From contig VGHE01000015.1 of the NCBI GenBank assembly GCA_016868315.1, positions 1 to 48,796 on the forward strand: DNA of 48,796 bases, in the 5' to 3' direction. The DNA comes from Betaproteobacteria bacterium (GTDB lineage Bacteria > Bdellovibrionota_B > Oligoflexia > Silvanigrellales > Silvanigrellaceae). The notes under the pieces were generated by a model that saw nothing but the letters and a program-made list of their open reading frames with translations, did no database searches and was not told the DNA's origin. Numbering within the stretch: the first letter of the stretch is position 1; each line of letters begins with the position of its first letter. A program made the translations under genes and the position numbers. Below, in pieces: positions 1 to 48,796 of this stretch.

Positions 1-106
<106 letters not shown>

Positions 107-252
107 AATTTGGCTACATGATTATTTAAAACGTTCATTGACGTTCATTTGGTTAAAACCGCGCGTCCGTTACAAACTTCTCCAAGCATTGCTGCCCGAA
201 TCACTCTGTCGCTTCGCACGGCTCTTCCCGCACTCTGTGACTTCTTTCTTCT

Positions 253-280
253 CTTTTCAAAGAACGCTCTCGTTGAGAGC
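253..280 (-). promoter_or_regulatory. rrn antitermination site (boxB-like hairpin plus boxA)
   Basis: On the minus strand a perfect 6-bp hairpin (GCTCTC, 3-nt loop, GAGAGC; 280-266) is followed directly by GTTCTTTGAAAAG (265-253), a close match to bacterial boxA. This order is the usual Nus-factor antitermination signal of ribosomal RNA operons and fits the leader of the adjacent 16S gene. Confidence 0.7.
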
Positions 281-286
281 CTCGGA

Positions 287-315
287 GACTTACTCAAGCG
301 GTCTGAGCTTGTCAA
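287..315 (-). promoter_or_regulatory. Candidate rrn promoter
   Basis: On the minus strand there is a perfect -35 TTGACA (315-310), a 17-bp spacer and a weak -10 TAAGTC (292-287). Transcription would begin near 280, just before the boxB/boxA leader and about 175 nt upstream of the mature 16S end. The position in front of an antitermination leader is the main support; the -10 match is poor. Confidence 0.5.
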
Positions 316-342
316 CGACCTTCAGAAACTTTTTTAGAACAG

Positions 343-1566
343 TCATTTCGCGCTCTTAAATTGTGCAGCGCGAACAATGCGATGCGCCCCTTCAATAACC
401 CGCTCCAATGGCTGTGTCAGTGAACAACGGAAATATCCTGGCTTACCAAAACTACTCCCAGGAACGGCTAATACACCTTCACCAAGAAGGCGTTCAGTGA
501 ATGCATTATCGTCGCCGAGGGGCGACCTCGGAAACACAAAAAATGAAGCCCTCGGGCGCGTGCACTCGAGACCTCCCGCCAGGAGGATGTCGACGAAGGC
601 ATCGACTCTCTGCTTATATTGCAACACATCTACGGATGCACTGAAGACACGAGGCAGCAAACGCTGCATCAAAGCTGGAGCGTTCACAAACCCCAACGCC
701 CGCGCAGAATTTCTTAAAGCATTTAGAGTTTCGGGAAGAGCAAGCTGAGGACCCCAAGCCAGATATCCGATACGCTCTCCAGCAAGACCAAGATCCTTCG
801 AGTGAGAGCGCACCAACCAAGCTGCCGGATAGATTTTCAAGATGGGCACAAGTTCGGCAGGATTAAACAGGAGACGCGCATAGGGCTCATCCGAAATAAG
901 ATGCACCAAACGCCCCGTTTCCGAATAAAAACGGTTCAGTGTGTCGGCAATCTCGAGCAAAACTGACTCCGGATAAAGCGCGCCAGATGGGTTGTTTGGG
1001 CTGTTCACAATGATGGCTCGGGTGCGCGGCGAGAGTGCTGCCTTCAATTGCGATAGATAAGGCAGGTGGTTTGAATCAGAGCCCACAATAACGGGCACAC
1101 CACCCATGTTACTCACATAAGGGCGATACTCCGAGAAGAACGGAGCCAGGAGAATCACCTCATCCCCAGGATCGAGCAGAGTCCGGAGCAGGATCTGCAA
1201 CGCACCAGCCGCGCCACAAGTTAGAAAAACACTGTCGCGCGTCAGCGCAACACCTTCAGACTTTTGCAAAGTAGACGCCAAGAACTCCCGCACCTCGGGA
1301 TATCCAGCGTTATCCATATACCTATGCGCGCCAGCAACATGCTCCTGTGCCAAACGCACAAGCTCTTCGCGCACCTCAGTCGGAGGCTCAAGGTCGGGGT
1401 TGCCGAGGGAAAGATCCACCAAATCAATTGCAGGATTCTCCTCCCGCAATTTTTGTCCCAACAAAAATACTCGCCTAATTTCAGAGCCCATTGAGGAAAG
1501 AGTGCGGCAGCTGAACCCAACGATGTCTTCACTGCGAAAAGGAGCGGAGCGTGTCTGCGAACTCAT
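343..1566 (-). CDS. PLP-dependent class I/II aminotransferase
   Basis: A 407-residue fold-type I aminotransferase, the usual family length. Visible landmarks are the substrate/PLP-binding NSPNNPSG motif (188-195), the Asp of SDEPY (about 226) that contacts the pyridine nitrogen, and the Schiff-base lysine in SHSKDLGLAGERIGY (about K257). It would move an amino group between an amino acid and a 2-oxo acid in the cytoplasm; the exact substrate (aspartate, alanine, aromatic) cannot be read from sequence alone. The ATG at 1566 has GGGAG about 9 nt upstream. The gene stands alone between the rrn operon, transcribed the same way, and a divergent lipoprotein gene. Two tandem copies of ATATACAA lie upstream at 1641-1656. 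Confidence 0.9.
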   Translation of the reverse strand: MSSQTRSAPFRSEDIVGFSCRTLSSMGSEIRRVFLLGQKLREENPAIDLVDLSLGNPDLEPPTEVREELVRLAQEHVAGAHRYMDNAGYPEVREFLASTLQKSEGVALTRDSVFLTCGAAGALQILLRTLLDPGDEVILLAPFFSEYRPYVSNMGGVPVIVGSDSNHLPYLSQLKAALSPRTRAIIVNSPNNPSGALYPESVLLEIADTLNRFYSETGRLVHLISDEPYARLLFNPAELVPILKIYPAAWLVRSHSKDLGLAGERIGYLAWGPQLALPETLNALRNSARALGFVNAPALMQRLLPRVFSASVDVLQYKQRVDAFVDILLAGGLECTRPRASFFVFPRSPLGDDNAFTERLLGEGVLAVPGSSFGKPGYFRCSLTQPLERVIEGAHRIVRAAQFKSAK

Positions 1567-1709
1567 GGACTGTTTCTCCCGGTATAACTTGCTCTTAGCC
1601 CGAAGCGTCGGGAAACGAAAGCAAATCGCGTCTCATTTCCATATACAAATATACAACTCAAAATACGGAAGAAAAATTACAACCAACCAATATCACTGAA
1701 TCTAATTAT

Positions 1710-1736
1710 TAAAGAAAATATAATTACCGCCGATAA
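1710..1736 (+). promoter_or_regulatory. Sigma-28 (FliA-type) promoter
   Basis: TAAA (1710-1713), exactly 15 nt, then GCCGATAA (1729-1736): a perfect match to the flagellar sigma-28 consensus TAAA-N15-GCCGATAA. It lies about 40 bp upstream of the beta-propeller lipoprotein start, in a 213-bp AT-rich intergenic region, which suggests that this secreted protein is expressed with the late flagellar genes. Confidence 0.75.
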
Positions 1737-1768
1737 GTAAGACAAAGAAAATTGAACAGACTGTTTTT

Positions 1769-1776
1769 GGGGGGGG
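1769..1776 (+). repeat. G8 homopolymer at a ribosome binding site
   Basis: Five T then eight G end 3 nt before the ATG of the beta-propeller lipoprotein gene and occupy the Shine-Dalgarno position. Length change by slippage would alter the spacing or strength of translation initiation. Confidence 0.6.
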
Positions 1777-1779
1777 CAA

Positions 1780-3744
1780 ATGAGAAAAAATGCGACAGTT
1801 ATTGCTATCTCAACAATTCTTCCGCTTATCGTGGGCTGTGGAAAGTTTCGCAGAGGTGGCTCCGACGATGCGAAACTTCAGTACGACCTCGCAAAATGCC
1901 AAACGAACTTTCAAAGCAAGAAATACACACCTGCCCTTGCATTTCAGAGTTGCGAACAAATTCAGGGACAGTGGCTGCTAGCATATGAGTACGACAGCTG
2001 CGTCAGCGAAGCTTATCAGACCCACCGAGAGAGAACTGAATCTGAGAGAGGCATCCATGCCGCAAGCAGTGCCGACGTTGTGGCAAAATCTGCAGACAGT
2101 GCGAGAGCAAAAGATGTCCTCACAAATGTCCGCCACGCAGGCATTGATGAAGCTGACATGGTTAAAATCTCGCAAGAGCAATTTTTTGTTATTGGAAGCG
2201 ATGGGATAAATGTCGTCGACCGAAAAACTAAGAAATTGATTGGCACTCTTGCAGTCGGTGAAGCAATTCAATCCCACAGCAGATGGGATCGCCCAGAGAG
2301 CAACACTCAATTGCTTGTCGCGCAGGATAAACTCATTGTTTTGAGCGGCTCAAAAGTGGCTGTATATGACGTTCTTCCTAACGCGCTTCCGCGCCTCAGA
2401 CAAAAGCGTGAATTCAAAGGAAGGATTCTGGAAGCCAGACTCCGCAACGACAGCATCACCCTGGTCATGCAAGGTCACCTGAAAACCAAACAGGTCAGCC
2501 AAAAAAATGGTGTTCTGACAACCAACCTCGTTCTCGACAACGAGGACTGCTCGTCGATCTATGCGTCGTCAGACAACAACTACTTGTCGACAAACCTAAC
2601 CCGTATTGAGACTTTTCCAGTCAGCAACATTTCCGAATTGAAGAGCATAAGCTTTCTTGGTGAAAATAAGATGTATATGACAGACAAAAATATTTACCTC
2701 TATCCCCAATATTCACACTTTCGGTGGAGAGGATCCGCTCAAGGAAGCGCAACACAGCTAGAAACATCCTCCCTCCGCAGAATCCCTTTAAACGCCGATG
2801 GCTCTCTTGGAAATCCTGCAATTGGAGAAGTCAAAGGTCGGATAAAAGACGTTTGGGCACTCTCTGAATTGGCAACGGGAGAACTTGCAGTTGCCACCAC
2901 GACTGGCCAGCTTTGGAACAATTCAGCACGAAATCACTTCACTGTTTTAGCAGAGCAAGAGGGTCAACTGCGCAAAATTGGTGAGACACCTGAATATGGT
3001 GCAAACGAAGATATCCGCTCTGTTCGGTTTGTCGGCAACACAGCTTATGTGGTTACGTTCAAAAACACTGACCCATTGTTTGCAATCGACCTCACAGAAC
3101 CAGCATCGCCCAAAATTTTGGGAGAACTTAAAATTCCAGGCTTCTCCACTTACATGCACCCATTGAATGAGAATCAACTTATCGGACTCGGTTTCGATGC
3201 TATCGAATACGAGCGTCGCGCAGCCATTCAAGGTTTGCAGCTCTCTCTTTTTGATGTCAGCAATCCAAAGGAAATGGCACGAACTGATGTTAAAGTGTTT
3301 GGCACGAGCGGCTCCCACTCGGCGGCCATAAATGATCATCGAGCATTTTTCTTGGATGCTGAGCAGGGAATTATGGCCTTTCCCGTTGAGCTGATTCACT
3401 CCTGCAGCAACATTGACCTGACCTGCATGAATCAGAAGAACCTCATTTCAGCCCTGTTAAAGCAGAGTGGAATGATAAGTGGGGCGGCCGTTGTGAATAT
3501 CGAACAAAACAAATTCGGAACTGAAAAGTTTATCTCACATGCTGACCTACTTTCAGAAAACTGCAAAGATTCAGGCATTCAAACCAGGTGGAACACATCT
3601 GCTCACTCTAGAGACATTGAACGCATTTTGAAAGTCGATGGGGAATACGTCAGCTTTTCAAAATTGGGAATGAAGGTTTTCAGAATCAACGATCAGGTCG
3701 AGACCATTCACTCAACACGCTGGTACAGCACTTGCGCTCACTAA
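1780..3744 (+). CDS. Lipoprotein with C-terminal beta-propeller (Beta_propel) domain
   Basis: 654 residues. The N-terminus is a lipoprotein signal ending in the lipobox LIVGC (C20), so the protein should be membrane anchored in the envelope. The segment NVRHAGIDEADMVK (about 116-129), followed by repeated strands of the form FFVIGSDGINVVD, is typical of the secreted-protein family with a C-terminal beta-propeller (Pfam Beta_propel). The N-terminal ~110 residues hold four cysteines and have no domain I recognise. No enzymatic function is known to me for this family; a binding or adhesion role is a guess. The start follows the sigma-28 promoter and G8 tract. The gene is monocistronic and converges on the ABC transporter operon across a hairpin. 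Confidence 0.85.
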   Translation: MRKNATVIAISTILPLIVGCGKFRRGGSDDAKLQYDLAKCQTNFQSKKYTPALAFQSCEQIQGQWLLAYEYDSCVSEAYQTHRERTESERGIHAASSADVVAKSADSARAKDVLTNVRHAGIDEADMVKISQEQFFVIGSDGINVVDRKTKKLIGTLAVGEAIQSHSRWDRPESNTQLLVAQDKLIVLSGSKVAVYDVLPNALPRLRQKREFKGRILEARLRNDSITLVMQGHLKTKQVSQKNGVLTTNLVLDNEDCSSIYASSDNNYLSTNLTRIETFPVSNISELKSISFLGENKMYMTDKNIYLYPQYSHFRWRGSAQGSATQLETSSLRRIPLNADGSLGNPAIGEVKGRIKDVWALSELATGELAVATTTGQLWNNSARNHFTVLAEQEGQLRKIGETPEYGANEDIRSVRFVGNTAYVVTFKNTDPLFAIDLTEPASPKILGELKIPGFSTYMHPLNENQLIGLGFDAIEYERRAAIQGLQLSLFDVSNPKEMARTDVKVFGTSGSHSAAINDHRAFFLDAEQGIMAFPVELIHSCSNIDLTCMNQKNLISALLKQSGMISGAAVVNIEQNKFGTEKFISHADLLSENCKDSGIQTRWNTSAHSRDIERILKVDGEYVSFSKLGMKVFRINDQVETIHSTRWYSTCAH

Positions 3745-3755
3745 GGTTCAAGAGA

Positions 3756-3793
3756 CTGGCCGCTCCGGGCAAAAACACCCCAAGAGCGGCCAG
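3756..3793. terminator. Inverted-repeat terminator shared by convergent genes
   Basis: A perfect 10-bp inverted repeat, CTGGCCGCTC (3756-3765) and GAGCGGCCAG (3784-3793), with an 18-nt loop, sits between the convergent stops at 3744 and 3803. Neither arm is followed by a clear T-run, so it may act as a bidirectional hairpin rather than a canonical intrinsic terminator. Confidence 0.6.
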
Positions 3794-3802
3794 CCTCGGT
3801 GT

Positions 3803-4531
3803 TTAATCGGGCTGCACTAAACCGTCTTTGATTCTGACCGTGCGGCGTGCCAAATCCATCACGCGCGGATCGTGAGTTGCGAAAAGAAATGTTGTGTCGT
3901 GTTGACGGTTGAGCCTCTGCATGAGTTCAAGGATTTGGTCGCTGGTTTTAGAATCCAGATTCGCAGTGGGTTCATCTGCCAAAACAAGGCGCGGTTGCGT
4001 AATGAGGGCACGAGCGATGGCCACGCGCTGGCGTTGGCCACCAGAGAGCTCATCGGGCCTGTGCTTCATAAAACGCTCCAATCCAACCTCGGCACAGAGA
4101 GCACGGACACGTTCACGCAACTCAGCACGATTCTGTTGCTCCTTACGAACAAGACATGGAAATTCAATATTCTCTAGTACATTTAAGACTGGAATAAGAT
4201 TAAAGTTCTGAAAAATAAACCCAATTTTGTAGTTCCGGACTTCAGCAAGTTCATTGAAATCGCGCTGCGAGACATCCTCACCATCGAGACGGTAGGTTCC
4301 CGAAGTTGCTCTATCCAAACAACCAATGATGTTGAGCAAGGTTGTTTTACCTGAACCCGAGGGACCAAGAACAACCGTAAACTCACCTTCGCTGACCTCA
4401 AAATTCACTCCGCGCAGCGCCTCGACGCTGGTCTTGCCAAGCTGATAAACCTTCCTGAGGTCGCGAATATCAATGATAGCATTCGCATTGGGCGCATTCG
4501 TTAAGGTTGAGTGAGTTTCAGTATTGGCCAT
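3803..4531 (-). CDS. ABC transporter ATP-binding protein, LolD/MacB type
   Basis: 242 residues with all the ABC ATPase signatures: Walker A GPSGSGKT (about 56-63), the signature DELSGGQRQR, Walker B LVLADEPTANLD and the switch His in FATHDPRV. The sequence around the Q-loop (FIFQNFNLIPVLNVLENIE) is typical of the LolD/MacB/FtsE branch that powers FtsX-fold permeases. I place the start at ATG 4531, which has GAGG upstream and lies 11 nt past the preceding stop; an in-frame start at 4573 would overlap the barrel gene. It is the last gene of a five-gene minus-strand operon and should energise the two permeases at 6754-9314. Confidence 0.93.
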   Translation of the reverse strand: MANTETHSTLTNAPNANAIIDIRDLRKVYQLGKTSVEALRGVNFEVSEGEFTVVLGPSGSGKTTLLNIIGCLDRATSGTYRLDGEDVSQRDFNELAEVRNYKIGFIFQNFNLIPVLNVLENIEFPCLVRKEQQNRAELRERVRALCAEVGLERFMKHRPDELSGGQRQRVAIARALITQPRLVLADEPTANLDSKTSDQILELMQRLNRQHDTTFLFATHDPRVMDLARRTVRIKDGLVQPD

Positions 4532-4541
4532 AGGCCCCACC

Positions 4542-5984
4542 TCAGAAATAAGCTTTGAGTTCGAGCCCAACACGAGCCCGCACGGGATTCAATTCAATTT
4601 CACGCAGCCGGCCGTAGTTCTTGACCACGACGCCCGCATTCGAAAACAGTGCATATTCGGAACTGCCCGAGAGCGTCAGGCTCGTGGATTGTGAGGGTGT
4701 CCACTGCAACCCAGGGCTCTGAAATCCAGCTGAATCGTGCAGATTGTGAGCAATCGACCATGACAAAAACAGGTCTTCACTCAGTTTGTATCTTTGCCAG
4801 TTCATGAAAAGATAGTTCTGCATCCCAAGCTGACTCACCGTTCGTCCAACTTCCCCCTGCGCAGCAATCGAGGTGGCAGCACGCAAATTTGAAAGCCCAT
4901 TTTCGACCCGAGCTTTGAGGTCAGCTCGTGAATCACCATCGCTCTGACGGTAAAGCTCAACCACCAGTGCAGACTCATTCTCGAAGTCATATCGTCCGCC
5001 CAAAAGAACACTCATATGCCATGAGGAGTTATCCAGCCTCGAGCGTAAAAAAGGATCCAACCGAGCAGTGCCACGCTGAACTAGGATCTCACTGTGCCCT
5101 TCGAGTTTCTTGCTGATGCCAGAAAGTATCTGCGACCAAGATGCCCCGAATTTCCAGGCATTGCCCCTTTCTTCGCGGTAGCGTTCACTTCGAAAAATCA
5201 AAAAATTTACATCTGCAGAACCCAGCAGCTGGTACCAACGCGCGCCAGTGAGTGATCTGTATTCTTTGTCCTGACCCGGTTCGGACGCATAACGGAGTAT
5301 CTTCTCGGGAAGTGTGTTTTTGTCTTCCAACACACCAGGAGCAAAGAAAAACGAGAGCGCGTTCTTTTCACCCAAATACTCAAACAAGCCCAGCCATGCG
5401 CCGCGCCTTTCGAGGGTCGGGTCCAAGACGTTTTTTCCCGGATTCAGAGCATCGGTCGGGTTACTGGCAAAACCAGATCCCCACAAAACTCGTTTCTTTC
5501 CAAGAGCGAATTGAAATTCAGGACTCAATTCGGTTGCCACAAAAACCTCGTTGAGACCCAAACGATAAGAGGGGTTCTCAACTTCGACAGGTTCAGCCTT
5601 CTCAGTTTTTCCAGACAACAGATTACGCTGTTCAAAATCCCATGAGCGGCGCGCAACCAGATCGAGATCGAGAGCAAAGCGAGTTCCTGAATGAAGCTCC
5701 TGTTTGCCAGTCAGGTTCAGGTCGACTAGCAAAGTCTGACCGGGAACAGGTGGTGCCGGCAGCCTCTCGCTCAACCGGGGCTGAGAAAAATCGCTCCGCA
5801 AAGCAACAAAACACGTCCAAGAGATTCCTGCTGGGAGAACCAAACAAGGGCGAGCGGCAGACGAATCATCCACCGCCGAATTCGTGTCCAACTGCCCCCA
5901 AGCGACTTCTGCTGAGAGCAAAAGTAGAGCCGAAAAGGCCATAGCCGTGAAGCAGAAAAAGTTTCTCGAACGGCAACTCTTCAT
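4542..5984 (-). CDS. Outer-membrane beta-barrel protein of the LolCDE-like operon
   Basis: 480 residues with a cleavable signal peptide (hydrophobic stretch about 11-30, ending near AWG). The rest is rich in alternating amphipathic strands and finishes in an aromatic C-terminal strand (GLELKAYF), as expected for a BAM-inserted porin-like barrel. A segment with ALGKKRVLWGSG and NPTDALNP recalls barrels linked to RND or ABC lipid-transport loci, but I cannot assign a Pfam family with certainty. It lies between the LolA-like carrier (2-nt gap) and the ATPase, so it is probably the outer-membrane end of the same transport route. Confidence 0.75.
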   Translation of the reverse strand: MKSCRSRNFFCFTAMAFSALLLLSAEVAWGQLDTNSAVDDSSAARPCLVLPAGISWTCFVALRSDFSQPRLSERLPAPPVPGQTLLVDLNLTGKQELHSGTRFALDLDLVARRSWDFEQRNLLSGKTEKAEPVEVENPSYRLGLNEVFVATELSPEFQFALGKKRVLWGSGFASNPTDALNPGKNVLDPTLERRGAWLGLFEYLGEKNALSFFFAPGVLEDKNTLPEKILRYASEPGQDKEYRSLTGARWYQLLGSADVNFLIFRSERYREERGNAWKFGASWSQILSGISKKLEGHSEILVQRGTARLDPFLRSRLDNSSWHMSVLLGGRYDFENESALVVELYRQSDGDSRADLKARVENGLSNLRAATSIAAQGEVGRTVSQLGMQNYLFMNWQRYKLSEDLFLSWSIAHNLHDSAGFQSPGLQWTPSQSTSLTLSGSSEYALFSNAGVVVKNYGRLREIELNPVRARVGLELKAYF

Positions 5985-5986
5985 GG

Positions 5987-6736
5987 TTATTTACCCAGGT
6001 CTGGCAAAGTAAACCGCTGATCTGGAAAACTGACTTCAACTTTCATTGACTGAGTCAATAACTCAGTTGAGCGCTCTTTGATAAGTTCATTCTTCATGAG
6101 CACCTTTGCTGGTCGGCGGTACCCCTTTGAAAACTCCTTATATTCCGAAAACTCCGCAGAACGCAGAATCTTGCCGCTCGTTCCGTAATACTCACCGCGA
6201 ACTGGCATGGAGTCAGACTTTCTCATCCAGAGCTTGATGGCATCGTAGGATGTGCTGCTGTTCTTGGCCTTCAACTCAATGAGCCAAAGATCGGGCTTCT
6301 CGGACGCCGCAAGTGCAGCGTTGTAATCGGCTTTGTAATTGACCCGCAGAACGTCTGCATTGTTGAAGTCACCGCCCTGGAATGAATCGCGGTTGGCGAT
6401 GCGCGTTGCACGTTTCAAGTTCGGCAGGTAAACCCAAGAATTCTCGCCAACGCGCAAGACCTCTTGTCCAGATACCGCGGCAGGACCTTTGAACCAAATC
6501 CTGAACTTCTCTGTCCCTTTTTTTACAAAACGCATCTCATAGACGCGCTTCGTTCCATCTTCACGCGTGGCTGTCATGCGCGCGGTTGAGTCGAACGATT
6601 CAGGCCCCATGACAGAATCGTATTTCTCGAGCAGCGATTCAGCTGTTATTTCAGCTGCCTGAGAGGATGAAAAGAACGCAGCCACGCCTACCATCGTAGC
6701 CAAAATAGGAAAGATATAGGACTGACTGAATCTCAT
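5987..6736 (-). CDS. LolA-like periplasmic outer-membrane lipoprotein-sorting protein
   Basis: 249 residues from ATG 6736, which has a strong GGAGGT upstream; a longer in-frame start at 6832 would overlap the permease gene. There is a signal peptide (1 to about 26) and then features of the LolA-like family: ESLLEKYDSVMG near the start, FRIWFKGPAAVSGQEVLRVGENSWVYLP in the middle (seen in pieces) and FSEYKEFSKGYRRPAK near the end. Such proteins have a half-barrel with a hydrophobic groove that carries lipids or lipoproteins across the periplasm. In this operon it would take cargo from the FtsX permeases towards the barrel. The actual cargo is unknown. Confidence 0.82.
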   Translation of the reverse strand: MRFSQSYIFPILATMVGVAAFFSSSQAAEITAESLLEKYDSVMGPESFDSTARMTATREDGTKRVYEMRFVKKGTEKFRIWFKGPAAVSGQEVLRVGENSWVYLPNLKRATRIANRDSFQGGDFNNADVLRVNYKADYNAALAASEKPDLWLIELKAKNSSTSYDAIKLWMRKSDSMPVRGEYYGTSGKILRSAEFSEYKEFSKGYRRPAKVLMKNELIKERSTELLTQSMKVEVSFPDQRFTLPDLGK

Positions 6737-6753
6737 GAGAGAAACCTCCAAAT

Positions 6754-8037
6754 TCAATTTGACCGCAACGCATCGACCGGATTCATACCGGCCGCTCGTT
6801 TGGCAGGAAAAATCCCAGCGATACCAGAACACAGAACCGCAACACAGAAAGCAGCCACCACAAATTCAAGAGTCAGGAAAGGTCTGAGTATCCCGCGTTC
6901 GAATCCAACCGAACCGAAAGGTATCCCAATCCGATGCGTGATCAATACACCAACGAGTCCAAGGACGAGACCGATAAATCCGCCCACAACACCAACAAAC
7001 AAAGCCTCGGAGAAAAATATGGTTTGAATTTGACCACGCTTGATTCCCACAGAAAGCATTGTTCCAATCTCCCGTGTCCGCTCAAACACAGCCATGGTCA
7101 TGGTGTTTGCAATAACAAAGAGAACAAGAACAAAAAGAATGACACTGACTATGGCGATCATGACCCGTTGGCGGAATACGATATCACGCAGAAACGGCTG
7201 AACATCAGCCCAGCTACTGACCTCATATTCACTTCCCAGAACCAACTGAAGCTCCCGCTGAACTGTGGAGATTTCGTCAAGTTCATCGACGGCAACTGCA
7301 ATTTCGGTCACCTTGCCAGCCATGCCGAGAAGCGACTGTGCCAGCGAAAGAGGTACAACCATCGAACGCTTTTCCTCTATCGGCAGAAGAGAACGAATTG
7401 TGGCCTTCACTTGAACATCAACGGCATTCTGCCGCCCTTCAGGACTTGCAGCAGACAGATTGAGTGTGTCACTTGCAACTTCGACTGGAGCAGCTTCAAT
7501 AAAAGACGCATCGCCCTCTGCGGGAACACCCGCGCGAGGTGCAACAGACAAACTCCGAGCGAGCTCATGCCCTACCATTGCATGCGCAGAATCAGTGGAA
7601 AGAAGTGCGCTACTCCCCAGCGTCAGTGCGCCCAGCCAACGTGGACAGACTTTTTCTTCCCGGGAAACGTCAACTGCGTTGGCGAAGAAGAGAGCCTGAT
7701 TTCGACCATTTGAAACAAGACCTCGAAACGCAATGCGACCTGAAGCAGCCTTCACGCCCCGAACAGACTCAATTTTTTCGAGCAAATCCCGAGAATATTC
7801 AAATTTAAAGGACAACGGATTGAGCGAAAGGTTGTTCATATAGCCACTTCTGTGAATCTGGAGTGCACCCAGTTTCGCGTTAACCGCATTTTCAACCGAA
7901 AAACGGTGAAACGAGTTGGCAACTGCAGTGATCATGAGGACCACCGCAAGACCAACAACCAACGCAGACAAGGTAAAAAGACTACGCCGGCGGTTTCGAA
8001 ATACATTGCGGAGCGCAACCTGGAAGAGAATATTCAT
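6754..8037 (-). CDS. FtsX-type ABC permease 2 (LolC/E, MacB-like)
   Basis: 427 residues starting MNILFQVALRNVFRNRRRS. The layout is one N-terminal transmembrane helix (about 23-45), a large periplasmic domain (about 46-270) and three C-terminal helices, as in MacB/LolC/LolE. The FtsX signature VFERTREIGTMLSVGIKR is present in the coupling region. The start codon overlaps the stop of permease 1 (ATGA at 8037-8034), which implies translational coupling. Permeases 1 and 2 are paralogous (both have LxIHRSGY near the N-terminus and REIGTM) and probably form a heterodimer with the ATPase at 3803-4531. Confidence 0.9.
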   Translation of the reverse strand: MNILFQVALRNVFRNRRRSLFTLSALVVGLAVVLMITAVANSFHRFSVENAVNAKLGALQIHRSGYMNNLSLNPLSFKFEYSRDLLEKIESVRGVKAASGRIAFRGLVSNGRNQALFFANAVDVSREEKVCPRWLGALTLGSSALLSTDSAHAMVGHELARSLSVAPRAGVPAEGDASFIEAAPVEVASDTLNLSAASPEGRQNAVDVQVKATIRSLLPIEEKRSMVVPLSLAQSLLGMAGKVTEIAVAVDELDEISTVQRELQLVLGSEYEVSSWADVQPFLRDIVFRQRVMIAIVSVILFVLVLFVIANTMTMAVFERTREIGTMLSVGIKRGQIQTIFFSEALFVGVVGGFIGLVLGLVGVLITHRIGIPFGSVGFERGILRPFLTLEFVVAAFCVAVLCSGIAGIFPAKRAAGMNPVDALRSN

Positions 8038-9314
8038 ATGGCAGACAAAGCCTCCACAGGACGAAGCCGCGAGGCTCGCCAAGCCGGCCACACACTGACC
8101 AGGGCAGCGCCGAAGGTCGTGAACGAAAACGCAGTCACCACAAAATCCAAAGTCAAAAACGGACGCAATATAAACTTCAACGAAGAACCTGGAGCAGAAA
8201 TGGGAATCCCGATGAGTGACATGAGTTGAACGATCCCGGCTCCCAACAAAAGCCCAACCAATGCGCCAAGAGCCCCGAGAAAAACGCCCTCAACGACAAA
8301 CAATGAAAGAATGGAACCCTGCTTGACTCCGATGGCCATCATTGTGCCAATCTCACGCACCCTCTCGAGCACATTCATGAACATAGAGTTTATAATCCCA
8401 AGCATTACAACAAGCAGAAAAACGCCGGAGATAATATCGAAAATATTTGTAAGATTACCGATGAGATCTTTGATGAAAGGCAAGATCTCGTCCCATCGAC
8501 TGACTTCGAAATCTGAGCCAAGCCGCTGCTCAAGTTCCTTTTGTACCTCTGCAGCATGAACCACGTCATCGAGGCGAACAACGTATTCCGTGATTTGGTC
8601 ATCCATTTTAAGAAGTTTCTGGACAGACTTGAGTGGCGCCAAAGCGAGTCGCTTGTCGGTGGGAACAGCACTGCCAAGCAAACCTATAACATTGAACGCT
8701 TCACCAGAAAGAGAGCCATCGCGATCCGGTGCCAGAACAACAGGCCATGTTTCCGAAGGCTGTTGAAGATTTGCTGCAACATTCTCAACGCCCAAAGGAC
8801 CTGCGATGTCACGGTGCACAACCAAAGCGAGCGAATCAGCTCGAGGAAACATCATGCCTTCTATCAACCACTCGTACTGCTGCGGCAGAGTCTGCCGATC
8901 GAGCTCTGGATCAACTGCGTTGGCGGTCAAAAAAGTCGTTTTAGCATCGCCCACATTGGCAAGGTCACTCGCCATTGGCTCGTTCACCGAAATGGAACCA
9001 CTAAACTGAAGCCGAGGAGCAAGCGCACGCACATGTGCCGCAGAGAGAATCTTGTTACGTAACTCCGGCGAATCCTCGAACGCGAGATCGAGTGGATTGC
9101 TGAGAACGTTTTTAAGATAACCGCTGCGATGAATCTGAAGCATACCGGTGGTGCCAAGAAGCGTCGTATTGAGCTGTGCTTGCTGCACTGAATTCACAAA
9201 CCCGCGCAGCACGGTGAGCGCACACAACCCAACCACAACCGCACCCATTGCAAGAAGCGTGCGCCTGCGGTTTCGGGCTAAGTTACGCGCAGACATAAAT
9301 ACCAAGGGAGACAC
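8034..9314 (-). CDS. FtsX-type ABC permease 1 (LolC/E, MacB-like)
   Basis: 426 residues. The start is GTG at 9314, chosen because AGGAGG lies 7 nt upstream. Topology is one N-terminal helix (about 19-40), a periplasmic domain and three C-terminal helices; the FtsX coupling motif VLERVREIGTMMAIGVK is clear. It is the first gene of the operon permease 1, permease 2, LolA-like, barrel, ATPase. The operon is divergent from the acyltransferase cluster, with 129 bp between the starts. MacB-type efflux is the main alternative to lipoprotein or lipid sorting; the LolA-like neighbour favours a lipidated cargo. Confidence 0.9.
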   Translation of the reverse strand: MSPLVFMSARNLARNRRRTLLAMGAVVVGLCALTVLRGFVNSVQQAQLNTTLLGTTGMLQIHRSGYLKNVLSNPLDLAFEDSPELRNKILSAAHVRALAPRLQFSGSISVNEPMASDLANVGDAKTTFLTANAVDPELDRQTLPQQYEWLIEGMMFPRADSLALVVHRDIAGPLGVENVAANLQQPSETWPVVLAPDRDGSLSGEAFNVIGLLGSAVPTDKRLALAPLKSVQKLLKMDDQITEYVVRLDDVVHAAEVQKELEQRLGSDFEVSRWDEILPFIKDLIGNLTNIFDIISGVFLLVVMLGIINSMFMNVLERVREIGTMMAIGVKQGSILSLFVVEGVFLGALGALVGLLLGAGIVQLMSLIGIPISAPGSSLKFILRPFLTLDFVVTAFSFTTFGAALVSVWPAWRASRLRPVEALSAI

Positions 9315-9443
9315 AGCAAGCCCTCCTCAACCATCAGCAGTTGCGGGAGTTTACAGGAGAGCAAGCGTTCTGCCAAATAACAATTGCGTTCCCTCGTATC
9401 TCTCGCTATGCCCCCTCAAGACTGCATGAAGATGAGGTGATCT

Positions 9444-10550
9444 TTGTTGATCCATCCGGGCAATGCCTCGCCTGAGTTCCGGACTCTTTTCGATCGCTTT
9501 CCCGGTGCGCGCTTAGCACGCCCGGACGATTCGGCGGCCTTAAGCAATTTTTTTAATGCCACAGCCATGAGCACCAACGGATTCAACTTCGGCTTTACCC
9601 GCGGCGAGGACTACTTCTCACTCCCGAGCTTACAATCCGATCGGTTTGCCACCTTGGTTTGTGAAGAAAACAATTCCATTGTCGGAGTTGGAGCAGTCTC
9701 CATGCGCAAGGGATTTGTGCGTGGAAAGAAGCAAAGTATTTGTTACCTCCAAGACCTTCGACTGATACCCACAGCCTCGGCACGCATGCGCCAAACACTT
9801 TACGCACTCTTTTGCGAGTTTGTACGCGTCTGCCCTAGCTTGTCGGATTTTGACAACTGCTCGGTTTTCTTAACCGCAATCCTCAACGACAACGCGGCAG
9901 CGCGCTCAGCTCTCTCGCGACCATCTTTTCCGCTCGAATACGTGCGTTTGGCGCAGTATAAGGCACACGTTTGGCCGAAGCTTTCACTTTGGCCAAAGCA
10001 TGCGCATCGTGCGGAAATGAACCTAAATTCCAAAGAAACAGCACTACTTGCGTTCTATGAGTCACAACTCGGGAAGTTGGGTTTTGATTTAACTACAGAC
10101 GACATTATTCGTTTGCAGAATCACTCAACGCCCGTTGTGGTGGAGAGAAACGCCGAAATTCAGGCTGCGTGCCTGCTTGTTGATACATCTGCCGAACGCC
10201 GCATTCGTTCGCAGTACGCACCCCTGGGCTGGGCAATTGAAACATCGGGAACTTATATTACTGCATTCCGGGTCAAGCGCTCAGCATCACACCTCGAACG
10301 AGCATCTCTCGAACGCACCTTGATGCGCAAGGCACTCCGCACCTCACAAGGGCTTCCAGGCAATTTCACCGGCTTCATTGAAACCGAGAATGCCCTCCAC
10401 AAGGGGGGGGCGTGGCGAACGAAAATACGCTTCTCCATTGCGGGCGGGCTCTATCGGGTTTTCCATCCCGAGCATTTAAGACTCGACAACTTCCAGAATG
10501 GCTTTCTTCGACCAGCGCACACAGCTGCTTTCGATTGGGTGATGTCATGA
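9444..10550 (+). CDS. GNAT-fold acyltransferase
   Basis: 368 residues from a TTG start with a nine-base Shine-Dalgarno GAGGTGATC ending just before it. The N-terminal half has a GNAT pattern: ARPDDSAALSNFF (strand 1/helix 1), SICYLQDLRLIPTASARMRQ (strand 4 and the acyl-CoA loop, although the usual RxxGxG/A is degenerate) and LTAILNDNAAARSAL (strand 5/helix 4). The C-terminal ~170 residues are unassigned. The 3' end contains a G8 tract (10403-10410) after which the downstream frame is open. The stop overlaps the start of the next gene (ATGA), so the two are coupled. The substrate is unknown; the divergent lipid-export-like operon suggests an acylated product. Confidence 0.65.
   Translation: MLIHPGNASPEFRTLFDRFPGARLARPDDSAALSNFFNATAMSTNGFNFGFTRGEDYFSLPSLQSDRFATLVCEENNSIVGVGAVSMRKGFVRGKKQSICYLQDLRLIPTASARMRQTLYALFCEFVRVCPSLSDFDNCSVFLTAILNDNAAARSALSRPSFPLEYVRLAQYKAHVWPKLSLWPKHAHRAEMNLNSKETALLAFYESQLGKLGFDLTTDDIIRLQNHSTPVVVERNAEIQAACLLVDTSAERRIRSQYAPLGWAIETSGTYITAFRVKRSASHLERASLERTLMRKALRTSQGLPGNFTGFIETENALHKGGAWRTKIRFSIAGGLYRVFHPEHLRLDNFQNGFLRPAHTAAFDWVMS
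10403..10410 (+). repeat. G8 tract, potential slippage or frameshift site
   Basis: Eight G inside the GNAT gene read AAG GGG GGG GCG. The -1 frame has no stop from 10382 through the end of the next gene, so one added G or a -1 ribosomal slip would fuse the GNAT protein to the downstream acyltransferase. Confidence 0.7.
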
Positions 10551-11641
10551 GTCGAAATGCGCTTGGAAAAATCTTTAAAGTCGAGAAGCAACTCGGGCGC
10601 GGCGACCTCTTTGAGGTCATCTCAGTCTTCCCCGGGGGAAGAGAGGAAACTCGAATTTTTCAGCATGAGGATTGCGACGGACTGGGTGCATTGCACAGAC
10701 TTTCGCTCGAGTGGAATGCCCATCCTCTTGAGCTACCAAGCTTTGGCTTATCTCCAAGAATGAGCACGCTTCCTCGGGGAATCAGTGGAATCATCAGGGA
10801 TCTACAACCACACCAAACTCGTTGGAAGCAGATTGACTTGAAGGCGAATTACACACCACGCCTGCTCGCACGACGGGTGCTTTCGAAGCACGCAACAGTC
10901 GCCGTTGTAGCTGCCGCTTCCAAGCATAACGTGAATCTCAATACCCTCCTCCTCTGGTGCTTCAACAAATCTGTATGCGAAGAACTTCTCGCGACCGAAC
11001 AGCAACACTGCCACTGGCTTCTTCCTGTAAACATGCGCCGAGCAAAAGACTCCTCGTGCAGCAGCAACCAAACAAGCTCCATTGGACTTCATTTTGATCG
11101 CAAAACTACACTCTCTGAGCTTTTTAGAACCTACAAAGAATCAGTGAACCCCTGGCAAGCCCTTGGGAATGAGAAGCTCACCGAGCTGTTGGCTTCTTTA
11201 AGCGAGAAACAACTCCTCGCACTCGCGCGTTTGCGTGGAGAGAAAAACTCTTGGCTAGGGTCTTTCAGCAACCTCGGGCGTTGGGATTTTCCATCCCTGC
11301 AAGAAAATCCACTTTGGCCAACCCATATCTCCATCGCACCACCCGCAGGTACGCCCTGTTTTCCCATTGGTATTGGAATCATCACCTGGCAGGGACACAT
11401 GTCTCTTTCAATCCGGCTGCATGCGGCATTGTGCGGTTCGAATTTGCAACTGCAAGAATCCGTGCTCGATTCAGCTATGCATCTGCTCGAAAGCTACACC
11501 AAAACACAACTCCAGGTTATCGCAACGAGCTGTTGCAATAAATCAAATCAAGACAAAATTCAGGAACATAAAAACTCGTTCCTGTTGCGCGAACAAAACA
11601 CCCTTTGCAATGCAGATAACTGTGCATCACACTCGAATTGA
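10547..11641 (+). CDS. Condensation/CAT-superfamily acyltransferase-like protein
   Basis: 364 residues from the ATG that overlaps the upstream stop. The segment FQHEDCDGLGALHRL carries HxxxDG, the catalytic signature of the chloramphenicol acetyltransferase/NRPS-condensation/wax-ester-synthase superfamily; the usual first His (HHxxxDG) is Gln here. Later landmarks LLPVNMRR and GSFSNLGRWDF match the conserved PVNxR and SNxG regions of this fold. It would transfer an acyl group from CoA or a carrier protein to an alcohol or amine. It is the middle gene of a three-gene acyltransferase cluster. The family call is by motif; specificity is unknown. Confidence 0.65.
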   Translation: MSRNALGKIFKVEKQLGRGDLFEVISVFPGGREETRIFQHEDCDGLGALHRLSLEWNAHPLELPSFGLSPRMSTLPRGISGIIRDLQPHQTRWKQIDLKANYTPRLLARRVLSKHATVAVVAAASKHNVNLNTLLLWCFNKSVCEELLATEQQHCHWLLPVNMRRAKDSSCSSNQTSSIGLHFDRKTTLSELFRTYKESVNPWQALGNEKLTELLASLSEKQLLALARLRGEKNSWLGSFSNLGRWDFPSLQENPLWPTHISIAPPAGTPCFPIGIGIITWQGHMSLSIRLHAALCGSNLQLQESVLDSAMHLLESYTKTQLQVIATSCCNKSNQDKIQEHKNSFLLREQNTLCNADNCASHSN

Positions 11642-11656
11642 GCTGGAGGTTACTCA

Positions 11657-12304
11657 ATGTTCACGCTGATAGGTCAAGGGTTGATTGCATTCTCAGATTT
11701 CAGCAATTTTTTTCTGGGTGAAAATAAATTGCATTTCAAAAAACTAGAAAGCGAGCGAGATTACAGAGTGCTACAAAGACAATTTAAGCACGCTGATGGC
11801 ATTAATCTTCCCATCAATTACCTCAGGCAGGGCAAATCCTTCGTGTGTTTTAACTCACGCCTTGAACCACAGGGGGGATTCGCACTTATTGAATCAGGTC
11901 CGTTCCGTTCGTTCGAGCAGATCCCCGACATGGGTCCGATGCCGGTCGATGCATCCGTTCTTGAACTCACGGCTGTTTGTCTTTCACCTGGTAACACGCT
12001 GCGCAGAACGCGCTATTGGTCTTACGTTGTCGGTCAAACCCTCAGCGCTCAGGCAAAAAATATTATCTATGCGGTTGATTCTGATAAAACCAACCTGCGC
12101 GAGCGTGTTTTTAATCACATACGCCATCATGTGATTTACGAAGGACCAGTCAAACAACTCGATGGAATGGAGAATGAAACTGTCGAAGCTGTTGAACTCA
12201 CCAACAAGACACAGCTGGCAAAAGGGTTCTTCAAGCTGGCTTTAAACGAAATCTCAAGAGCCGGGCGTCGCGTTGCAACGCCCGTTCCGGTCAGAGCTCA
12301 CTGA
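11657..12304 (+). CDS. Putative GNAT-like protein, third gene of the acyltransferase cluster
   Basis: 215 residues, with GGAGG about 9 nt upstream of the ATG and 15 nt after the previous stop. I do not recognise the family firmly. The order LNSRLEPQGGFALIE-like strand, then ELTAVCLSPGN, a helix with VGQTLSAQAKNIIYAV and NHIRHHVIYEGP, resembles GNAT-fold N-acyl amino acid or autoinducer synthases, in which a long-chain acyl group is transferred. No signal peptide is visible, so it is probably cytoplasmic. Co-transcription with two acyltransferase-like genes supports an acyl-transfer role, but this is inference. Confidence 0.5.
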   Translation: MFTLIGQGLIAFSDFSNFFLGENKLHFKKLESERDYRVLQRQFKHADGINLPINYLRQGKSFVCFNSRLEPQGGFALIESGPFRSFEQIPDMGPMPVDASVLELTAVCLSPGNTLRRTRYWSYVVGQTLSAQAKNIIYAVDSDKTNLRERVFNHIRHHVIYEGPVKQLDGMENETVEAVELTNKTQLAKGFFKLALNEISRAGRRVATPVPVRAH

Positions 12305-12367
12305 CCTCTTCCGACATTCGCGCAAGAAATTCGCACATGGGCAGCAGACCTGCCGTTGTGTCGGTGT

Positions 12368-13294
12368 TCAATCGAGAGGAAAAAGGATTTCGTCGACCCG
12401 TTCCCAGCACGCGGATTGTCGCCAAGTTGCGCCAAGGATCTCGACCACATCACTGCGCATTTCATTTGCTGTTTTCGTAATAATCGCTGCATGCCCCTCA
12501 GCTGAGGTGTTGCAGAACAGGATTGAACCGCGTGGAGCCAACGAAGGAGTTGACCCGTACTGAGCTCTCAAAGAACGAAAACGAACACCATTGATATCGA
12601 TGGTTCCATCTGCAGACTTGCGTGATCTGGCGGCCGCAGTCGCGCGCAGAAAGCCATTCGGCGACGCATCTGCGCCGGAACCCAAACCTGACGGGAACAG
12701 TTTAACCGCAGTCATTGACCAACCCACGCAGCCCCAGCAACCGCGCTGGCCGAAGGAAGTTAATCCGCAAGCCTTGTTGCCACCCGAACGCCGAGTTTCA
12801 ATGTCACGAGCAAGAGATTCCGCTTTCCGGCTCGTCAAAATACCAGAATCGGGAAGGAGTTCTCGCCCGGGCTCGGGAGTCACGGTCGCGGAAGTCAGAA
12901 CTTCAACTTCGGACTTAGAAACATAAAAACTGATGTAATCGAAATCACTATCACCATCATCCGATGACTGGCACTCGGAGGCCGGCATAGGCGATTTAAG
13001 CTTAACAAAATATTCCAACCCGTTCGTCGACGAGATGCGTGCAAGGGTTGAAGGAACAATGCGCAACTCGCGACTTTCGGAATCCGCTGGGTAGCGACAG
13101 ACGATTCCAGGCCGGAGGCTGCGGCGCGAAAGTTGAGTGAGTGTCAGTGCAGAGCCATTTTTTCCAACGAGTGCAACAATCGCTCCGCCTGCAGAAGCCA
13201 TATTGACCTCAGAAAGGCCACCTTTTGTCGCAGGCTTGCATGCCGAAACCACAGCAACAACCAACAGCATCAATTTCAACAGCGTATTTCTCAT
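12368..13294 (-). CDS. Lipoprotein with Cys/His hydrolase-like C-terminal domain
   Basis: 308 residues from ATG 13294 (GGAGG five nt upstream). Lipobox VVSAC gives C19. After a variable region the C-terminal third has GCWGCVGWSMTAVK (C186/C189) and EGHAAIITK (H268), the Cys-then-His spacing of NlpC/P60, CHAP and related papain-like peptidoglycan hydrolases. Which Cys would be catalytic, and whether the fold is one of these, cannot be settled by eye. The gene converges on the acyltransferase cluster and is divergent from the small exported protein at 13486. A CCGATAC element lies 16 nt upstream of its start. Confidence 0.65.
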   Translation of the reverse strand: MRNTLLKLMLLVVAVVSACKPATKGGLSEVNMASAGGAIVALVGKNGSALTLTQLSRRSLRPGIVCRYPADSESRELRIVPSTLARISSTNGLEYFVKLKSPMPASECQSSDDGDSDFDYISFYVSKSEVEVLTSATVTPEPGRELLPDSGILTSRKAESLARDIETRRSGGNKACGLTSFGQRGCWGCVGWSMTAVKLFPSGLGSGADASPNGFLRATAAARSRKSADGTIDINGVRFRSLRAQYGSTPSLAPRGSILFCNTSAEGHAAIITKTANEMRSDVVEILGATWRQSACWERVDEILFPLD

Positions 13295-13310
13295 CTTTCC
13301 TCCGGCATCT

Positions 13311-13317
13311 GTATCGG
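13311..13317 (-). promoter_or_regulatory. CCGATAC element upstream of a lipoprotein gene
   Basis: CCGATAC on the minus strand, 16 nt before the ATG at 13294. The same 7-mer precedes three other lipoprotein genes in this window. If it were a -10 element the leader would be only about 10 nt, so an operator role is also possible. Confidence 0.35.
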
Positions 13318-13485
13318 AAGAAACTCTAACTTTCTTGAGATAATAACCGCAAATACACAATATAAATAAATAAAATAAGCATCACGAATTCACTTTAAAC
13401 CCTGGTGATTTCTATTGCCTCACCCTCCTCTTGCGGATAGCGATGGGTTTCTGGGTGTAAATCGATCCTGTAAAGGGGGCTTTCT

Positions 13486-13926
13486 ATGAAACGCATATTC
13501 TCAGTTCTTCTGGTGTTGTTCTTTCTTCAGACACAATCCTACGCGCGCGCAAACACGCACGGCTTCAAAAATGATTTCAATCAACTTGCGCATGAAATCA
13601 TGGATGGCCAGATGAAAGCAGACGAAATCGTCAGCAAAGCCAAGAACCTGGTCAGCACTGCCCGCTCGTCAGGTGTTAGCGAAACCGAGTTGCTCAAAAC
13701 ACTGAGCGAGAAAATGTCACTCAATATGAGCGAGGAGGAAATTGCGTCCTCAATCGCAGATTTGCGGAGCAACCCTTCTGAAATTAAAGTTCAGCAGCTC
13801 GCTAAACAAATTGAACAAAATCAGACCGGCGACAAGGTTTTCATGGTTCTTCTGACTTTCGCTCTCATGAGTCTCTTGATGGTCGGAATCTTCTTTTTGA
13901 TCGCCGATCCGTCTTACCCTATCTGA
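13486..13926 (+). CDS. Small exported protein with C-terminal transmembrane helix
   Basis: 146 residues. There is a signal peptide (1 to about 22, ending QSYARA), a charged helical middle with heptad-like Leu/Ile/Val spacing, and a C-terminal hydrophobic helix (about 118-138) followed by IADPSYPI. I do not recognise the family; the layout recalls short exported proteins of the PA2779/DUF6627 type, but the match is weak. It precedes the serine-protease lipoprotein by 33 bp on the same strand and is probably co-transcribed with it, so it might be a partner or anchor of that protease. Confidence 0.65.
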   Translation: MKRIFSVLLVLFFLQTQSYARANTHGFKNDFNQLAHEIMDGQMKADEIVSKAKNLVSTARSSGVSETELLKTLSEKMSLNMSEEEIASSIADLRSNPSEIKVQQLAKQIEQNQTGDKVFMVLLTFALMSLLMVGIFFLIADPSYPI

Positions 13927-13959
13927 ATTTGCAGACAGGCCAAGGGTAAAGGAGGCAGT

Positions 13960-14838
13960 ATGACGCACCAGAAGTTTCTGAGCGCCTGTTTCATGATTGC
14001 CCTTGGTCTTTTTTTTGTGGTGGGTTGCTCACGGAATCAATCAGATCTTCTAACTATTTACGCTCGAGACGATCGAGCAACACTCGCCACAGCCGAACCA
14101 AATCTTGCTGCGTTCGCAGGCTCGGTTGCACTCCTCACGCACTCTTTCAGAATGAAAACTGTGGGAGAAAGCTTCTTCAAGATACCAGCACCGAAACTTG
14201 GGGATTTTTTCGGGCTTTGCCAAGAGGAGCCGTTTTTTGAAGAGCGCGTTGTGGGAGACTGCACAGGATTTCTGGTGAGCGAGACGCAGTTGGTCACTGC
14301 AGGTCATTGCATTTCAAGCCATGCGGAGTGTGAACAGCGCAAATTCGTTTTTAATCATCATACCGCAGGACAGGAATTATTTGCGACACAGGATGTTTAT
14401 TCTTGTCGAAGAATCATTTCTTCGCTCCCAAAAAGCAAAGGTGATCTGGTTGTTGTCGAACTCGATCGCCCGAAGACGAACCCATCGGGAAGTAGACTCT
14501 TTAACGTTGCGAGCGTTGCCAGCACTCAACACACAGAGCTCGTGACGCTGGGTTATCCCTCAGGCATATCACTTAAATCGGCGCCTTTGGAAGGCAGAAG
14601 ACATTCCCGCGACACGTACTCGTTTCGTGGAAGAGCAGATGTCTCGGGTGGTTCATCGGGATCACCGCTTTTTAGTCCTGAAACAGGTACACTTGAGGGT
14701 GTGGTCTTGGGTGGCGAGAATGATTTTGTTTGGGATGCGAGCGCGTCTTGTAGCCGCAGCAAAGTTTGCACAGCTGACACATGTAGCGGCGAGCGATTTG
14801 CAAGCCGTGAAGCGCTCTTAAATCTCTTCAAAATGTAA
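13960..14838 (+). CDS. Trypsin-like serine protease lipoprotein (S1 superfamily)
   Basis: 292 residues with lipobox VVGC (C23). The full catalytic triad is visible: His in LVTAGHC (H116), Asp in GDLVVVELD (D162) and Ser in SGGSSGSPLF (about S233). DCTGFLVSETQLVTAGHC is the standard strand before the His. The GSSGSP form of the Ser motif is nearer the V8/glutamyl-endopeptidase branch than trypsin proper. The protein should act in the periplasm or on the cell surface, anchored by lipid. A weak AAGGAGG lies before the ATG. It follows the small exported protein and converges on the ABC-F gene. Confidence 0.9.
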   Translation: MTHQKFLSACFMIALGLFFVVGCSRNQSDLLTIYARDDRATLATAEPNLAAFAGSVALLTHSFRMKTVGESFFKIPAPKLGDFFGLCQEEPFFEERVVGDCTGFLVSETQLVTAGHCISSHAECEQRKFVFNHHTAGQELFATQDVYSCRRIISSLPKSKGDLVVVELDRPKTNPSGSRLFNVASVASTQHTELVTLGYPSGISLKSAPLEGRRHSRDTYSFRGRADVSGGSSGSPLFSPETGTLEGVVLGGENDFVWDASASCSRSKVCTADTCSGERFASREALLNLFKM

Positions 14839-14892
14839 ATTATGCAAACACCGGCAACGCAGCACTGAAGCAATTGCAAAACGCACACTTTC

Positions 14893-16491
14893 TCAGGGTG
14901 AGAACTCAGCAATATCCATGAATCTGTGACCTCCCTGCTGGTCAATTTCAAGAACACGATTCGCCAGGGATGTGATGAAATCGATGTCATGGCTCACAAA
15001 AATCAAGGAGCCCGGAAATTCTTTGAGGGAATCATTCAATGCAGTGATACTTTCTAGGTCTAAGTGGTTCGTGGGCTCATCGAGCAGCATGACATTTGCT
15101 CCATCCATCATCAACTTCGAGAACAACACACGCGCTCTTTCTCCACCGCTCAGAGATTCCATTTTTTTGTCTTGTTCGGGTCCACGGAACAACATTCGTC
15201 CCAAAAAACCTCGGACATTTTCGTGCGGCTCATTCGGAGCGAAGGTGGTCAACCACTCGAAAGGGGTTGTTCCCGAGGGCAGAGCCTCTTTGTGATCTTG
15301 CGGAAAGTATCCGATTTGCGTGCTCACCCCCCAGGCAACCTTTCCTGCATCGGGAGACAGCTGCCCAACCAACATTTTGAGAAGGGTTGTTTTTCCAACT
15401 CCGTTGGCACCAATAATGGCTAGGCGGTCGCCTGGGTTCAAGTACAAGTGTAAGTCGCGATACAAAGTTTTCGGAGCCGACTCTCCTTCGCTTGGAGGAA
15501 AGGTTTTACTCACCCCTTCAACCTGAAGAAGTTGCTTTCCGAGCTGCTTATTTGGTTTGAACATGAACTTTGGATAGAGGCGTTTCGAGGGAACAATCTC
15601 CTCGACCTGCTTTTCCAGTTTTTCGAGAAGCTTTTGACGACTGGATGCCTGACTGCTTTTACTCGCATTTGCGCTGAAACGAGCGACGAAGGCCTCAAGC
15701 TCCGTCTTGCGCTTTTCAAGCTTCATGTTCGATAATTCTTTCTGTTCAACTGCAAGTTGGCTCGCAGCCATGAAATATTCATAGTCGCCCGTGTAAAACT
15801 GGATGGTGTTGCGGTCGATGTCGGCGATGTGGGTGACCGTCGAATTGAGAAAGTGCCTGTCATGCGACACAATCAATGTGATCCCGTCGCGTAGTTTAAT
15901 TGTGTTCTCGAGCCAGCGAATACTGTGAACATCGAGGTTATTGGTTGGCTCGTCGAGAAGAAGGATATCAGGCCTTGGAAACAGGCACTGAGCGAGGAGC
16001 ACACGTACCTTGTAGCCACCTGCCAATGTTTTCATTTTTTCGTTGTGCTTTGAGGTGGGCAGTCCAAGTCCCTCAAGCAATTGAGCAGCCAGGACGTCTG
16101 CCTCATATCCATCGTTCTCGGCGACAACCATTTCGAGCTCACCAAGTCTATCATTCTCGCTATCTGTGAAGGTTCCGCGAATGTATATTTCTTCCTTCTC
16201 CTGCATTGCCTCCCAGAGCGCTCGGTTGCCCATGATGACTGTATTGATGATTGTCTGCTCGTCGTATTCGAAATGATCCTGCTTGAGGAAGCCAAGCTTC
16301 AGATCTTTTCCGAGGGTCACGTCGCCAGTATCGGGCTCGATGAGTCCCGCGATGATCTTCAAGAGGGTCGATTTACCTGCCCCATTGGCGCCGATAATCC
16401 CGTACGTGCACCCCATGTTGAAACGGGTATTGATACTCTCGAAAAGAATTTTCGCGCCAAAGCGCATGGTCAAATTGGACAGGGTGATCAT
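14893..16491 (-). CDS. ybiT: ABC-F ATPase, YbiT/Uup-type
   Basis: 532 residues, almost the same length as E. coli YbiT (530). It has two ABC domains and no membrane domain: Walker A GANGAGKST and GANGVGKTT, signatures LAGGYKVR and LSGGERAR, and Walker B DEPTNNLD and DEPTNHLD. The linker FVARFSANASKSSQASSRQK is the P-site tRNA interaction motif seen in YbiT. ABC-F proteins act on the ribosome, relieving stalls or giving antibiotic protection. The start at 16491 (MITLSNLTMRFG) matches family starts; the Shine-Dalgarno is weak. It lies just downstream of a terminator-like hairpin and a Leu-rich mini-ORF, so it may be controlled by attenuation. Confidence 0.93.
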   Translation of the reverse strand: MITLSNLTMRFGAKILFESINTRFNMGCTYGIIGANGAGKSTLLKIIAGLIEPDTGDVTLGKDLKLGFLKQDHFEYDEQTIINTVIMGNRALWEAMQEKEEIYIRGTFTDSENDRLGELEMVVAENDGYEADVLAAQLLEGLGLPTSKHNEKMKTLAGGYKVRVLLAQCLFPRPDILLLDEPTNNLDVHSIRWLENTIKLRDGITLIVSHDRHFLNSTVTHIADIDRNTIQFYTGDYEYFMAASQLAVEQKELSNMKLEKRKTELEAFVARFSANASKSSQASSRQKLLEKLEKQVEEIVPSKRLYPKFMFKPNKQLGKQLLQVEGVSKTFPPSEGESAPKTLYRDLHLYLNPGDRLAIIGANGVGKTTLLKMLVGQLSPDAGKVAWGVSTQIGYFPQDHKEALPSGTTPFEWLTTFAPNEPHENVRGFLGRMLFRGPEQDKKMESLSGGERARVLFSKLMMDGANVMLLDEPTNHLDLESITALNDSLKEFPGSLIFVSHDIDFITSLANRVLEIDQQGGHRFMDIAEFSP

Positions 16492-16557
16492 CTCGTTTTT
16501 CGAAGCCTCATATCGATGTGAAAACCAGAGCGGGAGCCCAGGCGCCCTGCTCTGAAT

Positions 16558-16597
16558 ACAAAAAATGACCGCAGACACAAAGGAGTCTGCGGTCATT
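16558..16597 (-). terminator. Intrinsic terminator or attenuator before the ABC-F gene
   Basis: A perfect 13-bp inverted repeat (AATGACCGCAGAC, 8-nt loop, GTCTGCGGTCATT; 16564-16597) is followed on the minus strand by a T-run (complement of A 16560-16565). It ends only about 70 nt before the ABC-F start. Flagellin already has its own terminator at 16878-16906, so this one is better placed to control entry into the ABC-F gene. Confidence 0.8.
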
Positions 16598-16618
16598 CAA
16601 GACCCTGAACAGAATGAA

Positions 16619-16693
16619 CTACTGCAACAACAACGGGCAACACGTGGTGTTCAACAACAGAAACAGCATCAACAGCAACAGGAGCAGCAACAC
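16619..16693 (-). CDS. Candidate leucine-rich leader peptide (mini-ORF)
   Basis: A 24-codon frame, GTG at 16693 to TAG at 16621-16619 (an internal ATG at 16669 is an alternative), encodes a peptide with 14 Leu residues in two clusters (MLLLLLLLML, then PLLLQ). It sits 22 nt upstream of the terminator hairpin of the ABC-F gene. No strong Shine-Dalgarno is seen. Position and composition recall ribosome-sensing leader peptides; it could equally be a CAA-rich spacer read by chance. Confidence 0.35.
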   Translation of the reverse strand: MLLLLLLLMLFLLLNTTCCPLLLQ

Positions 16694-16877
16694 AACGGAG
16701 TCTACCTTACTTCTCGGAGCCCCTGACAGCCAAAAGACGCTTTTCAAGTTCAACTTTAACTTGTTCAGGAAAAGTTCCCCATTAATTTCGCGGTTTCTCG
16801 CCTAGACGAAGGTTGCCTCGGGGTGGATTTTGGCCAGCAAGCCACAATATTACGGCCGATGCTCGCAAACAAAGCAT

Positions 16878-16906
16878 AAAAAAAAGCGAGCCAGCATCCT
16901 GCCGGC
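16878..16906 (-). terminator. Flagellin terminator
   Basis: On the minus strand the hairpin GCCGGCA / TGCTGGC (16906-16890, 3-nt loop, one G-U pair) is followed shortly by eight T (complement of A 16878-16885). It lies about 65 nt past the flagellin stop. A second hairpin, GCCCGG/CCGGGC-type (16941-16959), lies between it and the stop and may stabilise the mRNA 3' end. Confidence 0.8.
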
Positions 16907-16970
16907 CCGCCCATGTGGAAGGAGATAATCTTGAAAGCAACCCGGCCCAAAGAGCCGGGCGCGTCTTCGC

Positions 16971-17894
16971 TTACCCGAGCAAGCGAAGTGCCGCCTGAGG
17001 CGACTGGTTGGCCTGCGAGAGAACCGCAACACCAGCCTGTTTGAGGATGTTGGACTGCGTGAGTCTCGCAGATTCATCCGCAAAGTCGGTATCACGAATA
17101 CGACTGTTGGCAGCCGCAAAGTTCTCAGTCTGCACAGACAGGTTGTTGATCGTCGAGCCAAGACGGCTTTGGATCGCACCCAGGTAAGAGCGGTAATCGG
17201 CGACCTTCTGGATTGCTGCATCAAGAGTCCCGATGGACTGCTGAGCGCCCTCTTTGCTGTCGACGCGTGTTCCGCCATCTTCTGTGCTACGGCCAAGGTT
17301 CAGACCATTCGAATCGGTGTTGGTGTTCAGGTTTTGCAAGTCAATCCGGATTACGTTGACCGGATTCGACTGACCCTTATCATCAACAGTCGTGAAGTAG
17401 TCCTTACCCACCTGGATTTCCAAAGGATACGGATTGCTCCGGTTCACCAAGGAAGAGTCCAGGGACTCCTGGTTGCCTACGAGAAGTCGAGTTCCGTTGT
17501 ACTCGGTTGCATTGGTAATGCGGTCGATTTCGTCCTTGAGTGCGGTGTATTCCTTATTCAGAAATCCGCGCTCAGTATTACCAATCGTGTCCGAGCTTGA
17601 TTGAACTGCGAGTTCACGCAAGCGACTCAGAATGTTTCCGACCTCATTTAGGCCGCCTTCAGCAGTTTGAACCAGTGAGACACCATCGCTGGCGTTTCGC
17701 CTGGCCATATTTAGTCCTCGGATGTCGGCCTTCAACTTTTCAGAGATGGCCAGACCAGCTGCATCGTCAGCAGCCTTGTTGATCCGATAACCAGAGGCCA
17801 AACGTTCCATCGACTGATTGTTTGATTCAGTCGAGGTCACCAAGTTTCTCTGCGCAGACATCGCCTGCATATTGGTTTGAATCCGCAAACCCAT
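16971..17894 (-). CDS. fliC: Flagellin
   Basis: 307 residues, a short flagellin. The N-terminal D0/D1 domain (MGLRIQTNMQAMSAQRNL, then MERLASGYRINKAADDAAGLAISEK) and the C-terminal D1/D0 domain (NRxxx-like region, AANSRIRDTDFADESARLT, ending LRLLG) are well conserved; the variable central domain is reduced to about 100 residues. It is exported by the flagellar type III system, so no signal peptide is expected. AGGAGGAA precedes the ATG. It is monocistronic with its own terminator. I found no sigma-28 or sigma-54 consensus in the 330 bp upstream. Confidence 0.97.
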   Translation of the reverse strand: MGLRIQTNMQAMSAQRNLVTSTESNNQSMERLASGYRINKAADDAAGLAISEKLKADIRGLNMARRNASDGVSLVQTAEGGLNEVGNILSRLRELAVQSSSDTIGNTERGFLNKEYTALKDEIDRITNATEYNGTRLLVGNQESLDSSLVNRSNPYPLEIQVGKDYFTTVDDKGQSNPVNVIRIDLQNLNTNTDSNGLNLGRSTEDGGTRVDSKEGAQQSIGTLDAAIQKVADYRSYLGAIQSRLGSTINNLSVQTENFAAANSRIRDTDFADESARLTQSNILKQAGVAVLSQANQSPQAALRLLG

Positions 17895-18224
17895 ACGGTG
17901 TTCCTCCTAGACACACGGCCGGCACTTCCTATGTACTCAGAGCCGTCGGGTCGTCCTGACCCTATGAAGCAAAAAAACCCCACATCCAATCAACTGAACA
18001 TCTGCACGCCGTTTTGTTGCGGCGGACAGAGCGTCTGGAGCAATATCCTTTGCTCCAAGCGCGAAAGGTTGATTGACTTTCTGGCCATGGGATCGGATCA
18101 TGTTGCGTTGTCATCAACGCGTACAATTTGCAGGGGGGAGTCGAACTGCTGACAGTTCGTCCCAAATGTGTTTTGCGACCGCAAAAACAAGCCTCTGCTG
18201 TTCAACGATGGAGCAACAGATTCA
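17895..18224. other. 330-bp intergenic region between divergent genes, with several hairpins
   Basis: No convincing gene here. It holds perfect short hairpins: TGGAGCAA/TTGCTCCA (18036-18057), CGAACTG/CAGTTCG with a 4-nt loop (18142-18159), GCCG/CGGC (18009-18022) and GGGTC/GACCC (17948-17962). It must contain the promoters of flagellin (minus) and of the NamZ operon (plus). Only the plus-strand candidate at 18073-18101 looks reasonable. Confidence 0.5.
18073..18101 (+). promoter_or_regulatory. Candidate sigma-70 promoter of the NamZ operon
   Basis: -35 TTGACT (5/6), 17-bp spacer, -10 GATCAT (4/6). It lies about 125 bp upstream of the first small gene of the operon; the CGAACTG/CAGTTCG hairpin would fall in the 5' leader. 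Confidence 0.35.
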
Positions 18225-18485
18225 ATGACTTCTCGCCCACAAACGAACTCAGGGCAGATCCGCCGCTCCAAGGGAACCCTTCTCAAGGTGAGTCAATTTC
18301 TTTACGTTATCGAGGGGCAGTCGTTCTCCATTCAGCTTCAAGAGTCACCCGGGAACATGTTCACTGCCTATGCCGAGAGCACTTCAGACCCTCACGAGGC
18401 TTTTCGCCCAGTCAGTGGCTCAAATCTTGAAGACGTCTTACAATCAATCACCCATGAAATAGATAAAAAGGTGAGCAAATGGTGA
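18225..18485 (+). CDS. Small hypothetical protein, first gene of the NamZ operon
   Basis: 86 residues if ATG 18225 is used (a GTG at 18168 would add 19 residues). I do not recognise it. It is hydrophilic with no signal peptide or membrane helix; the middle (LKVSQFLYVIEGQSFSIQL) looks like beta-strands and the C-terminus (LEDVLQSITHEIDKKVSKW) is helical. Its stop overlaps the start of the NamZ-like gene by a few bases, so it is probably translated and coupled to it. GGAG 11 nt upstream of 18225 is rather far. Confidence 0.55.
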   Translation: MTSRPQTNSGQIRRSKGTLLKVSQFLYVIEGQSFSIQLQESPGNMFTAYAESTSDPHEAFRPVSGSNLEDVLQSITHEIDKKVSKW

Positions 18486-19750
18486 ACTCAGCGATTGATA
18501 GAGTGCGAAACGATGCAAATCTTCTCAATCAATTGGGAAAGATCGGACTCGTGACCAACCAGGCCTGCACAACGCAGGATTTCGTCCCGACTGTGGACGT
18601 CGTGGTCAACGCTCTCGAAAAAGCACGCGGCTCAACCCTCACTGCTGTTTTCGGTCCACAGCACGGCTATGGACAAACCGAGCAAGACAACATGATCGAA
18701 ACACCAGACAGCACCCTGGTGATGCCCTCCGGAAAAACTGTTCCCCTTTATAGCCTCTATTCCAAGACCCGCATTCCCACACCAGAACAACTTAAAAACG
18801 TCGACACACTCGTCGTTGACCTTCAAGATGTCGGCTGCAGAGTCTATACGTACATGCTGACCCTAGCTGGTTGTATGCGTGCCGCAGAGAAGGCGAAAAA
18901 GAAGGTCGTTGTGCTCGACAGACCCAATCCATTGGGCCTGAGTCAACTGAAAAGCCCAGGAGACTTCACCCAAGGCAACAACCTGGACATGCGCTGGGAG
19001 AGTTTTGTCGGATGGTACTCCATTCCGATGCGTCATGGCCTGACCCTCGGAGAGCTCGGTAAACTTTTCCATGCCACCGACAAGATGAGCATTCCTTATG
19101 AAGTTATCACGGTCGATGGGCTGAAACGCAGTACGCCTTTATCAGTGCTTTCCCAGCGACGCTGGACGCTACCTAGCCCGAACCTTCCAACCTGGGAAAC
19201 GGCATTCTGCTTTCCATCTTTCGTTGCGCTTGAAACGACCATGATCAGTGAAGGTCGAGGAACGACTCTTCCCTTCCAAACGGTTGGAGCTCCAAATCTG
19301 CCAGCTCAGCGCATGCTGAGTGCATTTTCAGATTGGAATAGAACCGCCCCTGAGCATCTGCGCTTCTCAGGGCTCAAGTTTCGAACCCACGAGTTCAGAC
19401 CAACCTTTAACAAGCACCAAGGGGCACTTTGCAAGGGGTTTCAAATCCACGTCGAGAATCCAGAGCACTGCAATACATTTGCTTTAGGGGTTCTATTCCT
19501 CGCCGCGGCCGCATCGGACTTTAAAGAATTCCAATGGAAAGGACCGGGCTACGAATACAACCTTGTGGATCCTCCGGTTCACCTTGTGCTTGGGAACAGC
19601 CGCTGGCGCGATTTCTTTGATAGCTTGCGCGGACGTCCATGGAGCGCTGTTCTGCAGGCCGAGCTCGTAGACATGCTCAAATGGTCAGAGAACGATGCAA
19701 AGGCATTTGAAGAAATGAGCTCTGCTTACCATCTCTACACCGAGAACTGA
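18479..19750 (+). CDS. namZ: Exo-beta-N-acetylmuramidase NamZ-like (DUF1343)
   Basis: 423 residues covering the whole DUF1343 family: GLVTNQACTTQDF near the start, FGPQHGYGQTEQDNM, PLYSLYSKTRIPTPEQL, DTLVVDLQDVGCRVYTYM, VLDRPNPLG, MRHGLTLGELG and NLPTWETAFCFPS. Characterised members (NamZ) remove N-acetylmuramic acid from the non-reducing ends of peptidoglycan fragments. No signal peptide is visible, so it may act in the cytoplasm on recovered muropeptides, unlike exported NamZ proteins. It is translationally coupled to the small gene before it and 13 nt from the membrane protein after it. Confidence 0.88.
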   Translation: MVNSAIDRVRNDANLLNQLGKIGLVTNQACTTQDFVPTVDVVVNALEKARGSTLTAVFGPQHGYGQTEQDNMIETPDSTLVMPSGKTVPLYSLYSKTRIPTPEQLKNVDTLVVDLQDVGCRVYTYMLTLAGCMRAAEKAKKKVVVLDRPNPLGLSQLKSPGDFTQGNNLDMRWESFVGWYSIPMRHGLTLGELGKLFHATDKMSIPYEVITVDGLKRSTPLSVLSQRRWTLPSPNLPTWETAFCFPSFVALETTMISEGRGTTLPFQTVGAPNLPAQRMLSAFSDWNRTAPEHLRFSGLKFRTHEFRPTFNKHQGALCKGFQIHVENPEHCNTFALGVLFLAAAASDFKEFQWKGPGYEYNLVDPPVHLVLGNSRWRDFFDSLRGRPWSAVLQAELVDMLKWSENDAKAFEEMSSAYHLYTEN

Positions 19751-19763
19751 GGACGCGTGCAGA

Positions 19764-21839
19764 ATGTATTCACACAAGCGCTCATTCACAGGCCAATCCT
19801 CACGATCGCTCGGCGCGCTCTTTGATGTTCCATTCCTCACAACAGTGGCGGCACTTGCCGCACTCTTTTCCTTTGCTCATTCAGCTCTCACCTTCTATAA
19901 GCTCGACCAGCACGTTGGAATGCTCCCCGAGGCAATCAATCAACTCCCGAAAGCGGAATTAACAGCAGCACTCAAAAGCAGCGCTTCTCTCATTAATTAC
20001 GAATTAATTTTCTCCACCTGGATTGGACTGTGTATTCCACTTGTCGCCATGAGCGTCGCAGTGCGCTGGGCTTTGGCATCTTTGAGAGTCTCGGTGCAAC
20101 GCTCGGTGACTTTGTGTTACCTCATTGTTTTTTATTTTTGCAGCTTCATGACAGTTGCGTTGCACAACCCTGACTGGACCCCGGGAAATCTTCTCGTGCG
20201 CTTATTAGCACCATTGGGCGAAGGATTTTTTGAAAGTCTGCGAGCGCTGCTCTGGATGAGCCTTGTAGCCGCTGCAATCTATGCACTGGCTAAGAATGCA
20301 ACCTCAAAGCTCAACCGCAGCGTTCGTCTGACGAGCGTCGCCCTGTTGCTCGTCGGGCTATTGATGCTCGACTATCTGCATTCAAAAAATTCACATTCAG
20401 TTCATGAATCTTTTCTGAAGAATCCGGCATCCACAACATTTATTTACATTTTGCCTGGCCTCAAGCGCACCGATGTGCCTCTGGCTCTGGCAGACAAGAA
20501 ACTTATTACACTCAGAGAACAACTGACCTCATTCCAGGAAATTCATCCGAGTACTCCGAGTTTACTTGGCCAGTTTGCAACGAGTCTTCTGGGGACAGAA
20601 CCGGTTTCCCACGGACTCAGACACGACCTCATGGATGAAGAAGTTATTTCAAATGTGAGAACAACTTTCTCATCTCGTTTTAAACAATCAAAAAGCGGTT
20701 TTTTTGCAACTGCAATCGCTGGCCCAGCGCCATTACCGGCCGTCTTGGCAGCGTCCCTCCCCGGCGAACGCTGCGGACAGGAACTCACCCAGTTGGCACG
20801 CCTTGGACATTTTCAGGCTTCGGTTATCCCCTACAGCCTGACACCCCGGATTCTCGACCGTTGGCTGCATCCACAGCTTATCTGCTCGAGCAGATTCCTG
20901 ACCACCGACCAGCACCTTTTTTTAGCGCACCATCGAATCATTCAACACCTGCATGAGCCTGGCTCCAAAACTTTTCTTGTTTGGCTCGCACCCGGTTTTG
21001 AAAACCAGACAACGCAAGCCTCTGCCGACACCAAAATCGATACCTGGTCTAAGTCAACCTTTATGGTGCACAGCGTGCTGCAAAACCATCTCGATTTCCT
21101 CGACTCAAGTGGTCTAAAAAATTTCCACCAGACGTTCTTTCTCGGATTGGCTGATTCCGAGTCCACCTCAACTGCTTTTGTACGATTCGATGGTCAGACA
21201 AAATCGGAGCTGACTGACCTAACCCTGGAATCACCAGGACGCCGTGCTCAATCTTCCGTGGCAGAACTCTTGCGCGGTCAAAGCCAACAGGAAGAAAAAG
21301 ATTCGCCATTTTTTTATTCCGAATACAACCTTGATCCCAAAGACATAAGGATTTCATCTTTGAAGCCGGATGTAGTGGAGCTCAAGACAACTGGCGCAAA
21401 ACGTACCCAGTTACGCATCGACAACACACTCCTTCGAAAGGTGATCATCAACGCTCGCCGACACGTGATTTGTCAAAATGTTGGTTCCGCAACGAGCAAA
21501 CGTTTAAACGTCCGAGTCAGCCTGGCACTGCGCGGCAACGAGTCGCGCCTGCCGCAACTCATGTATGAAGATTTTCAAAATACAGACATCCCGTCCCAGA
21601 AAGACGCAATGACCCTTGATGACTGTTTGAGCAATGCGCGCGAGAAACTTATTAAAAGTATTCTTCAGGACGTCACACTGCGCGAAAGCTCAGCCTTCAA
21701 AACGCTGCTGATGGGATTGCCGGTCAAATCCATCATGACTTCATCGAGCGTTGCTGAACCGAATCCTGAATCGGAAGAGCTCTTTGACCAGTCGACGTCG
21801 GCACTTCCCGATGCCGAGAGCGAGGAAACCGAGGAATGA
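19764..21839 (+). CDS. Polytopic membrane protein with degenerate sulfatase-like domain
   Basis: 691 residues. There are about five hydrophobic helices in the first ~215 residues, then a large soluble, probably periplasmic, domain. That domain follows the sulfatase/alkaline-phosphatase superfamily outline: TFIYILPGLKRTDV where active enzymes have an Asp-containing first strand, PSLLGQFATSLLGTEPVSHGLR like the PSxASLLTGxYPxxHGV block, and FFLGLADSEST where a DHG metal-binding motif is expected. The metal-ligand Asp and the DHG are missing, so it looks catalytically dead. The C-terminus is acidic and low-complexity (EESEETEE-like). It overlaps the next gene, another such protein, by ATGA. The fold call is inference from motif order. 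Confidence 0.6.
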   Translation: MYSHKRSFTGQSSRSLGALFDVPFLTTVAALAALFSFAHSALTFYKLDQHVGMLPEAINQLPKAELTAALKSSASLINYELIFSTWIGLCIPLVAMSVAVRWALASLRVSVQRSVTLCYLIVFYFCSFMTVALHNPDWTPGNLLVRLLAPLGEGFFESLRALLWMSLVAAAIYALAKNATSKLNRSVRLTSVALLLVGLLMLDYLHSKNSHSVHESFLKNPASTTFIYILPGLKRTDVPLALADKKLITLREQLTSFQEIHPSTPSLLGQFATSLLGTEPVSHGLRHDLMDEEVISNVRTTFSSRFKQSKSGFFATAIAGPAPLPAVLAASLPGERCGQELTQLARLGHFQASVIPYSLTPRILDRWLHPQLICSSRFLTTDQHLFLAHHRIIQHLHEPGSKTFLVWLAPGFENQTTQASADTKIDTWSKSTFMVHSVLQNHLDFLDSSGLKNFHQTFFLGLADSESTSTAFVRFDGQTKSELTDLTLESPGRRAQSSVAELLRGQSQQEEKDSPFFYSEYNLDPKDIRISSLKPDVVELKTTGAKRTQLRIDNTLLRKVIINARRHVICQNVGSATSKRLNVRVSLALRGNESRLPQLMYEDFQNTDIPSQKDAMTLDDCLSNAREKLIKSILQDVTLRESSAFKTLLMGLPVKSIMTSSSVAEPNPESEELFDQSTSALPDAESEETEE

Positions 21840-24331
21840 CCAAACGCACCAAACGACGCCAACACATTTCAAAAAGCAGCCAGAATGAAATCATCGTTGC
21901 GAAAGTTGCAGCAGCTGCAGCGCTGGCACTTGCCATTCTGATTGGTCTCTCGCTGGGAACGAGAACCTCACAAACCAACCTCTCTCCTGTACACCGCCAA
22001 TATGAGCAAGTCTCGAGAAGCACACGAGGCTGGGAGCCAGATGCAGCTTTGCAGAGCGAAAGCGCAAAGACTGATCTTAGGGCGCATGCTGGTTTTCACT
22101 TCGAATGGCCTGCCCGACTCAATGCACCACAGCTGAAGAGTGAACGGCTGCAGAACCCCGAGAGAATCAAAAACATAGACACACTTCTGAAGCTTGGACG
22201 TTCACGGGCAATACTGCGCGCCACGCCAGACACTCCGAACAAATTCCTTCTTGAAGAAAGGCTCGCCAAGAATGGGCAAGTGACTATCCACAAGGACGTT
22301 TACGTTCTTGTGCCCGGAGAGAAGATAAGCATCCACTTTGATACACTCTCGACTCTCGTGCGCCAGTGGAAGCTCCGCGTGCGCACTCTCGCGGTCACAC
22401 AGGACAGGCGCGACTCTACCCTCCAGGCTGCAGTGGGCTTCTCAAGCGATGCTGCAACGACTGTAGATATTGACCCGCATGGAAACCACACAGATCTGGA
22501 TATTCCTGCCCTAACAGAGTTTACCCGCCGTGGAGAGAAGAACTTCGCCATCGAGTGGCCCAAATCTGCATCAGGTCTTCTTGTTCTTGAGGGTTTTCAG
22601 CCGGGAGTTGTTGAAGCTGAGACTCGCGCGCAGTCGCCCAAGACTCTTATTGTATATATCGACAAGATGAATGCGCCATTAACTCGCCTGACAAAAACAC
22701 TGAGCACCATCAACAAAGCAACCGGCAACGAGGATAAGCAGAATTACTTTAGTAACGTCATTCCTCCTGCTGAGTCATATCATTTATCACGGGACGCACT
22801 CATTACGGGTCGAACACCGGTCGAGTTGGGTGCTTCTCTGAAAAATGAAAAACTGCGAAGTTTTCTCTCTCCGCAGAATCAGCTCATCAACAAGATGATA
22901 AGTAAGGGTGGTTCCGCTCGACGAATCCAACTCCGCGCTCAAGAAAAATGTGGCGAGATTTGCAAACAAAACGCGATTACAGCGGCTCTCAACAGCGTAT
23001 TCACATCTGAGTTAACTCTTCTTCGAAGGGAAGAATTCGCGAGCACGCAGTCCTACCTGCGGAGTGCAGAGTTTATAAATGATCCAGGACTTCTCTTTGT
23101 TGAGGTTGAATTTCCACAGGAACATCTTCGACTCAATTGGGATACAATCAGTCAGAGTGAGAGCTCAACCACACGCTGGATAACATCAGGATTGCTTGAG
23201 TTTTTCGGAAAGAAGGATCAGCAGCTCAAAGGTGAAGAAAAAATTGGACAGCTTGACGTTTGGCTTTCCAGTCTGATGGAGTCTTTCCTCTCATCAACTA
23301 ATCCTGCGAATATTGCTCTCATTCTGCATGACAACGGCTCGCCCATCCAGCTCTCAGCTGAAGCCGAAGAGCGCAGGGTGCTCAAACGTGGCGAGGCTTT
23401 GCTTTATCTGCACAATGCTGGTGGAAGTGCTGCGAACGAGAAAAATGCAGAAACTCAAAAAAACGAGAACCCAGCCTCTCTCCAAAACATCTTACGTGTC
23501 TTCGAAAAGTCAGCTCACCAGGCATTGCCTGCTTCAGAGCAAGACTCTCTCTTGAAGGCTGCTCAAAACGACGAAGAACCGATCGCGCAAATTCAAAGTC
23601 AAACTTACACAACTCTGACGCGCGACGGCTGGCTGATTGATCCTAAACACGCGACCAATGGCAATAACATTAAATATGCATTTCGAGCATTCCCCGAAAA
23701 GATTCAGCTTGTACAAGAGCAGGCCAACGCGGAGAAAAAGAAGAGCCGATTAACCGGGCTGCATATTACTCTCACGAGCAGCAACATGCGCGACGAAATT
23801 ATCGAAACAGAACTGAGTACGTCGCTCGGTGCAGTGGGCTGCGAGTCACAAACAGAGAATGCTAAAATCAAGGAACTTACACTGAAAGAAGCTCCCTTCG
23901 GTACAGAAACTTCGATGACACTCATCGGACGACGACCCACCCAAGCTCAATGGCATATTTTCTGTTTATTCGAAGGACGGATCTCAAATTCCACATTCAT
24001 GAGATTGCGCTTCAAACTGAACGGCCAAGTCATTGAAAGAGAGAAAATAGGGTTGAGCGAATTTGCTCTTCCTGTGCGGGGGTTTCTGTGGCGTTCTCCC
24101 GACACAATTGAATTGGTAGGTGCGCAGATTTTGGATGCAACGGTTGCACTGGGCGCGCCTGATGCTGAGGCAGCGAAGCCAACTTCGGTTGTCCTCTGGA
24201 GCGAAAAACTACCCAGTGGTATCGACGAACCGCGTGCAACATTCTTGCTTGAGCAAACCTCAACCGCAACTCACTTGCCCACACAGTCTCCTGCAAGCGA
24301 ATCCGAAGAACGCTTAAGCGAAAAGGAATAA
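21836..24331 (+). CDS. Membrane-anchored protein with degenerate sulfatase-like domain
   Basis: 831 residues. A single transmembrane anchor (about 22-42) follows a basic N-terminus, so the bulk should be periplasmic. About 260 residues in, a degenerate sulfatase outline appears: KTLIVYIDKMNAPLTRL (first strand, Asp kept), ESYHLSRDALITGRTPVELGA (the block that normally holds the nucleophile), LDVWLSSLMESFLSSTNPANIALILHDNGSP (here DHGE is replaced by HDNG) and GEALLYLHN. Flanking N- and C-terminal domains of about 250 residues each are unknown. It is coupled to the preceding pseudo-sulfatase and followed 10 nt later by xseA. A structural or carbohydrate-binding role is more likely than catalysis. 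Confidence 0.6.
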   Translation: MTKRTKRRQHISKSSQNEIIVAKVAAAAALALAILIGLSLGTRTSQTNLSPVHRQYEQVSRSTRGWEPDAALQSESAKTDLRAHAGFHFEWPARLNAPQLKSERLQNPERIKNIDTLLKLGRSRAILRATPDTPNKFLLEERLAKNGQVTIHKDVYVLVPGEKISIHFDTLSTLVRQWKLRVRTLAVTQDRRDSTLQAAVGFSSDAATTVDIDPHGNHTDLDIPALTEFTRRGEKNFAIEWPKSASGLLVLEGFQPGVVEAETRAQSPKTLIVYIDKMNAPLTRLTKTLSTINKATGNEDKQNYFSNVIPPAESYHLSRDALITGRTPVELGASLKNEKLRSFLSPQNQLINKMISKGGSARRIQLRAQEKCGEICKQNAITAALNSVFTSELTLLRREEFASTQSYLRSAEFINDPGLLFVEVEFPQEHLRLNWDTISQSESSTTRWITSGLLEFFGKKDQQLKGEEKIGQLDVWLSSLMESFLSSTNPANIALILHDNGSPIQLSAEAEERRVLKRGEALLYLHNAGGSAANEKNAETQKNENPASLQNILRVFEKSAHQALPASEQDSLLKAAQNDEEPIAQIQSQTYTTLTRDGWLIDPKHATNGNNIKYAFRAFPEKIQLVQEQANAEKKKSRLTGLHITLTSSNMRDEIIETELSTSLGAVGCESQTENAKIKELTLKEAPFGTETSMTLIGRRPTQAQWHIFCLFEGRISNSTFMRLRFKLNGQVIEREKIGLSEFALPVRGFLWRSPDTIELVGAQILDATVALGAPDAEAAKPTSVVLWSEKLPSGIDEPRATFLLEQTSTATHLPTQSPASESEERLSEKE

Positions 24332-24341
24332 CGTCTCCATC

Positions 24342-25877
24342 ATGGCACCACGACGAACGCTGACACAGCAAGGTGATTTGCTGAAATTGGGCGGAGACAC
24401 CTTCACCATCAAAGAGGAACTCAAGAAACTGGGGGCACGGTTTGATGGTGCACAGAAATGTTGGTTCTTGAGTTCCAGCGAAAGTGTTCTTAAGAAGCTT
24501 GAGTTTATGGGATTTATCCTCCCATCGAGTTTTCCAACGCCTAGCTCGCTTGATTCACCTGAGTCAACAACACCCACTTCAGATGCTTTGGCTGACACAG
24601 ATACGCTCACGGTGACACAATTCACCCAACGTGTTGAAGCCATCTTTCAAAGACACTTAGCATTCGATTTTTGGATTGTTGGAGAGATTTCATCTCTCAA
24701 GAGTTCGAGTGGGCACGTCTATTTCGATCTTGTTGAACCAGAACAAGAGCGTGCACTCCAGACAGGTCGAGCAGCCTCGATTCCTTGTTGTCTGTGGGCT
24801 GGAAAAATACGCCAGCTCGGCGATAAGTTTACCGGCTTGCCACTCGCCGAAGGAATCAAAGTCAAACTCAAAGTGCACTGTGATTTCAGAAAAGAGGGCG
24901 CGCGCCTCAACTTGATTGTCGATGATCTCGACCCACACTACACGTTGGGTGACCTCGCGCTTCAAAGAGAAAACATAGTGCGCGAATTAAAGCGGCGTGG
25001 GCTCTACGATCGCCAGCGCATGATGGCACGTTGGCCTGAATTTCCCATGCGGATTGCCCTGCTCACGGCGGCTGGTTCGCGCGCACAAACTGACTTTTTC
25101 GACGAGCTCAAGCTGCCCCACATGTCTTTCCAAATCACACTCTTTGATTGCCATATGCAGGGAGAACAGGTCGAGGGTGATATCAGCAAAGCTCTCAATG
25201 AGGTTTCCCGCAACAGTAGCGGATTTGATTGCGTGGTCATCACACGCGGGGGTGGTTCGCGGCTCGATCTGCGCTGGTTCGACAATCTTGAGGTGGCCAA
25301 GGCTATTGCCTATTGCCCTCTACCAGTATTGACCGCCATTGGGCATTTCGAGGACGTCAGCATTGCCGATGAGGTTGCGGCAGTTGCAGAAAAGACCCCA
25401 ACCGGCGCTTCACGTTTTCTCACGCAAACAGTGGCACAGAATTTCGAGCGCCAGTTGGCTCGACTTGAGCGCGCTTCAACTGCAGTGCGCGGGCGCCTGC
25501 TGCGCGAAGCAAAAACTCTCGAACGCACCGATCTTTTGCTCGTTCAGTCGGCGCAAAGACGCTTGGAACGGGAAAAAGCGAAAAACGCAGAGGGTGAGCG
25601 TGCGCTCCGGCTTGTACAAAGAACCGCGGCACAGCCCCTCCGCCTCGGCTACGCGGTCATGCGTGCGACAAACGGCAAGGCAATGACTGCAGATGACTTT
25701 CTCACATCTGAACTGCCGGGTACGGTGCAAATTGAACTGCACAGCCCCCAGAAAAACGCCCTAGTTTCGCTCGAAATTCAAATTGCTGCCGTGAAACAGA
25801 GAGTTTCAACGGCCGGAACTTCACATCCAGTGGAGCACCCGCTATCTCCCCAGACAAAGGATCACAGTCAATCATGA
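24342..25877 (+). CDS. xseA: Exodeoxyribonuclease VII large subunit with extra N-terminal domain
   Basis: 511 residues. Residues ~85 to 440 are XseA: OB-fold start TLTVTQFTQRVEAIFQ, FWIVGEISSLKSSSGHVYFDL, then the catalytic domain with RIALLTAAGSRAQTDFFDEL, CVVITRGGGSRLDLRWFD, PVLTAIGHFEDVSIADEVA and PTGAS. The enzyme degrades single-stranded DNA from both ends with XseB. The first ~80 residues (LGGDTFTIKEELKKLGARFDGAQKCWF in part) form an additional domain like the short KxxLKxLGAxWDxxxKxWY modules found in other DNA enzymes, not usual in XseA. It is coupled to xseB by an ATGA overlap. Confidence 0.95.
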   Translation: MAPRRTLTQQGDLLKLGGDTFTIKEELKKLGARFDGAQKCWFLSSSESVLKKLEFMGFILPSSFPTPSSLDSPESTTPTSDALADTDTLTVTQFTQRVEAIFQRHLAFDFWIVGEISSLKSSSGHVYFDLVEPEQERALQTGRAASIPCCLWAGKIRQLGDKFTGLPLAEGIKVKLKVHCDFRKEGARLNLIVDDLDPHYTLGDLALQRENIVRELKRRGLYDRQRMMARWPEFPMRIALLTAAGSRAQTDFFDELKLPHMSFQITLFDCHMQGEQVEGDISKALNEVSRNSSGFDCVVITRGGGSRLDLRWFDNLEVAKAIAYCPLPVLTAIGHFEDVSIADEVAAVAEKTPTGASRFLTQTVAQNFERQLARLERASTAVRGRLLREAKTLERTDLLLVQSAQRRLEREKAKNAEGERALRLVQRTAAQPLRLGYAVMRATNGKAMTADDFLTSELPGTVQIELHSPQKNALVSLEIQIAAVKQRVSTAGTSHPVEHPLSPQTKDHSQS

Positions 25878-26122
25878 ACCCCTCAAAAACATTGTCCTAC
25901 AAAGAACTCCAGAGTGAGCTCCAAAGCATTCTGCATGCCCTCGAACAGGATGGAACTTCTCTCGACGACATTGGACAGCTGTTGAAATCGGGTTTCGAGA
26001 CTGTGGATACTCTCAAGGGTCGCCTCACTGAGGCAGAAGCCCAGATTGAAAACATCATTTCGCTGCGGCACAACACCCAACAAAAGACGCTGCTCCCCAA
26101 AGGTGAAGGAGAATCCGAATAA
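25874..26122 (+). CDS. xseB: Exodeoxyribonuclease VII small subunit
   Basis: 82 residues, typical length. It shows the XseB helical-hairpin pattern: LSYKELQSELQSILHALEQDGTSLDDIGQLLKSG in outline, then a second helix LKGRLTEAEAQIENI. The start overlaps the xseA stop (ATGA) and the stop TAA overlaps the pyk start (TAATG), so subunit production is tightly coupled. Confidence 0.95.
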   Translation: MNPSKTLSYKELQSELQSILHALEQDGTSLDDIGQLLKSGFETVDTLKGRLTEAEAQIENIISLRHNTQQKTLLPKGEGESE

Positions 26123-27567
26123 TGACATCGGCAACCAACAACACGCGCACGAAAATCGTCTGCACTCTGGGTCCATCGAGCAGCAACCGAGAAAGCATTT
26201 CCGCTCTCATTGATGCTGGAATGAACGTCGCACGGCTTAATTTTTCGCATGGTGAACACGCAACCCATGCACAAAACATTGCATACATTCGCGAACTATC
26301 CCGCGAAAAAAACAAGCCGGTAGCTATTTTGCAAGACCTGCAAGGACCAAAAATCCGCGTCGGAAAGTTGCGTGGAGGGTCAACCACTCTTACAAAGGGA
26401 CAACACATCACGCTTGTTTTCGGACTAGAGCAGACCGACGACAACATTCCCATCGATTACCGCGAGCTGGCTGCTGATACTCACGTCGGTGCGCAGATTC
26501 TTCTCGACGATGGCCTGCTCGGAATGACGGTCGTGGGCATCCGTGATGGCCTCGTTGACTGTGAAGTTGTTCACGGTGGCTTGTTGAAGTCTCGTAAAGG
26601 CGTAAATTTCCCCGACAGCAATCTTTCTATTCCATCAACAACTGAGAAAGACACGCGCGACTTGCTTTTCGGTGTCGCACAGGGTGTTGACTATGTCGCA
26701 CTTTCCTTTGTGCGCACAGCCGGCGATGTGCAAAAGCTCAAGCAGATGTTGCGCGCACTGGGCTCGGATATCCCGGTGGTTGCAAAAATCGAGATGCTCA
26801 GCGCGGTTGAGAACATCGACGAAATTTGCACTGTCACCGACGCGGTGATGGTTGCGCGCGGAGACCTTGGTGTCGAATGTGGCTTTGCAAACGTCGCGGC
26901 TTTCCAGAAAAAGATTGTGCGCTCGGCACGCGCCCATGGCAAACCCGTTATCGTTGCCACTCAGATGCTCGACTCCATGATCGAAAACCATGTGCCGACC
27001 AAAGCTGAAATCTCTGACGTTGCGAACGCGGTTTTCGACCTTGCTGACGCCACCATGCTTTCAGGCGAAACAGCGTCGGGGCGTCACCCCAGCCATGTGG
27101 TCAATACCATGCGCGACATTCTTGCACGTGTTGAAAATTCGGGGATGCTTCTCCCAGGCGAAGAGAACGCTCGTTTGTTCACATCAAACAAGACCCCAGA
27201 AGTGGTCGCCCGCACGGCAGCGGAGCTCGGTGATGCCTGTAAAGCAGCTGCAATTGTGTGCCTAACCCTGACGGGCAATATCGCGCGCACAGTTGCCAAA
27301 TATCGGCCACAGGTTCCTGTCATTGCGCTCAGCCCGCGTCCCGATGTGGTGCGTAAACTGAGCTTGGTGCGTGGGGTAAGCGGACTGCAGAATGCTATGT
27401 TCTTCGATACCGACGGTGCCCTGCACGAGATTGCAAAGTCGATAGTTCAAAAAGGAATGGCAAAAGAGGGCGATTTGTTGGTCATCACGGGTGGCATACC
27501 ATTGGCCTCGATGCAGCCGACCAACCTAATCAAGCTGCACCGTGTCTCAAAAGAGGACGTACTGTAA
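26122..27567 (+). CDS. pyk: Pyruvate kinase
   Basis: 481 residues, full length. Landmarks: TKIVCTLGPSSSNRESISALIDAGMNVARLNFSHG in outline at the N-terminus, LQDLQGPKIRVG, the B domain, VAKIEM with the catalytic Lys, MVARGDLGVE, VIVATQMLDSMI and SGETASGRHP, then the regulatory C domain. It converts phosphoenolpyruvate and ADP to pyruvate and ATP, the last step of glycolysis. It is the last gene of the plus-strand operon. Its 3' end overlaps the 3' end of the convergent methyltransferase gene by 21 bp. Confidence 0.98.
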   Translation: MTSATNNTRTKIVCTLGPSSSNRESISALIDAGMNVARLNFSHGEHATHAQNIAYIRELSREKNKPVAILQDLQGPKIRVGKLRGGSTTLTKGQHITLVFGLEQTDDNIPIDYRELAADTHVGAQILLDDGLLGMTVVGIRDGLVDCEVVHGGLLKSRKGVNFPDSNLSIPSTTEKDTRDLLFGVAQGVDYVALSFVRTAGDVQKLKQMLRALGSDIPVVAKIEMLSAVENIDEICTVTDAVMVARGDLGVECGFANVAAFQKKIVRSARAHGKPVIVATQMLDSMIENHVPTKAEISDVANAVFDLADATMLSGETASGRHPSHVVNTMRDILARVENSGMLLPGEENARLFTSNKTPEVVARTAAELGDACKAAAIVCLTLTGNIARTVAKYRPQVPVIALSPRPDVVRKLSLVRGVSGLQNAMFFDTDGALHEIAKSIVQKGMAKEGDLLVITGGIPLASMQPTNLIKLHRVSKEDVL

Positions 27568-29166
27568 CCACAGACACTCGATACCGCCGTTGAAGACCTT
27601 CTTGCGGCGAGTTGGCCGGAGCCCCACTGAGCCGCCCAAAGCGGTGCTGCCGGCCAAAATCCACGCCTGCCACCCCTTGCATTCTTTTTTCAACGTATCA
27701 CCGATTTCTTTGTAGAGGCCTTTGAGTTGTTCCTCCTCTCCGAGGCGCACGCCATAGGGAGGATTCATGACAACAACGCCCGCGGGAGCGTGAACCTCAA
27801 GCCCCAGTACATTTCCTTTTTCGAACTGAATCAGTTTTGTTACGCCTGCATTCTCTGCATTCTTTTTTGCCGCCAAAATCGCGCTCGAGTCGGTATCGCG
27901 GCACAGCAAAAATGGTGAAACAGCATCGCTCGGCGTGTTCTGTCCCATTGCGTCTCTTCTGTACTGAGCAACCTTCTTGAATGCATCGAGAAGTGAAAGC
28001 TCCTGAGCGCGAAGACTGCGGCGAATTCTATCTTCTTGTTTGAGAACTGAAGATGGAATCACACTGAGATACTCATAGGCGAAACCTGCGCGATCGAGCT
28101 GCGGGCGGCGATTGAGCAGCTGCAATGCAGCTTCAATTGCGAAAGTCCCAGTGCCGCACATGGGATCTATCAAATCCGGCGAAAGCACAATGGCCTCGGG
28201 GATGCGTCGTTTGAGTTCGCCAGCGGATTCCTTGCCGCTCTCCTGCTGTTCAGCTGACCGATTTTGGTGAGTTTCCACCCTTGAAAAGTACACCCTTTCT
28301 GGATTTTCTTTTCTCAATTCCCGGCAGAGCTTCTGCCACCCAGTCATCCGCAACAAACCAGCTCCGAGAAGCTCGCTCAGAGGAGCATCATGAGTTGCAC
28401 TGCGGTAGCCGCGCATAGCCAATGGTACACCTGTGGTATCGAGACTCACCGACAACAGCCCGCGGTGCACGCGAGCCATGATCCGAACCTGGGGGCTTTC
28501 CTTGTCAACGTTGGGTCTCCGCCCGAGAGCTCTTTTGAATGCATCAACAATGCCATCTTTGATTTTCAAATTGAGAGCATTCGACTTGATCGAGGTATCA
28601 CTTGAGCTCGACTGAACCGAAAACGTCATTTCAGAATCGAATAATGTGTCCCATTTCAGGCCAAGTACTGCATTGTAGACGTCCTCAAGAGAGCGCACGT
28701 CCATCTCAAGAACCTCGCACAGCACGCGGCTCCCACACCGCAAACCCAAATTCATGGCCAAGCAAAAGCTCCAAGGGCCGCGTACGTAAACCCCTGCGCT
28801 CGCGACCACAGGATTTTCGGTCAATTGGATTCCGAGATCCTGAGCTAGCTCGCAGATTTCGTCGGCAAGCTCCTGCTCGAGGCCATGGATGGTGCTCACA
28901 AAAAAGGTCGCGTTCTGATTATCGTACAACTGCGGCCGGTGTCGCTGCGGCTCCCGCTGCAGAGGCCTCCTTGGTGTCGGACGCTGGCTCGCCTCCTGGC
29001 TCCTTTGATTTCGCAGCGGCAGATCCTGTCTCGGCTGGGGGCGCGGTGTCGGCACCTGGCTCCTTTGCCTTTGCTGCGGCCTGTCCGGAGTCTGCTGCAA
29101 CGGGGATGGGCGCGGTGCCCGGGGTTTGCCCTGTGGGGCCTGGTTTGTCGGTCTTCGACTTGTCAT
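27547..29166 (-). CDS. THUMP-domain class I SAM-dependent RNA methyltransferase (RlmL-like)
   Basis: 539 residues from ATG 29166, which has a strong GGAGG seven nt upstream. The first ~80 residues are low-complexity and rich in Arg, Pro and Gln. Then come a THUMP region (ATFFVSTIHGLEQELADEI onwards), LAMRGYRSATHDAPLSELLGAGLL, SAM motif I DPMCGTGTFAIEAA and the catalytic NPPYGVRL, the order of the RlmL/YpsC/TrmN family that makes m2G in rRNA or tRNA. The exact target is not determined. The start lies 248 nt inside the motE-like gene in another frame; a TTG near its stop is an alternative, without a Shine-Dalgarno. It is the last gene of the flagellar operon. Confidence 0.88.
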   Translation of the reverse strand: MTSRRPTNQAPQGKPRAPRPSPLQQTPDRPQQRQRSQVPTPRPQPRQDLPLRNQRSQEASQRPTPRRPLQREPQRHRPQLYDNQNATFFVSTIHGLEQELADEICELAQDLGIQLTENPVVASAGVYVRGPWSFCLAMNLGLRCGSRVLCEVLEMDVRSLEDVYNAVLGLKWDTLFDSEMTFSVQSSSSDTSIKSNALNLKIKDGIVDAFKRALGRRPNVDKESPQVRIMARVHRGLLSVSLDTTGVPLAMRGYRSATHDAPLSELLGAGLLRMTGWQKLCRELRKENPERVYFSRVETHQNRSAEQQESGKESAGELKRRIPEAIVLSPDLIDPMCGTGTFAIEAALQLLNRRPQLDRAGFAYEYLSVIPSSVLKQEDRIRRSLRAQELSLLDAFKKVAQYRRDAMGQNTPSDAVSPFLLCRDTDSSAILAAKKNAENAGVTKLIQFEKGNVLGLEVHAPAGVVVMNPPYGVRLGEEEQLKGLYKEIGDTLKKECKGWQAWILAGSTALGGSVGLRPTRRKKVFNGGIECLWLQYVLF

Positions 29167-29800
29167 TTGTTCCCTCCTCGGTGTCCGTTGCACACAGACC
29201 CATTTCACGCAACAGCTCATACTCCCGGCCCGAGCGGATACGAGTATAGTATTCAAGAATTTCGGTTGCTTTCTTCGGATTCACGGACTCAAGAAGTTTT
29301 GTGACCTGGCGTGGAGGCAATTTACGCAAAAGCTGCATCACAAGGTCTCTGTCCATGGTTTCGATCAATGGAGCAGCTTTTTTGGGCTCCATCTTGGAGA
29401 TGAACTCTAAAGTTTCAGAAAGGCGTTCATCTTTTGCTTTGCGCTCTTTTTGAAGTGTTTCCTCGAGCAGTTTGCGTTCTTCCTCAATTCTCTTCAGTTT
29501 GCTCTCAACTTCGCCTTTGGAGCGATCATATCCTTGGCGAGCAACGTTAAGCTTCTCGATCTTTTGTTCCACGTCTTTTCGCATCAACAGCAACTGATTC
29601 CGAATTTCAGCCGCACGCGAGAGAGTGAGCCCATTTTCGGGAATCTCTGGGAGCTTCCCAGAAGACTCAGAGTCCTTGCCCGCTGCGGCGGGGCTCTCTT
29701 TGGAATCCTCTGCCTTGGCTTGATGATTTGCATACATGAAGCCCCCGAGCCCAGCGAGAGCAATAAGTTTTGCTGCGAAAAGCAGATGGAGGGACTTCAT
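28919..29800 (-). CDS. MotE-like flagellar protein (coiled coil plus MgtE-N domain)
   Basis: 293 residues. There is an N-terminal signal or anchor helix (about 7-25), then a long coiled coil (about 60-130: MRKDVEQKIEKLNVA through EETLQKERKAKDERL), then an MgtE-N-like helical domain (MEPKKAAPLIETMDRDLVMQLLRKLPP in part, VNPKKATEILEYY; about 140-185). This is the plan of the MotE family, periplasmic proteins linked to motor or stator assembly and encoded after fliJ in many bacteria. The C-terminal ~90 residues are Ala/Pro/Glu/Lys-rich and are encoded by DNA that also encodes the methyltransferase N-terminus. The 10-nt gap to fliJ indicates an operon. Confidence 0.85.
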   Translation of the reverse strand: MKSLHLLFAAKLIALAGLGGFMYANHQAKAEDSKESPAAAGKDSESSGKLPEIPENGLTLSRAAEIRNQLLLMRKDVEQKIEKLNVARQGYDRSKGEVESKLKRIEEERKLLEETLQKERKAKDERLSETLEFISKMEPKKAAPLIETMDRDLVMQLLRKLPPRQVTKLLESVNPKKATEILEYYTRIRSGREYELLREMGLCATDTEEGTNDKSKTDKPGPTGQTPGTAPIPVAADSGQAAAKAKEPGADTAPPAETGSAAAKSKEPGGEPASDTKEASAAGAAATPAAVVR

Positions 29801-29809
29801 AACACGACC

Positions 29810-30268
29810 TCACTCCCTTGAGGAATCATAAACGGAAAGCGCATGCCTGAGGGTTGCCTGTTCATCGAGAAACTTTCGCTCTTTTCGCTCCTGCAAATCA
29901 ACGTGCTCGGCCTGCTTTTTGTCGCGCAGGTTTTCCAAGACTTTCAGATTTCTTCGACAGACGAGAAGATGCTGTTCAGCAATGTCGACGTCTGACTCTG
30001 CAACCCTGATTGCCTCAAGAAGCTCCATCATTCTCGACTTACGCTTCTCCAAACTCTGCTCGAACATTGGATATTTGAAGGTCTCACCGCTGCGGATAGC
30101 TTCATTCAAAGTGTCACGCTCGGAAAGATATAAATCGCGTTCTTCAAGCAACATACGGCGCAGTTCGGATACGACTTTGCGGCAGTTCTCCAAATAGGTT
30201 TGCGCTTCATCCACAGCCTGAATGCGGATATCAAGAACGCGCTGTAGCCTAAAAACAAATCGACTCAT
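29810..30268 (-). CDS. fliJ: Flagellar export protein FliJ
   Basis: 152 residues, almost entirely helical, starting FRLQRVLDIRIQAVDEAQ, which is the FliJ N-terminal pattern. It forms an antiparallel coiled coil that acts as the stalk of the FliI ATPase ring and escorts export chaperones. The start overlaps the fliI stop (ATGA), and the gene lies in the usual order after fliI. Confidence 0.9.
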   Translation of the reverse strand: MSRFVFRLQRVLDIRIQAVDEAQTYLENCRKVVSELRRMLLEERDLYLSERDTLNEAIRSGETFKYPMFEQSLEKRKSRMMELLEAIRVAESDVDIAEQHLLVCRRNLKVLENLRDKKQAEHVDLQERKERKFLDEQATLRHALSVYDSSRE

Positions 30269-31605
30269 TCAAGCTCCGTGAGTTCAAAGAGCCGTTCAAG
30301 TGATTCAGAGTAGTTTGAGATCTCATTTCTTCCCTGACTCAGGAAAGAATCAATGCGACTCTGCATTTGTATCGCTTTGTCGATTTTCGGGTTCGTTCCC
30401 TGATTATATGCACCAATGTTGATCAAGTCTTCATTCTTTTGATAGGTAGCCATCCACTCGCGGATCTGCCCCGCTGCGTTGCGGTGACGGTCATCGGTAA
30501 TATCAACCATCACGCGGCTTGCACTCGTTAGAATATCTATTGCAGGAAAGTGATTTCGAGCAGCGAGTTGGCGAGAGAGATTTACGTGGCCATCGAGAAT
30601 ACTTCGCGCAGCATCGGTGACCGGATCATTGAAATCATCGCCATCAACAAGAACAGTATAAATCCCGGTCACAGAACCATCACTGTCGGAATTTCCAGCC
30701 TGCTCGAGCAGACGTGGCAACATCGAAAAGACTGATGGTGTGTAGCCCTTGGTGGTGGGAGGCTCACCCACAGCCAACCCAATCTCACGCTGAGCCATCG
30801 CAACGCGGGTCAAGGAGTCCATCATCAGCAACACTTTTTTTCCGCCCTGTCGAAAAAAATCGGCGATCGCAGTTGCAACATGTGCAGCACGAATACGAGC
30901 CAGCGGGCTTTGATCGCCCGTTGAAACAACAACGATGCTGCGAGCAAGGCCTTCTGGACCAAGGTTCTCTTCGAGAAACTCGCGCACCTCCCGTCCCCGC
31001 TCACCAATCAGAGCAATGACGTTGAGGTCTGCCTGCGTATAGCGCGCAATCATGCCCAAAAGCACGCTCTTTCCCACACCTGAACCGGCCATAATTCCAA
31101 CGCGCTGCCCCTCACCACAAGTCAACATGGTGTTCATTGCCCGCACGCCCAAATCCAGAGGATCATGGATACGGCGGCGCAAAAGGGGATTTAAAGGTTC
31201 ACGAACAATAGACCAAGGCACACCTGCAAGAGGCGGAATTGGATCTCCGGTCATCGGACGCAGATAGGGATCGACAATGCGGCCAATGAGATGAGCACCG
31301 ACACGAATTTTTGGTTCACGCTCTACGCACTGAACCAGAGCATTGGCGCACACACCGGTTGGATCAGAAAAGGGGATGATAAGAGCACGATCCCGGCGAA
31401 AGCCGACCACCTCGCCATCAATGCTGTAGCTCTTGCGCTGATCAAAAATCCGCACAAGAGCGCCCAGCGGCGCGCCCGGAAGCGCAGCCTCAACAACCGT
31501 ACCGACGACCTCAAGCACCTTACCGAGCTTGTCGAGAACGAGAGGTTCACGCGCGAGGGCAGGTCTGGCCTGCCGAAGCTTCTGGAGCGCATTCGCTGAA
31601 AACAT
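30265..31605 (-). CDS. fliI: Flagellum-specific ATP synthase FliI
   Basis: 446 residues, full length. It shows F1-beta-like features: Walker A GSGVGKS (174-180), IALIGERGREVREF, Walker B KVLLMMDSLTR, the family-specific MAQREIGLAVGEPPTTKGYTPSVF in pieces, and DGHVNLSRQLA. It is the ATPase of the flagellar type III export apparatus, working with FliH and FliJ at the inner membrane. It lies 3 nt after fliH and is coupled to fliJ. Confidence 0.97.
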   Translation of the reverse strand: MFSANALQKLRQARPALAREPLVLDKLGKVLEVVGTVVEAALPGAPLGALVRIFDQRKSYSIDGEVVGFRRDRALIIPFSDPTGVCANALVQCVEREPKIRVGAHLIGRIVDPYLRPMTGDPIPPLAGVPWSIVREPLNPLLRRRIHDPLDLGVRAMNTMLTCGEGQRVGIMAGSGVGKSVLLGMIARYTQADLNVIALIGERGREVREFLEENLGPEGLARSIVVVSTGDQSPLARIRAAHVATAIADFFRQGGKKVLLMMDSLTRVAMAQREIGLAVGEPPTTKGYTPSVFSMLPRLLEQAGNSDSDGSVTGIYTVLVDGDDFNDPVTDAARSILDGHVNLSRQLAARNHFPAIDILTSASRVMVDITDDRHRNAAGQIREWMATYQKNEDLINIGAYNQGTNPKIDKAIQMQSRIDSFLSQGRNEISNYSESLERLFELTELE

Positions 31606-31608
31606 GGG

Positions 31609-32850
31609 TCACCCTGCTTTTTCGGTGCTGTCGTCTTTTTTGCTCGCGTCGAAAAGATCATCTTTTAAGGAATCAATCATCTGCTGAACAGTGCTGTGAA
31701 GATCGAGAGACACAACCTCGTTGTTGGCTTCAATCTTAAGATCGCCGCGCTGAAGTGAGGTGTTAGCAACCAATCGGAAATGCTTCCGCTGCTCTTCAGC
31801 CAATTGTGGCTCGATGCGTGCGAGATCTTCGGGATGCATCTCAATTTTGAGCTCATCTTGCTTCTGAAACTGTGCCGTTGCAGCCTCAAAGACGCTCCGC
31901 AAAGCTTCGTCATTTAACTTGACGCTCTGCCGCAGCACACGCTCTGCGCAGATCTGAGCAATCTCTGCAAAAATTTCACGACCTGTGGAGAGCAATTCAC
32001 CCTTGAGATGCTGAAGCTCCGACAAGGCGCGTGTGAATAGAACAACAGAATGGTTGTATTTCTCTTCAGCCTCTTGAAGTGCTTGGTCGCGTCCCTCTGC
32101 CCTGCCCTGCTCGAGCCCCTGGTCAAGCCCCTGCTCATAAGTCTGGAGAGGAACTTGGCTAGCATCTGCAGGCTCAGCAGACTTATTTTCATATTCTTGC
32201 AACGCAGATTGATAACCAGCGCTCTCTCCTTCGGTGCGTCCCTTCGCAAAGCCACTCTCATAAGCATCACGGATACGAGCCTCGACGTCTTCCAGACCAG
32301 CTCCACTTTCCGTAAAGGACAACGCGCTGTCGCCAAAGCCACGATTATTTTGCGCGGCTAGCTTACTGAGGTCACTGATATCTGGACCAGTCGCAGCTCT
32401 CGCGCCAGGTTTGGAGACGGAAGCTGCAGCATCTGCATTCGCCTCTCCGGGACTCATTTGTCCGCCTTCAGCAACAGCGCCGGCGCTTCCCATTTCAGAG
32501 TTTTCTTCGGTGATGTCGAGGATCTCGAGAGCAACAGCCTCATCTTCATCCATCTGCATACGACGCTTGCGTTGCCGCAGTTCCTCCTGACTTGCCAAGA
32601 ATTCGGCCGTCATGTCTTCCGGCAAGAGTGTCTTTGCGGGCGAGCCGAATGTGCGTGAAAATTCTGGTGGCTTTTGAACTTTGCGCTTCAATTCCTGTTG
32701 GGGATGACTCTGCGCGAGAACGACTGTTTTACGCGGGTTGTCGGGCAGCAGTATGCTGTCGGTTGTGAAATCCTTCCATGGATAATTCTCAACCTGCATA
32801 CCAGAAAGCTTGTCTTGCTCTGCTCTCTTTACCAGACGTCCACGAGTCAT
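31609..32850 (-). CDS. fliH: Flagellar assembly protein FliH with long N-terminal extension
   Basis: 413 residues, much longer than the usual ~230-280. The C-terminal ~200 residues are FliH-like: repeated GxxxG-type spacing (GFAKGRTEGESAGY, EQGLDQGLEQGRAEGRDQALQ) and then a globular domain with EIAQICAERVLRQSVKLNDEAL and MHPEDLARIEPQLA. The first ~190 residues are acidic and largely disordered, starting with a short conserved-looking segment VENYPWKDFTTDS. FliH binds FliI and regulates its ATPase. GGAAGGA precedes the ATG at about 10 nt. Its position between fliG and fliI confirms the identity. Confidence 0.9.
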   Translation of the reverse strand: MTRGRLVKRAEQDKLSGMQVENYPWKDFTTDSILLPDNPRKTVVLAQSHPQQELKRKVQKPPEFSRTFGSPAKTLLPEDMTAEFLASQEELRQRKRRMQMDEDEAVALEILDITEENSEMGSAGAVAEGGQMSPGEANADAAASVSKPGARAATGPDISDLSKLAAQNNRGFGDSALSFTESGAGLEDVEARIRDAYESGFAKGRTEGESAGYQSALQEYENKSAEPADASQVPLQTYEQGLDQGLEQGRAEGRDQALQEAEEKYNHSVVLFTRALSELQHLKGELLSTGREIFAEIAQICAERVLRQSVKLNDEALRSVFEAATAQFQKQDELKIEMHPEDLARIEPQLAEEQRKHFRLVANTSLQRGDLKIEANNEVVSLDLHSTVQQMIDSLKDDLFDASKKDDSTEKAG

Positions 32851-32879
32851 GCGCGATCATCCTTCCAGGATTGGCAGCG

Positions 32880-33878
32880 TTACACCAGAGCGTTTTCACC
32901 ACTTGTTGCGATAACGATCTTGCCTTCATCGGCAAGGCGCCGAGCGATCTGCACAATACCCTGCTGCGCCGCCTCGACGTCAGTGATCTTTGCAGGGCCT
33001 GCGTTCGCAACTTCTTCGCGCAGTGACTCTGCAGCACGAGAGGACATGTTCTTGAAGAGAAGCTCCTTGACACCTTCGGACGCCGTCTTCATGGCCAGCT
33101 TAAGCTGTTCCATCTTAACTTCGCGCATGATGCCCTGAATGCCTCGGTCATCAATCTTGATGAGGTCTTCGAATGTGAACATCTTCTTACGAATCTCTTC
33201 CGTGAGGTCTGGATCACGCTCTTCAAGGCGGTCGAGAATGGTTTCTTCGGTCGCCTTGTCCATCATGTTGAGCATTTCAACGATAGGTGTCACACCACCA
33301 ATCTGCTGCTGAGTGACATTACCCATACGCTGCACTTCGCCACGCAGTACATCATCAATTTCATCGATAAGTTCAGGCGAGACTGCCTCAAGACGGGAGA
33401 TTCTCAGAATCAGTTCTGTATGCAAACTGTCTGGTAAGAGCTTGAGAGTCTCACCGAACTTTTTTGGCTCCAGATGCGCGAGAACAAGGGCTATAGTCTG
33501 CGGATGTTCGTTGCGCAAAATGTTTGAGAGCATTTTGGAATCGATGAGTTCCAGAGACTCAAGGGTGGCAGCGGTCTCAAGTGCAAGGTCTTCAATATAG
33601 TTATTTGCTTGACCGTCGCGAAAAGCAGTTTCAAGGAGTTTTTTGGTGAACTCATTGCCACCGAAAAAGTATTTTTTGTTGCTTTGCAAAACGTGATAGA
33701 ACTCTTCCATCACCTCATCGATCGTTTCTCCATCCACACGACCGAGACGGCTCATCGCGCTACCGACACGCTTAATCTCGAATTCATTCATCTGCTTGAA
33801 AATCTCAGCTGAGATTTCCTCACCGAAAGCGAGGAGCAGAATGGCTGCCTTCTGTGGACCCGTGTATTTGGTCGCCAC
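32880..33878 (-). CDS. fliG: Flagellar motor switch protein FliG
   Basis: 332 residues, full length, GTG start with AGGAGGG about 9 nt upstream. N-terminal GPQKAAILLLAFGEE binds FliF; the middle-domain motif RNEHPQTIALVLAHL (EHPQ) and the C-terminal torque helix region (FTFEDLIKIDDRGIQGIMREV in pieces, then MSSRAAESLREE) are all present. FliG couples stator force to rotor rotation. It is the first gene of the fliG-fliH-fliI-fliJ-motE-methyltransferase operon; fliE and fliF are not next to it. A strongly structured leader lies upstream. Confidence 0.97.
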   Translation of the reverse strand: MATKYTGPQKAAILLLAFGEEISAEIFKQMNEFEIKRVGSAMSRLGRVDGETIDEVMEEFYHVLQSNKKYFFGGNEFTKKLLETAFRDGQANNYIEDLALETAATLESLELIDSKMLSNILRNEHPQTIALVLAHLEPKKFGETLKLLPDSLHTELILRISRLEAVSPELIDEIDDVLRGEVQRMGNVTQQQIGGVTPIVEMLNMMDKATEETILDRLEERDPDLTEEIRKKMFTFEDLIKIDDRGIQGIMREVKMEQLKLAMKTASEGVKELLFKNMSSRAAESLREEVANAGPAKITDVEAAQQGIVQIARRLADEGKIVIATSGENALV

Positions 33879-33900
33879 CCCTGAAACCCTCCTGATATGC

Positions 33901-33921
33901 CCCTTCGAAAAACATGAAGGG
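33901..33921 (-). promoter_or_regulatory. Hairpin next to the fliG ribosome binding site
   Basis: Inverted repeat CCCTTC/GAAGGG with a 9-nt loop, ending about 10 nt before the fliG Shine-Dalgarno. It would form in the fliG mRNA leader and might affect translation initiation. Confidence 0.4.
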
Positions 33922-33955
33922 ACGCAGACGTGCTCCTCTCAGGATACGCAGACCA

Positions 33956-34017
33956 GATTCCTGGCACCCGGCAACCCTGACCACAGGCGTCACTTTTCCG
34001 GGATGCAGCCAGGAATC
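33956..34017 (-). promoter_or_regulatory. Three-tier hairpin in the fliG upstream region
   Basis: A perfect 10-bp outer stem (GATTCCTGGC 33956-33965 with GCCAGGAATC 34008-34017) encloses a 5-bp stem (CCCGG/CCGGG) and a 4-bp inner pair (TGAC/GTCA). It lies 78-139 nt before the fliG start. I could not match it to a known riboswitch; the c-di-GMP-I core motifs are absent. It may be a structured leader or a protein-binding element. Confidence 0.5.
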
Positions 34018-34065
34018 AAACACAACCCCCCAAAATAACCTAAAAAAACCACAAAATTCCTTCTC

Positions 34066-34094
34066 TTGCGGCACTTGACCCTCTGGAGTATGAC
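34066..34094 (+). promoter_or_regulatory. Weak candidate promoter of the small gene and trhO
   Basis: -35 TTGCGG (3/6), 17-bp spacer, -10 TATGAC (4/6), about 36 bp upstream of the ATG at 34130. It is the only reasonably spaced candidate seen here; support is weak. Confidence 0.25.
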
Positions 34095-34129
34095 CCCAAA
34101 ACGTTAAACTTCAGGCAAGGAGTGCACCC

Positions 34130-34381
34130 ATGGCCTTCAATTCAATGGCAGTTTCACTTGAATGGAAACTCAACAACATGATCCTGCGCCGCGGCGCGAG
34201 CATCCTCATGATCGAGGCTGCCAACGTTCAGGTTCTGCGCACACTCAAAGAGAAGAATGAGTTCGGCGAGTTTTTCCGCACCAAAGCGCTTGTCAACCGC
34301 GAAGCACGCCGCGTTTTCGAAGCATGGGAACGCAAAGATAAAGACCTGCTCGAAAAACTTTTTGCCGAGATGAACGCCTGA
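34130..34381 (+). CDS. Small hypothetical protein upstream of trhO
   Basis: 83 residues with a good Shine-Dalgarno (AAGGAG, 8 nt before ATG). I do not recognise the family. It is helical and charged (LKEKNEFGEFFRTKALVNREARRVFEAWERKDKDLL in outline), with no signal peptide or membrane helix. It lies 20 nt upstream of trhO on the same strand and is probably co-transcribed. G+C and codon use look like the neighbours. Confidence 0.7.
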   Translation: MAFNSMAVSLEWKLNNMILRRGASILMIEAANVQVLRTLKEKNEFGEFFRTKALVNREARRVFEAWERKDKDLLEKLFAEMNA

Positions 34382-34401
34382 GCCAGCACGGGAGCAGTGC
34401 C

Positions 34402-35379
34402 ATGACAACCTTTCACAACCTTGCCTTCTATAAATTTGTCCGGATTGAGGATGTGCCCGCAACGGCCGAGGCATTCCGTGTCCTGACAAGCGGGCTCGAC
34501 ATGAAGGGAACGCTTATCTTCGCCTGCGAAGGTGTGAATGGATATGTTGCGGCAACTCCCGAATCTGCACAAAAGTTCGTTTCATACTGCCAAAACGACG
34601 AGCGCTTTGCTGATATTGAATTCAAGCTTTCCACGAGCGAGTTCAACCCCTACTCACGGATGCTCATCAAACAAAAGAAGGAAATCGTCACCATGGGGCG
34701 TTCGGGTATCGACCCAGAACACTTCACTGGGAAGCACGTTGATGGCAAGACCCTCAAACAGTGGCTCGACAACGGTGACGAGGTCATTCTCCTCGACACC
34801 CGCAACGACTACGAAACCAAACTCGGAACTTTTAAGAACGCTATCGTTCCAGACATACGCACATTTAGAACATTCCCGAGCTGGGTCGAGCAGCAGTTCC
34901 TTCAAAACAAGAACAAACGCGTCGTGACGTTCTGCACCGGAGGAATCCGCTGCGAAAAAGCAACAGCCTACATGCGCCAAGTTGGATTCGACGAAGTGTA
35001 CCAAATTCAGGGCGGAATCCTTAAGTATTTCGAACAAACCAAACAGATGCGGGGCGACAACCACTATCAAGGTGATTGTTTCGTTTTCGACCACCGCGTC
35101 GCTGTAAACAGCGGACTCAAGAAAACAGAGCATGACATGTGTTACGTCTGCTGGGCGACCCTTTCACCCGAAGACAAGCAGAGTCCTTTGTACCGCGAAA
35201 ATGAGTTCTGCCCCCACTGCGCCGAAGAAACAACGCGCCGCCTTGAAGAACGCAAACGCAAGGCTATAGAAACGAATCAGCAGGCACTCGAAAAACGATT
35301 CGAGCGCATCCGTCTAGCTCGCGCAAGCCGGCAAGCCCAAAACCCAACTCCGAATTCGAGCACCGAATCCAAGCACTGA
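34402..35379 (+). CDS. trhO: tRNA uridine(34) hydroxylase TrhO (rhodanese family)
   Basis: 325 residues. An N-terminal acylphosphatase-like domain (FHNLAFYKFV, GTLIFACEGVNGYVA) is followed by a rhodanese domain with LLDTRNDYETKLGTF and the active-site loop FCTGGIRCEKA (C178). The C-terminal region has a cysteine-rich segment (CYVCWATLSPEDK, CPHC) and a basic tail. Members of this family (YceA/TrhO) install ho5U at tRNA position 34 with prephenate-derived help. GGAG precedes the ATG. It converges on the lipoprotein gene at 35397 with a gap of 17 bp. Confidence 0.94.
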   Translation: MTTFHNLAFYKFVRIEDVPATAEAFRVLTSGLDMKGTLIFACEGVNGYVAATPESAQKFVSYCQNDERFADIEFKLSTSEFNPYSRMLIKQKKEIVTMGRSGIDPEHFTGKHVDGKTLKQWLDNGDEVILLDTRNDYETKLGTFKNAIVPDIRTFRTFPSWVEQQFLQNKNKRVVTFCTGGIRCEKATAYMRQVGFDEVYQIQGGILKYFEQTKQMRGDNHYQGDCFVFDHRVAVNSGLKKTEHDMCYVCWATLSPEDKQSPLYRENEFCPHCAEETTRRLEERKRKAIETNQQALEKRFERIRLARASRQAQNPTPNSSTESKH

Positions 35380-35396
35380 TAAAACAGGCGGGAAGT

Positions 35397-36923
35397 TTAC
35401 TTGCAGCGAGATGTTGTCGCGACTGGTTCCTCGTCCTCTGAGTGAGTGGGAAGAGGCAAGATGCTCGTTCCCCCTGACGTTGGTTCTTGATCGAGCGTCG
35501 ACAGGGATGCGATGGGCACCGTACCAAAAACAGAAAGCATCGAGCCGCTGTCGCTCTTGCTGAGCCTGAGACGGCCATTTTGGTTATCAAAATTCAGTAG
35601 GATAACCTGATTGTTGAATTCTGTCGGACTCAATGTTCCCAGGGAGGGAGACACCTCAAGAATGTTACCTTGCCGCGTGTTGGCTGCAGCTAAGGCCCCC
35701 CCCTCTCTTTGGCTGCTATTAAACAGAATTGTGAAATATGACTCACGTGTGAGTCCAAAGACTCCTGGCTTTGCGAACGAATTATCGGTGAATGAAGCAA
35801 TTCCACTTTTGATCAGTTTTGCCCAGACCATCCGCGTTAGGCGTTCTCGGTCGCAAATTGTGGATACGTCCGGAACCCCAGCCGTGAACGCATCGAGGCT
35901 CTCGAGCTGACAACCGAAAACGGAGCCATGGAGAGCCTTGAGCTCAACAAGATTGGCTGGCTTTGCATCTGCGACCTTTGCAAAGTCAGAGTAGTATTCA
36001 GGTACAGTTTGCTTGATTGCCATCTTGTAAAGATCGCGTTGTTCACAAAAATTCTTTGTTTCTTTGCGACCGTCAGCATCACTCGGGAGGTCGACATCTG
36101 GAGTGGAGCAATGCACGTCATTCATCCAGTACCCATAGGTGCGCATGTACAAAGGAAACTTGGCTGAGAGGGGGCGGAAACTCTCCACAGCTGAAAGATA
36201 TCTTTTCTCAAGCTCTGGAAGAGCAGATTGAGTCTTCTCACGCCGCTGTCGAACAGCATCGAGCACGACGTTTAGCTTTTTCTCTGTTTCCGCCGTTGCC
36301 TGCACTTTGCCTCGCAGCAAACGCAGCTCATTTTTTGAAAAGCAGGCAATGTTCTTCTTTGCAGAGCCGAGCTGTGCTGCAAACGCTTTGGTTTGTTCCT
36401 GACAGGGCAGGACACTGTCATCACTCAAGGCGAACCGCCAGCGATTACGTTCCTTCTCCGGAAAGGAACTTAAAACGGGCGCAACAGCTCGGGCGGCTTT
36501 ACCCAGCTTCGCAAGTTCCTCAAATTGAATGGGGAGCGGAAGATACCCGTTTTTGTAGAAGACGTGCAGAGTGTATTTGGAGTTTTCAAACTCAAGAGAA
36601 TCAGCATCGAAGAGGCAGTGAACCGCAGTCCAAACCTTGATGATACTCGCATCTTTTTCATCGGGCGCAAGCATCACACTGCAACGCCGCTGGACGGCTC
36701 GTCCGGATTCATCGATCGCTTCAATATCTAGGTAACCAGAGCCACTTCCCTTTACATTTTGGATGTTAGAATCAAGTTCCAAAAGCCGACTGGGCGCACT
36801 CACGTTAGAATTCGTAGGGGCGCACAGTGTGTTGTTTTGTGAAGAATTGCTGCAGGCCCACAGCACAGTGCATGCGAGCCAAAGCAAACTTACCGCAGGC
36901 ATAGAACGACGTTGCAAAGTCAT
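35397..36923 (-). CDS. Large lipoprotein with degenerate trypsin-like (WTAxHC) domain
   Basis: 508 residues; lipobox VLWAC (C24). The segment CSVMLAPDEKDASIIKVWTAVHC (seen in parts; H102) resembles the strand and His loop of trypsin-like proteases (TAAHC). The region that should hold the Ser motif reads REGGALAAAN, with Glu in place of Ser, so the protein looks inactive. Between the two lie ~300 residues, partly coiled (ETEKKLNVVLDAVRQRREK). A G8 tract encodes the EGGA residues. The gene at 46134-48509 has the same plan and is a likely paralogue. The start has a G-rich Shine-Dalgarno and a CCGATAC element 15 nt upstream. Confidence 0.65.
   Translation of the reverse strand: MTLQRRSMPAVSLLWLACTVLWACSNSSQNNTLCAPTNSNVSAPSRLLELDSNIQNVKGSGSGYLDIEAIDESGRAVQRRCSVMLAPDEKDASIIKVWTAVHCLFDADSLEFENSKYTLHVFYKNGYLPLPIQFEELAKLGKAARAVAPVLSSFPEKERNRWRFALSDDSVLPCQEQTKAFAAQLGSAKKNIACFSKNELRLLRGKVQATAETEKKLNVVLDAVRQRREKTQSALPELEKRYLSAVESFRPLSAKFPLYMRTYGYWMNDVHCSTPDVDLPSDADGRKETKNFCEQRDLYKMAIKQTVPEYYSDFAKVADAKPANLVELKALHGSVFGCQLESLDAFTAGVPDVSTICDRERLTRMVWAKLIKSGIASFTDNSFAKPGVFGLTRESYFTILFNSSQREGGALAAANTRQGNILEVSPSLGTLSPTEFNNQVILLNFDNQNGRLRLSKSDSGSMLSVFGTVPIASLSTLDQEPTSGGTSILPLPTHSEDEEPVATTSRCK
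35696..35703 (-). repeat. G8 tract inside a lipoprotein gene
   Basis: Eight C on the plus strand (eight G in the coding strand) encode E-G-G-A at about residues 406-409 of the WTAxHC lipoprotein, exactly where a serine-protease GDSGG motif would align. Slippage would truncate the last ~100 residues. Confidence 0.6.
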
Positions 36924-36938
36924 AAACGCCCCCAGTGT

Positions 36939-36945
36939 GTATCGG
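36939..36945 (-). promoter_or_regulatory. CCGATAC element upstream of the WTAxHC lipoprotein
   Basis: CCGATAC on the minus strand, 15 nt before the ATG at 36923, with TTTGGGT 13 nt further upstream. The paralogous gene at 48509 has TTTGGGT-N14-CCGATAC, so the two upstream regions look related. Confidence 0.4.
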
Positions 36946-37045
36946 GCGACTTATCCGAACCCAAAAGAATAAGTCTCCAAGTTCCTGAAAGTAGTGCAAA
37001 AAAAAACAAAAAACAGCTCGACTTTGCTTTTCTTACGCAGTCAAA

Positions 37046-37078
37046 GAAAAACCGGGACAACGTCAGGTTGACCCGGTT
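37046..37078 (-). terminator. Intrinsic terminator of the lipoprotein gene at 37110
   Basis: On the minus strand AACCGGG (37078-37072) pairs with CCCGGTT (37056-37050), with an inner CAAC/GTTG pair and loop, and is followed by TTTTC. It lies about 32 nt after the stop at 37110. A run of nine A follows further on, near 37000. Confidence 0.85.
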
Positions 37079-37109
37079 CGATAATAAAATGTTCTTGGGT
37101 ACGAATGAT

Positions 37110-37964
37110 TCACACCTGAATCAACTTATCCTTAAGACTTTGTGCACACTTTCTGCGAGCATCGCAACTCGGGAGCGACTGTGCTGCCTTCTTTTCCTCA
37201 GTAGGTTTTTCCTCGGCCTTCTCTTTTGCATCTGGTGCAATCACAGCAGGCGTGGCCTTCTTGGCTGCTTCTACCGGAGCGACGCTCGCTTCAACCACGC
37301 GGCAAATGGGGATATCGTTAAAACCAATACCACTCATGAATTGTCCCGCAGGGCATTCGCGCAAAACCTCCGAGCTCGACTTGCCGTAGCGCAACATCAC
37401 GCCGCTCAACTGGCTCGTTGCAATCTCAAGCTTTTGCCTCGACTTTCTCTTGAATTCAAAAGTCAGTGTGGTTGTCTGCAGAACTTTTGCATCCTTAATT
37501 TGCTCGACAGTCACTTTATAAGAACGCTCCTGACGCAACTTTAAAGAAGATTTGGATTGGATGCTTGCTGCACCAACATCTGCAGGAAATTTCTCTTCAA
37601 GAACGACTTTCTCGCTCAGTGACTTATCCGCCACACCTGCCTCAGGCAGAAGCTGGAAAGTGACGCGGGCAAGAGAAGGTTTCTCTGCTGCACTGCTCAC
37701 CTTGAGTGCGGCAAGTTTTTTATCTGCGTCTGCACTCACTGATGCTTCGGGAGCTTTTTCACTTCCGGCCTCAACGGCCTCCGCAGCCTTCTCGTCCCCT
37801 GCAGCTTTCAAGTCCAATTGAGAGTCAACTGAGACCATCTCATTCTTCTCGGGGATGCGAGTATCGGATGAAATTCTATTCGCATCGCTCTCCGCCGAGA
37901 GAGAAAGCTGGCCGCATCCCTGAGCAACGATCAACGCAAGAGACAGACTCAAAAATGACTTCAT
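37110..37964 (-). CDS. Lipoprotein of unknown function
   Basis: 284 residues; lipobox VAQGC (C17), GAGGGTGA before the ATG. The segment ~40-85 is Ala/Glu/Lys-rich and probably disordered. A middle region (ARVTFQLLPEAGVADKSL through LTFEFKRKSRQKLEIATSQ) reads as beta-strands, then ECPAGQFMSGIGFNDIPICRV with paired cysteines, then a second Lys/Glu/Ala-rich linker and a C-terminal CDARRKC. I recognise no domain. It is monocistronic, with its own terminator, and carries the CCGATAC element upstream. Confidence 0.7.
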   Translation of the reverse strand: MKSFLSLSLALIVAQGCGQLSLSAESDANRISSDTRIPEKNEMVSVDSQLDLKAAGDEKAAEAVEAGSEKAPEASVSADADKKLAALKVSSAAEKPSLARVTFQLLPEAGVADKSLSEKVVLEEKFPADVGAASIQSKSSLKLRQERSYKVTVEQIKDAKVLQTTTLTFEFKRKSRQKLEIATSQLSGVMLRYGKSSSEVLRECPAGQFMSGIGFNDIPICRVVEASVAPVEAAKKATPAVIAPDAKEKAEEKPTEEKKAAQSLPSCDARRKCAQSLKDKLIQV

Positions 37965-37996
37965 TTATTCACCCTCGTTTGTTCCTCCTATAGATA

Positions 37997-38023
37997 GTAT
38001 CGGAGCTTCTTATTTGAAAGTTA
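37997..38023 (-). promoter_or_regulatory. Sigma-28-like promoter or CCGATAC element
   Basis: On the minus strand TAAC, 15 nt, TCCGATAC (38023-37997): 3/4 and 6/8 matches to the sigma-28 consensus with correct spacing, about 32 nt before the ATG of the lipoprotein gene. An 8-bp inverted repeat TATCGGAG (37998-38005) / CTCCGATA (38029-38036) overlaps it and could be an operator. Confidence 0.35.
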
Positions 38024-38091
38024 AACAACTCCGATAATCACTTGAGAAACGTGGGGTTGAAATTAAACTAAGACCGAGAAGTCTTTTCGCA

Positions 38092-39456
38092 TTAAGAACG
38101 AACGTGAAGCCCTTTCGCATGACAGAAGGCATAAATACCCAACCTCGAAAGGGTTGACCCCACACCGGAGGCTCCGCGCCCAGACCAAGGAAGCCAGGCT
38201 GAAACGCGATCGCAGCAATTCAAGTATCCTGTCCCTGTGTTGATTTGAGCCAAGATTCTTTTTCCACGCTCAAGGTTTCTACAATACACCGACGACGTTA
38301 GGCCATACTCAGAATCGTTCATCAGCTGCGCAGCCTCGTGATCGTCTTTCACCTTCATCACACCAATAATCGGCCCAAAAGACTCTTCCCGCATGATGTC
38401 CATTTTATGATTTACATTCAGAAGAAGTGTGGGTGGAAAAAACTGCCCCTTGCCCTCCAGTGCTTTACCACCAAGGACAAGCTTCGCCCCTTTAGCGATG
38501 GCGTCGTCAACCTGATTTTGCAAAAACGGAATCTGACTTTGCCGAGTGATCGCACCACAGAGCGTTGATGGGTCGAGTGGGTCACCCACCTTCCACGACT
38601 GCATTTTAGCCTTCAACTTCTCAACAAAAGCGTCGTGAATCTTCTCATGCACATAAACCCTTTCAACAGCGCAGCAGCTTTGGCCATTATTGTAGAGAAC
38701 ACCCTCTGCAACGGCATCTGCTACAGCATCCAGGTCACCGCATTCTTCAGTCACATAGAGAGGATCCTTGCCGCCCAATTCCATAATGAGCCGTGTCATA
38801 CGGCCTGCCAGAGTCTCCGAAATTCTCTTGCCCGTGGCGAAGGAGCCGGTAAAACCAACACAGTCAAAGGGAAGCTTAAGCAGTTCAGCTCCCACAACGC
38901 CATCACCCACAATAGCGATAAAAACGCTCTGCGGAATGCCTGCTTCATGCAGCAGACGAGTCAGGTGAAGCCCTGTGAGTGTAGCGTGTTCGGAAGGTTT
39001 GTAGACAACCGCATTGCCACACAGCAGTGCAGGAAGAAAAACGTTGAAACCAACGAGAATTGGATAATTCCATGCTGAAATGTTTAACACGACACCCAGC
39101 GGGTCGAACGCAAGAATCTCTTCCGTGTTACCGTCTTGCCGTACTTTTTCTGGAGCGAGAGTCTTTTCGACCTCCTCGGTGAAGAAGCGAATCTTGTTGA
39201 GGCTCCCATTCACTTCGTTGCGCGCCTGCTGAAGTGGTTTACCCATCTCAAGAGTCATATCGCGTGCCACGTGCTCAAGATCGCGCTTGAGGAGCTCACC
39301 GAAGCGTTTAACAAGCAACACACGCTCCTGCAGAGGTCGAGTAGCCCAAGCAGGTTGCGCATCACGCGCCACTGCAAATTTTTCACGTACAGAAGCTGCG
39401 TCATCGGCCTCAACACGCCCGATCGATTCACCTGTTGCTGGATTCAAAATCTGCAT
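38092..39456 (-). CDS. Aldehyde dehydrogenase (succinate-semialdehyde/aminoaldehyde type)
   Basis: 454 residues, the short ALDH form. Landmarks: SAWNYPILVGFNVFLPALLCGN in part (NAD-site entry), KPSEHA, GFTGSFATGK, the general-base Glu in MELGGKDP (E226), the catalytic Cys in NNGQSCCAVERV (C261) and ESFGPIIGV. It oxidises an aldehyde to an acid with NAD(P)+. AGGAG precedes the ATG. It is the last gene of the four-gene operon; in the pathway proposed here it would act on a gamma-glutamyl aminoaldehyde, like PuuC. Confidence 0.93.
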   Translation of the reverse strand: MQILNPATGESIGRVEADDAASVREKFAVARDAQPAWATRPLQERVLLVKRFGELLKRDLEHVARDMTLEMGKPLQQARNEVNGSLNKIRFFTEEVEKTLAPEKVRQDGNTEEILAFDPLGVVLNISAWNYPILVGFNVFLPALLCGNAVVYKPSEHATLTGLHLTRLLHEAGIPQSVFIAIVGDGVVGAELLKLPFDCVGFTGSFATGKRISETLAGRMTRLIMELGGKDPLYVTEECGDLDAVADAVAEGVLYNNGQSCCAVERVYVHEKIHDAFVEKLKAKMQSWKVGDPLDPSTLCGAITRQSQIPFLQNQVDDAIAKGAKLVLGGKALEGKGQFFPPTLLLNVNHKMDIMREESFGPIIGVMKVKDDHEAAQLMNDSEYGLTSSVYCRNLERGKRILAQINTGTGYLNCCDRVSAWLPWSGRGASGVGSTLSRLGIYAFCHAKGLHVRS

Positions 39457-39483
39457 CTTATGCTCCTGTGATGTGTTTTAAAC

Positions 39484-40248
39484 TCAACGCGACTTAATCT
39501 TCGCCGCGACGACAGCACTCATAAAACTGGAGAAAATAGGCTCAGGATCGTCGACCACACCATTCAATGTTGGAGAAAATTCAGGATGCCACTGAATCGC
39601 GGCAACAAAATTCTTCTTCAAACCCAAATAAGTAAACGCCTCAATAATGCCATCAGTGCCACTGCGCGCCTCAACAACAAGGTCACTACCAATATTTTTG
39701 ATGCACTGGTGATGCACAGAATTCACCTCAAGCTCATTCTTTCCGTAAATGCTCTCTAGCCAACCACCATGGCTCAAACGAACACCGTGATGCACTCTAT
39801 CGTACGTCTGAGCATTGCGGTGTTCGGTGATTGTCTGTATTTCAGTACCGATGTCCTGATGCAAAGTTCCACCAAAGTACGCATTCAAAAGCTGGAAGCC
39901 ACGGCAAATACCAAGAATGGGTAGACCCTTTTTGAAGAAAAAGTCCGCCAGGCTTAGCTCATAAAGGTCACGATGACGATCTCCTGGCCAACGAGCTTTG
40001 TCTAAATAGGGTTCATTGTAGGTTTCAGGACAAAGGTCTGCCCCACCTTGAAAAACAATTCCATCGAGCTGCTCAAGAATGGGCAAGAGTCTTTCACGCG
40101 GCAGATCAGGAATAAGAACCGGCATGACACCTTCGCGCGCAACGTATCGTGCCATGTCGTTTTCCATATAGGTCAAACTCTTATGACCAAAGACAACACG
40201 CGCAGGGTCGGGATACATGAAACAGGCGCTGAGGCCAATTTTAAGCAT
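39484..40248 (-). CDS. puuD: Gamma-glutamyl amide hydrolase (PuuD-like, class I glutamine amidotransferase)
   Basis: 254 residues from ATG 40248 (GGGAG upstream; an in-frame TTG lies one codon before). The nucleophile is in GICRGFQLLNAYFGG (C115) and the His/Glu pair in QWHPEFSP near the C-terminus, with FQGGADLCPETY typical of the peptidase C26/PuuD family. PuuD frees the oxidised amine from its gamma-glutamyl carrier, returning glutamate. It lies between the Fe-alcohol dehydrogenase (40-nt gap) and the aldehyde dehydrogenase (27-nt gap). Confidence 0.9.
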   Translation of the reverse strand: MLKIGLSACFMYPDPARVVFGHKSLTYMENDMARYVAREGVMPVLIPDLPRERLLPILEQLDGIVFQGGADLCPETYNEPYLDKARWPGDRHRDLYELSLADFFFKKGLPILGICRGFQLLNAYFGGTLHQDIGTEIQTITEHRNAQTYDRVHHGVRLSHGGWLESIYGKNELEVNSVHHQCIKNIGSDLVVEARSGTDGIIEAFTYLGLKKNFVAAIQWHPEFSPTLNGVVDDPEPIFSSFMSAVVAAKIKSR

Positions 40249-40288
40249 CAAGGTGTCTCCCTGATTTAGCCATCTTCAAAAGCATCCA

Positions 40289-41431
40289 TCACACATGAAA
40301 CGCCTGCTTAAAAAGACGCTCAAAGTCAGCATGCGTGACGGGTTTTGGATTGCAATGATGGCAAGCGTCGTCGATAGCCAAGTCAGAGAGCTCCTGAACT
40401 TTGCCAGCATCCAAATTCATTGCCTTCAGAGAAGAAGGAATACCCACGCGATTGTTGAGATCCCGAACCCATGCAATGAAATTCGAGGTTCCAAGAATTT
40501 TCTCGAGATACTCATACTTCTCCGCGCAAACGTCTTTATTGAATTCCAGTCCGTAGGGCATCATCACAGCATTTGCGAGACCATGGTGTGTATCGAAAAC
40601 TGTTGAAAGCGGATGAGCCATGGAATGAATGATACCGAGTCCTTTCTGAAAGGCAGTTGCCCCCATCAAGGACGCAATCATCATCTTCGCTCGCGCCTCA
40701 AGGTCATGCGGCTTCTTCGTAGCGTTCTCAAGCGACTCGGAAATTAAACGTATTGCCTCGACGGCAATACCATCACACAGAGGCGATACACCCTTGGAGA
40801 GAAAGGCTTCAACGTTATGGGTCAAGGCATCCATTCCTGTTGCAGCTGTCACATGTGCAGGCAAATCAACCGACAAAGCCGGATCGGCGAAAACCTTGTT
40901 GGCGATCAGTCGCGGAGAAAACAAAATACGCTTTTTGTGTGTCGTATTTTCTGCAATCACTGTACTGCGGCCAACCTCAGATCCCGTGCCGCTTGTTGTT
41001 GGTACGGTGACGAATGCCGGCACCTTTTCGGTCACGTACTTGTCGCCACCCAGAGCATCGTCGTAGTCGAACAGAGGTCGCGTGTGGTAAGCCTTGAGAA
41101 CAATGGCTCGGGCAACATCAAGACTTGCACCTCCGCCCAGTCCAATCACAGAATCACATTTTTCTTTATGAAAGTGTTCCACTCCTGCATGAACATCTGA
41201 CTCAACCGGATTCTTGGAGATACCAGAGTAAACCGTTGGCGACAGCCCCGCCTTTTCGAGGCCTGCAATCACCTTTTTGAAAAAGTCTAACTGCACGACC
41301 GCTTTATCTGAGACCAGCAGTGGGCGCTTTAGCGCCTGCGTTTGCAAATAGGGAGCGAGTTCTTCGATGACTCCCACGCCAAAGCGGATGGACGTCGGGA
41401 AATTATAACCATAGCGACCGGTCCAGTTCAT
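40289..41431 (-). CDS. Iron-containing (group III) alcohol dehydrogenase
   Basis: 380 residues from ATG 41431 (GAGGAG upstream; 10 nt after the preceding stop). Family landmarks: FGVGVIEEL, SDKAV, IGLGGGASLDVARA (nucleotide site), VPTTSGTGSEV, TGMDALTHNVEAF and IIHSMAHPLSTVFDTHHGLAN, which supply the Asp and three His metal ligands. It interconverts an alcohol and an aldehyde with NAD(H). It lies between a glutamine-synthetase-like ligase and a PuuD hydrolase, where the putrescine pathway would have an amine oxidase, suggesting a gamma-glutamylated amino alcohol as substrate. Confidence 0.93.
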   Translation of the reverse strand: MNWTGRYGYNFPTSIRFGVGVIEELAPYLQTQALKRPLLVSDKAVVQLDFFKKVIAGLEKAGLSPTVYSGISKNPVESDVHAGVEHFHKEKCDSVIGLGGGASLDVARAIVLKAYHTRPLFDYDDALGGDKYVTEKVPAFVTVPTTSGTGSEVGRSTVIAENTTHKKRILFSPRLIANKVFADPALSVDLPAHVTAATGMDALTHNVEAFLSKGVSPLCDGIAVEAIRLISESLENATKKPHDLEARAKMMIASLMGATAFQKGLGIIHSMAHPLSTVFDTHHGLANAVMMPYGLEFNKDVCAEKYEYLEKILGTSNFIAWVRDLNNRVGIPSSLKAMNLDAGKVQELSDLAIDDACHHCNPKPVTHADFERLFKQAFHV

Positions 41432-41441
41432 TCCATTCTCC

Positions 41442-42800
41442 TCAAATAATCTCAAAGTAACGTTTCATTTCCCAGTTGGTGACAGCCTTTGAATACTCGC
41501 GCCACTCCCAAAGTCTTGTGTTGGTAAAATGATCTACAAATTCCGCACCGAGAAGCTCTTTGGCAAGCTTGGAATCGCGCATTGCGGTGGCCGCATCGAA
41601 GAGATTTCGAGGTAAGGTGCCATTAGATTTATCGGCGTAGCCGTTACCTTTGCTCTGTTTCACATTCAACGGAAGTTTGTGCTTGATTCCATAAAGACCA
41701 GAAGCCAGAGATGCAGCCATCGCCAGATAAGGGTTTGCATCTGCACCGACAACGCGTAACTCGAGACGTGTGGATTTATCGGATCCAGGAAGAGCCCTCA
41801 GCGCGGTTGTACGATTATCGATTCCCCAGGTGAGAGTGGTGGGTGCCCAAGCACCCTCAACCAAGCGCTTGAAGCTATTCACCGTAGGTGCATACATGGG
41901 AGTCAGGTGTGGCATGCAGTGCAGCACGCCTGCCATGTAATGTTTCATCATTTGGCTCATGCGATCGGGAGATTTGGCATCGAAGAAAATATTCTTGCCG
42001 TTCTTCCAGAGGCTCTGGTGCACGTGCCCGGAACTCCCGGGAAGTGACGCATTCCATTTCGCCATGAACGTCGGCGTAATGCCGTGCAGGCTCCCGATCT
42101 CCTTGACTGCTCCCTTAAACAGAACTGCTCTATCGGCAGCTTCAAGAATATCGCTGTAAATGAGTGCCGCTTCGTAAACACCAGGTCCTGTTTCGGTGTG
42201 CAGACCCTCAAGCGGAACATTATATTTATTGAGCAGATCGAACAGGTCGTTGAAGAAACCGTTGTTTTGTATTGGTCTCAGTAAAGAGTATCCAAACATG
42301 CCTTTGGAGAGAGTCTCGGGTTCATGAAAACCCTTCTCATGCAGGTTCTCGGAGCTTTCCATAAAATTGAACCATTCGAATTCCTGACTGAAGAATGCCT
42401 GGAATCCCGCCTTTTCTGCCTGCGTGCGGATCTTTTTGAGAAGATTGCGCGGACACAGAGGCAAAGGTTCGCCCGGTGCTTTCCAGAAATCACCCAGAAT
42501 GAAGGGGACATCGTGATCCCAGGGCACCGTGCGGTAAGTGTTCAGATCCAAAAAGACCTGAGCGTCGGGATAGCCGCTGTGCCAGCCTGTGTACGCAACG
42601 TTATCGTAGCAAACATCGTTCGAGTCCCAGCCCAGTACAACATTGCAGAAACCAAGTCCGCCCTGTGCAACTGACTCAAATTTTTTCATGTGAATCACTT
42701 TACCGCGCAGGATGCCATCGATGTCAACAACTGCCAGTTTAACCTTTTGCCCAGGATATTTCTTGATCTGCTGCACAACATCGTTGCTCTTCACCGCCAT
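41442..42800 (-). CDS. Glutamine synthetase-like gamma-glutamylamine ligase (PuuA/GlnA4-like)
   Basis: 452 residues from ATG 42800 (GGAG 9 nt upstream; GTG codons at 42818 and 42815 would add six residues or fewer). Glutamine-synthetase fold motifs are clear: VDIDGILRGKVI, SQEFEWFNF, HTETGPGVYEAAL (metal Glu), GSSGHVHQSLW, NSFKRLVEGAWAP and RLELRVVGADANPYLA. The early VDIDGxLRGK and the shortened loops match gamma-glutamylputrescine synthetase-type ligases rather than true GlnA, and the tyrosine adenylylation site is not seen. It should join glutamate to an amine using ATP. It is the first gene of the catabolic operon. Confidence 0.88.
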   Translation of the reverse strand: MAVKSNDVVQQIKKYPGQKVKLAVVDIDGILRGKVIHMKKFESVAQGGLGFCNVVLGWDSNDVCYDNVAYTGWHSGYPDAQVFLDLNTYRTVPWDHDVPFILGDFWKAPGEPLPLCPRNLLKKIRTQAEKAGFQAFFSQEFEWFNFMESSENLHEKGFHEPETLSKGMFGYSLLRPIQNNGFFNDLFDLLNKYNVPLEGLHTETGPGVYEAALIYSDILEAADRAVLFKGAVKEIGSLHGITPTFMAKWNASLPGSSGHVHQSLWKNGKNIFFDAKSPDRMSQMMKHYMAGVLHCMPHLTPMYAPTVNSFKRLVEGAWAPTTLTWGIDNRTTALRALPGSDKSTRLELRVVGADANPYLAMAASLASGLYGIKHKLPLNVKQSKGNGYADKSNGTLPRNLFDAATAMRDSKLAKELLGAEFVDHFTNTRLWEWREYSKAVTNWEMKRYFEII

Positions 42801-42854
42801 CGCCACTGTCTCCACCACGCTTCATTTTTCAACTGAGGGTGGGAACATCCTACG

Positions 42855-42887
42855 AAAGCCCGAGGCGCTGGTCAGGCACTCTCGGGC
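42855..42887 (-). terminator. Terminator-like hairpin after the lipoprotein gene at 42950
   Basis: GCCCGAG (42887-42881 on the minus strand) pairs with CTCGGGC (42864-42858), with a 16-nt loop and a short TTTC after it. It separates the 42950 gene from the catabolic operon that starts at 42800. Confidence 0.55.
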
Positions 42888-42949
42888 GTCAGTGGTTTGA
42901 CTCTTTGTTTAAGAGAAGAGGCTAAACGAAATGTTCTTCGGTTTCCGGA

Positions 42950-43429
42950 TCAAAAAGAGGCAGTACGACAATTCTCGTGACTCAGAAGAATCTTCGTATC
43001 AGGGTCTGTCACTTTAACTTTACCTTGAGAGTACTCAATCAATGCATGCCGGAGCTGTGCTGAAGTGCTCTGCCCATTGTTGTTCTTTACATGCTCAGCA
43101 GGAGTGAGCAGCATCCGTACGTGAGTCTTTTTCACCACCGCACCATCGTAAATCGTATTGTTGGAACCCGTGAGCGTATCACTGATCGAGAAACTTCTAT
43201 CCGCTCTTTTCTCAGTTCGCAGGCGGGTGAGCTTCACAGACTTACCTTGCACAATCAGCGTGAGGCGATCACGCAAAACAACATCGCGCGCCTCGATTGA
43301 TTTGAAGCACTCAACACGCAAATTGGTGCTGGAGAGTGATGCCACCTCGGAATTCAAAGCCTCTTGGTCTTGAGCCGAACCGCAACCAACAAGAAGAGCG
43401 GCCATAAGAGCAACAACCTGAAACTTCAT
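42950..43429 (-). CDS. Small lipoprotein of unknown function
   Basis: 159 residues from ATG 43429 (GGAGGT eight nt upstream; a longer frame to 43480 is unlikely). Lipobox LLVGC gives C16. The mature part reads as beta-rich (LRVECFKSIEARDVVLRDRL in part, LTLIVQGKSVKLTRLRTEKR) with two cysteines that could form a disulfide (CFKS and the C-terminal NCRTASF). I recognise no family. It is monocistronic with a terminator-like hairpin. Confidence 0.7.
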   Translation of the reverse strand: MKFQVVALMAALLVGCGSAQDQEALNSEVASLSSTNLRVECFKSIEARDVVLRDRLTLIVQGKSVKLTRLRTEKRADRSFSISDTLTGSNNTIYDGAVVKKTHVRMLLTPAEHVKNNNGQSTSAQLRHALIEYSQGKVKVTDPDTKILLSHENCRTASF

Positions 43430-43554
43430 TCTGAACCTCCGCACGCTGTGTTTATTAACGAGCAGCAAACACTGCGCCAACGCATAAGATTCAGATTTTA
43501 TTAATTTCCTATGCCTTCAAGGGTGTCGAAGAACTTGACACCGACAAAGCCGTT

Positions 43555-44733
43555 TCAGAAATTCACAGAGGCAAAAATGCCAAGACCGTTGCTCTCGGTT
43601 TTCTGCTGCTTAGTGTTGTTGCGCTCGTTCATGTTGAGAATCTCAAGCGTATAGCGCCAACCGATTCCCACACCCGCAAAGACACGTCGCAAACCAAAGA
43701 ACACACTCGCATGGAAGCTATCTTCAGGAAGCCCAACACGCCGCGCATCGCCACCGAGGTCATCGAGTGGTGAGCGCACAGAGCCACTCTCAAACGAACT
43801 CTCTGTTGTGGATGAGAAAATATATTTCGCTTGGGCATCTAAACCGATTTTATCGGTAAAAAGATCGAGTCCAGAGCGGGCAAGCAAATACGTTTCCGAA
43901 GATGAAGAATTCACTTTCAAAGACTCTGTCGATTGCGACAGTTTTGAAGTTGAAAACCCTGGGCCTGCATCAATAAAGAAATTAAGAAATCCTGCAGACA
44001 AACGCCCATGCAGCCAATGATCGTAGGAGTTGAGCTCTGGCGCAGCGGAACCATCGCCGAAGGTGCGATCGTAGGTCAGAGTATAGTGCGCAGAGATGTG
44101 TGGCAGCACCGCCACCCCCGTATCACTCACGAATTGAAAGCGCCGTGCCAATGGAAGCGGACCTCCGGAAACAAGACCATAATTCACACCGAAGAGCTGG
44201 CGCACGAAACGGTAGTAAACGGGAGCCTGGAGGCCGCCCCAAATACGCCGATAGCTCCCTGATTTCTCGCGCTCCCCAGGCTGCTGCACAGTTGCAGCGC
44301 CGAGCGCGTATCCAAAGCCTGGTTCAAACTGCAAACCCGGATTTCCAGGAACAACATTAATTCCCTTGGCGAATGCATAGAGCCCAAACTCCCCCTGACC
44401 AACCTTGGCTCCAGAGCGGGAATCAGAACTGTATTGAAAGCCAAGAACGGGACGCAGACCAAAGCCGGGAGCGTTAGGCTTCCAATCCGGGAAGAAAATG
44501 GAAGGCTGCTGCGCAGGTTTCGCTCCTTGGGATGCTTCCGTTTCCTCGTCGATGGTTTCGCCCTCTTTGGCAGTCACCGGCTGTGGCTGAGGTGCGACCT
44601 TCTTGCTTCGGCGTAAAGCTCCAGATGGCGTGTTCTCACTTTGAGCAACAGCAACACCTGCCGCACTTATAAGACCAACACCAAGTCCCAAACACACTCC
44701 GATACGAAGCAACGGCGAAAGCTGAAACAGCAT
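43555..44733 (-). CDS. Outer-membrane beta-barrel protein
   Basis: 392 residues from ATG 44733 (GGAG upstream). A signal peptide (to about AVAQS, residue 31) is followed by a Gln/Pro/Glu-rich linker and then repeated amphipathic strands (FGLRPVLGFQYSSDSRSGAKVG, GGLQAPVYYRFVRQLFGVNYGL in pieces), ending in FASVNF with a C-terminal Phe, the usual barrel-assembly signal. No family is recognised. The start codon is only about 18 nt after the terminator of the upstream L,D-transpeptidase gene. Confidence 0.75.
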   Translation of the reverse strand: MLFQLSPLLRIGVCLGLGVGLISAAGVAVAQSENTPSGALRRSKKVAPQPQPVTAKEGETIDEETEASQGAKPAQQPSIFFPDWKPNAPGFGLRPVLGFQYSSDSRSGAKVGQGEFGLYAFAKGINVVPGNPGLQFEPGFGYALGAATVQQPGEREKSGSYRRIWGGLQAPVYYRFVRQLFGVNYGLVSGGPLPLARRFQFVSDTGVAVLPHISAHYTLTYDRTFGDGSAAPELNSYDHWLHGRLSAGFLNFFIDAGPGFSTSKLSQSTESLKVNSSSSETYLLARSGLDLFTDKIGLDAQAKYIFSSTTESSFESGSVRSPLDDLGGDARRVGLPEDSFHASVFFGLRRVFAGVGIGWRYTLEILNMNERNNTKQQKTESNGLGIFASVNF

Positions 44734-44750
44734 TCGATTCTCCAAAAAAT

Positions 44751-44791
44751 AAAAAGGCAATCACAGAGGGATGACTCCCTCTATGATTGCC
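44751..44791 (-). terminator. Strong intrinsic terminator after the L,D-transpeptidase gene
   Basis: On the minus strand a 16-bp stem (15 Watson-Crick pairs and one U-G), GGCAATCATAGAGGGA with UCCCUCUGUGAUUGCC and a 4-nt loop, is followed by five T. It ends about 18 nt before the start codon of the outer-membrane barrel gene. Confidence 0.92.
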
Positions 44792-44816
44792 ATTGAATGC
44801 CATTTACGGCAACCGG

Positions 44817-45947
44817 TCAGAGTTCGGGTACAGGTGCACAGCGGGTCAGATATTTCTTATCGAGGTAACCCCGATTCACTTTCACAAAGTTTGTTCCCTC
44901 AACCTCAGCCCATACGGTGACAGGCCAACCGTTGCGATAGAACGACGAGACTGTTGCCGTGGGACTGGGAACGCTGGAGTAAACAGGTGCAATATTGCTC
45001 TCCTGATCGACCGAGCCAATGTAACAAGATTGTTTGTTTGGCTTGAGCGCCGGAACAGACTCGGGAACCGGAGGAACAGTGGGTGTTGCAGTTGCAACGG
45101 GAGCAGGAGCCCGCTCGGGCTGCTTCGTGACTTCTGGCTTTGGTGTGACCACTGGAGCTGCAGGCCCATCCACAGTGGAATTGAGAGCCGGATCATTTGG
45201 CCAGTTTCCAACAACCACGCGCATGTTTAGCGAAGCAACTGACTTGGTCAAAGTCCAGCGCTGATTCATGGGGCGCGCTTCCATCGATGCAACGCTGCCA
45301 CGGAAAGAAGACAGCTCACCGAACGTATTCAAGATCCCGCTGAAAACCTCTTTAATCTTAGAATTAGGGTTGCGAATGCAACCGCCTGAAACGCGCCGCT
45401 CATTAGCCGTGGGGAGTTCAAGAATGCTCTCGTTGGAATTGCCATGCAGACCATATGCACCATGGAACCAAAGCACATAACGTCCGAGCGGATTGCGTGC
45501 TCCGCACGGGCCATAAATAGAAGGGTTGTTTGCAAAGACAGCAGCGCGCTCAGCCTCGCTGCGAACTTCGCGACCAGTGGCTGGATTGATTGGCTTGCGC
45601 GGGTACCATGCTGGACACATTTGCAGATCATCTACCGCGTAAATACCGGTTGGTGTGAATTGAGTTTCACCATTATGGTAGGCACCACTCACATCAGCAC
45701 TGGCAATGTTCCACTGGTCTACAGCAACACCATTTTTGTAAAGTGTTGCTCGGTTTGTTTTGAGGTTAACACGGAAAGCAATGCGTGAGCGCAGAGCTTT
45801 ATTGACTTCAGCACTCGAAAGCGAAGAGCTTGCAAGCCACGCAACTTCAGAATCAACAGGTTCGGACTTCTTTGCACAGCCAGCAACAGCGACAAGCGCA
45901 GCGGCTGTGATGGGAAGAACCTTTTGAAAAATAGCCTTGTTGATCAT
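44817..45947 (-). CDS. L,D-transpeptidase (YkuD) lipoprotein with C-terminal SH3-like domain
   Basis: 376 residues from ATG 45947 (GGGAGAG upstream). Lipobox VAVAGC gives C24. The YkuD domain runs about 55-215, with FHGAYGLHGN (catalytic His region, 162-170) and RRVSGGCIR (nucleophile C190), the exact motif of L,D-transpeptidases that make 3-3 crosslinks or attach proteins to peptidoglycan. A Pro/Thr/Val-rich linker (about 265-310) leads to an SH3-like domain (SPTATVSSFYRNGWPVTVW in part). The protein should sit in the periplasm, anchored by lipid. It has its own strong terminator. Confidence 0.92.
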   Translation of the reverse strand: MINKAIFQKVLPITAAALVAVAGCAKKSEPVDSEVAWLASSSLSSAEVNKALRSRIAFRVNLKTNRATLYKNGVAVDQWNIASADVSGAYHNGETQFTPTGIYAVDDLQMCPAWYPRKPINPATGREVRSEAERAAVFANNPSIYGPCGARNPLGRYVLWFHGAYGLHGNSNESILELPTANERRVSGGCIRNPNSKIKEVFSGILNTFGELSSFRGSVASMEARPMNQRWTLTKSVASLNMRVVVGNWPNDPALNSTVDGPAAPVVTPKPEVTKQPERAPAPVATATPTVPPVPESVPALKPNKQSCYIGSVDQESNIAPVYSSVPSPTATVSSFYRNGWPVTVWAEVEGTNFVKVNRGYLDKKYLTRCAPVPEL

Positions 45948-46016
45948 GACACTCTCCCTCACTCTCAAGCACGATGGAGTACGAGGGATTCTTAGCAATG
46001 ATTAGGCCAACCTGAT

Positions 46017-46070
46017 TTTTCGGAAATAGCCCGAAAATAAAGATTTTTCTTGACTTGCCGTTTTCGGAAA
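46017..46070. repeat. TTTTCGG repeats upstream of the L,D-transpeptidase gene
   Basis: TTTTCGGAAA occurs at 46017-46026 and again at 46061-46070, with an inverted copy CCGAAAA at 46031-46037 between them. TTGAC/GTCAA (46050-46054 and 46073-46077) frames the second copy. This is an operator-like arrangement 70-125 bp upstream of the gene; no regulator is identified. Confidence 0.4.
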
Positions 46071-46133
46071 GTTGTCAAAAAAATAGACATCTCCGCAGAG
46101 GTGTCAGACAGCCCAAGAACGCTTTTGTTGGAA

Positions 46134-48509
46134 TCAACGCCCGTCGCAACCCAAAATAGGACGCCCTTGTGCATCCACAGGAGCTGCAGCATCGGGGTCT
46201 GCCGTGTTGATATCAGGCATGTCTGGGAACACGGCACCGTTGGTCAATTCGCCGTTGTGAGAAGAGAGAGCAAAAGAGGGAAAACCCAAGAAGGTCCACC
46301 CCATCCCGCTATCAGAGGGAAATACTTTCCGAGTCTCTTCGGATGACTCAAAACGATACACGACTCGGCGCGCCATGTACTCATACGCTGCGCGTTCAGG
46401 TGCCAAGTTCAAAACAGACTCATCCGTTTCCAAGCCAATAGCGGAACTCTTTGGCTTGAACACGCCTCCCGCAAAAACCTTGCCTTCACTTGGTTGAAAT
46501 CCCACTCTGGCTTCTTGACCACATATTGAGCTGTCAAACTCTGCAGAGCCGAATCGTCCAGCTACAATCGGATAGATAACGATAGGATTCGTTATTGCAC
46601 CCACGCCAACAGGAAGCAGAGGATGCTTCAGAAACATCAAGCCACCGGGTGTACTGATGTTCGCATAGACAGGAAAAGCACGACTCAGAAACCCGGAGTA
46701 ACGACATCCCTGCTTCATGAGAGTTTGCGCGGTTTCTGCAAATTTTCTATATACATTTCCTTCTGGTGCATCTGCCCATGGATTTTTTCGCAGTGTCGCA
46801 GAATCAAACATCGTTCTGGTTATCGATGCACCCATTTTCAAACTCGCCAAAGAATCGCTATCTGTGCTGAAAATCTTGAGACGATGACTATCGGGAAGAG
46901 TTTTATTACCCAGCCGGGAGAGGAGAAAGACCTGCGCCCGCTGAGCCACAAATTCCTCGAAATTTTTGTTTACACCAACCAGGTACTCTTCAAAGCGAGC
47001 AGTATCTGGTGGAGCGAGTTTATAAGAGCACTCGTAGTCTCCACCAGTAATGGACTTTACAATAAATCGAGTACCTAAAATTGCAGCTGAAGGAGGCTGA
47101 AATAACAACGTGTGACATTGCATAAGGTCAGTGGCAGCATCGGCCCCTGTGAGAAGATCGAAGTCTTTTGTAAGAATTCCAACGTTAACCTCCTTGAAAT
47201 AATTTTGCAGAGACTGGAGCTGTTGTGGTGATGATAAAACCTCCTGTCCAGATTTCCTCTGTTCACTCAGCTCGTATTCCATGGCCTCGTATCGCCGCGA
47301 CGCTTGAACCCCATCCATTTGTGCAGTAATCATTTGTTCAAAGCTAACAATACGACGCACAAACCAAATACTGTCCGTAAAACTGAATTTTAAATTTACA
47401 TTGAAAGCTTGAGCCGTAGACTCAAGAAGATTCGAACGCTGCTTGTCAAGCTTAATAATTCGCGCAATCGCGCTGCGACGATTGCTTTGTAGCTTATCCG
47501 CCGAAAACGCTTTTTCCTCAGGACGTATCTTGCCAGCTCCTCGATCAGACAGAGCCAATAATGAGATCGAGGCTTTGAACGTAGCAAGATCCGCCGTCGT
47601 AAAACAATCGACGTTCTTGAACCGAGTAGAAGGTATCCCCGTCGGCAATGTCTCAATATTTTTGAGGCACCCCTGTGTTAGGGAGCGCGCGTATGTATCT
47701 GCTGAGCGCCCATCTAATGACCTAAGAATGAAAATCTTGTGTCTCAAAAGAGTATCGTTTCGATCTCCTGAACCATTGTGAGATACAACCCGCTTTGCAT
47801 ATTCCATGCCATCAACTTGATTCAAAGGAAGGGAAATATAAGAGGCATCAGTTGCTTTTCCAGCGGAGCCCATTGCAGTTGACATATGAGCAACCACATC
47901 GGTTGCATAAGAGGCTTGATAGCAATGTTCGGCAGTCCAGAGCCGCACACGCTGCATCCCATTTTTTGCTTCTCTGTCGCCCTCATCAACAGTCACCTGA
48001 GCCGTGCAATTTTTGTAGTAACTCTTTGGGCTCCAAGGTGAGTTCAAAACCTTTATTTTTGCTGCTGTGTTTTTTTCATTTTGAAAGATTTCCCAAACAC
48101 TTCTGCTAACACAACTCTTAAGCTGCTCCTCAGTAACCCTGGGTTTTGCTGCAGTACAGTAGGGTATGTTGAGAACGTCAATCACGCCCTCCGGGTTACC
48201 TGCTCTTGTTCCGAAAATTTGCTCGCCGGTTGCAACGCCATTGAACCGGACAGTCACGTAACCACCAGAGTCATACTGGACGAGGTTTTCCAGGTTGGCT
48301 TTTTCAGTGCCGCTGCTCAAATCCAACTCTGTTCCAGTCAACTTTTGTTGACTCGTATTTGATTTGCAGGGTGCCTGAGCCGATGCCTTGCGCAGCCCGG
48401 GACTGACGGAGCCGTTCGGGGATCCCGGTGAACATGAAGCAATAGAGAAAAGGGCAGCACAGACAGGGCTCAACAGACTAATCCGATGGATATTTTTTTC
48501 GTTGCCCAT
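46134..48509 (-). CDS. Large lipoprotein with trypsin-like WTAxHC motif
   Basis: 791 residues; lipobox SIASC (C26), GGGG before the ATG. Near residue 190 MQRVRLWTAEHCYQAS (H195) resembles the TAAHC loop of trypsin-like proteases and the WTAVHC of the lipoprotein at 35397-36923; upstream strands GGYVTVRFNG and NCTAQVTVDEG also correspond. I find no GDSGG-type Ser motif in the remaining ~600 residues, so activity is doubtful. The rest has a helical middle and a beta-rich C-terminal part with scattered cysteines and is unassigned. A CCGATAC element lies 32 nt upstream of the start. Confidence 0.65.
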   Translation of the reverse strand: MGNEKNIHRISLLSPVCAALFSIASCSPGSPNGSVSPGLRKASAQAPCKSNTSQQKLTGTELDLSSGTEKANLENLVQYDSGGYVTVRFNGVATGEQIFGTRAGNPEGVIDVLNIPYCTAAKPRVTEEQLKSCVSRSVWEIFQNEKNTAAKIKVLNSPWSPKSYYKNCTAQVTVDEGDREAKNGMQRVRLWTAEHCYQASYATDVVAHMSTAMGSAGKATDASYISLPLNQVDGMEYAKRVVSHNGSGDRNDTLLRHKIFILRSLDGRSADTYARSLTQGCLKNIETLPTGIPSTRFKNVDCFTTADLATFKASISLLALSDRGAGKIRPEEKAFSADKLQSNRRSAIARIIKLDKQRSNLLESTAQAFNVNLKFSFTDSIWFVRRIVSFEQMITAQMDGVQASRRYEAMEYELSEQRKSGQEVLSSPQQLQSLQNYFKEVNVGILTKDFDLLTGADAATDLMQCHTLLFQPPSAAILGTRFIVKSITGGDYECSYKLAPPDTARFEEYLVGVNKNFEEFVAQRAQVFLLSRLGNKTLPDSHRLKIFSTDSDSLASLKMGASITRTMFDSATLRKNPWADAPEGNVYRKFAETAQTLMKQGCRYSGFLSRAFPVYANISTPGGLMFLKHPLLPVGVGAITNPIVIYPIVAGRFGSAEFDSSICGQEARVGFQPSEGKVFAGGVFKPKSSAIGLETDESVLNLAPERAAYEYMARRVVYRFESSEETRKVFPSDSGMGWTFLGFPSFALSSHNGELTNGAVFPDMPDINTADPDAAAPVDAQGRPILGCDGR

Positions 48510-48541
48510 GCAGTCCCCGCCTTTTCGCGACGTCTGATAAC

Positions 48542-48548
48542 GTATCGG
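48542..48548 (-). promoter_or_regulatory. GCCGATAC element upstream of the large lipoprotein
   Basis: GCCGATAC on the minus strand matches 7/8 of the sigma-28 -10 element, 32 nt before the ATG at 48509, but the TAAA expected 15 nt further upstream is absent (TTGG instead). TTTGGGT lies upstream as in the paralogue at 36923. Confidence 0.4.
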
Positions 48549-48647
48549 CCGAGGCGGGGTAGACCCAAAGAAAAACCTACAAGCGTTCGAGATTTGCGAG
48601 TTTTTAGACTTTACATTGACTTTTCAGACTCTTACAAAACAGCCGGA

Positions 48648-48796
48648 TCAATAGATTTTTGCACGCACGGTATATTCAAGCACACGTTTCCCTTTGGCAG
48701 GAATAACAGTTCTCCACTCCGCTGTGCCTTTACCAAGCATTTTCTGCTCGAATGTCGTTTTTAGGATTTTGGCATCACCCGGCAACCCTTCACGGT
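48648..48796 (-). CDS. C-terminal end of a DUF4139-like protein (partial)
   Basis: The last 48 codons of a minus-strand gene that continues past the right edge; stop TGA at 48650-48648. The visible residues include ILKTTFEQKMLGKGTAEWRT and VIPAKGKRVLEYTVRAKIY, the pattern (W-x-x-x-x-P-A-x-x-x-x-x-L-x-Y) seen at the end of DUF4139/mucoidy-inhibitor-like beta-sandwich proteins. With so little sequence the family call is tentative. It is followed after 138 bp by the large lipoprotein gene, on the same strand. Confidence 0.55.
   Translation of the reverse strand, partial: REGLPGDAKILKTTFEQKMLGKGTAEWRTVIPAKGKRVLEYTVRAKIY

Follow-up and report, generated by a model that had tools for sequence, protein, structure and literature searches.

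Two overlapping genes of an aquatic member of the Silvanigrellaceae, found in the stretch of 48,796 nucleotides analysed here (the window), encode proteins A and B, which probably constitute a non-catalytic pseudoenzyme unit of the inner membrane that resembles YejM/PbgA, has diverged from a tandem pair of sulfatase-fold proteins (C/D) and senses or binds a component of the cell envelope. An earlier note on this DNA described A and B as linked membrane proteins with inactive sulfatase folds, and this description is supported by the predicted folds, the lost catalytic residues, the gene linkage and the purifying selection reported below. Because inactive folds, a linked membrane pair and purifying selection occur together, the binding or scaffold role that the note proposed for A and B is reasonable.

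Organization of the locus

The genes of A and B belong to a run on the + strand (positions 18225-27567) in which a small gene and a NamZ-family gene are followed by A and B and then by xseA-like, xseB-like and pyruvate kinase-like genes; no overlap or gap between neighbours exceeds 13 bases (Table 1). According to the list of open reading frames, the frames of A and B share 4 bases, and the gene positions and the A/B overlap given in the note are borne out. Promoter or terminator signals above those of shuffled sequences were not detected at the locus, nor does the composition show a break pointing to recent import. A gene for a trypsin-like protease (Pfam Trypsin_2) lies a few kb upstream, beyond a flagellin gene, at 13960-14838.

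Table 1. Genes of the window locus and examples of intact C/D pairs
Feature	Location	Positions	Strand	Basis and remarks
Small gene, 86 aa	window	18225-18485	+	ORF; 3' end overlaps NamZ start
NamZ-family gene (NamZ_N + NamZ_C), 423 aa	window	18479-19750	+	ORF and Pfam; PDB relatives 4k05, 4jja
Protein A gene, 691 aa, 5 TM helices	window	19764-21839	+	ORF, hydropathy, predicted structure, profile comparison, residue table
Protein B gene, 831 aa, 1 TM helix	window	21836-24331	+	ORF, hydropathy, predicted structure, residue table
xseA-like gene (exonuclease VII large subunit), directly 3' of B	window	24342-25877	+	named on sequence and context rather than by family search
Pyruvate kinase-like gene (pyk), closes the conserved run	window	26122-27567	+	named from sequence, not from a family search
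Intact C/D pair	L111	10416-15526
Intact C/D pair	L168	5432-9873

Fold and membrane topology of A and B

Neither protein is recognized by sequence searches: A and B match no Pfam or NCBIfam model at E<=1, including the sulfatase family PF00884, whose matches in the genome of the window are confined to three other loci, and the LapC/YejM model NF038282 (NCBIfam), and a search of PDB sequences with both as queries returned nothing relevant. Their folds were approached through AlphaFold models built from family alignments (14 rows for A, 11 rows for B), with moderate mean model confidence (pLDDT 63 for A and 57.5 for B). Compared with the PDB (Foldseek and VIA), both models match the sulfatase/alkaline-phosphatase superfamily, A with a VIA Z of 16.7 over 250 residues (4.1 A) and B with a Z of 10.7 over 226 residues (4.2 A). 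The matched structures include sulfatases, phosphodiesterases, phosphoethanolamine (PEtN) transferases and YejM/PbgA, chains of which are among the Foldseek matches of A; for B, all 50 of the 50 VIA rows listed are sulfatase, phospho-transferase or YejM-type chains (Z 8.5-10.7). On the strength of these models, A and B are predicted to be sulfatase/alkaline-phosphatase folds, as the note had suggested from motif order; structure prediction, which it had proposed as a check with a different fold counting against the idea, gave the sulfatase fold for both proteins.

Hydropathy places about five transmembrane (TM) segments at the N-terminus of A and one at that of B. In A, the five predicted helices are followed by the sulfatase/alkaline-phosphatase-fold ectodomain (residues ~220-600), while in B the N-terminal TM segment is predicted to precede a beta-rich region (~99-256), the sulfatase-fold domain (~259-560) and a C-terminal beta region (~639-761). 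The soluble domains of both proteins are predicted to be periplasmic. Conserved cysteines (C337, C374 and C570 in A; C669 and C710 in B) would fit an exported, disulfide-bonded domain. The beta regions of B have weak PDB matches to carbohydrate-binding modules, which were not used as evidence.

Loss of the catalytic residues

The active-site columns of A and B were read from profile alignments to intact relatives. A carries P231 at the column of the first metal-binding Asp, L267 at that of the nucleophilic Thr and D464-S465 at the DHG motif; B keeps D276 at the first metal Asp and has Y315 at the nucleophile column and D499-N500-G at DHG. The note's readings of the DHG motif as ADSES in A and HDNG in B are correct. 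Of the other metal ligands that it calls lost, the first metal Asp is missing from A (P231), whereas B of the window's genus retains it as D276; in B of the larger genus g5 this position is K, N or R. Similarly, D499 of B is present in the window's genus and lost in g5.

Across the family, the nucleophile column of A is occupied by L, V, E, Q, D, M, N or I and its metal-Asp column by P, N, E or L, the nucleophile column of B is occupied by Y, F, K or A, and the DHG-equivalent block is conserved in neither protein. Moreover, among the ectodomain columns conserved at 90% or more there is no His and there are few acidic residues; the family conserves a Thr or Ser at A264. The catalytic columns vary without pattern across the family, and loss of catalysis in both A and B is the natural reading of these alignments.

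Distribution, linkage and selection

Within the class, profile searches over 58 and 56 genomes found A in 13 genomes, all belonging to one family (Silvanigrellaceae), and B in 11 of these 13; searches set at the level of the phylum covered the same 58 genomes. B is absent from three genomes of the family, in two of which the contig ends inside A; the third, G013, has neither A nor B, and NamZ adjoins xseA there. The neighbourhood in relatives, which the note had named as a further check, proved to be conserved: NamZ is adjacent to A in 13 of 14 family genomes (in one, the contig holds no more of NamZ than its end), and A is adjacent to B in 11/11 genomes where the contig continues, A being split over two contigs in one. 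The adjacency of B and xseA is likewise conserved in most of the family, and A/B are linked to xseA and pyk as tightly as to NamZ, in one same-strand run. The small gene, which the note had counted into a four-gene unit, does not belong to the conserved core of the cluster; its homologues occur only in G001 and G005, so that it is present in 3 of 14 family genomes.

Comparison of G008 with G011 gives a dN/dS ratio of about 0.10-0.11 for A as well as B, and comparison of G007 with G012 gives 0.10 for B; in most comparisons dS is near saturation. Such values of about 0.1 indicate that the A and B genes are maintained by purifying selection. The protein sequences diverge fast relative to pyk, the frames are open over ~570-940 aa wherever a genome has a complete copy, and a G-x-R motif is invariant in A.

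The NamZ neighbour

The gene preceding A encodes a protein with both domains of the NamZ family (GH171, DUF1343; Pfam NamZ_N, 1.4e-59, and NamZ_C, 8e-30). Unlike the solved relatives 4k05 and 4jja, which read GPEHG or SPEHG, the window protein reads GPQHG, with Gln in place of Glu. By hydropathy, NamZ proteins of the window and of the class show no recognisable signal peptide and no typical hydrophobic N-terminus, and NamZ of the window is for this reason predicted to be cytoplasmic, unlike the A/B domains, whose predicted place is the periplasm. NamZ proteins of the class that combine the lack of a signal peptide with GPQHG were seen at L017, L019, L028, L031, L037, L039, L040, L042, L045, L047 and L048. 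Of 38 genomes, 36 carry NamZ, while A is confined to one family within the class. The link between NamZ and A/B is only positional, and functional coupling is not supported.

A second tandem pair and the origin of A/B

A search of the family with PF00884 led to a second tandem pair, C/D, located beside an nth-like gene. C has five TM segments and about 740 aa, and D has one TM segment, about 965 aa and beta-rich flanks. In genus g5, the metal Asp, the Thr nucleophile and DHG are all intact in both proteins, which match PF00884, and C also keeps GHG (Table 1 gives examples of intact pairs). Searches with C and D showed that several more families of the class possess such a pair; 5TM + 1TM pairs with an intact Thr were seen at L111, L112, L114, L115 and L164-L168. 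In some genomes C/D have ribosomal protein genes or an HD-domain gene as neighbours, and two proteins that lack a Pfam match come after the pair. In G039, a match to a C homologue (C35, 12670-14820) contains one in-frame TAA. In the window's genus the pair beside nth is degenerate too; that of the window's own genome (L161 6894-11481; G000 C1, about 334893-339480) has L and S at the nucleophile columns and LPP and ERG in place of DHG.

Profile comparison relates A to active C with an hhalign score of 76 (P 2e-8), against 24 or less for reversed or locally shuffled controls, whereas A scores no more than 27 with D, LtaS-like and cytosolic sulfatases; the global alignment of A and C extends through the TM region. 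A specific relationship of A to C, a new finding, is thus indicated at the level of sequence profiles. The mutual match of A and B is weak (29-30, with controls reaching 22), and the score of B against D (19.5) lies inside the controls. A/B and C/D also share gene order, the 5TM/1TM layout and the 4-base overlap. Most likely, therefore, the A/B unit is a diverged paralogue of C/D. As the B-D profile match is not significant, the paralogy of B and D would rest on fold, layout and gene order.

Alternative explanations

The proposal of the note that A and B take part in a cell-wall complex, in which they would scaffold or guide a NamZ that trims peptidoglycan, draws on the adjacency of NamZ and A in 13/14 family genomes. 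Yet xseA and pyk are equally linked to A/B, few family genomes have the small gene, NamZ has no recognisable signal peptide, its GPQHG replaces the Glu of the solved relatives, and genomes throughout the class, as well as G013, have NamZ but not A/B; such a complex is therefore improbable, and this part of the note is not upheld. It is still harder to regard A and B as decaying pseudogenes of a tandem pair whose frames have stayed open by chance. Their catalytic residues are gone and their proteins diverge fast in comparison with pyk, but frames of this length wherever the copy is complete, a dN/dS of about 0.1, conserved cysteines and the invariant G-x-R of A make decay very improbable.

The same purifying selection speaks for enzymes that have kept the fold and rebuilt the active site, and the retention of D276 and D499 of B in the window's genus and the family-wide Thr or Ser at A264 point in this direction. 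However, members of the family differ freely at the nucleophile column, the first metal Asp column of A and the DHG columns, B of g5 has neither D276 nor D499, and the best-conserved ectodomain columns hold no His and few acidic residues, so that continued catalysis appears quite unlikely. As to ancestry, A and B might have arisen separately from sulfatases rather than through duplication of C/D, as the B-D score, which does not exceed the controls, and the weak mutual match of A and B would allow. This origin is unlikely, though somewhat less so than a rebuilt site, because A matches C and no other tested sulfatase group, and gene order, TM layout and overlap would need to have arisen twice.

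Proposed mechanism and comparison with known systems

In the favoured reading of A/B as a non-catalytic membrane unit, A would be an inner-membrane protein with five TM helices and B its single-TM partner, each bearing a catalytically dead ectodomain outside the cytoplasm. We infer that a lipid, glycolipid or glycan of the envelope may occupy the pocket that once received the substrate or may bind to the TM domain, and that A and B may form a complex which relays the signal by protein contact. Such a relay would resemble that of YejM/PbgA/LapC, in which LPS is sensed and LapB is sequestered; a YejM-like regulatory step, considered by itself, is a tentative suggestion. A sensing or scaffold role could also be the outcome of a longer history, in which a C/D-type transferase pair was duplicated in the family and then lost catalysis twice, family-wide at the copy next to NamZ and, in the window's genus, at the copy next to nth. 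As both copies were kept, the main job of the pair would have been non-catalytic envelope sensing or scaffolding. This scenario is conceivable but somewhat doubtful.

A/B belong to the same fold superfamily as the phospho-transferases LtaS, EptA and MCR and, like these, combine a TM domain with an exported domain. LtaS/EptA/MCR and C/D share a Thr nucleophile, whereas A/B are devoid of catalytic residues, and the LtaS-like multi-TM sulfatases of the same family have no profile match to A. A close parallel in architecture is C/D, with the same gene order, a first gene encoding five TM segments, a second encoding one TM segment and beta-rich flanks, and a 4-base overlap; unlike C/D, A/B have neither an intact active site nor a PF00884 match. 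Literature on bacterial pseudosulfatase pairs was not found among open-licence papers.

YejM/PbgA/LapC, which sets LPS levels in enterobacteria, is the main known case of a sulfatase-fold enzyme turned regulator and the best functional precedent for A/B. It responds to LPS by sequestering LapB with its TM domain, an example of non-catalytic regulation by membrane contacts (PMC9356133); the YejM precedent also draws on PMC7018646. YejM keeps Thr302 and its metal contacts and has been reported to be a Mg phosphatase whose activity depends on Thr302 (PMC7576196); hence, a fully dead protein has no clean precedent in YejM. A resembles YejM/PbgA/LapC in having five TM helices followed by a sulfatase-fold domain, and the fold match extends to A and, more weakly, to B. 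In contrast to YejM/PbgA/LapC, which is one protein with Thr302 and a Mg site, A/B are a tandem pair, and A has L267 and P231 at the corresponding positions. A/B would represent a paired version of such a regulator in a distant lineage, in which the intact C/D of relatives make the step from enzyme to pseudoenzyme traceable at two loci and through which envelope sensing far from the enterobacteria becomes testable.
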